44,934 nt of DNA from Balneolales bacterium. Lineage in GTDB: Bacteria > Bacteroidota > Rhodothermia > Balneolales > Cyclonatronaceae. The position numbers were made by a program, and so were the translations under genes. The first letter of the stretch is position 1. Each line of letters begins with the position of its first letter. Below, piece after piece: positions 1 through 44,934 of the stretch. Below the pieces are notes generated by a model. That model made no database searches and was not told the DNA's origin. It saw only the letters and a program-made list of their open reading frames with translations. The stretch lies in assembly GCA_022565805.1 (NCBI GenBank), contig JAIULZ010000014.1, positions 1 to 44,934 of the forward strand. Direction: 5' to 3'.

Positions 1-256
1 CGCCTTTATTCGGAAACTGTTCGTAGATGGGGCAGACAGATTCATAACTTATTGCTTTTCTTATTGAATGATTTGATGCTGCTTGAATGACCTATGGATT
101 GGCTTAGTCAAAAGAATCAATCAAGTTCTAAGTGTTGATTAATATCTTATTTGTTATTGTACAAAGCGGTTTACTTACAAAGTATGTTATTAACGCATTG
201 AATTCTGAATTTGCATACATAAAAAAGTTAATTTATAGCTGAAACAATGTGGATTC

Positions 257-1390
257 TTAATTCTCCAGTACAGGGCCAGCCATTATTGTAATTTGTTTAT
301 TTGTTGACAAATCGAGAGGTATTAGTCCGTCAAAAGGCGACTTATTCGCTGCTGTTATAAAAATCTGGCCGTCGTGTGCAAGCAGCATTTCTATCAAAAT
401 CCGGATTTTTGATGGATCTAGTTCGCCAAATGCATCATCCAACAGAAATACAGGTAAATCGTCTAGTACGTCACGAAAAAACATCAGCTGTGCAAGCTTT
501 AGCGACAAAGCAAATAGCCGGTGCTGCCCCTGAGACCCAAACTTACGAAGCTCCATATCACCCAGGTAAAAAATCAGATCATCCCTATGTGGGCCCGTCA
601 GCGTCATTTGCCGCTCAATTTCTTTTTCCGACTTTTCTTTTAGCAACTTTAAATACTCATCAGCTATTTCTTCCTGCGATGAGTCTATATCGAATTTTGC
701 CATAGTTTTGTATTCAAAACGAGGCTTTAGCTTAATACCCGAAATTAGTTCATAGCTTTTCTCTAAATACCCGGCAAACTGAAAAAGCACGCTAACTCTT
801 CGGTGAATAATTCTAGCCCCGGTCAAAGCCAATCTATGATCCCATGGCTCTAATTGAGCCTTCAACACATTTTGCGGTAGTCTGCTAAAAGATAGTAGCT
901 TATTTCTTTGTTTAAGCACTTTCCTGAATTCAAGTAAATCAGCCAGATATTTACTATATACCTGACATATCATCGAATCCAGAAACGATCTTCTTTCAGA
1001 AGGCCCCTCGTTTGTTAGTTTTTTGTCGTCGGGAGAAAGTACTACAACAGGAATCAGGCCAATTAGGTCTGCAAGTTTAGAAAGGGGGCTGCCATTAACA
1101 AAAAACTGCTTGCCTTCTCCTCTGTTGTAGCTACAAGCAACGCTAAAGGAAGAGCGAATGCTGCCTTTTACGGCAGCTTTTATTGCAAAAGAAGACTCTC
1201 CTTGCCTAACAACATACATATCTGAAGAAGCGGTAAAACTTCTGCTCATACATAAATAATGTATTGCATCAATCAGATTTGTTTTCCCGACACCGTTTTC
1301 ACCTGTTATCAGGTTAATGCCGGAACTAAACTCGACTCTTGTATCGGAATGATTCCTGAAATTCACAAGTTCGAGCGTTTCAATTAGCAT
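257..1390 (-). CDS. recF: DNA replication and repair protein RecF
   Basis: RecF is an SMC-like ATPase that helps load RecA at gapped or stalled replication DNA through the RecFOR pathway. The 377-residue length is normal. A Walker A motif (GENGVGKT) is at residues 30-37, close to the N-terminus. An ABC-type signature (GSQGQHR) lies near residue 290-300 and a Walker B segment ([11 protein letters not shown]) near 320-330. The start is the ATG whose codon ends at 1390, giving the usual family start with a short beta strand ahead of the P-loop. It is usually found beside dnaN and dnaA; here it points away from dnaA, is separated from it by about 6 kb, and no dnaN is in the window. The RRM gene lies upstream on the same strand, 136 bases away. 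Family assignment is secure. Confidence 0.96.
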
Positions 1391-1526
1391 AAATCAAACC
1401 AAATAAACTTCGATATATAAATAATGGGTATTAATATCAAAACAAGGACTTTTGTTAAGCTTTATATCAAATTGTGAGTTTTCCAGTAAAACAAGATTTC
1501 TGAGCAAGCGTCGGTCTAAATAACTG

Positions 1527-1775
1527 TTAATCTTTTTTCGGACGCGCTTCATTTACAATAAGTGTACGCTCCATAAAAACGGTGTTATTTAATTTATCGA
1601 TAGCGATTTTTGCCTGTTCTTCACTTTCAAATTCAACAAATCCAAATCCTTTGGAGCGGCCCGAATTTCGGTCTTTGATTATTATTGTACTCTTAATATC
1701 TCCAAAATGAGAAAATAGTTCGGTTAAATCTTCCTCTGTCGCAGACCACGACAGATTACCTACGTAAACATTCAT
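1527..1775 (-). CDS. Small single-RRM RNA-binding protein
   Basis: This 82-residue protein is one RNA recognition motif and almost nothing else. RNP2 (VYVGNL) is at residues 3-8 and RNP1 (KGFGFVEF) at residues 42-49, with the aromatic residues that stack on RNA bases intact. The glycine-rich tail of some cyanobacterial Rbp proteins is absent; it ends in a short basic stretch (ARPKKD). Single-RRM proteins of this size occur in Bacteroidota and cyanobacteria and bind single-stranded RNA, some of them linked to stress or cold; the target here is unknown. It sits between eno and recF on the same strand, but two terminator-like hairpins separate it from eno, so it probably has its own promoter. 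Confidence 0.93.
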   Translation of the reverse strand: MNVYVGNLSWSATEEDLTELFSHFGDIKSTIIIKDRNSGRSKGFGFVEFESEEQAKIAIDKLNNTVFMERTLIVNEARPKKD

Positions 1776-1876
1776 TCTGCTTTATATAAATAAGTTGGTT
1801 AAAAATTACACATCCTGTGCGGATTCACTAAAAATGGATTTACAATGCCTTTTATTAGCGCCATGGATATAATAAA

Positions 1877-1911
1877 AATGGCTACCTGACTATATATGCC
1901 GGGCAGCCATT
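1877..1911 (-). terminator. Second hairpin downstream of eno
   Basis: Two 12-nt arms (1877-1888 and 1900-1911) pair at ten of twelve positions, with a further wobble pair in the minus-strand RNA. An 11-nt loop separates them. On the minus strand the hairpin runs into a T-rich stretch. It lies just beyond the eno terminator and before the RRM gene, so it may act as a backup terminator or as a leader structure of the RRM gene. Confidence 0.45.
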
Positions 1912-1943
1912 AGTTCCTTCGGAATAGCGCTGTTCTGGATGTT

Positions 1944-1972
1944 AAAAAAAAGCGCCTCTCGTTCCGGCGTTT
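1944..1972 (-). terminator. Rho-independent terminator of eno
   Basis: On the minus strand a short GC stem (CGCC pairing with GGCG, 1966-1969 with 1953-1956) and a 9-nt loop are followed by eight T residues (1944-1951). It lies 11 bases past the eno stop codon. Confidence 0.55.
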
Positions 1973-1982
1973 GGCCTTTTTC

Positions 1983-3813
<1,831 letters not shown>

Positions 3814-4491
3814 ATGTCTAAAAAACTTGTACTTTTCGATATTGATGGTACACTTATTCGAATGAAAAAGCACTTCATGCCCGGCCTTATGCTTCATTTG
3901 TTAACAGAATTAGGTGGTGAACTTTCACAAGATTCTGAAATGAAGTTTGCCGGCAGAACAGACCGTGATATTTTTTCTGAAATTATTGATCTGTACAGGC
4001 TCAACAACGTTAGTTTTGATCTGGCTAAAGAAAAATACCTGAGTGCATTAGCCCAAATGCTTACTCCAGAAGATGTAATTACTCTCGACGGCGCCCGGTT
4101 AACGATCGAGAAAACTATAGATGCCGGCCATGAAGTTGCCTTATTAACAGGAAATTTTGAGGAAGCAGCTTTTATCAAAATTGATCGTGCAGGTCTTGGA
4201 GATTTTTTTAGCTATGGTGCTTTTGGGTGTAATCATAAAGAAAGAAAAGACTTGCCATCGATTGCATTTGAACTTGGCAAAAAGCGGCTTGGTGATCAAT
4301 TGCAGCCCGAAGATCTCATCATTATCGGCGATACTCCTAACGATATTTTTTGCGCTCAATATTTTGGTGCGAAGAGTGTTGCCGTTGCTACAGGCCCGTA
4401 TACAAAAGCTGATTTAATAAAGCACAAGCCAGATATACTTCTCAGCGATTTATCTAAGCCAGAAGAATGGGTTCCTATGATATATACGTAA
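3814..4491 (+). CDS. HAD-superfamily hydrolase, phosphoglycolate phosphatase-like
   Basis: This 225-residue protein is a haloacid dehalogenase-type phosphatase. Motif I (DIDGT) at residues 9-13 holds the nucleophilic aspartate and the acid/base aspartate. Motif II (LLTGN) is near residues 110-114, and motif IV (IIIGDTPND) near 169-177 holds the Mg2+-binding aspartates. The helical cap inserted after motif I is the C1 type seen in Gph/PGP-like enzymes. The substrate, a small phosphorylated metabolite, cannot be read from sequence. It is convergent with the next gene, with 14 bases between stop codons. No operon partner is evident. Confidence 0.88.
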   Translation: MSKKLVLFDIDGTLIRMKKHFMPGLMLHLLTELGGELSQDSEMKFAGRTDRDIFSEIIDLYRLNNVSFDLAKEKYLSALAQMLTPEDVITLDGARLTIEKTIDAGHEVALLTGNFEEAAFIKIDRAGLGDFFSYGAFGCNHKERKDLPSIAFELGKKRLGDQLQPEDLIIIGDTPNDIFCAQYFGAKSVAVATGPYTKADLIKHKPDILLSDLSKPEEWVPMIYT

Positions 4492-4505
4492 TAGAACGCT
4501 TTTAT

Positions 4506-5327
4506 TTACCACATTCCGCCAAACTTAAGCGTTATGGTTGGTGTAAAGAACCATTTCTGAGAACCAAACCCACCACCAACAATTATTTCCACAGGGTTTC
4601 CCTGCTGATCAACTCTCTGTAAATTAGGTTCCATAATTTGCAGTCCATCAGGATAGTACTGACCCAATACACCGAATTCGAGGGATGTTATTGAACTAAA
4701 ACTTGTGCCAAAGTCTACAGCTAAAGCAGAAATTGCCGCATAGCCTATATCCCACGATCCATCCCCCCACCCTTGAAACGCATCAAATACTCTATCTCTG
4801 TTTGTCCGTACCCCGAATGGAGTACCATCTTCGCTAACTTGCTCATCAAAATATGGGTACGAAAATGAGAATACAGGCCCAGCAGCTGTTGTAAACATCA
4901 CACGAAAGTTGTCATCTATATATCTGGCAAATAAACGCTGGCGAAAACCTGTCATTACGGGAAAATTAAATACCCGTTTGTATTTATTGGGGATAACCTG
5001 CTGCCCAAAGAAGAAAAAGGTTTGTTCACGGGAATCTTTTAGCGTTCCAAAATGGCCTTGTACGGTCCATTCTGTATTTCTGCCTATTACACGATTATAT
5101 TGACCGGCTATTGAAAAGCCATAATTGGTGATATTAAGGTTGAATGTGGCACCATTACGGAGATCGTAGTCTAGAGGGCTTGCCGGAGATGATGCCGGTC
5201 TAAGCTCTGGCTCTATGTAGTGCTGGCCAAAAACAATAGCGGGAAACAGCAGGAAAAAACTTAGCAATAAAGAGCATTTAATTACTTTATTTAGCCGATC
5301 AATTTTAATAGAGCTGAACATTATCAA
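4506..5327 (-). CDS. Exported protein, putative outer-membrane beta-barrel
   Basis: The family is not recognised. The 273-residue product has a basic N-terminus and a hydrophobic segment (about residues 17-34, ending in VFG|Q), which looks like a cleavable signal peptide. The rest is rich in alternating polar and aromatic residues with Gly/Asn turns, and it ends in strand-like TITLKFGGMW, close to a beta-barrel C-terminal strand with a terminal aromatic residue. I infer an outer-membrane barrel of unknown role. No cysteine follows the signal, so it is not a lipoprotein. The start may be the first or the third codon, both ATG. Confidence 0.65.
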   Translation of the reverse strand: MIMFSSIKIDRLNKVIKCSLLLSFFLLFPAIVFGQHYIEPELRPASSPASPLDYDLRNGATFNLNITNYGFSIAGQYNRVIGRNTEWTVQGHFGTLKDSREQTFFFFGQQVIPNKYKRVFNFPVMTGFRQRLFARYIDDNFRVMFTTAAGPVFSFSYPYFDEQVSEDGTPFGVRTNRDRVFDAFQGWGDGSWDIGYAAISALAVDFGTSFSSITSLEFGVLGQYYPDGLQIMEPNLQRVDQQGNPVEIIVGGGFGSQKWFFTPTITLKFGGMW

Positions 5328-5800
5328 TTATATATTTTGAAATTATTATAAAATTTGCTATATCGTGAAACAATTTTATCAGTCATGATAGATTGAAACC
5401 AAAATGCTTCATCATTAATGTTTCACAGACATAAATTCATCTTGTCTGTGACTGCTGCTTAATCGCAGAATCGCATTAATAAACCATTATGGATGGTTAA
5501 ACCATTATGGATGGTTATTAGAAGTTTATTATAAATGCAGAATAACGTTAATAGCGCGTGTTTCTTTCATACAATATTAAACTCATAAAACTGCGAAGAT
5601 GTTCATTTTCGAATATTAGTCTGGCGTTTGCTCTAAAAGGGTTTCTGAAAGTGCTTTATTCTAAATTCTAAATTTAGTTAACCTTTCGAACAATTCTGGT
5701 CAAGTATGTAAACAACACAATCGAGCTCAACTACAAACAGCAATAGTATCATTTTAATCAAGACAATACACCATACACATTTCTACCTAAATTTATTGTA
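5328..5800. other. Gene-free divergent region with a tandem palindromic repeat
   Basis: About 470 A/T-rich bases lie between the divergent barrel-protein gene and the small unknown gene. No open frame worth calling is seen. The one clear structure is the 18-bp direct repeat at 5481-5516. Confidence 0.5.
5481..5516. repeat. Two tandem 18-bp repeats, each containing a palindrome
   Basis: The unit AAACCATTATGGATGGTT occurs twice in a row (5481-5498, 5499-5516) without mismatch. Each copy contains an inverted repeat, AACCAT-5 nt-ATGGTT. Two identical palindromic sites 18 bp apart look like a tandem operator for a dimeric regulator, but duplication by replication slippage is equally possible. Confidence 0.6.
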
Positions 5801-6202
5801 ATGGACAGTATCAGGAAATTCACTATTTACGGACCTGCCGACACTCTTGCCCGGTTCGGAGAGCATCTACAATCGGCTACTAAACCTCAATATACGTTTA
5901 AACATGTTATAACGCGTAGTGAAGAGGCCGTTTTGGCTTTTATTTATGAAGAACATCGCAAATTAATAAACTCCAGCACTACTGTAACCCTCTTAATCAA
6001 ACAGCTTAAAGACAAGCTGGAAATAGATTTCGTAATTACTGGTGGACGAATGGGTTTTCGCGGCAGCTCTGCTTCCTCAGATAATGTTGAACCCTTGGTG
6101 CAACAGGTCGTATACGATTTTGTTCTCGAGTTTTGTGAGCGCCATGGCCTTACCATTCAAGAAAGTAAAGAGAACGAGAACAGCGAGACGAATGCCAGCT
6201 AA
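5801..6202 (+). CDS. Small conserved-looking protein of unknown function
   Basis: I do not recognise this 133-residue protein. It has no signal peptide or membrane segment and appears as a compact alpha/beta domain: a strand-rich start (RKFTIYGPADTLARF), a central helix and strand pair, a glycine-rich turn (VITGGRMGFRGSS), then a long helix and a polar tail (about residues 121-133, rich in Glu/Asn/Ser). It overlaps the start of prmC by 11 bases in another frame, so the two are probably co-transcribed and translationally coupled. The overlap and the protein-like composition support a real gene. Confidence 0.7.
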   Translation: MDSIRKFTIYGPADTLARFGEHLQSATKPQYTFKHVITRSEEAVLAFIYEEHRKLINSSTTVTLLIKQLKDKLEIDFVITGGRMGFRGSSASSDNVEPLVQQVVYDFVLEFCERHGLTIQESKENENSETNAS

Positions 6203-7076
6203 AACCCCACCCGCAGACTGGACGGTTCTCTCCATGCTGGAATGGGCTACATCTTATTTTGAGGAAAAGGGTTCCCCGTCTCCAAGACTAAGTATTGAGT
6301 GGCTTTTGTCGCATATTTTACAGTGTAAAAGGCTGGATTTATACTTAATGTTCGACCGGCCACTAACCACAGACGAACTTAAAGAGCTAAAACCGCTAAT
6401 CTTGCGAAGGGCTAAAAATGAACCTCTTCAATATTTAACAGGTAGTACAGACTTTTTTGGTCTGGAGTTTAAAACAAATCCTTCTGCTCTTATTCCTCGT
6501 CCGGAAACCGAACAACTCGTAGAATACATCCTGAATATGGATTTACCCGAAAGGGTAAGGGTACTTGATATAGGTACTGGTACCGGCTGCATACCCATTA
6601 GCTTAAAAACAGAACGAACTGATTGGGATGTTTATGCTTGTGATATAAGTAAAGAGACCTTGGAACTTGCTCAAACAAATGCCTCTACTCATAAAACGGA
6701 TATCAGTTTTTTTGAGCACGACCTATTTATCCCAACTCTTCCGGAAAGCATTATACCTCCCGAAGCAGAGGTATCCTTTAACCTTATTGTCTCAAACCCA
6801 CCCTATATTCCTGAGGCCGATAGTGCTACAATTGACCGGGAGGTTAAAGACTACGAGCCCCGGCTTGCCCTGTTTCATAAAAACATACCCTCTGTGTATA
6901 AAGCACTCATATCACTAGCTCAGATTAATTTAAAAGCCGGCGGATATGCTGTGTTCGAAATTAATGAAAATTTAGGCGATGAAATACTAGGATGTTTCCC
7001 CGAAAATAGATGGGAAACGTCATTACATAAAGACTTTTCAGAAAAGAATCGGTTCATAGTTGCGCGGCACATATAA
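6192..7076 (+). CDS. prmC: Release factor glutamine methyltransferase PrmC
   Basis: PrmC methylates the glutamine of the GGQ motif in release factors RF1 and RF2, using S-adenosylmethionine, which speeds translation termination. The SAM-binding motif VLDIGTGTGCIPISL lies near residues 124-138 and the catalytic NPPY near 202-205. The N-terminal helical domain (about residues 10-90) contains the usual segment around LDLYLMFDRPL. The open frame extends 50 codons further upstream, but that part lies inside the preceding gene. The ATG at 6192 gives 294 residues, close to the family length, and fits an 11-base overlap. No Shine-Dalgarno motif is visible. Confidence 0.95.
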   Translation: MPAKTPPADWTVLSMLEWATSYFEEKGSPSPRLSIEWLLSHILQCKRLDLYLMFDRPLTTDELKELKPLILRRAKNEPLQYLTGSTDFFGLEFKTNPSALIPRPETEQLVEYILNMDLPERVRVLDIGTGTGCIPISLKTERTDWDVYACDISKETLELAQTNASTHKTDISFFEHDLFIPTLPESIIPPEAEVSFNLIVSNPPYIPEADSATIDREVKDYEPRLALFHKNIPSVYKALISLAQINLKAGGYAVFEINENLGDEILGCFPENRWETSLHKDFSEKNRFIVARHI

Positions 7077-7406
7077 TACCCCTAAACGATGTGGATAAGT
7101 TGTGGGTAAATTTATTCCATGCTTTCCCATCACATATTTCGAGGGGAACAAACTCTGTTAACTCAATATTAAGACGTGTCAAGCATCATTTTTATAAAAG
7201 CACATAATTTAGCTTAGATAAGCATTATCAGAATCTTATTATGCGAACATAACTTGTGGATAACTGCTGCTGACGCAGATCGCGACACTTTGACATCGAG
7301 CAAATTATTCACCATTTTTAGGGAGTGGTTACAGAACAAAGAACCTCACCATTTGTGGATAAATACTTACAATATTTTCTCATTACCCTTTAATTAATAA
7401 TAATTC
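7077..7406. promoter_or_regulatory. dnaA upstream region with DnaA boxes, candidate oriC
   Basis: This 330-base gene-free stretch holds three exact copies of the DnaA box TGTGGATAA (7090-7098, 7255-7263, 7354-7362) and one copy with a single mismatch (TGTGGGTAA, 7101-7109), all in the same orientation. A/T-rich sequence lies between them around 7180-7225. This is the pattern of a dnaA-linked origin and/or an autoregulated dnaA promoter. The box matches are directly seen; origin function is inferred. Confidence 0.65.
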
Positions 7407-8888
7407 GTGTCTCAGCAAGATCTCAAAACGCTATCAGGCGAGCTTGCAGTTGAAAGATGGTCGAAGTGCCTTGGTATCATAAAGGAGTCGGTAAATTCTC
7501 AAAAATTTTCTGCATGGTTTGAGCCAATCAAGCCTCTTAGAATGGAGGGTAATACCCTTACTATACAGGTGCCTTCGCAATTTTGGTATGAATGGCTGGA
7601 AGAGCATTACTACAGCATCATCCGAACTACTATTAAGACGGTGCTCGGCAAAGATGGCAAGCTCCAGTATTCCATAAAAGTGGATAACACGCCCGATTCT
7701 TATCAGGGTAACTACAACTCCGTAAACCTACCACAAAGGCCATCACCCTCTGAGTACGGCGGGCAGAATTCTGTGAACAGCATGCCCACGTATCCTGCTG
7801 GCCAAATACAAAATCCATTTGTTATACCCGGCATTCAAAAACGTAGTTTAAATTCCAACCTGAATTCAAACTACGTTTTTGAACGCTTTATAGAAGGCGA
7901 CTGTAACAGACTGGCGCGTTCGGCAGGTATTGCCATAGCAGAAAAACCGGGAAATAATTCATTTAACCCGTTCTTTATTTACGGGGGTACAGGTTTAGGG
8001 AAAACACACTTAACCCAAAGTATTGGCAACCAGATTCGCAGGGATTTTCGTGGCGAAAAAAATATCTTATACACCACCTCCGACGATTTCACCAACGAAT
8101 TTGTACAGGCCATCCGTAATAACCGTGCAAATGAGTTTTCTATGCTTTATCGCAGCATAGATGTACTCATTATTGATGACATCCAGTTTTTTAGCGGCAA
8201 GGAAAAAACTCAGGAAGAGTTCTTCCACATTTTTAATGCGCTTCATCAGGAGGGCAAACAGATTATCTTAACCAGCGACCGCGCTCCAAAAGATATCCCC
8301 GATATTGAAGAACGCTTAATTTCCCGATTTAACTGGGGGCTTGCGGCCGATTTACAAATGCCTGATTACGAAACACGTTATGCTATTCTGGAACGCAAAG
8401 CGATGGATAATGGAATTGAGTTCGATCCGAAAATTTTCGAGTTCATAGCTACTAATTTCAAATCTAATGTGCGCGATCTCGAAGGTGCTATCATTAAATT
8501 GCTTGCCGCTTCTTCTTTACAACATTTGGATGTCATAGATTTACCAACTGCTAAAAGAATCCTTAAAGACATGATAAAGGATACCAATAAGCAGATAACA
8601 GTAGAAAACATACAATCTCTGGTATGCGAATATTTTGGTATCGACACGAATAAAGTACGTGAGAAAACACGCAAACAAGAAATTGTTGAAGCCAGACAAA
8701 TTGCTATGTATTTGGCAAAAAAGCTTACTAAGTCCAGCCTTAAGTCCATAGGTCTGCAGTTTGGTGGTCGCGACCACTCTACTGTAATACACGCCATAAC
8801 CACCATAGAAGACCGTTTACAAACCAGTACTAGGCATGTACAAATTATTAAAGATCTGCAGCAAAAGATTGAGCTGGCAAGTCTTTAA
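7407..8888 (+). CDS. dnaA: Chromosomal replication initiator protein DnaA
   Basis: DnaA binds 9-bp boxes at the origin, opens the duplex and recruits the helicase. The 493-residue protein has all four domains. Domain I is at about 10-95. A variable Asn/Pro/Ser-rich domain II linker spans about 95-150. The AAA+ domain III has Walker A (GGTGLGKTH) near 193-201 and Walker B (VLIIDDIQF) near 253-261. Domain IV is a helix-turn-helix with the box-reading signature GGRDHSTVIHA near 450-462. The start is GTG at 7407 with no Shine-Dalgarno. The coding DNA at the domain II/III junction contains a 22-bp near-perfect inverted repeat (7834-7883). folB follows 21 bases after the stop. Confidence 0.98.
   Translation: MSQQDLKTLSGELAVERWSKCLGIIKESVNSQKFSAWFEPIKPLRMEGNTLTIQVPSQFWYEWLEEHYYSIIRTTIKTVLGKDGKLQYSIKVDNTPDSYQGNYNSVNLPQRPSPSEYGGQNSVNSMPTYPAGQIQNPFVIPGIQKRSLNSNLNSNYVFERFIEGDCNRLARSAGIAIAEKPGNNSFNPFFIYGGTGLGKTHLTQSIGNQIRRDFRGEKNILYTTSDDFTNEFVQAIRNNRANEFSMLYRSIDVLIIDDIQFFSGKEKTQEEFFHIFNALHQEGKQIILTSDRAPKDIPDIEERLISRFNWGLAADLQMPDYETRYAILERKAMDNGIEFDPKIFEFIATNFKSNVRDLEGAIIKLLAASSLQHLDVIDLPTAKRILKDMIKDTNKQITVENIQSLVCEYFGIDTNKVREKTRKQEIVEARQIAMYLAKKLTKSSLKSIGLQFGGRDHSTVIHAITTIEDRLQTSTRHVQIIKDLQQKIELASL
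7834..7883. repeat. 22-bp near-perfect inverted repeat inside dnaA
   Basis: Arms 7834-7855 and 7862-7883 are complementary at 21 of 22 positions around a 6-nt loop. It lies wholly inside the dnaA reading frame, encoding about residues 143-159 at the linker/AAA+ boundary. The mRNA would form a long stem-loop here. The single mismatch is A opposite C. Confidence 0.9.
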
Positions 8889-8909
8889 ATTCCCAATTAT
8901 CCCGAAACG

Positions 8910-9269
8910 ATGAACAAAATTTTAATCAAAGACCTTAGATATCGTGCGGGACATGGGTATTTTGAATTCGAACAAATCACCAAGAATACCTTTTTGGTAG
9001 ATGTTGAGATCGAATTAAATAACAAAGCTGTTTCTGGAAACGATGATCTGAATACTACCATTGATTACAGCGAGGTTTGCAGGATTGTTTCTGAGGTGAT
9101 GAACGCTGAGCCGGTAAAACTAATCGAAACACTTTTAGAAAATACCGGAAATGCAATTCTGAATCGATTTACTCAAATACGTACTTTATTTATCTCGATA
9201 CGCAAACTACAGCCTCCAATGCCCTTCGATTGCTCATATGTAGAAATATCTAACCAATGGCAACGGTAA
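8910..9269 (+). CDS. folB: Dihydroneopterin aldolase FolB
   Basis: FolB cleaves 7,8-dihydroneopterin to 6-hydroxymethyl-7,8-dihydropterin and glycolaldehyde in folate synthesis. At 119 residues the length is normal. The substrate-binding glutamate lies in GHGYFEFEQ (about residues 14-22). Other family blocks are TIDYSEV near 50-56, a KLIETLLE helix near 70-77 that carries the second pterin-contacting glutamate, and the C-terminal RKLQPPMP. It is followed directly by folK, whose start overlaps the folB end by 13 bases, a strong sign of co-transcription. Confidence 0.95.
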   Translation: MNKILIKDLRYRAGHGYFEFEQITKNTFLVDVEIELNNKAVSGNDDLNTTIDYSEVCRIVSEVMNAEPVKLIETLLENTGNAILNRFTQIRTLFISIRKLQPPMPFDCSYVEISNQWQR

Positions 9270-9775
9270 TTCTGGCGATAGGAAGTAACCAGGGCGACCG
9301 TTTGAATAATTTGATTGATGCTCGCCGTTTTATTAAAAGGGTGCTAATTAGTCATAAAGACAACACTACTGGTTTATCCCATTCTTTTAACTCTTCCTCA
9401 ATTTGGGAAAGCGAGCCCATAGGTCCGGCAGAGAATATATTTCTTAATGCGTGTGTAATTTGCGAGTGTAACCTGTCTCCCGAAGACATATTAACCGAAA
9501 TAAAGCTATATGAAAAGTCTTGTGGCAGGTTATTGCATGCCCCGCGCTGGTCTAACAGACCCATAGACATAGATATAATAAGCTACGATGGTCTCATTAT
9601 CGATACAGATCAACTCATTGTTCCACATAAAGAAATTACCAACCGTTTGTTTGTATTACTTCCTTTACTCGAGATTTACCCAGCATGGCAACATCCTGTT
9701 CACAAGAAAACGGTTTCTCAATTAATTGATGAGGCACCTCATCTTGATGTTTACAAATCAGCTTTTAATTGGTAG
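9257..9775 (+). CDS. folK: HPPK, 2-amino-4-hydroxy-6-hydroxymethyldihydropteridine diphosphokinase
   Basis: FolK transfers pyrophosphate from ATP to 6-hydroxymethyl-7,8-dihydropterin, the step after FolB. The 172-residue protein starts with the family strand and turn AIGSNQGDR (about residues 7-15). The ATP/Mg2+-binding signature appears as RWSNRPIDIDIISYDG (about 96-111), with the paired aspartates intact. The pterin-binding tryptophan/asparagine region (IWESEPIG...FLNAC) is also recognisable. The FolB and FolK genes overlap, and a nucleoside kinase starts at the folK end, so dnaA-folB-folK-kinase looks like one transcript. Confidence 0.95.
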   Translation: MATVILAIGSNQGDRLNNLIDARRFIKRVLISHKDNTTGLSHSFNSSSIWESEPIGPAENIFLNACVICECNLSPEDILTEIKLYEKSCGRLLHAPRWSNRPIDIDIISYDGLIIDTDQLIVPHKEITNRLFVLLPLLEIYPAWQHPVHKKTVSQLIDEAPHLDVYKSAFNW

Positions 9776-9783
9776 ATTTTACC

Positions 9784-10419
9784 GTGAATACTTTTGATTA
9801 TATAGCTATTGAAGGCGTAATTGGTGCGGGGAAGACTTCACTCGCAGAAATGCTTTCAAAAAAGCACAGGGCAAGGCTTGTGCTGGAAGAGTTTGAAGAA
9901 AACCCTTTCCTACCAAAATTTTATGAAGACAGAGAACGATATGCATTTCAAACGCAGCTAGCATTTCTCTCCAGCAGATTTAACCAACAGCAACGTTTGC
10001 TGGCAAAAGATTTGTTCGATAACCTCATAGTTTCTGACTATATCTTTGATAAAGACCGTATATTTGCACGTCTTAATTTAAGTGATGATGAGCTGGCGCT
10101 ATACGACAAAATATACCAGATTATGAGTGGTATAGCTGCAAGACCCGATTTAATGGTTTTTATTCAATGCAGTGTTGAACGCTTGCTCGAAAATATTAAA
10201 AAACGAGGCAGAACCTACGAACAGCAAATATCGCCAGATTATCTTAACGAGCTTAATGAGTCTTATAATCACTTTTTTAAGCACTATAATAAATCTCCGG
10301 TACTAATTATCCGGGCGAATGATATCGATTTTGTAAACAATAAAAGCCATTTCGACTTTATCGAGCATCATATTTTTAATGAGCCGATAAAGCAGGAACG
10401 CGTTTATATAAAGCCATAA
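9784..10419 (+). CDS. Deoxynucleoside kinase (dGK/dCK family)
   Basis: This family phosphorylates deoxynucleosides to dNMPs for nucleotide salvage. The P-loop GVIGAGKT is at residues 11-18. Further family marks are the EEFEENPF segment with the catalytic glutamate, an ERYAFQTQLAFL helix, the Asp-Arg pair in SDYIFDKDRIFA, and the arginine-rich lid KKRGRTYEQ. Specificity (dG, dA, dC or T) cannot be assigned. I chose GTG at 9784, which puts six residues before the strand leading to the P-loop, as is usual. An in-frame TTG at 9769, overlapping folK, would add five residues. It likely belongs to the dnaA operon. Confidence 0.92.
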   Translation: MNTFDYIAIEGVIGAGKTSLAEMLSKKHRARLVLEEFEENPFLPKFYEDRERYAFQTQLAFLSSRFNQQQRLLAKDLFDNLIVSDYIFDKDRIFARLNLSDDELALYDKIYQIMSGIAARPDLMVFIQCSVERLLENIKKRGRTYEQQISPDYLNELNESYNHFFKHYNKSPVLIIRANDIDFVNNKSHFDFIEHHIFNEPIKQERVYIKP

Positions 10420-10647
10420 ATGATGCGCTATCTCATTTTTTTCATCATACTATTTTTATTAATACGATGGGCTTCTCATGCTTATTTTAACCGACCTGCT
10501 ATGCGAGGAAAAAGCGGTAACAGCAATGCAGCCAAACGGCCGGCAGACCCAGGTTCTTCAAAAGATTATTCGGCTATCGAAGATGCTGAGTTTGAGGAAA
10601 TCGAGCTAAAAAAAGAGGATAAAAAAACATCTGGTATGAACCCCTGA
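10420..10647 (+). CDS. Small single-pass membrane protein of unknown function
   Basis: A 75-residue product starts directly after the kinase stop codon with ATGATG, so either codon may be used. Residues 3-17 (RYLIFFIILFLLIRW) form one membrane helix at the N-terminus. The remainder is a polar, acidic and lysine-rich tail (about residues 45-70) that is probably disordered. The plan is like the small DUF4834-type proteins of Bacteroidota, but I cannot confirm that from sequence. The zero-base spacing suggests coupling to the upstream operon. Confidence 0.65.
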   Translation: MMRYLIFFIILFLLIRWASHAYFNRPAMRGKSGNSNAAKRPADPGSSKDYSAIEDAEFEEIELKKEDKKTSGMNP

Positions 10648-10705
10648 TTTTTGTAGCAACTCTTTTGCAACTACACCTTTATTTAGTTCTTTAAGCAAAG
10701 TAGTA

Positions 10706-10736
10706 TTGATTTCAGATGAAAGTTACCTTATATTTG
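10706..10736 (+). promoter_or_regulatory. Bacteroidota-type promoter of tRNA-Leu(GAG)
   Basis: TTG (10706-10708), a 20-base spacer and TATATTTG (10729-10736) form an exact match to the TTG / TAnnTTTG promoter of Bacteroidota. The element ends 11 bases before the tRNA 5' end, as expected for a tRNA promoter with a short leader. Confidence 0.7.
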
Positions 10737-10747
10737 GAATCTTCCTT

Positions 10748-10831
10748 GCCCTGGTGGTGAAATTGGTAGACACGCCATCTTGAGGGGGTGGTGCTGGAAA
10801 CGGCGTGCTGGTTCGACTCCAGTCCAGGGCA
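10748..10831 (+). tRNA. tRNA-Leu (anticodon GAG)
   Basis: The acceptor stem pairs GCCCTGG (10748-10754) with CCAGGGC (10824-10830), with discriminator A at 10831. The anticodon stem 10775-10779/10787-10791 encloses the loop TTGAGGG, giving anticodon GAG (10782-10784), which reads CUC/CUU. A long variable arm, the D-loop (AATTGGTAGA) and the T-arm GTTCGACTC fit tRNA-Leu. CCA is not encoded. Confidence 0.96.
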
Positions 10832-10889
10832 CATAGCTATAAACAATACTGTTCGGGTTTCTCAGAAACTGAAATGGTCGTTCGTTATG

Positions 10890-10926
10890 AAATATCAATC
10901 TACAAAGATTGATATTTTCGTTTTTA
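10890..10926 (+). terminator. Terminator-like hairpin after tRNA-Leu(GAG)
   Basis: A perfect 11-bp A/T-rich stem (10890-10900 with 10907-10917), a 6-nt loop and a trailing T-rich run lie between the two tRNA genes. The low GC content of the stem makes it a weak terminator; it could also be a spacer structure used in processing. Confidence 0.4.
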
Positions 10927-10979
10927 AGAAGTATTTTGCAAATCTGTCAGATTTTTGGTTCGGTTTTAACCTACCAAAT

Positions 10980-11061
10980 GCGAGAGTGGTGGAATTGGTA
11001 GACACGCTAGATTTAGGATCTAGTGCTGCAAGGCGTGGGGGTTCGAGTCCCCCCTCTCGTA
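10980..11061 (+). tRNA. tRNA-Leu (anticodon UAG)
   Basis: The acceptor stem GCGAGAG (10980-10986) pairs with CTCTCGT (11054-11060) with a G-U closing pair; the discriminator is A at 11061. The anticodon stem CTAGA/TCTAG encloses loop TTTAGGA, anticodon TAG (11014-11016), reading CUA and CUG-type codons. A long variable arm and GTTCGAGTC T-loop are present. CCA is not encoded. Confidence 0.96.
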
Positions 11062-11622
11062 CTCCACAGATTTTTTAAAGGCAACATACTGATTCATCTC
11101 TTTCGGCAGATGACAAAAATAATATCCTTTTGATCGGGGCGAACAGCACTTAGTAAACGACCACATTTTTACCATCAGCCAAGCTGAACAATTGCAAACC
11201 TGCTTCAATTTCATTCGTTTGCTTTGCCTCACCCAAGAATTCCAGATCAAGATTATTGCTTAGTTTTAGCAACTTCTCATTTACACAATGCAGATGTTAT
11301 TTTCCCAAGCCGCAAGAGCAACAATCAGATTGACGCCTTTCTGAATTCGGGATTCTTTAAACTCCCTGTTAAATTCTTACTCACTGCATTGTGCATAGAT
11401 CTTTTCTATAAATGCACAGGAAGCCTTTTTATCTATGATTTCGATCAAAAACTAAAAATGTTATAGATGTGAATTTACAGGTATTGGGTTCATAAAATTT
11501 GAATTTACACAGGTACTAAATAGTACTGCAAACAAAGCTTAACAAGCGTTTTTTTACGCTGCTACCATAGAATATCAGCGTAAACCAAGACTACTTCACT
11601 TAAACCACTAATATCGATATTC
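11062..11622. other. Gene-poor region between tRNA-Leu and tig
   Basis: This 560-base stretch has no convincing complete gene. On the minus strand 11150-11296 is an open frame of 48 codons without an ATG whose translation is protein-like; it may be a remnant. Closer to tig, two near-copies of GAATTTACAGGT (11471-11482 and 11501-11514, the second with a 2-base insertion) lie about 110-150 bases before the tig start and may be regulatory. The sequence starts directly at a tRNA 3' end, a common integration site, but I see no integrase or duplicated tRNA end. Confidence 0.4.
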
Positions 11623-12903
11623 GTGAATATCTCCGTTGAAAATATTACTTCCGTAGACAAGAAAATTGTTATTGAAGCCGACCAAAGCGACTTAGGTCCC
11701 CGCATTGATAAAGCGTTGCGCAAGTATCGCAGACAAATGAATATCCCTGGTTTCAGATCAGGAACCGCTCCAATGGGGCTCATTAAAAAAAGAATTGGTA
11801 AAGAAGTTGAAAATGAACAGATAGACGAATTCGTTCAGGAAACATTTCAAAAGGAAATAATCCCCAATCATAGCCCCGTGGGCGAGCCCGAAATGTCTAA
11901 ACTGGAATATAATGATGGGAAACTACTTGTTGAGTTCCTAATCGGCGTTAAGCCGGAGTTTGAGCTCACCGATATATCTTCTGTAGAAGTAGATAAACTT
12001 GTGCATGATGTAACCGATGAAGAAGTCGAAAAAGAATACGAATTCACATTACGGAGATCTGCAGAATGGTCTGAAACAGAAGAACCCGCTACAGAAGACA
12101 GCCGTGTTACCGCAGATGTGGTTAAACTTGATGCCAATGGCGAAGAAACAGAAGATCGCGACGACGATATGGAGCTAGATCTTAAGAGCCAGTCAAGTAC
12201 TGATTACAAACCACTTATAGGTAAAAAGAAGGGTGAGTCCGTTACTATTGAAATGGGTGAAGGCGATGATAAAGAGACCTTTAAAGTAACGCTTAAGGCT
12301 GTTAAAACGCACACTATGCCCGAAACTAACGAAGAGTTTTTTAAGCAGAACAGTCGTGATGAAGCTACAAATGAAGAAGAATTCAAAAGTTTCTTAAAAA
12401 GCCGAATTCAAGATTACTTCGATTCTACATCCGATGATCTTTTAAAAGATAAGCTGGTTATGAATCTGGTTGAATCCCACGATTTTGAAGTCCCGAAAAA
12501 TATTGCAAAGCAAATTCTTAGCGATAGAATTGAGCGCCTGAAACAGGAAAACAACGGCGAAATCCCTGCTGGATTCAACGAAGAAGATTATGTGCAGGAA
12601 AATGCCACGACACTTAAAAATGAAGGGAAATGGACCTTTATAGTATCCAGATTAATCGATCAGTATCCCGAAACAGAGATTAATGCCGAAGATATCGATA
12701 ACTTTTTCCAGCTTGAAGCTGCAAAAATGGGGCTTCCCGCCGAAATGCTGAAGAATTTCTACGCTTCGCAGTCCGAGCAACTGGAGAACCTACGCATGCG
12801 TATTCGCACCGATAAGCTTTTCGCTAAACTAATGGATGAGGTTAAGATTAACGAATTAAGCAAAGAAGATTACGAAACAAAATACTCGAATAAGGAAGCG
12901 TAA
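11623..12903 (+). CDS. tig: Trigger factor (ribosome-associated chaperone and prolyl isomerase)
   Basis: Trigger factor docks at the ribosome exit tunnel and shields nascent chains. At 426 residues it is of normal length. The ribosome-binding loop is seen as GFRSGTAP at residues 43-50, equivalent to the GFRxGxxP motif, although the arginine-lysine part is shifted to GLIKKRIG. A middle FKBP-like domain (about 150-240) is shortened or diverged, with acidic inserts (EDRDDDMELD). The C-terminal helical arms run from about 250 to 426. The start is GTG at 11623, giving the usual N-terminus. tig-clpP-clpX is a common order in bacteria. A 250-base gap before clpP suggests a separate promoter there. 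Confidence 0.95.
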   Translation: MNISVENITSVDKKIVIEADQSDLGPRIDKALRKYRRQMNIPGFRSGTAPMGLIKKRIGKEVENEQIDEFVQETFQKEIIPNHSPVGEPEMSKLEYNDGKLLVEFLIGVKPEFELTDISSVEVDKLVHDVTDEEVEKEYEFTLRRSAEWSETEEPATEDSRVTADVVKLDANGEETEDRDDDMELDLKSQSSTDYKPLIGKKKGESVTIEMGEGDDKETFKVTLKAVKTHTMPETNEEFFKQNSRDEATNEEEFKSFLKSRIQDYFDSTSDDLLKDKLVMNLVESHDFEVPKNIAKQILSDRIERLKQENNGEIPAGFNEEDYVQENATTLKNEGKWTFIVSRLIDQYPETEINAEDIDNFFQLEAAKMGLPAEMLKNFYASQSEQLENLRMRIRTDKLFAKLMDEVKINELSKEDYETKYSNKEA

Positions 12904-13153
12904 TACAAAGAGATTTTGTGGTATAAGGCACGTCTGATGCTTCTTTATTGTTGTTTTGCAAGATCACATTATTAGCAGATTTAAATACTGTTTAATCGTA
13001 TTCAAAACTGTACATTAATAAATCAGCAAAACATTATATCATTCTTTGGTCTAATTGATCTGATTTTTTACTCTATTTTAGAAGATTAAAACGCAGATTT
13101 AATTTTTACAGGCCTCCCGATTACAACATTCGAAATTATTATAGCAAGCTATT

Positions 13154-13804
13154 ATGCATATACCTAAACAACCCGTTTTCGATCCCGTATCTTTCGATCC
13201 GGCTTACAGCACACAGATTTCCAATAATCTGGTTCCAATGGTTATTGAAACCACTTCAAGAGGAGAAAGAGCCTACGATATTTATTCCAGGCTTTTAAAA
13301 GACAGAATTATTATGCTGGGAACGCCAATTAATGATGCCGTTGCCGGAAATATTGTGGCTCAGATTCTTTTTCTGGAGTCAGAAGATCCCGAAAAAGATA
13401 TTAACCTCTACATAAATAGTCCCGGCGGTGTTGTTTCTGCTGGTCTGGCAATTTACGATGCTATGCAGTATGTTAAATGCGACGTAGCAACCACCTGTAT
13501 GGGTATGGCAGCCTCTATGGGTGCTGTACTTCTAACTGCAGGTGCTGCAGGCAAGCGTTCTGTGCTTCCTAATGCGAGAGTAATGATTCACCAACCTCTT
13601 GGCGGTGTTCAAGGTCAGGCAAGTGATATCGAAATTGAAGCACGCGAAATTCTTCGTCTTAAGAAATCGTTGAGCCAAATTATTGCAGATCATTCCGGTC
13701 ACACCCTCGAAGAAATTATTCGTGACTCAGATCGTAATAATTGGATGACAGCTGATGAGGCACATAGCTACGGTTTAGTTGATAAGGTTATGAAACGTTC
13801 TTAA
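13154..13804 (+). CDS. clpP: ATP-dependent Clp protease proteolytic subunit ClpP
   Basis: ClpP forms the tetradecameric serine protease chamber that works with ClpX. The 216-residue protein shows the nucleophile serine S121 in GMAASMGA and H146 in MIHQPLGG. The third triad residue, normally aspartate in a RDxxRD motif, aligns with N195 (RDSDRN, codon 13736-13738). Asn at this place is known in some ClpP paralogs such as Listeria ClpP1, and often goes with altered activity. An N-terminal extension of about 25 residues precedes the usual start, perhaps a propeptide. A strong terminator follows, so clpP and clpX are separate transcripts. Confidence 0.97.
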
Positions 13805-13849
13805 TTAATTGACGTTTCCTGCCATATTAAATTTTACTTTTTTATATCC

Positions 13850-13905
13850 GGCTGTATTTTGCACAAAGCACTTAGCTGCAGTTGTTGTGAATACAGCCTT
13901 TTTTT
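13850..13905 (+). terminator. Rho-independent terminator of clpP
   Basis: A 9-bp stem (GGCTGTATT at 13850-13858, AATACAGCC at 13890-13898) is followed by seven T residues. The loop is 31 nt and contains a possible smaller hairpin. It lies 45 bases after the clpP stop. Confidence 0.75.
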
Positions 13906-14024
13906 AAACACACCTTGCTAATTCAATTCCCGATTAATTTCCAGAATGCTTTTTCGTACTTTGAAGGAGTATTGCTTATGGTGTTTGTTTATAATCGCAT
14001 CACTAAAATTCAAGAACCTTTTAT

Positions 14025-15287
14025 ATGAGTGGTAAATCACGGAAAGACCGTATACATTGCTCCTTTTGCGGGAGATCGTCCAGCCAGGTAAATAGTATGG
14101 TTGCCGGTCCCGACGTTTATATTTGCGACTATTGCATTAACGATGCAGCAGGCATTGTTAAAAACGATCTGGCAAGAAAGGAAAGCAGCAGAACTGAAAA
14201 CTATAAGCCGCTGCTTAAACCTGTAGAAATTAAAACCAAGCTGGATGAATACGTAATTGGTCAGGAATACGCCAAAAAAACATTGTCAGTTGCCGTTTAT
14301 AACCACTATAAACGAATTAGTAATGCAGCAGCCAGCTCGAAAGGCAATGGTGATGATATACAAATAGACAAAAGCAATATTCTGTTACTCGGGCCAACCG
14401 GTTCCGGTAAAACCCTTTTGGCCAGAACACTAGCCAGAATGATTGATGTACCTTTTACTATTGCCGATGCGACTGCCTTAACCGAAGCAGGTTACGTAGG
14501 TGAAGATGTTGAAAGTATTTTATCAAACCTTTTACAGGCAGCGGATTACGATGTTGAGAAAGCCCAGAAAGGTATCGTTTATATTGATGAAGTGGATAAA
14601 GTGGCCCGTAAAAGTGATAACCCGAGTATCACCAGAGATGTTTCAGGAGAAGGGGTGCAGCAAGCACTGCTAAAAATTCTGGAAGGAACAACTGCTAATG
14701 TTCCGCCTAAAGGCGGCAGGAAACATCCCGAGCAAAGCTTTGTTAAGGTAGATACCACAAATATTTTGTTTATTTGTGGTGGAGCTTTCGACGGGCTTGC
14801 TGATGTTATTTCGCGGAGATTATCTACTAGCTCTATGGGTTTTCATAGCACAAATCAGGTAAAGTTCGATAAAACTCATCCCGATATCTTTACATTTACC
14901 GAGCCGGAAGATCTTCAAAAATTTGGCCTTATACCCGAATTGATTGGCCGGCTACCTGTAATTTCAGGATTGCATGAACTGGATCGTGAAACACTTATCG
15001 AAATAATGACCAAACCCAAAAACGCTATCGTTAAACAGTACAAAAAGCTGTTTGAATATGAAGGCGTAAAACTGGATTTTGAGGAAGAAGCTCTCGAAGC
15101 TATCGTTAAAAAAGCAATGGCTCGCAAAACAGGAGCACGTGGACTCAAATCAATTATGGAAAAATCTATGCTTGATATTATGTTCACCCTTCCTACTATG
15201 CGGAATATAGACCGTTGTGTTATTACACGTTCTACTATCGAAGATGATGCACCTCCTGTTTATGAAAAAAGGAAAGCATCTGCTTAA
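14025..15287 (+). CDS. clpX: ATP-dependent Clp protease ATP-binding subunit ClpX
   Basis: ClpX is the AAA+ unfoldase that feeds substrates to ClpP. The N-terminal zinc-binding domain has four cysteines (C12, C15, C34, C37). Walker A (GPTGSGKT) is near 124-131, the pore loop GYVGED near 163-168, and Walker B ([10 protein letters not shown]) near 182-191. Sensor-type residues follow, and the IGF-loop region that docks on ClpP is likely in the segment before GRLPVISGL. At 420 residues the length is normal. The ATG at 14025 is 120 bases past the clpP terminator. A strong terminator follows the gene. Confidence 0.98.
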
Positions 15288-15841
15288 AAAGGTTACTTAG
15301 CTATTTGAATTAGTGTCAGACGGTAAAGCACACTTTAATTAATGATCAAATTTGAGTTACCTTATTTCCCGGCAATCATAAGACCAAAACTCTTGAGTTA
15401 TCCTGCGAAGGATAACTCTTTTTTTTGTCCATAAACTCGTGCATCTGAATATGAGATAACAGAATCTTGCACCAAACGTATCACAAAAAATACTAAGCTT
15501 ACCAAAAAGGGTCTTAGAAGGCTTTGAAAAAGCTTCTATTTTGTTAGTAATTGATTTTAGTACAAAAATACACCAAGGGTGTAGACTATCTATTCGAGAA
15601 TTTTTTACTCCACGAATAATGGCGTGCAATAGTGTGATTTTGACATGCCTTCTCCTATTGTAAAATGATTGAATACCGGCTCATTTATCATTCTAAATGA
15701 ATTATCTTATTTAGATAAGAGAATGCCATTTAAAAGCAATATATTTATTCTTATACAATACAGGATATCCGACGCATGAGTTTAATAAGGAATAAGACGG
15801 ATTAATAAACGTTTTCAAAAGCTTTCTAAGATAATTTTGCC
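15288..15841. other. Gene-free region between clpX and the DUF721 gene
   Basis: About 550 A/T-rich bases contain the clpX terminator and no plausible gene. TAATTTTG (15832-15839) matches the TAnnTTTG consensus, but it touches the start codon of the next gene and has no TTG at the expected distance, so I give it little weight. Confidence 0.5.
15395..15426 (+). terminator. Rho-independent terminator of clpX
   Basis: A perfect 9-bp stem (GAGTTATCC at 15395-15403, GGATAACTC at 15410-15418) with a 6-nt loop TGCGAA is followed by eight T residues. Confidence 0.85.
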
Positions 15842-16138
15842 ATGAGTCCATATTCTAAAAAACCCCGTGCCATTGGCGATTTATTAAAATCGTATCTTAA
15901 TGAACATCCCGAACAGATTCGGGTTAAAAGAGCTATGGCAATGGCTGTATTACCAGAGGTTGCAGGTACTAAAATTATGGGTCATATACTGGAAACATGG
16001 CTCAAGCAGGGCACTCTTTTTATAAGAACCGATTCTCAGGTTTGGAGACAGGAACTTCATTTCCAACGTACAGAGCTGCGCGAAAAGTTAAACAAACGTG
16101 TACAGCTTGATGTTATAGACGAAATTATTGTTAAATAA
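15842..16138 (+). CDS. DUF721 / DciA-like protein
   Basis: This 98-residue protein carries the DUF721 domain across nearly its whole length: an N-terminal helix (IGDLLKSYL), a second helix around VLPEVAG, then strand-rich ILETWLKQGTLFIRTDSQVWRQEL and a C-terminal LREKLN helix. The DciA clade of this family interacts with the replicative helicase DnaB and can replace DnaC or DnaI loaders. No other loader gene is in the window, so a helicase-loading role is an inference. It is 26 bases from the YbbR gene, so both likely share a transcript. Confidence 0.82.
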   Translation: MSPYSKKPRAIGDLLKSYLNEHPEQIRVKRAMAMAVLPEVAGTKIMGHILETWLKQGTLFIRTDSQVWRQELHFQRTELREKLNKRVQLDVIDEIIVK

Positions 16139-16164
16139 CTGCTTAATTAACGTTTTTCAAAAGT

Positions 16165-17163
16165 ATGTCCCGATTCTATAATTTTATTGAAAAAATACGG
16201 GGAAAGCTTCAGTTACCTCACTCTTCCGCTGCCAATAAAGGGTCGGAAATGCAGCAGTCTGAAAAATTAATCGTTTTTGTTTTTGCGTTTAGTATTGCAG
16301 CCGGCCTTTGGCTTTTAATCAACTTAGGCAGAGATTTTGTTGTTACCGTTCAGATTCCGCTCTCTTACGGAGAATTCCCGGAAAATATGGCACCTGTACA
16401 GCAACTACCCGATTATACTACAGCGACCTTTACAGGAGAAGGCTGGAAACTTCTTAATTTATACGGCAATTTACCAGCAGTAATGGTAGACCTTGATCTG
16501 TCCAATACAAATCTATATGATACCATTCAGCTTCAAATGGCTTCTGCTCAGGATATTAGTCTTGCCAGAGTAGAACCTGCTGCTGTAACGGTAGAAATGG
16601 AAGAGGCCCTTAGCCGTAGAGTTCCCGTAAAAAGTAATATAGACCTGCAAATTCGCAGGCAGTTTGGTCTTATTGGTGAGCCAAGACTTATCCCAGATAG
16701 TGTAACTGTGTCGGGAGCCCGTTCTTTAGTAGAAAATATTAAAAGCTGGCCTACACGCACCGTTACTTTAGAAAATTTGAATCAGTCTTTCAGTACTGAG
16801 ATACAATTAGAACAAAGTAATGAACTAGTTCGATTAAGCCACTCCAGCGTTCTGCTCGATGCACAAATCGCTGAGTTTACAGAAGGTGAACTTAGAATTC
16901 CGGTAGAACTAGAGGGTACCCCAAGACATGGCAGAGTTGCATTGTCACCATCTATCATTACGGTTCGTTATAATGTTCCTGTTTCGCAATACAGGCAATC
17001 CAGAGAGCGGCTTCTTATAAGGGCTGTTGTTAATTATACAGATATAGAAAGTGATAACACTGGTTTTATCGAGCCTGTTGTTATTGTTGAAAGTAATGAG
17101 CTAAACGTTAGCATTCGCTCAGTAAGCCCAAGACGACTTTCTTATTTTCTTGTAATCGACTAA
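16165..17163 (+). CDS. YbbR-domain membrane protein
   Basis: A 332-residue protein with a cytoplasmic N-terminus, one transmembrane helix (about residues 34-54) and a periplasmic region made of YbbR-like repeats. Each repeat is a beta-rich unit with a Val-Pro start and a P(D/A)SVTVSGA-type strand, clearest around LIPDSVTVSGARSLVENI (about 176-193). YbbR proteins are usually the partner of the CdaA diadenylate cyclase (CdaR-like), but no cyclase is in this window. The stop codon lies inside a perfect 16-bp inverted repeat that separates it from the convergent ispH gene. Confidence 0.85.
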   Translation: MSRFYNFIEKIRGKLQLPHSSAANKGSEMQQSEKLIVFVFAFSIAAGLWLLINLGRDFVVTVQIPLSYGEFPENMAPVQQLPDYTTATFTGEGWKLLNLYGNLPAVMVDLDLSNTNLYDTIQLQMASAQDISLARVEPAAVTVEMEEALSRRVPVKSNIDLQIRRQFGLIGEPRLIPDSVTVSGARSLVENIKSWPTRTVTLENLNQSFSTEIQLEQSNELVRLSHSSVLLDAQIAEFTEGELRIPVELEGTPRHGRVALSPSIITVRYNVPVSQYRQSRERLLIRAVVNYTDIESDNTGFIEPVVIVESNELNVSIRSVSPRRLSYFLVID

Positions 17164-17203
17164 TGATTGAGTTGTTCAATTTTGTTTAACAACTCAATCA
17201 TTA
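17161..17203. terminator. Perfect 16-bp inverted repeat between ybbR and ispH
   Basis: Arms 17161-17176 and 17188-17203 are perfectly complementary around an 11-nt loop. The first arm begins with the TAA stop of the YbbR gene. The stem is A/T-rich and no clean T-run follows on either strand, but its place between convergent genes suits a bidirectional end-of-transcript structure. Confidence 0.55.
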
Positions 17204-17240
17204 GAGCACGATTCATCAATTAAGCCATGCAATTTTCCAC

Positions 17241-18485
17241 TTACGCTGGCTCATGTCGAAATTCCGACATGACTTCATCAAGCTGTCTTACTTTCTTGAA
17301 ATAGCTTAGAACTTTTAGCATCACTTCGTCTACAAGAACATCCGGACATGAGGCACCCGATGTTATGGCTACTTTTAATGGCCTGTCTTTAGGAATTTTA
17401 AGCCAGTCGCGACTGATTAATACCTCTTTTTTCCATTGGTCAAAATGATGAATTTCGTGCGGCGACTTCATTTCTGAAGCATCCCTAATCTGATAGGTAG
17501 GGAAAGACTGTTCTAAAAGCTCAGTAAGGTGCATGGTGTTTGAAGAATTATATCCTCCAACAACTAGCGCAAAGTCTGCATCGGTTGCAAGTAAAGACCT
17601 TGTTGCGCCTTGATTCTCGTTGGTAGCATAGCAGAGTGTATCTGAAGTATCTGCAAAATGATTCTTGATATTTTCTTCCCCATACTTTTGTAAAGCCGCA
17701 TCTTTTAGGATATCCATTACAGTCTGTGTTTCGGTCGCAAGCATAGTAGTTTGATTTATTACGCCAAACTTGTTGAGGTCTTTCAGCGGATTGAATCCTG
17801 GCGTGCATTTATGCGAAAAATACGTTTCAAAATCGGACAGCGGTCTCTTTTCAAGCATAATATCGGCCAGGATTTGTGCTTCCTCCGGGTTTAATACTAC
17901 AACAACCGCCGAAGATGCCGCGGCACTATGCGAAAATGTTGCTCTTGTTTCTTCATGAGTATGTTTGCCATGTATAACCAGCGCGTTTTCTTTCTTCCCA
18001 AGCTGGTTTCCTCTTTTCCAAACTTTTTCTACAAACGGGCAAGTAGTATCGAACTGATATGGGTTTATTCCGCGGGACTCCAGTTTTTTCTGAATTTCTA
18101 TGGTTGTACCGAATGCCGGCACAATTACTATATCATCTTCGTGCAACGATTCTATTGGTATGCGTACGGTTCCATCTGTATCAAAAAGAAATTGTACGCC
18201 CCGCCCCAATAAATCTTCATTAACAGTCGGGTTATGAATCATTTCACTGAGCAGATATATATTCTTATCCGGATTATCTTCAATTGTTCTGTAGGCAATA
18301 TCAATTGCATTTTCTACTCCGTAGCAAAAACCAAAGTGCCGGGGAATAATAAAATGCACGGGCCCGAAGTCTGCAACAACAGGATCCAGGTCTTTTTTCC
18401 GGGGATCCAGTATTTGTCTGGATTCCTTTATTTGACGGATAATATTTGAGTTATAAATTGCGGGTATGTCGAATTTGCGTGCCAT
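17241..18485 (-). CDS. ispH: 4-hydroxy-3-methylbut-2-enyl diphosphate reductase IspH
   Basis: IspH is the last enzyme of the MEP isoprenoid pathway and makes IPP and DMAPP with an Fe-S cluster. The three cluster cysteines are C54 (in GFCYG), C149 (in TTCPF) and C285 (in TLCYAT). Histidine and Gln/Thr/Glu substrate-binding blocks are intact: HGKHTHEETRATFSH near 172-186 and NQTTMLATE near 244-252. At 414 residues it is of the long type seen in cyanobacteria, plants and some Bacteroidota relatives, not the about 310-residue E. coli type. It lies 231 bases downstream of smc on the same strand. Confidence 0.97.
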   Translation of the reverse strand: MARKFDIPAIYNSNIIRQIKESRQILDPRKKDLDPVVADFGPVHFIIPRHFGFCYGVENAIDIAYRTIEDNPDKNIYLLSEMIHNPTVNEDLLGRGVQFLFDTDGTVRIPIESLHEDDIVIVPAFGTTIEIQKKLESRGINPYQFDTTCPFVEKVWKRGNQLGKKENALVIHGKHTHEETRATFSHSAAASSAVVVVLNPEEAQILADIMLEKRPLSDFETYFSHKCTPGFNPLKDLNKFGVINQTTMLATETQTVMDILKDAALQKYGEENIKNHFADTSDTLCYATNENQGATRSLLATDADFALVVGGYNSSNTMHLTELLEQSFPTYQIRDASEMKSPHEIHHFDQWKKEVLISRDWLKIPKDRPLKVAITSGASCPDVLVDEVMLKVLSYFKKVRQLDEVMSEFRHEPA

Positions 18486-18716
18486 AATGCAAGAATTTGA
18501 AAGTAGAGCAATTGAAAAAAAGCTCTTTTTTTCGGATAAAATATTATTTAGAGATATCTGTATAAGAAGGCTATGAATAATCTTCTATTTCATTTGTATT
18601 CAACGCCAGATTCCCGCAAGATCGGGGTAAAAAAACAGAAGACGTGTAATCGATAGGTTTCAAAGCCTTCTGCATCAGCATAATAAAACAATTGGTATCC
18701 TCTTACCGTGCCTTTA

Positions 18717-21700
18717 TCATGCAACTTCTTTTCCATCGAGACGAACGCCAACCAGTCTGCTCACGCCTGTTTCCTGCATGGTAACACCATACATTACTTC
18801 AGCTTTTTCCATGGTTTTCTTATTGTGAGTAATAACTATAAACTGAGTATCCTCGCTAAATTGACGTATTAAACCGGTAAACCGCTCTACGTTTGCGTCA
18901 TCGAGAGGTGCATCTACCTCATCAAGAATACAAAAGGGTGATGGCTTTACAAGATAAATAGAAAACAATAGTGCAATAGCGGTTAATGTTTTCTCCCCAC
19001 CCGACAGCTGCTCAATATTTGATGGCCTCTTGCCCCTCGGTTTGGCTATAATTTCAATTTTATGGTCTAGCGGATCATCTGATTTTTCCTCGAGAAGAAG
19101 ATCACAAAAATCATCTTCCATAAAAAGCATACTAAACACTCGCTTAAAATGTGTTCTAATCTGCTCAAATGTTTGTAGAAAACGGTCGCTTGCCGTTTCA
19201 TTAATTTCTTTAATCGTATTGCGAAGCTTTTGCTCTGCCTCTTTAAGATCCGCTACCTGACCCTCATAAAAATCGAGGCGTTCTTTTTCCTCTTCGTACT
19301 GATCAATAGCCAGCGGATTTACCTCACCAATTGTCTTTAACCGTTCCTTCAGCTTTTGAATTTCCCGTTTCGCTTCTTCCGGAGCTACCTCTTCAGGAAA
19401 ATCTTCTTCAAGCTGTTCCATCATTTTGCTGTACGTTTCCCACACATGATCACTCAGGCTCTTAACCTGCATTTCAAAACGTGATTCCTCAATTTGAAGC
19501 TGATGCAACAATCCTGTGTTAATTTCTTTTTTTCGCACAGACTGCCTTAACTGATCCTCAAGCTGACGAATTTTGCCGCGTTGCTGAGCTGTAGCCTCTT
19601 CTGCTTCCTTATACTGCTGATCACTTTTGTTCCGGCTATCTGCCAATTCATCTAAATAATATTCTAGCTCTTCGGTTTCCTCTGTTAGTTTTTGAATCTT
19701 TTCCCGACTTTCTTTAGCCTGAGCAGCACGTTGATCGAGTCTGGTCTTTATAGTTTGTACCGATTCTGCAGATTTTGCTATTTCCCGCTCATAGGCCTCA
19801 GCTTCCGATCGAAGTTGTTGCTCTTTAACACGCGCATCATTCATAGACTGTTGAGCCCGCTGCCTGGCCTCTTCTTTTGAACGTAGCTCATTACGCATTT
19901 TCAGCTGTTCTTCTATTATAGTCTCAATTTGATAATTGAGCTCATCAAACCGGGGTATAACCTCTGCGAGCTGTGTCTCACCTTGTTTGATCTGATTATC
20001 TAACGTCTCCAAACGTTGTGTTTGTTCTGCTTTACTTTTTTGATAAAGCTCACGTTCAGATAAGGTTGCGGTGCGTCGCTGTTCCGTTCTCCTCAGCTGT
20101 TGCTCAGTAGTACGAACAACCTCTCTAGCACTGCTTTCATCTAGCTCATGAAGGAATTGTGCAGTTTTGGTTATTTCTGAATCCAGCCGTGCAGCTTTCT
20201 CTGTAGCCGCGCTAATTTCCTGTTCGAGGCCCGACAAGCGATCTTTAAGGCCTACGCGTAAACCAACGTTCTTATCCAGACTACCGCTTTTACGAATCTG
20301 CTGACTTGTAACAAGATCTCCGCCAGGAGTTACCCAGCTTAACCCTTCACTTTCGGCAGCACGCACAACAGCTTGATCAAAAGAGTCGGCGAGGCAAATA
20401 TTATGAAGCAATAGGTCCCGTATTGGCTCTGCACCTGCAGGACAAGCTACCTGCCATGCAATTGAGTTTTCGTGTAAGTCGGGCACTCTGCCATTTTGTT
20501 TCACTTGAGCCAGATGGGAAACCGATACCATAGACACCCTGCCTTTTTTCTGTTCGCGAAGCCAGGAAAAAGCCTGTTGAGTATCATTATCATCATCTGC
20601 TACAATTAGATAACATGCATCTCCAAGAGCTGCTTCCAGTGCTACAGCATGAGCCTGATCTGTTGACAACACATCTGTGAGCACCTGATACTTTCCATTA
20701 TCCTTTCCAAATAATTTACGGGCTTCGCTAAGTACAAACTGCACGCTACCGGGGAAAGCATCGTGCGAACGAACAATTTGTTCTACCAGCTCTTTTTCAG
20801 ATTCCAAAGCATCTTTTTTCGAATTAGCTTCTCGGAGCTGATCTTTTAAATCGCTTAACAATGTTTGTGCCCGATCTTTTTCAGCCCGAATATGCTCCAG
20901 CTTTTCTTCGGCCAGCCTGTATTTCTCTTTTTGCTCATGCATCTGAGAATCAAGTATTTCAACATCTTTACCGCTAATCATGAGCTGTTCTTCCAGCTCT
21001 TCCTGCTGTAAAACAATACGCTGCTGATCTTCCCTTAAACTTTCCAAGCGCGATTCGAGCCGTATTTTCGTAGATTGGAGCTGGTTTATCTGGTTTGCAA
21101 GTGCATCTTGCTCTCTTTTGAAGTTATTTACCTTTCGCCGCAGTTCACCCGCTTCCAAATCTATATTTTTAAAGATCTCACGATAATTATCGAGATTCTC
21201 ACTGCTGTGCAGTAAAGATTCATTTTTTTCTTTGAGTGTATTTTCGGCAGCTACTTTCGTTCTTTTAAGATCAGTGATGTCGTTTTCCGCCTGATCTATA
21301 TCCTGTTCGAATTGGAAAATAACCTTACCTTCATTTCGTATTTTCTCTTTATTAATTCGAATAGTAGTTTCTGTCTCTCTGAATTTACTGCTTATCTCGT
21401 TCAGGTTTTGTCGAGCCACACTTAGCATTTTTTCTCTTTCTACGAGCTTTTCCTGAGCGAGTACTTCTACTTCTTCCAGAGCGCTATATTCTTGTTCCAG
21501 CTGGTTTTTCTCCTTCTCGACCGTAACAATTCGATCTTGCAACGGCACGAGTTTTTCCTGAAGATTTAAATACTCAAAACGAGACCATGCAAGATCTAAT
21601 TTTTCAAGCCTTTCGTGATATTCTTTGGCTCTTTTTGCCTTGTCGGCCTGCAGCTGTAGCGATCTGGTCTTTTTACGGATTTCAACCAGGATATCTTCTA

Positions 21701-22271
21701 CACGCTGCAAATCTTCTACTGTCTCGTCAAGTTTACGCAGGGTTTGTTTACGCTTCTCTTTATATCTGGTAACGCCGGCGGCTTCTTCAAAAAGCCTTCT
21801 GCGGTCGTTATTTTTATCGTTGAGTATTTCCTCAACCATTTTGAGCTCAATTACCGAATAGGCTCCAGGCCCCATACCCGTATCCATAAACAATTCTACA
21901 ATATCTTTGAGCCGGCAAACCGAGCCATTGAGCAAGTATTCACTTTCTCCGGATCTGTAGAGGCGACGACTAATTGTAACCTCGGTATATTCGAGGGGTA
22001 GTATTCCTTTACTGTTTTGGATAGTTAAGGAAACCTCTGCCATACCCAGCGGCTTTTTATTTGCAGTACCATTAAAAATAACGCTTTGCATGGCTCCAGA
22101 ACGTAATAAGCTTGCGCGTTGCTCTCCCAAAACCCACCTAAGTGCATCTACGATATTCGACTTACCACACCCGTTGGGTCCAACAATACCTGTAATACCG
22201 CTATCGAACCTAACGGTAGTTTTATTGGCAAAGCTTTTGAAACCGTGAAGAGCTAATTCAGATAAATACAT
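18717..22271 (-). CDS. smc: Chromosome segregation protein SMC
   Basis: SMC forms a dimer with long coiled-coil arms and organises and segregates chromosomes, with ScpA and ScpB as partners (not in the window). At 1184 residues it has the normal length. Walker A (GPNGCGKS) is at 31-38. Coiled coils (about 170-500 and 680-1030) flank a hinge around 500-680. The ABC signature LSGGEKT is near 1087-1093 and Walker B (CILDEVDAPLDD) near 1112-1123. The first ATG gives the standard MYLSELALHGFKSFA start. A 250-base gap separates it from frr upstream. Confidence 0.98.
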   Translation of the reverse strand: MYLSELALHGFKSFANKTTVRFDSGITGIVGPNGCGKSNIVDALRWVLGEQRASLLRSGAMQSVIFNGTANKKPLGMAEVSLTIQNSKGILPLEYTEVTISRRLYRSGESEYLLNGSVCRLKDIVELFMDTGMGPGAYSVIELKMVEEILNDKNNDRRRLFEEAAGVTRYKEKRKQTLRKLDETVEDLQRVEDILVEIRKKTRSLQLQADKAKRAKEYHERLEKLDLAWSRFEYLNLQEKLVPLQDRIVTVEKEKNQLEQEYSALEEVEVLAQEKLVEREKMLSVARQNLNEISSKFRETETTIRINKEKIRNEGKVIFQFEQDIDQAENDITDLKRTKVAAENTLKEKNESLLHSSENLDNYREIFKNIDLEAGELRRKVNNFKREQDALANQINQLQSTKIRLESRLESLREDQQRIVLQQEELEEQLMISGKDVEILDSQMHEQKEKYRLAEEKLEHIRAEKDRAQTLLSDLKDQLREANSKKDALESEKELVEQIVRSHDAFPGSVQFVLSEARKLFGKDNGKYQVLTDVLSTDQAHAVALEAALGDACYLIVADDDNDTQQAFSWLREQKKGRVSMVSVSHLAQVKQNGRVPDLHENSIAWQVACPAGAEPIRDLLLHNICLADSFDQAVVRAAESEGLSWVTPGGDLVTSQQIRKSGSLDKNVGLRVGLKDRLSGLEQEISAATEKAARLDSEITKTAQFLHELDESSAREVVRTTEQQLRRTEQRRTATLSERELYQKSKAEQTQRLETLDNQIKQGETQLAEVIPRFDELNYQIETIIEEQLKMRNELRSKEEARQRAQQSMNDARVKEQQLRSEAEAYEREIAKSAESVQTIKTRLDQRAAQAKESREKIQKLTEETEELEYYLDELADSRNKSDQQYKEAEEATAQQRGKIRQLEDQLRQSVRKKEINTGLLHQLQIEESRFEMQVKSLSDHVWETYSKMMEQLEEDFPEEVAPEEAKREIQKLKERLKTIGEVNPLAIDQYEEEKERLDFYEGQVADLKEAEQKLRNTIKEINETASDRFLQTFEQIRTHFKRVFSMLFMEDDFCDLLLEEKSDDPLDHKIEIIAKPRGKRPSNIEQLSGGEKTLTAIALLFSIYLVKPSPFCILDEVDAPLDDANVERFTGLIRQFSEDTQFIVITHNKKTMEKAEVMYGVTMQETGVSRLVGVRLDGKEVA

Positions 22272-22466
22272 TCTTAAGGTAATCTATTTAATCAAAGCGA
22301 TATGCACACAAACCGAATTTATTGAGCGGTATGTTAAACGTTAAACTATCAGCGGCAACGAATTTCGGACTATTCACAAATACTGTGTATTTAAGGGAAT
22401 AATCAGATGACGATTTAGGAAGGCAGACACGATTTACTCTATTGCAACAGTAATAACACTAAAGCC

Positions 22467-22498
22467 AAAAAAGGCCGGATACGATACGCACCGGCCTT
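22467..22498 (-). terminator. Rho-independent terminator of frr
   Basis: On the minus strand an 8-bp GC-rich stem (AAGGCCGG/CCGGCCTT; arms 22491-22498 and 22471-22478) with a 12-nt loop is followed by six T residues. It lies 26 bases past the frr stop. Confidence 0.8.
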
Positions 22499-22523
22499 AC
22501 TATTCTGCCGAGTCTGCAAGTTG

Positions 22524-23093
22524 TCAGATACTCGTTATTTCCTTTTCTTTATCTTCGAGTAGTTTATCCACTTTCTGGATATGGCTGTCTGTTAACTTCT
22601 GAATTTCTTCTTCGGCTCCATAGCGGGAGTCTTCCGGCAGAGAGCTGTCTTTAACTTCCTTTTTAATTCCATCGTTAGCATCACGACGGGAATTACGAAT
22701 ACTCACTCGAGCCTTTTCTGCTGTATCGCGCGCGACCTTTACAAGCTCAAGCCTGCGCTCTTCTGTAAGCATTGGCAAAGGAATACGAATTAGTATACCA
22801 TCATTTTGTGGGTTTAAACCAAGGTTAGAGGCTTGTATCGCCCTTTCTATCGGAGCAATCATTGCTTTTTCCCAGGGTTGAACCACGAGCAGTCTGGCTT
22901 CAGGTGCGGAAACATTAGCCACCTGACTAATAGGGGTCTGGCTGCCATAGTAATCGACTTTCACACCATCAAGTAAAGCCGGACTTGCCTTGCCAGCGCG
23001 AATATGGCCGAATTCCCGTTTTAGGAAATCAATGGCTTCATCCATTTCCTCTTTTGCGGTGTCGAAATAAATCTGGAGTTCTGATAAAATCAT
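22524..23093 (-). CDS. frr: Ribosome recycling factor
   Basis: RRF splits the post-termination ribosome together with EF-G. The 189-residue length is normal. The family signature is seen in FGHIRAGKASPALLDGVKV (about residues 28-46), followed by the domain II block DYYGSQTPISQVANVS and the C-terminal helix pair with RVSIRNSRRDAND and a QKLTDSHIQKVD helix. pyrH lies 147 bases upstream on the same strand, the usual order pyrH-frr. Confidence 0.97.
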   Translation of the reverse strand: MILSELQIYFDTAKEEMDEAIDFLKREFGHIRAGKASPALLDGVKVDYYGSQTPISQVANVSAPEARLLVVQPWEKAMIAPIERAIQASNLGLNPQNDGILIRIPLPMLTEERRLELVKVARDTAEKARVSIRNSRRDANDGIKKEVKDSSLPEDSRYGAEEEIQKLTDSHIQKVDKLLEDKEKEITSI

Positions 23094-23240
23094 TACGTAA
23101 ACCTTCTTCCCTTCGGTTGTGATTTAAAAATCTTCTTGTCTAATCGGCATTAAAATAGAAATTAATGCCGAAATAAAGCTCAATACAGAATCTTCAAGAT
23201 AATACTTTTAGGCCAAATCTGTAAATAAGCCGCTAAGCAA

Positions 23241-23951
23241 TTAATGCGTCCATTCAACCAGCGTACCTACTTTTTCCTTTTTAATCACTTTTAAAAAGTT
23301 GCCCTTTTTATTCATATTAAACACAATAACGGGCGTTCTGTTATCGCGGCAAAGCGTAAAAGCTGTAAGATCCATCACGGATAAACGTCTTGATAACACT
23401 TCATCACCAGAGATAACGTCGAATTTTTTTGCATCTTCATTTTTCTCAGGATCTTTATCGAATACACCGTCTACCCGGGTTCCTTTTAGAATAACGTCGG
23501 CTTCAATTTCGATAGCTCTCAAAGAGCCTGCAGTATCTGTGGTAAAATATGGGTTTCCTGTGCCTGCGCCGAAAATAACCACACGGCCTTTTTCGAGGTG
23601 ACGAACGGCCCTTCTTCTTATAAACGGTTCGGCAATTTGCTCCATTCTTATAGCAGACTGAAGCCTGGTTTGCACCCCTTTTTTCTCAAGGGCATCCTGT
23701 AAAGCCATGCTATTGATCATAGTAGCAAGCATGCCCATATAGTCGCCCTGTACACGATCCATTCCAAAAGTCGCAGCCTTCATACCGCGGAAAATATTGC
23801 CTCCACCTATAACAATCGCAATTTGAACTCCGCTTTCATGTACATCTTTTATTTCCTCTGCATAGGCTTCTAAAACCTTGCCATCAATACCATGTCCTTG
23901 TTCGCCGAGCAGGGCTTCCCCGCTTAATTTCAGTAAAACGCGTTTATACAT
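23241..23951 (-). CDS. pyrH: Uridylate kinase
   Basis: PyrH phosphorylates UMP to UDP in pyrimidine synthesis; it is an amino acid kinase-fold hexamer. The open frame reaches 24062, but the first 37 residues lie across the tsf end and are unlike any PyrH. The ATG ending at 23951 gives the usual start ([16 protein letters not shown]), 236 residues. Recognisable blocks are IGGGNIFRG near 47-55, the [13 protein letters not shown] phosphate loop near 131-143 and [10 protein letters not shown] hairpin terminator lies just before this start, after tsf, so the gene may depend on its own promoter or on read-through. Confidence 0.96.
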
Positions 23952-23972
23952 AGCCTTATCCTGTATAGATAT

Positions 23973-24002
23973 AAAAAAGGCCACCCATAATGGGCAGCCT
24001 TT
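23973..24002 (-). terminator. Hairpin terminator between tsf and pyrH
   Basis: On the minus strand two 12-nt arms (24002-23991 and 23987-23976) pair fully, with two G-U wobbles, around a 3-nt loop, and T residues continue past the second arm. It begins 11 bases after the tsf stop and ends about 20 bases before the pyrH start codon. Confidence 0.7.
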
Positions 24003-24012
24003 AAGAAATGAA

Positions 24013-24843
24013 TCAGTTTTCGCCGAGCTGCAGGCGAAGGAATGTTTTAACAGTAGGCTCACCCTGCTGTTTCAAATATTCAGCAACGGTAATACTTCCG
24101 TCTTTCACAAATTTTTGCTCGAGAAGAACTCTTTCTTCAAAGAAGCGGCGAAGTTTACCTTCTGCGGCTTTTTCTGCAATGTTCTCGGGCTTGCCTTCGT
24201 TGATAAGCTGCTCTTTGGCAATTTCGCGTTCTTTATCGAGTACAGATGCGTCTACTTCTTCTCTTTTTGTAGCGATAGGCGACATTGCTGCAACCTGCAT
24301 AGCTACATCTTTACCTACTTCTTCATTCTTCAGAGAACCTTCGAAGTCTACAAGTACGGCCAGTTTACTACCCGGGTGAATGTAGCTAACAATTTGTCCG
24401 CTGCTTGTATGAAGTTTAACGCTTCTTACATCGATTTTTTCGCCAATTTTCCCTACAAGAGTTTCGAGCTGCTTCTCTACTGTAGAGCCATTATACGGTA
24501 ATGCTTTAAACGAAGCGGCGTCGGCAGAGTCGTTTTCGAATGCAAGTTTGGCAAAATCAGCTGCGTTTGCCATAAATTCTTCATTACGGGCAACAAAATC
24601 TGTTTCGCAATTTAATTCTACAGCTGCCACTTTACTGCCATCTTCGGCAAGATGAACGGCAATTACACCTTCTTTGGCATCACGGTCTGCGCGTTTTTCG
24701 GCAACTTTCTGGCCTTTTTTACGCAGGTATTCAATCGCGGCATCCATATCTCCACCCGATTCGGACAGTGCTTTCTTGCAGTCCATCATTCCGGCTCCGG
24801 TAATATCACGAAGCTTTTTTACATCTGCTGCTGAAATACTCAT
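24013..24843 (-). CDS. tsf: Elongation factor Ts
   Basis: EF-Ts exchanges GDP on EF-Tu. At 276 residues it has the normal length. The N-terminal UBA-like domain contains [19 protein letters not shown] (about residues 9-27), and the core signature [10 protein letters not shown] (about 81-90) holds the EF-Tu-contacting TDF. Two dimerisation-like subdomains follow. rpsB lies upstream with a 303-base gap, which is long for this pair and holds several hairpins. Confidence 0.97.
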
Positions 24844-25146
24844 AATTAAAAAACCGCGCTTACACGCGTATTTAGTTTGGAGTTCTGGTTGATAATAGTC
24901 GTTCTAAGTGCTAAAGACAGGTACTTACTTTAATCTTATATCTAATTTTAAATGCCTGGTTTAGCATATTTTTAAGCAAACTACTGCCTGACTATAAAAA
25001 AAATTGATCTAATCACATTCGATTATCTGCAGGCATGAAACTTTCTTCTGTACTTGCAATACACGACAACCGGCCGCTGCATACCGGTAATGGAGCTTTG
25101 GCAGGTTGTCTTTCCTAAATCGAAATAAATGATCGAAATTCTTTAT
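24844..25146. other. rpsB-tsf intergenic region with hairpins
   Basis: This 303-base gene-free stretch contains two structures on the transcribed minus strand. The first is a 7-bp stem (25110-25104 with 25071-25065) shortly after the rpsB stop. The second is a weak 5-bp A/T stem followed by eight T residues near 25000. rpsB-tsf transcripts are commonly continuous, so these may limit but not stop read-through. Confidence 0.4.
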
Positions 25147-25995
25147 TTAATTCGTGGTGCGGCGTCTTCTGCGGCGTTGAGGCTTCTTTTCGCCATCTTC
25201 GTCGCCATCTTCGTCATCATCTGAGCCGGAAGCGTCTTTGCCTGCTCCGGAATCTGAATCTGACTCAGCAGAAGCTTCCATAGCCAGTTGCTCTTCTTCC
25301 ATAGCGTCGCGCTCTGCAACACCTTCGATTATAGCATCGGCTACATTAGAAGCAATAAGCTGTATAGCTTTAGCGGCATCATCATTACAAGGAATAATGT
25401 AATCCGGTACGTTGGGATCACAGTTGGTATCTACCAGTGCAAAAATCGGGATATTGAGCTTGCGTGCTTCATTAATCGCAATCTCTTCCTTCACAATATC
25501 TACCACAAAAATAGCGCCCGGCATGCGGTTCATATTGGCAATACCGGCCAGAACTTGCTCAAGCTTTTCTTTTTCACGATCGAGTGTAAGGCGCTCTTTC
25601 TTTACCAGGTTCTCGTATGTTCCGTCTGTCTGCATTTTTGCTATCTCTTCCATTCTGGAGATGCTTTTACGCACAGTCGAGAAGTTGGTAAGCATACCGC
25701 CAAGCCAGCGGTGGGTTACGAAAGGCTGGCCGCAACGAAGCGCCTCTTCCTTAACGATTTCCTGAGCTTGTTTTTTAGTTCCTACAAAAAGAACTTTTTT
25801 TCCTGAACGCGCAACTTTCCCGATTTCATCGAGTGCCTCTTGCAGACTTGTGCGTGTTTTGTTTAAATCAAGAATATGAATTCCGTTACGCTGCATAAAG
25901 ATGAATTCTTTCATCTTTGGATTCCAACGACGGGTAAGGTGACCGAAGTGAGCTCCTGCTTTCAGTAGCTCTTCGATGGATGCTGCATTAGCCAT
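25147..25995 (-). CDS. rpsB: 30S ribosomal protein S2 with long acidic tail
   Basis: S2 binds the 30S head and is needed for initiation. The first about 225 residues are canonical: LLKAGAHFGHLTRRWNPKM near 9-27, THRWLGGMLTNF near 94-105, and DTNCDPNVPDYIIPCNDDA near 188-206. The last about 55 residues form an unusual extension: a Ser/Asp/Glu-rich stretch (near 240-268) followed by KKPQ and a run of six arginines. S2 C-terminal extensions vary between phyla, and the two-part charge pattern is conspicuous here. The protein totals 282 residues. Confidence 0.97.
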   Translation of the reverse strand: MANAASIEELLKAGAHFGHLTRRWNPKMKEFIFMQRNGIHILDLNKTRTSLQEALDEIGKVARSGKKVLFVGTKKQAQEIVKEEALRCGQPFVTHRWLGGMLTNFSTVRKSISRMEEIAKMQTDGTYENLVKKERLTLDREKEKLEQVLAGIANMNRMPGAIFVVDIVKEEIAINEARKLNIPIFALVDTNCDPNVPDYIIPCNDDAAKAIQLIASNVADAIIEGVAERDAMEEEQLAMEASAESDSDSGAGKDASGSDDDEDGDEDGEKKPQRRRRRRTTN

Positions 25996-26048
25996 AATAT
26001 ATTTTATTAGTTGAGTTAAGCCTCTACACAGATCATTCGCCGCTCCGA

Positions 26049-26090
26049 TTTACCGTTTAAAGTTGCCATTGGCAATATGCTATTGGTAAA
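26049..26090 (-). promoter_or_regulatory. Candidate structured leader upstream of rpsB
   Basis: In the 192-base gap between rpsI and rpsB, an outer 6-bp stem (26049-26054 with 26085-26090) can enclose a 5-bp stem with a 3-nt loop (26063-26067 with 26071-26075). S2 autoregulates through leader structures in E. coli; whether this does so is unknown. Confidence 0.3.
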
Positions 26091-26187
26091 CACTCCGGGT
26101 TGGCGTCACTATGTATGTGTGATGGTGTGCGAAAGACTATACTGTACTGTTATTAGTTTAAGGTTCGCAAAGATGCGAGAAAAAATA

Positions 26188-26574
26188 TTAACGCTTGGAG
26201 AACTGGAACTTCTTACGCGCTTTAGGCTGACCGTATTTCTTGCGTTCTACCATGCGACTGTCGCGGGTAAGCAGGTCGTTTTCACGTAGCACACCGCGTT
26301 TTTCTTCATCAATCAACAGAATAGCGCGGGCAACACCGAGCTGACATGCTCCGGCCTGACCGGTAATACCGCCGCCTCTTACCGTAATCTTAACATCGTA
26401 CTCGCCTTCGAGGCCGGTAACCGTTAAAGGAATCGTAACCAGATTCTGGCTCGCCTTGGTTGGGAAGTACTCGGTAAACTCTTTATTGTTGATTACAATC
26501 TTGCCGGTACCTTTTTTAAGGTATGCGCGGGCCGTTGATGTTTTTCTTCTTCCTATTGCTTGTACTTGGGCCAT
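26188..26574 (-). CDS. rpsI: 30S ribosomal protein S9
   Basis: S9 contacts P-site tRNA with its C-terminal tail. The 128-residue protein has the family start AIGRRKTSTARAYLKKGTG (about 6-24), the GGGITGQAGA block near 67-76, and ends in KFQFSKR with the conserved terminal Ser-Lys-Arg. It follows rplM after 4 bases, the conserved L13-S9 pair. Confidence 0.98.
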   Translation of the reverse strand: MAQVQAIGRRKTSTARAYLKKGTGKIVINNKEFTEYFPTKASQNLVTIPLTVTGLEGEYDVKITVRGGGITGQAGACQLGVARAILLIDEEKRGVLRENDLLTRDSRMVERKKYGQPKARKKFQFSKR

Positions 26575-26578
26575 GGTA

Positions 26579-27022
26579 TCAGAGGGTTATTTTTTCCGGA
26601 TTCTGTGCTGTCTGCTGATGTACCGGACCGGCATACACACGCACATTGGTTAAAAGCTTGCGGCCAAGTCTGTTCTTTGGCAACATACCTTTAATCGCTT
26701 TCATAATAATTTTGGTCGGGTTTTTCTCCATCAGCTCGGCTGGTGTAGAAAAACGCTCCCCACCCGGATAACCGGTGTAGCGGAAATACTGTTTGTCGGT
26801 CATCTTGTTGCCTGTAAGACGAATCTTTTCGGCATTTATGATAACCACGTTGTCGCCTGTATCCATATGAGGTGTAAACTCTGGCTTATGCTTACCGCGA
26901 ACGATCATGGCAACTTTACTTGCCAGGCGGCCAAGGGTTTCCCCTTCTGCATCTACCAGAAGCCACTTTTTCTCAATTTCATCAGGCTTAGCTGTGTAAG
27001 TCTTGAAATATGGGCTTTTCAT
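26579..27022 (-). CDS. rplM: 50S ribosomal protein L13
   Basis: L13 is an early-assembly 50S protein. The open frame starts at 27064, but its first 14 residues ([14 protein letters not shown]) are unlike L13. The ATG ending at 27022 gives 147 residues with the usual [20 protein letters not shown] start. Conserved blocks are [24 protein letters not shown] and the C-terminal [18 protein letters not shown]. It is the first gene of the rplM-rpsI-rpsB-tsf group. A promoter candidate lies about 110 bases upstream, leaving a leader of about 100 nt. Confidence 0.97.
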
Positions 27023-27794
27023 GGTGTTTGTTGTTTGTGATTTCTGCTTTCCGTCTTTGTGCATTGATATTGTTCCAAATGCCTTGCCCGACAGAACTCA
27101 GGTGGATATTGCTTCGATTTTTGCAAAGTTTGGAAATATATCAGATTTCTTTCATTTTTGCAACGTTGGTAAGCAGTCCTTTAAACCCGCTCTGCAGGTA
27201 TTTTCATATCCGCATCTTTTCCTTTTTTTTGACTGTTCAACGGTCCCGTCTCTTTGTAAACGGTTTTTCTTCGTAAGCATCTGATTATTTTTTCGATTTT
27301 CGGGTCTTTTCAGGTACCGCTCACGTAAAAAGTACGCTTGAATAGCTTTTTTTTAATACGTTTTTTTTCATCCTTAAAAGATCATCTGCATTATATTCCA
27401 ACTTTAGACCTATTCAGGCTCTCAAACTTGAGCCCGCTCCAAAATGTCAGATTTGAACCACGAGGCCACGAACACTCGAAATTTTGCGAAGGTAAGTTAA
27501 TGTTTTATAATACGATATTTTACGCTTGAAGACATAAATTTCGAATTAGAGATTAATCCGATTAGCCTCAAACTTAAGCCTTTTTAGAGATATCTACGGG
27601 TAAGAAAACCTTAATGTGGAATTGAATGATGTCTGCCGTATCAGAGTTTTTGGGTGGTATTCAATTACCCGATCCTGATATTTTTTGAGAAAAAAGATGC
27701 TCCTTCTTTGTTAACTGTCACAGAGTTTTCGCCTACTTTCTTGCGGTTTTTGCGACTTCTCCATCACTTTATAACTCAGATTAAATTTTTTGAA
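27023..27794. other. Gene-free divergent region between rplM and the M1 peptidase
   Basis: About 770 bases between divergent genes. The rplM promoter and leader are in the first 150 bases. The rest is T-rich on the plus strand with short open frames that look like chance. The peptidase frame is open for 47 codons upstream of its ATG, but that part is hydrophobic with T-rich codons and is not protein-like. Confidence 0.45.
27133..27163 (-). promoter_or_regulatory. Candidate promoter of the rplM operon
   Basis: On the minus strand TTG (27161-27163), 20 bases and TATATTTC (27133-27140) match the TTG-N20-TAnnTTTG pattern except for the last base. Spacing is identical to the tRNA-Leu promoter at 10706-10736, which supports it. 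Confidence 0.5.
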
Positions 27795-30700
27795 ATGAAG
27801 TTTACTTTCCTTTTACCAACTATTAGTCTACTCATACTCTGTCTTCCTGTACTCTCAACAGGCAGTCTTTTTGGTCAGCAGGCCGATTGGCAGCAGAGGG
27901 TTAACTATACGATGGATATTGTGATGGATGTTGAAACGAACCGGTTTACCGGCACTCAGCAGGTCGAGTACACAAATGCATCACCCGATACGCTTTTTAA
28001 CTTTTACTACCATCTTTACTACAATGCATTCCAGCCCGGCAGCATGATGGATACCCGCTCGCGCTCTATACTCGATCCCGATGGAAGAGTAATGGATCGC
28101 ATAAGCAGACTCAACGAAGACGAAATCGGTTGGCAGATGGTACATAGTTTGTCTCAAAACGGCACTGAAGTTTCTTTTACGATTAGCGAAACCAATATGA
28201 TTGTGCACTTGAGCGAACCAATTTTGCCCGGAGAAACCGTGGTTTTCGATATGGAATTCGAAGCTCAGGTTCCACTACAAATTCGCCGTACAGGCCGCGA
28301 TAATCGGGAAGACATCCGGTATTCTATGGCACAATGGTATCCGCGGGTGGCGGCTTACGATAGCGAAGGCTGGCACACCGCTCCTTACATCGCCCGCGAA
28401 TTTCACGGCTCATTTGGCGATTTCGACGTAAAAATTACCATCGATCGGAATTATACTCTCGGCGCAACTGGGTACCTGCAGAATCCGCAGCAGGTTGGCC
28501 ACGGCTACGAAAACCCCGACCTCCCGCTCGAACTCCCGACGGGAGAAAACCTAACCTGGCACTTTTTTGCGCCCGATGTTATAGATTTCTTTTGGGGGGC
28601 CGACGATAAATTTGTTCACGTTATTCATGAACAAGAAGGATCGCCACGCATTCATATGCTTTATGTTGAGCGACCTGAAACGAGACATTGGCAAAACTTA
28701 GGGCTGTTCACTGCAGAAGCATTCCGGTTTATGAATGAATACATAGGCCCCTACCCATACGAGCAGTTTACCATTATACAAGGTGGCGATGGCGGCATGG
28801 AATACCCGATGGGCACGCTTATTACTGGTCATCGCTCGCTGTATAGTCTGGTTGCAGTTACCGTACACGAGCTCATACATATGTGGTTTCAGAGCACTCT
28901 GGCTACCAACGAAAGCCTGCATCACTGGATGGACGAGGGCTTTACTGTATACATGAGCGAGCTTACTATGCGGCAACTATTTAACCTGCCAAGCCGGGAG
29001 CACGAATCTACCTACCTGAGCTATTTATCCGTTGTGCATCTGGGCCTCGAAGAACCCATGGGGCAACAAGCCGACCGTTTCGAAACCAATCAGGCTTATG
29101 TAATGTCGTCGTACCGAAAAGGTTCTCTTATTCTTCATCAGCTGGAGTACATTATTGGCGAAGAAGCGTTAAGGCGCACCTTACGACGCTACTATAACGA
29201 ATGGGTGATGCGTCACCCAACTCCACGGGATTTCCAGCACGTAGCGGAGCGCGAAAGCGGCATGCAGCTGGGCTGGTATTTCGATGAAATGCTGCATTCC
29301 ACACGCACTATCGATATGGCTATAGACCGGGTTCGGCAGCAGGATGATGAGATCCATATCCGGCTTAGAAACAGAGGCAGCTTTCACATGCCTGTTGATC
29401 TTTTGCTAACCTATGAAGACGGGAGCCATGAACTCATAAATATTCCCACTCAGCGACAGCTCGGCACAAAAGAAACCGACAGCAGGCTGGGTGATGTTCC
29501 CATTATTTACATGCATCCATGGCCATGGACCAGCGGTACATACGAGTTTAGCTTAAACGATCGCAATAGCCGGCTCATATCCGCAGAAATTGATCCATCA
29601 TTGAGGCTTGCCGATATAAACCGGCTGAATAATCGCTGGCCAGGCGTTCTCGATTTGTCGTTTTTAAGACCAGCTACACCAGACTGGAGCAGCTATCAGG
29701 CTGGATTCCGTCCTGCTTTCTGGTATGGCGAAAATGCAGGAATTCGCGCAGGCGCGAGGCTCAGCGGCGCATATCTTTTTAATACCCGTCAGCTCGATGC
29801 AGAATTCTGGCTCACTACAGGAACGCTTGAAGAACCTTTCGTCACAAATATAAATGTTGACTACCGGGTTGCCTGGCGCGATCGCTTTACTCCATTGGGC
29901 CCCGGTGGCTGGTGGTTTGCAGACTTCAGCCGGTTTTATGGCATCAGTCATGCGACTGCTGGACTCGAACGCAGCCTGGGCCGCTACGGATCACGTTCCA
30001 GACATCCGCAGCTTGTTCAGGTGTTTGGGTACAGACTCGAACAAAGTTCGGATCGGCTAATCCCGGCTCTTCAGCAAAACTGGGAACGCGGCGTGCTTTG
30101 GGGCTTAGGCGCAAGCTATCATTTGGGAGAAAGATCTGGAGAGCATGGTCTGCAGCTGGAGCTTCATTCTGGTACTTTCGACCAAAGCAGAGCGGCGCAT
30201 CAGCTAAGCGCGCGGGCAAACTACTCGCTTCAATCCAGAGATTTCCGCTACCGAATTCGCTTCGGAATGCAGGCCGCGACGGCATCTATTGCGGGTCCGG
30301 CCCAAATACAGAATAATTTGGGAAGTGGTACGGCCCTGCAGCAGTGGCAAAGCGTTGCCTTTAACGATATTGCCAATACAGACGCACTTTTCTTCGAAGA
30401 AGCCCGGCTCAGCTTCGACTCCGGCAATGCGCTTTCAGGTTTTAGCGTACATGCTCCCGAAGTGCGCGGACTTACCGGCAGCCACATGCTAGCCTTTTCG
30501 ATCTGGCAGTTTTACCGACCTTTTTTAAGAGGCAATATGAGGGCATTCGAGCTGGAGTTATTTGCCGGAACCGGGCAAGCATGGGGTGGCGGCTCAGGAG
30601 CTCCAAGTCAGTTCGAAATCCCATCACCCTCTAATCCATGGCTGGCCTCTGCCGGAGCAGGACTCGTTTTCGATGCTTCCGAACTCCCCGGCGGAACATC

Positions 30701-30845
30701 ACGCAGATGGATTGCGCAGAGCAGATTGCTTCAGGATCTGCGAATTGCGCTTCGTTCTCCATTTTACCTGAGCCAAGCCGGCACAGATCAAAATAACTTC
30801 GAACCCATCTCCCGCTGGATGATAGGTGTTGGAAGAAGCTTTTAA
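27795..30845 (+). CDS. Secreted M1-family metallopeptidase with C-terminal barrel-like region
   Basis: M1 peptidases are zinc aminopeptidases. Starting at ATG 27795 the product has 1016 residues and a signal peptide (about 1-28, ending ...GSLFGQQA). The zinc site is HELIH at 358-362 with the third ligand E381, exactly 18 residues later (HExxH-x18-E). The exopeptidase loop is GGMEYP near 332-337, in place of the common GAMEN. The peptidase core spans roughly 30-520. From about 620 the chain becomes rich in aromatic/polar alternation with many Arg/Gly/Asn turns and ends in SRWMIGVGRSF, the pattern of an outer-membrane beta barrel with a C-terminal aromatic. This suggests a surface-anchored protease; the barrel is inferred. 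No T9SS domain is seen. Confidence 0.85.
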   Translation: MKFTFLLPTISLLILCLPVLSTGSLFGQQADWQQRVNYTMDIVMDVETNRFTGTQQVEYTNASPDTLFNFYYHLYYNAFQPGSMMDTRSRSILDPDGRVMDRISRLNEDEIGWQMVHSLSQNGTEVSFTISETNMIVHLSEPILPGETVVFDMEFEAQVPLQIRRTGRDNREDIRYSMAQWYPRVAAYDSEGWHTAPYIAREFHGSFGDFDVKITIDRNYTLGATGYLQNPQQVGHGYENPDLPLELPTGENLTWHFFAPDVIDFFWGADDKFVHVIHEQEGSPRIHMLYVERPETRHWQNLGLFTAEAFRFMNEYIGPYPYEQFTIIQGGDGGMEYPMGTLITGHRSLYSLVAVTVHELIHMWFQSTLATNESLHHWMDEGFTVYMSELTMRQLFNLPSREHESTYLSYLSVVHLGLEEPMGQQADRFETNQAYVMSSYRKGSLILHQLEYIIGEEALRRTLRRYYNEWVMRHPTPRDFQHVAERESGMQLGWYFDEMLHSTRTIDMAIDRVRQQDDEIHIRLRNRGSFHMPVDLLLTYEDGSHELINIPTQRQLGTKETDSRLGDVPIIYMHPWPWTSGTYEFSLNDRNSRLISAEIDPSLRLADINRLNNRWPGVLDLSFLRPATPDWSSYQAGFRPAFWYGENAGIRAGARLSGAYLFNTRQLDAEFWLTTGTLEEPFVTNINVDYRVAWRDRFTPLGPGGWWFADFSRFYGISHATAGLERSLGRYGSRSRHPQLVQVFGYRLEQSSDRLIPALQQNWERGVLWGLGASYHLGERSGEHGLQLELHSGTFDQSRAAHQLSARANYSLQSRDFRYRIRFGMQAATASIAGPAQIQNNLGSGTALQQWQSVAFNDIANTDALFFEEARLSFDSGNALSGFSVHAPEVRGLTGSHMLAFSIWQFYRPFLRGNMRAFELELFAGTGQAWGGGSGAPSQFEIPSPSNPWLASAGAGLVFDASELPGGTSRRWIAQSRLLQDLRIALRSPFYLSQAGTDQNNFEPISRWMIGVGRSF

Positions 30846-30963
30846 TGCAAATAAACGGCAAATGAAAAGCATAATCGCCATTATAAAACAACCAATAGCC
30901 AATAATTACTAAAATGTAAGAAAAGAACAATTCACCATCCAAAATTCACAATTAAAAACCCCA

Positions 30964-31425
30964 ATGGCCGAAAAACCAACTCCCGAAGAACGCGACTATA
31001 TACTCAATCTCGTAAAGCCGCATCTTGATCTGCAGGTTACAAGCTTTGGTCAGCCGGTAAGAAGCGTTGTGCGCATAGATAAGAGACCGGCCATGTACGG
31101 CGGAAACGGCACCGTTTATCTGCTGCAAATGTTCGATCGCGGAGAGCTGGTGAACAACCGCATTGGCTGCTACATGGTTCTTCCCGGTAAGGGTGATGAA
31201 TCCGGATTTCATGAACACGGCCGGCGAAAAGAAGAAGAACTCTACGTGGTAATGAGTGGAAAAGGCCTGTACCTCGATCGGGATGGAGAAATTGGCACGG
31301 TTCGCGAGCAAATAATAACACGCGGACAAATCACGGCGGTAAAGGGTGATGGCTTCCATTCTGTAATCAATACCGAAGAAGAGCCGCTCATTCTTTTTGT
31401 AATTACCACCAACGAGCCAAAGTGA
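30964..31425 (+). CDS. Cupin-domain protein
   Basis: This 153-residue protein is one small cupin barrel. Motif 1 appears as GFHEHGRRKEEELYVVMSG, with H83, H85 and a glutamate available for metal binding. Motif 2 is GQITAVKGDGFHSVIN, with the last histidine ligand. Such proteins are often sugar- or metal-binding and may be enzymes or sensors; the substrate is unknown. There is no signal peptide, so it is cytoplasmic. It is 118 bases downstream of the peptidase, and its stop is convergent with the next gene after 10 bases. Confidence 0.88.
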   Translation: MAEKPTPEERDYILNLVKPHLDLQVTSFGQPVRSVVRIDKRPAMYGGNGTVYLLQMFDRGELVNNRIGCYMVLPGKGDESGFHEHGRRKEEELYVVMSGKGLYLDRDGEIGTVREQIITRGQITAVKGDGFHSVINTEEEPLILFVITTNEPK

Positions 31426-31435
31426 AGCAAAAAAG

Positions 31436-31840
31436 CTAAACGGTTGCGGTGTCGCCCGAAGCACTTTTTTCTGAAGCAATGGCCGAATCTGCCTCACATT
31501 TTTCTTCAAGAATATCAAGTAGCAGCGTTTTACGGAAATAATCTCTGCACCCGATTACCAGGAAGGCCATCACAAGCGCCGATGAAGCAATGGTAAGAAT
31601 TAGCGGAAACATCCGATCTGTTTCGATGAAGCTCGAATAGTTAAGAAAACCGTATACAATCCATACTACAGAGCATAATATCGCAACTGAAAACCTATAG
31701 ACCGCTTTTTTGCGCTGAGATTTAAAGAAATCTGCGAATGCGCCTTCATCCAGCATCCGGTGTTCTTTAAACGAAGCATGATGCCTGAGGCTACCCAAAT
31801 GCTCGTCATATTGAGATTTTATGTAGGCTTTTTTATCCAT
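31436..31840 (-). CDS. Small two-helix membrane protein, unknown function
   Basis: Not recognised. A 134-residue protein with a polar N-terminal part (about 1-46), two hydrophobic segments (about 47-68 and 80-98) joined by a short loop, and a polar acidic C-terminal tail. Both ends would face the cytoplasm. There is no cysteine-rich motif or known domain. It is convergent with the cupin gene and lies 134 bases downstream of pyrB on the minus strand, so it could be transcribed separately. Confidence 0.6.
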   Translation of the reverse strand: MDKKAYIKSQYDEHLGSLRHHASFKEHRMLDEGAFADFFKSQRKKAVYRFSVAILCSVVWIVYGFLNYSSFIETDRMFPLILTIASSALVMAFLVIGCRDYFRKTLLLDILEEKCEADSAIASEKSASGDTATV

Positions 31841-31974
31841 AGATGATTTTTTATACAGAAGGGTGATGCGGTCTGATGCTTAAATAAGACCTGTTTTTTG
31901 ATTTTTCCTAAATTAAACAATAGCACTACTTCTATCAACAAACGGAAACAATCTCAAATGCAGCATTTCGTCGG

Positions 31975-32934
31975 CTACCCCAAATCCCGCCGGCCACTTA
32001 ATAAATAAAGAACCGCCATACGAACAGCCAGCCCGTTTGTAACCTGATCCAGAATTATGGCGCGGTCGCTGTCTGCAACGTCGTTATCCAGTTCTACCCC
32101 TCTGTTTATGGGCCCGGGATGCATCACCGTAAAATCGGGGTAGCGCTCCAGATGCTTCATGGTTATACCAAAGGTTTCGTGGTATTCGCGCAGACTCGGA
32201 AACAATCCTCCCTGCTGCCTTTCCAGCTGTATTCGAAGCGCCATTGCCACATTGCACCAGGCCAGGCATTCTTCCAGATTGTGAGAAACGCGTACTCCCA
32301 TTTCCTGCACAAATAGTGGTATCATAGTTTTGGGGCCGCATACAACCACTTCTGCGCCGAGCTTAATAAGCCCTATGATATTGGATCTGACCACCCTGCT
32401 GTGCAAAATATCGCCGATTATTACTACTTTAAGCCCTTTAATATTTCCTACAGACTGCTTCATTGAAAAAATATCCAATAGCGCCTGTGTAGGATGCTCA
32501 TGCGCACCGTCGCCCGCATTAATAATGGAGGCATTTACGCAGCGCCTCAAAAACTGCGGTACTCCGGGACTTTCATGCCGAACCACCACCATATCGATTT
32601 TCATAGATTCTATGTTTCGAATGGTGTCTTTTAGAGATTCTCCCTTTTTAACGCTGGATGAGCTACTCGAAAAGTTAACCACATCGGCGCCCATTCTTTT
32701 TTGCGCCAGTTCGAAAGACAATCGTGTTCGGGTGCTGTTCTCATAAAAAAGATTCACAATCGTTTTATCACGAAGCGTAGGCAGCTTGGGAACAGGCCGA
32801 TTTAAAACTTCTCTGAAATAAGAGGCCTGCTGTAGCACAAACCGAATATCATCTGCGGAGTATCCCGCCAATCCAATTAGATGAGTCTGTTTAAAAGAGT
32901 AGTCTGATGGCATAACCTCTGCTTCAGCCTTCAT
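31975..32934 (-). CDS. pyrB: Aspartate carbamoyltransferase catalytic subunit
   Basis: PyrB joins carbamoyl phosphate and aspartate in the first committed step of UMP synthesis. Carbamoyl-phosphate-binding STRTR is in YENSTRTRLSFELA. The 80s loop is SVKKGESLKDT, and HEHPTQALLD and MHPGPINRG complete the active site. I chose ATG ending at 32934 (319 residues), overlapping pyrR by 11 bases; the frame is open to 32982 inside pyrR, and an ATG ending at 32913 is also possible. It is the usual partner of PyrR. No pyrI regulatory chain is nearby. Confidence 0.96.
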   Translation of the reverse strand: MKAEAEVMPSDYSFKQTHLIGLAGYSADDIRFVLQQASYFREVLNRPVPKLPTLRDKTIVNLFYENSTRTRLSFELAQKRMGADVVNFSSSSSSVKKGESLKDTIRNIESMKIDMVVVRHESPGVPQFLRRCVNASIINAGDGAHEHPTQALLDIFSMKQSVGNIKGLKVVIIGDILHSRVVRSNIIGLIKLGAEVVVCGPKTMIPLFVQEMGVRVSHNLEECLAWCNVAMALRIQLERQQGGLFPSLREYHETFGITMKHLERYPDFTVMHPGPINRGVELDNDVADSDRAIILDQVTNGLAVRMAVLYLLSGRRDLG

Positions 32935-33484
32935 GGTCTGTTCTCCCGTTTCGTGAAACCACATATACAGCGTCTTCGCCATCCATCTCGTACAGCTTCA
33001 CCATAACTTCTTCATTAACGTGTGTTGGCACATATTTCCCGGTGTAATCTGCCAAAATGGGTAATTCGCGATGTCCGCGATCTATAAGGCAGCAGAAACG
33101 CACGCTCGCAGGCCTGCCAAAACTCATCAGTGCTTCAAGTGCGGCCCGGGCAGTACGGCCTGTATAAAGTACATCATCTACTAACACTACATTTTTGCCA
33201 TAAAGATCAAACGGTATATCGGTGATTTGCACTTCAGGCATTTTCATACTATCGCGAAAATCATCCCTGTAAAACGTAATATCGAGCACGCCCATATCTA
33301 CATTAACGCCGGTTTTTTCCTTCAAAAACTTACGAATTCTTCTTGCAATAAAAACGCCTCTGCGCTGCATCCCGATTATGGCAAATGAAGATAAATTATC
33401 ATAAGGCTCAGTAAACTGATAGGCGAAGCGTTCAATAATCCGCTTCAGGTCGGTTTCGTCGAGCAGCTTGGCAGAAGGATCCAT
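32924..33484 (-). CDS. pyrR: PyrR bifunctional pyrimidine regulator / uracil phosphoribosyltransferase
   Basis: PyrR binds UMP and represses pyr mRNAs by attenuation, and also has uracil phosphoribosyltransferase activity. The 186-residue length is normal. The PRPP-binding loop VVLVDDVLYTGRTARA (about 93-108) is intact, with a preceding FYRDD block. The order pyrR-pyrB suggests joint control of pyrimidine genes. No antiterminator or anti-antiterminator is evident in the 133 bases upstream, so a control element may sit elsewhere. Confidence 0.95.
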   Translation of the reverse strand: MDPSAKLLDETDLKRIIERFAYQFTEPYDNLSSFAIIGMQRRGVFIARRIRKFLKEKTGVNVDMGVLDITFYRDDFRDSMKMPEVQITDIPFDLYGKNVVLVDDVLYTGRTARAALEALMSFGRPASVRFCCLIDRGHRELPILADYTGKYVPTHVNEEVMVKLYEMDGEDAVYVVSRNGRTDHEG

Positions 33485-33617
33485 GAATTTATGATTTTAA
33501 AATTTCATCTGTAGTTTCAGTCTTTAGCCTAAGGCGAAGAGACATTCAGAAAATAACAAAAAGATGCATGCAGACCGGTCCGAAAATTAAATTGTGCCTT
33601 TTCTTCCGACTCTTCTA

Positions 33618-34433
33618 CTAACCGCCAGTCTCGAATTCTCCATTATTCCATCTTTCTATAAGCCGTGCTTCATTAACCCGTTTTAGTCCTGTAAGACGAT
33701 TTTCATCAAGTGCTGCGATTGTCATTTCGCGTTTACCGAGCGCACCGGGTGCTTTTGCTACCAGCCAGCCCGCAACTGCTAAAGCGGCTCTTGCCGCAGA
33801 AGAAGCTCCGTAGGTAGTTAGAACAGCATTTTCGCCGGAGAACTTTTTCAAGGTTCGAAAAACGTCCGGTTGCCATAATTCGGGACTCACAACCGGATCG
33901 AAAGGATCGTGCAAAATGCAGGTAAACGGCAATTTCGGGCTCAGTTTAACATGCTCGAAAAGGCATCGGTGAACTTCATACTCTACCTGACCGATTTTAC
34001 CTGTTACCGGATTTTTTTGCCGATGCAATGTGATTTCATCCAGCTGCTTAAAAATATTCGGAAGGCCATCAAACAGCTTTGGATATTTCAAAAACTGGGC
34101 GTAATTCAGCTCGGATGCCAGTTCGGGACTAATTGGGAAAGCTTCTACGCTGGTAAAACGAACTTTGGAGTCGGGTTTTAGCCGCTCGCAAATATCGGCC
34201 AGTAAAAGCAGATTCAGACCGGTTCCAAATCCTATTTCCATTACTGAAATATCTTCGTCGGTTTTAGCGGCATTCATAAGACCGCTTGCTTCAAAATACA
34301 CGTGCAGACTCTCGTCTACTGCACCATTCGGATTATGGAAATAACTGCCGGATTGCTCGGAATAAAGCGTATGTGAACCATCTTTACTAAGCTCGAGCCG
34401 GGGCTGTTTAGAATTCGGTACGGCAGATAACAT
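33618..34433 (-). CDS. mnmD: MnmD-type tRNA 5-methylaminomethyl-2-thiouridine methyltransferase
   Basis: This is the stand-alone methyltransferase that converts nm5(s2)U34 to mnm5(s2)U34 in tRNA, equivalent to the methyltransferase half of MnmC. The 271-residue protein has the SAM loop EIGFGTGLN at 66-74, the conserved SLHVYFE near 42-48, and the catalytic-region block ILHDPFDP (about 160). The FAD oxidase domain of MnmC is absent. It begins 16 bases after the prfC stop, so both are likely in one transcript. Confidence 0.87.
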   Translation of the reverse strand: MLSAVPNSKQPRLELSKDGSHTLYSEQSGSYFHNPNGAVDESLHVYFEASGLMNAAKTDEDISVMEIGFGTGLNLLLLADICERLKPDSKVRFTSVEAFPISPELASELNYAQFLKYPKLFDGLPNIFKQLDEITLHRQKNPVTGKIGQVEYEVHRCLFEHVKLSPKLPFTCILHDPFDPVVSPELWQPDVFRTLKKFSGENAVLTTYGASSAARAALAVAGWLVAKAPGALGKREMTIAALDENRLTGLKRVNEARLIERWNNGEFETGG

Positions 34434-34449
34434 GCAGAGTCAAAAATCC

Positions 34450-36051
34450 TTACTGCTTAAATTTGAAGAGATTTTCTTCACCAACTTTTTCAATAGCCTG
34501 GCTTAAAGCGTAAGCACTATCGAAAAGGGCGATAGGGTTATCATCCAGATCGTAGGTTACATGCGTTGAAAACGCTTGTTTAAGAGTATCAATAATTTTT
34601 TCGTTTTCGGGTAGCCATCGCGCCGTGTGGTACGGAACAGGCGTATAATGCATTTCGCACTTATATTCGGCCAGCATACGATGTTGAACAACCTCGAACT
34701 GAAGTACGCCCACTGTACCCAAAAGAAGCTCGTTTCCAACCCCGTTAGGGACTTCAAAAACGTGCACGACGCCTTCTTCAGAAAGCTGTCTGAGCCCTTC
34801 CCGCAATTGTTTACGCTTAAAAGGATCTTTAGAATTCGCTTTTATGAAATGCTCAGGGGTAAACAACGGTATTACGTCGTATCTTTTTTTCTCCCCTTTA
34901 AAAATAGTGCTGCCAATTTTAAATTCACCGGGATTAAAAATGGCCACAATATCTCCGGGATAGGCTTCCTCCATAAGGTTGCGGTCGTCTGCCATTAGCG
35001 TGTGCGGGGTAGTCATTCTTATTTTCTTGCTAATGTCATCTACCCTTACTTCCACTCCCCGCTCGAATTTACCAGTAGCCACACGTATGAATGCAGTACA
35101 ATCCCGGTGTTCGGGATTCATATTGGCCTGAAGCTTAAACACAAAGCCAGAAAAAGGTTCACTAAGCTGGCGCTTTTGTCCTTCGAAATCTTCATACATT
35201 TGGGGTACAGGCGCCAGTTTCCGGAAATGATGAAGAAAAATATCGAGGCCAAAGTTATTTAAAGCCGAGCCAAAAAATACCGGAGTTGCTTTACCAGTAT
35301 TATAATCCTCCGGATTCATTTCGTGATATTCATCTTTAATGAGCTCGCACTCCTCCAGGAAAGCCTCTTTATACGCCGGCGAAAGCGTGGAAGCCGCAAC
35401 GCCGTCCTCAATCGACATGGTTTCGGTCTCTGCTTCTTTAGCACCGTGAGCCGATTTAATATAAAGATGCAAGTCGCGGTCAATCACATCATATACTCCC
35501 TGAAAGTCGCTTCCGTAGCCTAATGGCCATGTCGCGGCTACGGGATGAATACCAAGCTTTGTTTCAATATTACTGAGTACTTCGAGCGGCTCCATACCCG
35601 GTCTGTCGTATTTGTTCACAAAAGTAATTACGGGAATATTGCGCATCCGGCAGACTTCAAAAAGCTTTTCGGTCTGCTCCTCAACTCCTTTTGCAGAGTC
35701 GATTACCATAAGGGCGCAATCTGCCGCTACGAGCGTTCTAAGGGTATCTTCAGAAAAATCTTTGTGACCGGGAGTATCCAGCAAATTATATTTAATGCCG
35801 TCTTTTTCGAACCGCAGTACCGAAGAAGTTACCGAAATACCGCGCTCTTGCTCTATGGCCATCCAGTCGGATGCCGCATGCCGCGCTGCTTTTCGCTGTT
35901 TAATAGAACCGGCTTCGCGAATCGCGCCGCCATAGAGCAACAGCTTTTCTGTTAAGGTAGTTTTACCAGCATCCGGGTGCGAAATTATCGCAAAGGTCCG
36001 GCGGGTTTCTGATTCTTTGGTAATTTGGTCCTGACTAATTGCTGTACTCAT
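34450..36051 (-). CDS. prfC: Peptide chain release factor 3
   Basis: RF3 is a translational GTPase that removes RF1/RF2 after termination. The 533-residue protein has the P-loop SHPDAGKTT near 24-32, the G3 DTPGHKDF block, G4 NKYDRPG, and EF-G-like domains II and III. The start MSTAISQDQITKESETRRTFAII fits the family. The next gene, mnmD, follows closely; both concern translation. Confidence 0.97.
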   Translation of the reverse strand: MSTAISQDQITKESETRRTFAIISHPDAGKTTLTEKLLLYGGAIREAGSIKQRKAARHAASDWMAIEQERGISVTSSVLRFEKDGIKYNLLDTPGHKDFSEDTLRTLVAADCALMVIDSAKGVEEQTEKLFEVCRMRNIPVITFVNKYDRPGMEPLEVLSNIETKLGIHPVAATWPLGYGSDFQGVYDVIDRDLHLYIKSAHGAKEAETETMSIEDGVAASTLSPAYKEAFLEECELIKDEYHEMNPEDYNTGKATPVFFGSALNNFGLDIFLHHFRKLAPVPQMYEDFEGQKRQLSEPFSGFVFKLQANMNPEHRDCTAFIRVATGKFERGVEVRVDDISKKIRMTTPHTLMADDRNLMEEAYPGDIVAIFNPGEFKIGSTIFKGEKKRYDVIPLFTPEHFIKANSKDPFKRKQLREGLRQLSEEGVVHVFEVPNGVGNELLLGTVGVLQFEVVQHRMLAEYKCEMHYTPVPYHTARWLPENEKIIDTLKQAFSTHVTYDLDDNPIALFDSAYALSQAIEKVGEENLFKFKQ

Positions 36052-36180
36052 GTGCTGATATGAACTGTGTTTCCGAAAAGTGATTAACTACATTAAAAGC
36101 TGTACAGTATAAAGCTATTGTACATTAATCTGGCTAAGCCCAATGTGTACAGCCTTGTAATTTACGAATTTCATCTGACT

Positions 36181-38733
36181 TTATTTTAAATGCATCATTT
36201 TACCGGAAAGGGTTTTACCCATTGTCTGCAGACGATATACGTATACGCCGGAGCTCAGACGGCCGGCATCGAGGCGAATGTTATGCGTACCGGCCGTACG
36301 TTCATCATCCACCAGGAGCAAAACGCGCTGGCCAAGCATGTTAAACACTTCCAGCCTTGCATGAGAAGACTCCGGTAGAGTAAAACTGAGCGTTGTTGAT
36401 GAGTTAAACGGGTTTGGATAATTCTGGTGAAGCATAACCTGATCCGGATTTTCAGTATCATTACCACCAGCCGAGGTAACCACTTCCGTAACTTCGAGCG
36501 CAATATTGTTGAAAGTAACCCTATCGCCATCGTCTGCAGCCATATCGGGACCGTTAAAACGCAGGCGCACCTTGAAATTCTCATTAAAATCGACCGCTCC
36601 TATAGACCTGAAATTGATTTCAAATCTTTTATAATCGCGATAAAGCGTAAGAAGCGGGGAAGCAAGGCCGGTTTGTGTCCAAATGGGATTTCCTTCAGTA
36701 TCGTATTCTACAGAATAATCGGCCACGATTTCGGTAGCGGCGCCCTCATTAATAGCCGCGAAGCTAAAAACTGCTCCTTTGGAGCCCCTCATCGGCAGAT
36801 GAAAAATAAGCTCATTCTCTCCTGCATCTCCAGTAAAAGGCTGCCGGATTTGAATACCCCGCATGGCCGACTCATCGAATTCATCCCCGCCGTTTCCATC
36901 CGGGATATAATTCAGATCGGTGGGCATATTTCGCCTTTCCATAGAAGCTTTTCTCCACATAGGATGATCGCTTGTAAACGGATAGCCATCAAGCGCCGAC
37001 TTAAATTCGATTCGGGCGCCACTCATTCGGGTAAAGCTGGCCGTAAGTTCTGTAAGGGGGGTATTATTCGGGATATCATTATCAAAATGCCAGAACTGCA
37101 CTAAATCTCTGTTTTGAGCCGGCGGAGGGGTTCCCATTTGCCCGTCTATCCATTGCATTCTGGCAGACAGCCAGATATTCATCCAGCTCACTTCATCCTC
37201 ATAAGTTTGTCCCACATAATAATTAGGCCAAATCCATTCCCCTAAAATCGGCCATCTTTCGAAATTACGCTGCTGTGCTTCATCTAACAGACTTGCATAG
37301 CCTTGAATCATATCATTCAGAAACGGAGTGCTAAAAATACCACCGTTTCTAAGCTCCCAATATCTGGCTCTCCAACGCTGGAAAAACGCCGGGTCCTGAA
37401 ACAACCTGGTGTACCAACCCCAGAGATATTGTTCTTGGGTAATAAGTTCATGATACCAGCCCGAGGGGCTCCACCCCTGCACATAATTTGCGTTGCCTAG
37501 ACTTAGATTATAATCCCAAACAGGACCTAAAACAATTTTGCCGCCGCGATCTTTATACATGTAGGTACTTAGCCGGAAGCCGTCGATTTCTTTCATAGCT
37601 TCTACCATCAAATGATAGTCTATAAAGGAGTCTATATCTATATATTTAGCATATCCGTTTACAGGATCGAAGAAATTAGGACCAAACAATACAGACTCGA
37701 ATTCACTCACATAATTTCGTAGCCAATTCTGTTGCTGAGGCGTTATATCTGCCTCTTGCGGTCTTGTATGCGCAAAAAGTGATCCTCGATTTGTAGTAAA
37801 ACCACTTTCACCATCATTAAGACGGTCTTTTTTAAAAATATAACCGCCACTTATTTCCGGCATTTGATTGTCTTCCGGTCCGATTTTTTCAATATTCACA
37901 CGATTGTTGTCCCATTTTATGCGTTCTACGAGCACATACACTCCGTGATAATGCTGCATTCCTACCGGACCGGAACCGCTATGCAGAAAAACTTCTACAA
38001 ATCTTGTTCGCGGTGCATAATGACCCATCATTTCGGAAAGCCGATAGGCGATTACATTACGCATAAGCGTTTTGTCTGAGTACGGGGCATACAGAATCCA
38101 GTTATTTTCACTGGGAAGATCGAGTAAAGACTCATTCCTGTTTTCATCATTCTCATCTATTAGTCTTACGGCAAACATTTTTTTAGGAAACATTTGTGAG
38201 CTCGACCCTCTTACGTTAGCCCGTACCCTGCTTTGAACTTCTGGCAGCTGATTAATAGCAACCCGCTCGTTATTTCCGGCAAAGTTAAAAGAGCTAAGGT
38301 AGGCAACCGTCTGCTGGCCCGGACCAATTTGGGTATTCATCTGGTTGATGATCATCAGCGGTAAATTGGAATCGAAATCGGCGAGCCCGGGTTCAAGCTG
38401 GGTGAATATTCCAGTTCGTTCTTCCGACCTGCCTCCATTTTCATCTATGGCAACGGCACGAATAACGCGTGTGCCGCTAATATTTATCGGCCCGGTATAC
38501 AAATGCGATCCTGTTTGAACCGGCCGCTGTCCGTTCTGGGTGAAATAAATTTGCGTGCCGGGTGCTGCCTGTATTTCAAGCGAGAAATTTTGTGTAAAGG
38601 GTCCAGGTGTCTGGGAAAACCCCGGCATTTCAGGAAGCTCTTGCGCTTTCGTTTCGACAGAAAGTACGGTGAGCAGTAATAGAACGAGAAAGGCTATTGG
38701 TAAAACGGGGTACTCTTTAAAGCTATGCATCAT
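36181..38733 (-). CDS. CotH-kinase family protein with T9SS sorting domain
   Basis: An 850-residue secreted protein. Residues 1-31 are a signal peptide. A chitobiase/beta-hexosaminidase-like C-terminal-type domain at about 37-112 carries PGTQIYFTQNGQRP. A CotH domain follows (about 170-480), with SSSQMFPKKMFAVRL, YGVYVLVERIK-type and VWDYNLSLGNANY blocks, the last being the DNxxxN-like metal-binding region of CotH kinases. A beta-rich module lies at about 540-760. The C-terminal type A T9SS sorting domain (about 768-850) begins at QNYPNPFN and ends with GVYVYRLQT. CotH proteins phosphorylate proteins in spore coats; the role here is unknown. It is surface exposed by inference. Confidence 0.86.
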   Translation of the reverse strand: MMHSFKEYPVLPIAFLVLLLLTVLSVETKAQELPEMPGFSQTPGPFTQNFSLEIQAAPGTQIYFTQNGQRPVQTGSHLYTGPINISGTRVIRAVAIDENGGRSEERTGIFTQLEPGLADFDSNLPLMIINQMNTQIGPGQQTVAYLSSFNFAGNNERVAINQLPEVQSRVRANVRGSSSQMFPKKMFAVRLIDENDENRNESLLDLPSENNWILYAPYSDKTLMRNVIAYRLSEMMGHYAPRTRFVEVFLHSGSGPVGMQHYHGVYVLVERIKWDNNRVNIEKIGPEDNQMPEISGGYIFKKDRLNDGESGFTTNRGSLFAHTRPQEADITPQQQNWLRNYVSEFESVLFGPNFFDPVNGYAKYIDIDSFIDYHLMVEAMKEIDGFRLSTYMYKDRGGKIVLGPVWDYNLSLGNANYVQGWSPSGWYHELITQEQYLWGWYTRLFQDPAFFQRWRARYWELRNGGIFSTPFLNDMIQGYASLLDEAQQRNFERWPILGEWIWPNYYVGQTYEDEVSWMNIWLSARMQWIDGQMGTPPPAQNRDLVQFWHFDNDIPNNTPLTELTASFTRMSGARIEFKSALDGYPFTSDHPMWRKASMERRNMPTDLNYIPDGNGGDEFDESAMRGIQIRQPFTGDAGENELIFHLPMRGSKGAVFSFAAINEGAATEIVADYSVEYDTEGNPIWTQTGLASPLLTLYRDYKRFEINFRSIGAVDFNENFKVRLRFNGPDMAADDGDRVTFNNIALEVTEVVTSAGGNDTENPDQVMLHQNYPNPFNSSTTLSFTLPESSHARLEVFNMLGQRVLLLVDDERTAGTHNIRLDAGRLSSGVYVYRLQTMGKTLSGKMMHLK

Positions 38734-39113
38734 TTTCTTTTAATCTTTTTCTGTTGTTTCGGGCCCTAAATTCTTTAACTCAGCAAAGAATGATGTGCCA
38801 TTAAAAATTGCCGGAAGAGTTAACCTTTGCCAACTTTCCATTCTGAGGTTTAAAAACTAAGATCTGTATTTACGAAAGATTGTTAGCTGCACAATAAACA
38901 GATTTGGAATTGCTTATCTGCCTTCAACGACACAGCCTTAATGAAGAATAACAGCTAATGCTCCATTTACGGGAGACTTTGCAAAATCAGTTATTTTGTT
39001 CACCATCTGCCTTATCAGACTTATCAGACCAATGTTTGGGGGTTCAGGCGTTGAATGCGAACAAAACAGAAGGTTATTCGAAGCCATCTTAGTGGTAATT
39101 TACATAATCCTGA

Positions 39114-39196
39114 TTTATGGGCAGTTATCGCCTGCAAATAAATTGCATAGATATGCAAATATAACTATTCGGGCAATTAGAAATAACTGCCATAAA
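39114..39196. repeat. 83-nt element with 14-nt terminal inverted repeats
   Basis: The left arm 39114-39128 (TTTATGGGCAGTTAT) and right arm 39183-39196 (ATAACTGCCATAAA) pair at 14 positions, with one extra G on the left. The interior has a 6-bp hairpin (TTGCAT/ATGCAA). This could be a miniature inverted-repeat element or a structured RNA. No target-site duplication is obvious. Confidence 0.6.
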
Positions 39197-39543
39197 CCGC
39201 AATAAGAGGATTACTTTTAAATAAGTCGAATTATTTGATCGCAAGCACCTGAAATATCCAAACTGGTTTCAGAGCAATTTCCAAACTTTAATACAAAGAG
39301 AAAATCATTACTAAAGCCACCTAAAAGCCAGATTGATCGCAAATATATACTATGAGGTAGTCAAACAGATATCTGCTTCTTCGCCGGGTATTGGATATTG
39401 GTTACCTCTGATTAAGATACATTCTTTTGCGAATTTTTCCCCAATAAATGCAATTTCCGACAGCACTTCAGGCTGTGTTTGAGTAAAAACATGTTATGTA
39501 CCATATTTCTTAGCTGTCGAGAAGCTGCCGTTAGACTCTTTTT

Positions 39544-39565
39544 AAAAGCCTGTTTTAGGCTTTTT
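39544..39565 (+). terminator. Terminator-like hairpin with no upstream gene
   Basis: An 8-bp stem (AAAAGCCT/AGGCTTTT; 39544-39551, 39557-39564) around a 5-nt loop, ending in T residues. It works on the plus strand and nearly as well on the minus strand. No gene ends just before it, which leaves open an unannotated transcript. Confidence 0.45.
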
Positions 39566-39820
39566 GCTTGTCCTGATTTTTTAATTAGTGAGTGTAACCT
39601 TTTTAGAAATGCTACGTGTAATCGATTTATAAATACCAGTACCTGCTGTATTCAAATCACAAAAACGTGTTCCAATAAGGCTGATGTGCTTCCAGCAGCT
39701 CACCAGATTCTTTATTAATAAGGTTCAGTAAATACAAACTTCTGGAAGCAGATTCAGTTAAAGCGGATCATTCATACTGCTTGCATTCATTTCTCCACTA
39801 TAAAATCGTTAAACAGTATC

Positions 39821-41173
39821 ATGGCAAAGACAAAAGCACTTCGAATTACACTAATTGCGGCCAGTGTCGGCATAATCGGAATATTAATAGCCTCTTCGAT
39901 GGGTGTATTTAGTTCCGGCCCACAGGAAACCATTGTTACAACGGATATAGCAGAGAGACGAACCATTACACAGCTGGTATCGGCTTCGGGGCGAATTCAG
40001 CCAGAGGTGCAGGTTATCATTCGCCCGGATGTTTCGGGTGAAATCATTGAGCTAAATGTGCGTGAAGGAGATTTTGTGCGCCGGGGTGATCTGCTTTTGC
40101 GCATAAAACCCGATATTTATCAGGCGCAAATAGATGAGCTTAATGCCATTCTGCTTACACAGCAGGCTCGCCTTGAGCAGGCCCGCGCAACCATGCTGCA
40201 ATCTGAAGTAGAATATTTACAGGCGAAGCAGCTTTTTGAAAGAGAGGCAACTTCCCAGCTAAATTATCTGCAGGCTTCGAACAATTTTAAAGCACAGCAG
40301 GCCAACGTGCGGGCGGCAGAATTTCAGATTGAGAGCGCCCGCGCACAGCTAAGACGGTCTCAGGAAGAGCTTGAGCAAACCGTTATCCGCTCTCCTAAAG
40401 ACGGCACCATTTCCCGGCTTTCTGTAGAAAGGGGCGAGCGTGTTCTTGGTAATGCGCAAACTGCAGGTACCGAAATGATGCGAATTGCGCGTCTCGATCT
40501 TATGGAAGTAATTATTGATGTAAACGAAAACCAGATTATGAATGTGAGCCTTGGCGATACGGCTCGTATAGAAGTGGATGCTTTCCCAAACCGCACTTTC
40601 GAAGGTATTGTAACCGAAATTGCAAACTCAGCCGATATTACCGGAACTTCGGCCGAGCAAATTACCAACTATAAAGTTAAAGTACGCGTAACAACACCGC
40701 ATAATCTGAATCAGGGCGGCAGAGAGCTCGTTTCACTTTCATCAAACGAAAACCCCGATAGTGGGTTTAGTCCGGAGTTTAAACCGGGGATGTCTGCAAC
40801 TGTAGACCTGCTCACCAAAACCGTACATAATGTAGTTTCTGTTCCAATTCAAGCCGTAACTGTTCGGAATTTCGCTAATGATCCGGCTCCTGCCGACACA
40901 ACAGAGTCGCTGGCCGTAAACGAAAACGGAACTCCTGCGGCGCTTGCATCAACCAATGGCAACGGCCGTCGTGGTAATTCAGAAGATTTTCGCAGAGTGG
41001 TTTTTGTGAACGACAATGGAATCGCAAAGCGTGTGCAGGTAGAAACGGGCATCAGCGACATGAACTTCATCGAGATTATTCATGGTCTTGATGAAGGTCA
41101 GGAAATCGTAACCGGTAGTTTCCGGATTCTCTCGCGTGAATTAAGTAGCGGCAGCGCTATTCGAAGCCGATAG
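39821..41173 (+). CDS. MacA-like periplasmic adaptor (membrane fusion protein)
   Basis: An efflux adaptor of the HlyD/MacA family, 450 residues. An N-terminal membrane anchor (about 8-28) is followed by the split lipoyl domain (RPDVSGEIIELNVREGDFVRRGDLLLRI, about 68-95; second half near 190-215), a helical coiled-coil hairpin (about 98-185), a beta-barrel domain (about 220-300) and a membrane-proximal domain. A polar insert rich in Asn/Gly/Ala (about 355-390) is unusual. Two MacB/FtsX-type permeases follow in the same orientation, so it should bridge an inner-membrane ABC permease pair to the outer membrane. No outer-membrane factor is nearby. Confidence 0.92.
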   Translation: MAKTKALRITLIAASVGIIGILIASSMGVFSSGPQETIVTTDIAERRTITQLVSASGRIQPEVQVIIRPDVSGEIIELNVREGDFVRRGDLLLRIKPDIYQAQIDELNAILLTQQARLEQARATMLQSEVEYLQAKQLFEREATSQLNYLQASNNFKAQQANVRAAEFQIESARAQLRRSQEELEQTVIRSPKDGTISRLSVERGERVLGNAQTAGTEMMRIARLDLMEVIIDVNENQIMNVSLGDTARIEVDAFPNRTFEGIVTEIANSADITGTSAEQITNYKVKVRVTTPHNLNQGGRELVSLSSNENPDSGFSPEFKPGMSATVDLLTKTVHNVVSVPIQAVTVRNFANDPAPADTTESLAVNENGTPAALASTNGNGRRGNSEDFRRVVFVNDNGIAKRVQVETGISDMNFIEIIHGLDEGQEIVTGSFRILSRELSSGSAIRSR

Positions 41174-41261
41174 AACAAGAGTCTGAAACCTGTAATATTT
41201 CCAATAAACACCCGGTTTTTTACGGGTTTTCCTCACGCATTATCTCGGATTTAATTTTCTC

Positions 41262-42497
41262 ATGAAACGTTTTTTCATAAGCATATCAGAAGGGTTTCGC
41301 TTTGCCTTATCATCTATTTGGGTGAACAAGGTACGGGCCATGCTTACCACCACCTGTATCGTAATTGGTATTGTTTCGGTAACCACAATGAAAACCGTGT
41401 CCGACGGTATTGATCAAGCCTTTGAAAGTAGCATGAGCATGCTTGGCCAAAATGTGGTATATGTTGAAAAATGGCCTTGGGGTTTTGGAGGCGGTGAATA
41501 CCGTTGGTGGGAGTACCGGAACCGAAGAGAAATTTTACTTTCATATCTTGAGCCGCTGCAGAGATTAACGCCAACGGCTACAAATGTTTCTGCAACAGCA
41601 CGCTGGAACGGTCCCGTACGCTATGGAGAGCGCTCTGTAGAAAATGCTGGTCAGATTGGTGCCACAGCCGGATATTTCCAAATTACGGCAACAGATTTGT
41701 CTGATGGCCGAATATTTGGGGAGTCTGAAGTTCAAACGGCTTCTCGTGTAGCTGTTCTGGGAGCTACTATTGTTGAGGCGCTATTTCCGGATGAGGACCC
41801 CATCAATAAAGAAGTAAGAATTCGCGGACAGCGATTTCGCGTTATTGGCGTCCTTGAGAAGCAGGGAAATTTTCTGGGGATGGAGGATATGGATAATGTG
41901 GTGATCATCCCCATTTCGGCATTCAGTAATATTTACAGTCTTCGATGGGGTGTACAGCTGGCCGTACAGTTTGAGAATGAAGCTGCTCTCGAAGAAGGCG
42001 AATTCGAGGTTATTGGGGCCATGCGCCAAATAAGGCAGCTTGACCCGCTCGATGGCGATGATTTCTCCATAAATAAAGCTGCTTTGTTCGAACAGGAGCT
42101 CGGTGGAATGAAAAGAACCATCTATTTCATAGGTATTTTCCTCACCGGTCTTGCGCTTCTCGTTGGGGGTATTGGAGTAATGAATATCATGTTTGTTTCA
42201 GTAAAGGAACGAACCCGCGAAATTGGAATCCGAAAAGCAATCGGGGCTAAATCCTGGGAAATCATGCTTCAATTCCTCACCGAATCCATCATCATTTGTA
42301 TTATTGGCGGAATTGTGGGCGTTTTTCTATCTATTGGCATCACCCATTTAATGAATCAGATTTTTGTCGCCTATATGGATTGGACTACCGTAGTTCAGGC
42401 TGTTCTAATCTGTACGTTTATTGGACTGCTTTTTGGCTATTTGCCCTCAAGTCGTGCCTCGAAAGCCAACCCCATAGAATCTCTCCGATACGAATAG
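41262..42497 (+). CDS. ABC transporter permease, MacB/FtsX type (first)
   Basis: A 411-residue permease without its own nucleotide-binding domain. The N-terminal transmembrane helix (about 22-42) starts the MacB periplasmic domain (about 45-275). The C-terminal FtsX block has three helices, with GGIGVMNIMFVSVKERTREI, IGIRKAIGAK and the end NPIESLRYE, as in MacB-type permeases. This class moves lipoproteins, peptides or drugs through adaptor-linked mechanotransmission, not classical channels. Spacing to the adaptor is 88 bases and to the next permease 60 bases. Confidence 0.92.
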   Translation: MKRFFISISEGFRFALSSIWVNKVRAMLTTTCIVIGIVSVTTMKTVSDGIDQAFESSMSMLGQNVVYVEKWPWGFGGGEYRWWEYRNRREILLSYLEPLQRLTPTATNVSATARWNGPVRYGERSVENAGQIGATAGYFQITATDLSDGRIFGESEVQTASRVAVLGATIVEALFPDEDPINKEVRIRGQRFRVIGVLEKQGNFLGMEDMDNVVIIPISAFSNIYSLRWGVQLAVQFENEAALEEGEFEVIGAMRQIRQLDPLDGDDFSINKAALFEQELGGMKRTIYFIGIFLTGLALLVGGIGVMNIMFVSVKERTREIGIRKAIGAKSWEIMLQFLTESIIICIIGGIVGVFLSIGITHLMNQIFVAYMDWTTVVQAVLICTFIGLLFGYLPSSRASKANPIESLRYE

Positions 42498-42557
42498 GCC
42501 GAAGTACCGGCTGTAACAAACCACCTATGTTTTCACTTTAGACGATACCCCGGCACT

Positions 42558-43784
42558 ATGCAATTTTTTGAAGTTTTCCGACAGGCATTTGATTCCATCC
42601 GCGCAAGCAAGCTTCGCTCGGGGCTTACTCTTTTAGCCATTTCGATGGGTGTATTCGCAATAATAAGCGCAAACACAGCCGTTTTAGTTTTGGATAACTA
42701 TTTCAGAAGCACGCTATCTTTTATGGGCGGGGATGTAATCACTGTTTCCCGAACACCGCAGATTTCGCTTGGTCCGAGCGATTGGAGCGTGTATCGCAAC
42801 CGGCAAAATATTACGCTGGCCCAAATGGATGAGCTAAGCAGTCGTCTGCCGGAATCTGCCGGAGTTGGGCCCGACCACGTCTACACCACCACTCAGGTCG
42901 AATACTCCGACCGGCAGACCGATCCCAATGTGTATATTTATGGTGCCAACGAACATTTTCTGGGCAACCGCGCCTATACATTACACGAAGGGCGTAATTT
43001 TCTGCCCGAAGATCTTGAATACATGCGCAATGTGGCAATAATCGGCCATGATGTCGCTGAGCTTTTATTTGAGTTTGAGGAACCCATTGGTAAAATTATT
43101 CGTATTCAGGGCCATGCCTATAGTGTTATTGGCGTTACGGAGGCAAGGGGCAGCGTTTTTGGCAACACACTCGACCGCTTTGTGCTAATACCCTATAATA
43201 TTGCTGCCAATAAGTATGGTCGAAATCGAAATATTGCCATACAGGTTAGAGCAGGATCGGTAGATCAGGTACAAAATGCTGTTGACGAGCTAACGGGTAT
43301 TTTACGGGTAATTCGCGGCGTTGATCCCTCTGCTCCAAATGATTTTGAAATAGCAACGAACGAATCAATTAGCGGATCTCTGAGCCAGTTTACCGGTTTT
43401 TTATACCTGATTGGCTTTGTAATTGGTGGAATTGTGCTACTTGGCGCCGGCATTGGTGTTATGAATATTATGCTGGTTTCTGTTACTGAGCGCACCCGCG
43501 AAATTGGTATCCGGAAGGCTATTGGCGCGCGTCGTAAGGAAATCGTTACGCAGTTTCTGCTCGAATCTATTGCCCTTTGCCAAATAGGCGGACTCATTGG
43601 CATACTTGCCGGCATTGGACTTGGAAATGTGGCTGCAATTTATTTCGAGACCGCTCTCGTTTTTCCGCTGGGCTCTGCCATTGGTGGCGTTGTTGGAATG
43701 ACCATCGTTGGCATTGTATTCGGAGTTTATCCCGCGCTGAAAGCCGCCAAGCTCGATCCAATTGAGTCGCTTCGATACGAGTAA
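42558..43784 (+). CDS. ABC transporter permease, MacB/FtsX type (second)
   Basis: A 408-residue paralog of the preceding gene with the same plan: N-terminal helix (about 18-40), a periplasmic MacB-like domain, and a C-terminal FtsX block (GAGIGVMNIMLVSVTERTREI, IGIRKAIGAR) ending in DPIESLRYE. The shared C-terminus with the first permease shows duplication, while the periplasmic parts have diverged; the pair probably forms a heterodimer. No ATPase is in the window, so it must borrow one encoded elsewhere. Confidence 0.92.
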   Translation: MQFFEVFRQAFDSIRASKLRSGLTLLAISMGVFAIISANTAVLVLDNYFRSTLSFMGGDVITVSRTPQISLGPSDWSVYRNRQNITLAQMDELSSRLPESAGVGPDHVYTTTQVEYSDRQTDPNVYIYGANEHFLGNRAYTLHEGRNFLPEDLEYMRNVAIIGHDVAELLFEFEEPIGKIIRIQGHAYSVIGVTEARGSVFGNTLDRFVLIPYNIAANKYGRNRNIAIQVRAGSVDQVQNAVDELTGILRVIRGVDPSAPNDFEIATNESISGSLSQFTGFLYLIGFVIGGIVLLGAGIGVMNIMLVSVTERTREIGIRKAIGARRKEIVTQFLLESIALCQIGGLIGILAGIGLGNVAAIYFETALVFPLGSAIGGVVGMTIVGIVFGVYPALKAAKLDPIESLRYE

Positions 43785-43811
43785 GAATGCTAAACTGTAT
43801 TTCCGTTTTGC

Positions 43812-44591
43812 TTAGCCGTATATTTTGTTAAGTACATACGCAATACGAACCCCGGCCTGCAGCAGTCTTTTCTCCACCACATGAAAGTTTTTGTTGCGGT
43901 ATTCCCAGCCCAGCTCCATAGATTCGGGTAGATCATAAATCGCATCCCGGTACTGCATCGACTCATGGGCCCAGTCCTGAACAGTACCGCTTTGCCACTT
44001 TTGCACCGTTTCGGGCGTAATGATGTTGAGAGCTTCGGTCCACTGCTGCGTAGTAAGGCCGTACGACTCTATCATATTGGTATCCCAAACCCGGTGCAGG
44101 TTTGAGTTTCTGCCCATCCACTGAACGCGAACGTCGTTACCGCCACGGTCGTCGCCACGACCTACGTGTAGAGGCTGATGCATGTCGCCTATCATGTGTA
44201 TAACCATTCTAAGAAAATCCCGCTCATCTTTTTCGCTCAGATTCCCGGACTTCAATTTACTTACGAGCCGGTCTATGGCCTCAACCACATCACCATTCGG
44301 GTTTTTCTCAGACTCTTCGTAGGTCATGCCGTCGGGTATGGTTACCCAGTGCCAATCTCTGGTGTAGCTGTACTCATCGCGGGATCTAACCTCATCCATC
44401 CAAACCGTAGAAACTGTGAGTGATGTTTCGCCCAAAATACGATCCACGGCGTCTTTTGCCTCATCGGTAAGATATAATCCGGCTATTTCGCCGGTAATAA
44501 AATGCCCGGTCCGGCCCCAGCCATTCGCAGAAGTATACAGCATGCCGAGTTGCAGAAAGAAAATGGATGCTACAAAGATTAGTTTACGCAT
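43812..44591 (-). CDS. S1/P1-type nuclease
   Basis: A secreted zinc-dependent nuclease of the S1/P1 family, 259 residues. Residues 1-24 are a signal peptide, and cleavage before W25 would expose the N-terminal tryptophan that binds zinc in this family. Further metal-ligand blocks are RTGHF (27-31), the Asp-containing WMDEVRS, RDWHWV, the HMIGDMHQPLHVGRGDDRGG run (about 132-151) and NLHRVWDTNMIE (near 163-174). Such enzymes cut single-stranded DNA and RNA and act as 3'-nucleotidases, often for nutrient recovery. It is convergent with the second permease. Confidence 0.93.
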   Translation of the reverse strand: MRKLIFVASIFFLQLGMLYTSANGWGRTGHFITGEIAGLYLTDEAKDAVDRILGETSLTVSTVWMDEVRSRDEYSYTRDWHWVTIPDGMTYEESEKNPNGDVVEAIDRLVSKLKSGNLSEKDERDFLRMVIHMIGDMHQPLHVGRGDDRGGNDVRVQWMGRNSNLHRVWDTNMIESYGLTTQQWTEALNIITPETVQKWQSGTVQDWAHESMQYRDAIYDLPESMELGWEYRNKNFHVVEKRLLQAGVRIAYVLNKIYG

Positions 44592-44934
44592 AGAATTTTA
44601 ATTCACAGATTTTTAATTCGCCTGCAAAACCAATTGCGGTTTGCCGGAAATACGCCGAAGCGGAGTAGTAACAGCCTAATAAGACTTTAATCCGAGGCTT
44701 TTTTATTATTTACGCTAATATTTGGGTCAATCTTTTTCATGGCTATCACTTCCCTTGCCAGTCGCAGAAACAAGGCAGATTGACATAAATGATGTTCTGC
44801 GCAAAGTATATTCAGCCAGTGTTAATTCAAAGTAAATTATATGCCGTTATTGCAAAAAATACTTCGCGAAATTATTTGAGTATCAGGTATCAGGTATCAG
44901 GTATCAGGTATCAGGTATCAGGTATCAGGTATCA
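44592..44934. other. Gene-free window end with tandem repeat
   Basis: About 340 bases upstream of the nuclease gene contain no open frame of interest. The last 55 bases are a 7-bp tandem array that reaches the window edge. Confidence 0.6.
44880..44934. repeat. Heptanucleotide tandem repeat array (GTATCAG)n
   Basis: The 7-bp unit GTATCAG repeats without error about 7.9 times and is cut by the window end, so the true length is unknown. It is intergenic. Such short tandem arrays vary in copy number by slippage and occur in families in some genomes. Confidence 0.95.

What the first reader, a model, noticed from the sequence alone, without database searches (positions are those of the whole stretch)
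7834..7883. A 22-bp near-perfect hairpin inside the dnaA coding sequence
Arms of 22 nt match at 21 positions with a 6-nt loop. A match of this length by chance in one gene is very unlikely. It lies at the variable linker/AAA+ boundary, where inserts are tolerated, so it may be a regulatory RNA structure controlling DnaA synthesis, or a relic of an inserted palindromic element that stayed in frame.
Basis: partly seen in the sequence, partly recalled or inferred. Interest (0 to 1): 0.6.

Follow-up and report, generated by a model that had tools for sequence, protein, structure and literature searches.

The report
Template-switch hairpin inside dnaA gene
In one soda-lake-type bacterium a short stretch of the dnaA replication gene has been overwritten with a mirror copy of its neighbour, most likely by a known kind of DNA-copying slip, leaving a strikingly perfect hairpin that shows no sign of being a conserved control element.

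Summary
The hairpin is real: arms 7834-7855 and 7862-7883, 21/22 paired, 6-nt loop, inside an intact dnaA (7407-8888). It is not chance. In 1.3 Mb of this genome's coding DNA it is the only stem of at least 20/22, and synonymous recoding gives none. It is not an insert: 91 dnaA genes of the order have the same-length segment, and the arm occurs nowhere else in the genome. It is not a conserved RNA structure: pairing falls to 10-18/22 in congeners and about 5-14 outside the family, no consensus fold forms, and covariation does not exceed shuffles. Congeners carry a poorer quasi-palindrome whose right arm is already nearly the same. Only the left arm changed much: its 15 nt 7835-7849 equal the reverse complement of congener G001's right arm, including all three differences, which give Arg146-Ser147, a pair not seen in the other 90 dnaA. 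No match this long occurs in 1060 control pairs. Best explanation: a quasi-palindrome template-switch mutation converted the left arm using the right arm as template, a well-known mutational mechanism. Regulation of DnaA synthesis is not supported but not excluded.

The parts
7407..8888 (+). dnaA, 493 aa, GTG start, intact frame
   Evidence: ORF; Pfam DnaA_N, Bac_DnaA and Bac_DnaA_C; PDB DnaA matches
7834..7855 (+). left arm of the hairpin, 22 nt; the derived (overwritten) arm
   Evidence: differs from congener G001 at 7838, 7843 and 7845
7835..7849 (+). inferred converted tract, 15 nt, identical to the reverse complement of the right arm of congener G001; carries the changes giving Arg146-Ser147
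   Evidence: compare
7856..7861 (+). loop CAACCT
7862..7883 (+). right arm, 22 nt; the template arm, nearly the same in congeners (codons for N-S-N-Y-V-F-E/D)
7868..7882 (-). inferred template stretch for the converted tract
   Evidence: reverse complement of 7835-7849
7850..7850 (+). remaining A.C mismatch with 7867, which bounds the converted tract on its 3' side
   Evidence: same A.C mismatch in G001
7851..7871 (+). codons NSNL-NSN; the repeated NS codons contain the self-complementary word AATT/GAATTC and so seed the inner stem. In G002 the LNSN repeat is a perfect 12-nt tandem, CTGAATTCAAAC twice
   Evidence: read from the sequences

Best explanation
The hairpin is the footprint of a quasi-palindrome template-switch mutation. 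The genus already had an imperfect inverted repeat here, seeded by repeated Asn-Ser codons containing the palindrome GAATTC, with a right arm encoding the conserved Asn-Tyr-Val-Phe. In this lineage the polymerase, paused at the repeat, briefly copied the right arm instead of its proper template (from the folded nascent strand or the opposite strand) and then returned. This overwrote about 8-15 nt of the left arm with the reverse complement of the right arm, changed His-Arg or Asn-Arg to Arg-Ser, and left an almost perfect stem. The Asp-to-Glu codon at 7881-7883 added the outermost pair, by the same process or separately. Shown: the hairpin, its rarity, the absence of an insertion, the derived left arm and conserved right arm, and the exact reverse-complement match. 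Inferred: that the changes arose in one event, the strand, and the lack of function.
For: The right arm is nearly the same in congeners G001, G002, G003 and G005, while the left arm is unique to this genome. Its 15 nt 7835-7849 match the reverse complement of G001's right arm exactly and include all three G000/G001 differences. With G003 as source, 14 nt match and include 6 differences. In 1060 other ordered dnaA pairs the longest such match is 14 nt, once. Retained mismatches flank the tract (T.T in congeners at 7834/7883; A.C at 7850/7867), as expected of a bounded switch. Arg-Ser occurs at these two columns in none of the 90 other genes, and Ser in one. G001 and G002 already have 17-18/22 at this place, so a substrate existed. 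Independent codon draws from the five congeners reach 20/22 in 0 of 200000 trials. The genome's ORF interiors show a mild excess of 11-13-nt perfect stems (16 against 6.4 expected). The mechanism is documented in E. coli (PMC7202029), in yeast coding genes with amino-acid changes (PMC8604942), and for RNA stems (PMC8794818).
Against: The nearest sequenced relatives are far (third codon positions 56-60% different), so one event cannot be told strictly from several steps. Placement of G000 within the genus is weakly supported (54%). G001 and G002 also pair better here than synonymous recodings of their own proteins (P about 0.0007 and 0.0002), which could hint at a maintained structure rather than only an inherited quasi-palindrome. 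No ancestral reconstruction was run.
Confidence: 0.77

Rival explanations
1. A selected RNA (or cruciform DNA) structure that controls DnaA synthesis or replication near the origin. The stem would slow ribosomes, attract a nuclease or bind a regulator.
For: Very stable stem (-24.2 kcal/mol, z -9.9). G001 and G002 also fold here (z -3.7 and -5.4), and their pairing exceeds synonymous recodings. The site is about 0.5 kb from predicted DnaA boxes.
Against: Congeners G003, G004 and G005 and other family members do not keep it (9-15/22). No consensus fold forms for the family. Covariation is no higher than in shuffles (96-222 of 500 as high). No Rfam family fits: the hits are microRNA models far below their gathering scores. 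The stem lies mid-ORF, 430 nt after the start codon, where translating ribosomes unwind structure.
Confidence: 0.12
2. Stepwise ordinary substitutions that happen to pair.
For: Divergence is high, so many codons have changed. Glu at 159 is common in the order.
Against: 0 of 200000 independent codon draws from congeners reach 20/22, and 1e-4 reach 21/22 even when G000's own codons are in the pool. Recoding 1.3 Mb of ORFs never gives 20/22.
Confidence: 0.06
3. Relic of an inserted palindromic mobile or repeat element kept in frame.
For: Near-perfect palindrome in a variable linker region.
Against: No length difference in any of 91 dnaA. Flanking and internal residues are homologous throughout. 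No other copy in the genome, in relatives outside dnaA, or in viral contigs.
Confidence: 0.01
4. Laboratory artefact: a PCR or assembly template switch wrote the palindrome.
For: PCR polymerases switch templates at inverted repeats (PMC5218489), and the genome is a 290-contig draft.
Against: The frame stays open and the residues remain acceptable. An artefact would have to dominate the reads to enter the consensus.
Confidence: 0.04

Closest known systems
Quasipalindrome-associated template-switch mutation in bacteria (E. coli thyA and lacZ reporters; PMC7202029)
   Same: An imperfect inverted repeat becomes more perfect by copying one arm onto the other, with clustered changes explained by a nearby template.
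   Different: Here it is seen as a fixed difference between species in dnaA, not as a selected laboratory mutation. The event itself was not observed.
Template-switch arm homogenisation in yeast coding genes (PMC8604942)
   Same: Multi-nucleotide changes in one arm, giving adjacent amino-acid replacements inside a protein-coding gene.
   Different: Arms there are mostly 7-11 bp, 16 at most. Here the uninterrupted stem is 16 bp, and 21 of 22 with one mismatch.
Template switching creating RNA hairpins (PMC8794818)
   Same: One event perfects a stem without a history of compensatory changes.
   Different: Those are RNA genes under structural selection. This is a coding sequence with no sign of conserved structure.

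Membership tests
Quasi-palindrome template-switch mutation | A pre-existing imperfect inverted repeat at the site | tested here: met
   G001 and G002 have 17-18/22 at the same place
Quasi-palindrome template-switch mutation | Clustered differences in one arm equal the reverse complement of the other arm | tested here: met
   15-nt match with 3 differences against G001; none this long in 1060 control pairs
Quasi-palindrome template-switch mutation | Template arm unchanged, target arm derived | tested here: met
   Right arm shared by congeners, left arm unique; polarity read from extant sequences only
Quasi-palindrome template-switch mutation | All changes arose in a single event | not testable with these tools
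   Nearest relatives too distant
Conserved cis-regulatory RNA structure | Structure kept across relatives with compensatory changes | tested here: not met
Conserved cis-regulatory RNA structure | Match to a known family | tested here: not met
   only sub-threshold microRNA models
Inserted palindromic repeat element | Presence/absence of the segment among relatives, or other copies | tested here: not met

The most novel reading that the evidence does not exclude
The quasi-palindrome in dnaA of this genus is a lineage-specific functional element (mRNA stem or cruciform close to the origin) that tunes DnaA synthesis or replication, and template switching has kept or perfected it in some species.
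Probability: 0.08. Interest if true: 0.6.

Novelty: new member of a known kind. Interest (0 to 1): 0.3.

Why it matters
It is a clean natural example of template switching rewriting two adjacent residues of an essential replication protein in a bacterium. It cautions against reading a strong in-gene hairpin as a regulatory RNA without a comparison of relatives. If many such cases exist, they would let one measure template switching as a source of multi-nucleotide protein change in bacteria.

Tried and rejected
Insert or mobile-repeat reading: rejected by alignment and copy searches. Conserved RNA structure: no covariation above shuffles and no consensus fold. Rfam: only microRNA models far below cut-off. 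Other coding hairpins in the genome: two further 19/22 stems fell inside called ORFs, L176:16088-16135 (118 nt into the call, terminator-like sequence) and L183:10484-10544 (13 nt into the call). Both lie close to the called ORF start and are probably mis-called ORF starts. Strand of the switch: overwriting the left arm from the right by a folded nascent strand would mean synthesis running right to left. That is the lagging strand if the fork leaves the upstream origin, whereas a leading-strand preference is reported for E. coli (cited in PMC8794818). GC skew near dnaA is too weak to fix the fork direction, so this stays open.

Full report
Observation. The window is one whole contig of a 4.47-Mb draft genome (290 contigs). 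Its nearest relatives are Balneolia/Balneolales metagenome genomes. dnaA is at 7407-8888. The inverted repeat 7834-7855/7862-7883 is exactly as described: 21 of 22, loop 6. It extends to 25-nt arms at 92%, and the RNA fold is -24.2 kcal/mol, z -9.9.

Chance. In 1.645 Mb of this genome (about 37%), 23 stems reach 19/22 or better with loops of 3-40. All but three lie outside called ORFs and most look like terminators; two of those three lie at ORF starts. The dnaA stem is the only one of at least 20/22 in an ORF. Recoding the same ORFs with synonymous codons gives on average 1.5 stems of 18/22, 0.06 of 19/22 and none higher. Among 91 dnaA genes of the order the best 22-nt stem is typically 14-16 paired. 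G000 has 21; the next are G001 and G002 with 18, at the same place.

What relatives show. The segment has the same length in every dnaA, so nothing was inserted. The right arm encodes N-Y-V-F-E/D, nearly invariant in the order, and its DNA in congeners G001, G002, G003 and G005 is within three mismatches of the G000 arm. The left arm is the odd one out. Congeners encode Gln-Lys-His/Asn-Arg-Leu and G000 encodes Gln-Lys-Arg-Ser-Leu; Ser at that column occurs in 1 of 90 other genes, and Arg-Ser as a pair in none. Against G001 the left arm differs at 7838, 7843 and 7845. All three bases are what copying the right arm would give, and the match to the reverse complement of G001's right arm is 15 nt long and exact. 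Against G003 it is 14 nt with six differences. In 1060 control comparisons between other dnaA pairs, matches of this kind reached 14 nt once and 15 nt never. The tract is flanked by positions that were not converted: 7850 keeps the A.C mismatch also seen in G001, and at 7834 the left arm keeps T although the congeners' right arm would dictate A.

Structure conservation. Paired positions are 21 in G000, 17 in G001 and G002 (18 with a shifted loop), 13 in G003, 11 in G005, 10 in G004, 9-15 in the rest of the family, and 5-14 in the order. G001 and G002 do pair better than recodings of their own proteins (P 0.0007 and 0.0002). I read this as an inherited quasi-palindrome seeded by the LNSN-LNSN peptide repeat, whose codons contain GAATTC. 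A function in part of the genus is not excluded.

Mechanism. The parsimonious account is a quasi-palindrome template switch: the nascent strand at the repeat copied the right arm, then returned. Literature in the held library describes this outcome in E. coli (PMC7202029) and in yeast genes with adjacent amino-acid changes (PMC8604942), and argues that it can perfect RNA stems at one stroke (PMC8794818). The mild genome-wide excess of 11-13-nt perfect stems inside ORFs (16 observed, 6.4 expected) fits a general mutational tendency but could also reflect local composition. The single-event claim, the strand and neutrality are inferences.

Verdict. A real, highly non-random feature, explained by a known mutational mechanism. 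It is an attractive example, not a new element or regulator.

Noticed in passing
window 7090-7362: Three perfect TTATCCACA DnaA boxes (7090, 7255, 7354, minus strand) and a one-mismatch box at 7101, directly upstream of dnaA: a likely replication origin.
   Followed up: partly
window 17160-17204: A 20-nt, 95% inverted repeat between two convergent genes, probably a bidirectional terminator.
   Followed up: partly
L164 6285-6546: Three similar palindromes (TAATCGATTTTCACGGTAA...TTACCGTGAAAATCGATTA) within 260 nt, outside called ORFs: a small intergenic repeat family in this genome.
   Followed up: no
G002 dnaA (L006), codons of LNSNLNSN: Perfect 12-nt tandem repeat CTGAATTCAAAC x2 at the hairpin site in a congener.
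   Followed up: no
G000 ORF interiors (1.0 Mb sampled): Perfect stems of 11-13 nt with loops of 3-30 are about 2.5 times more frequent than after synonymous recoding.
   Followed up: no
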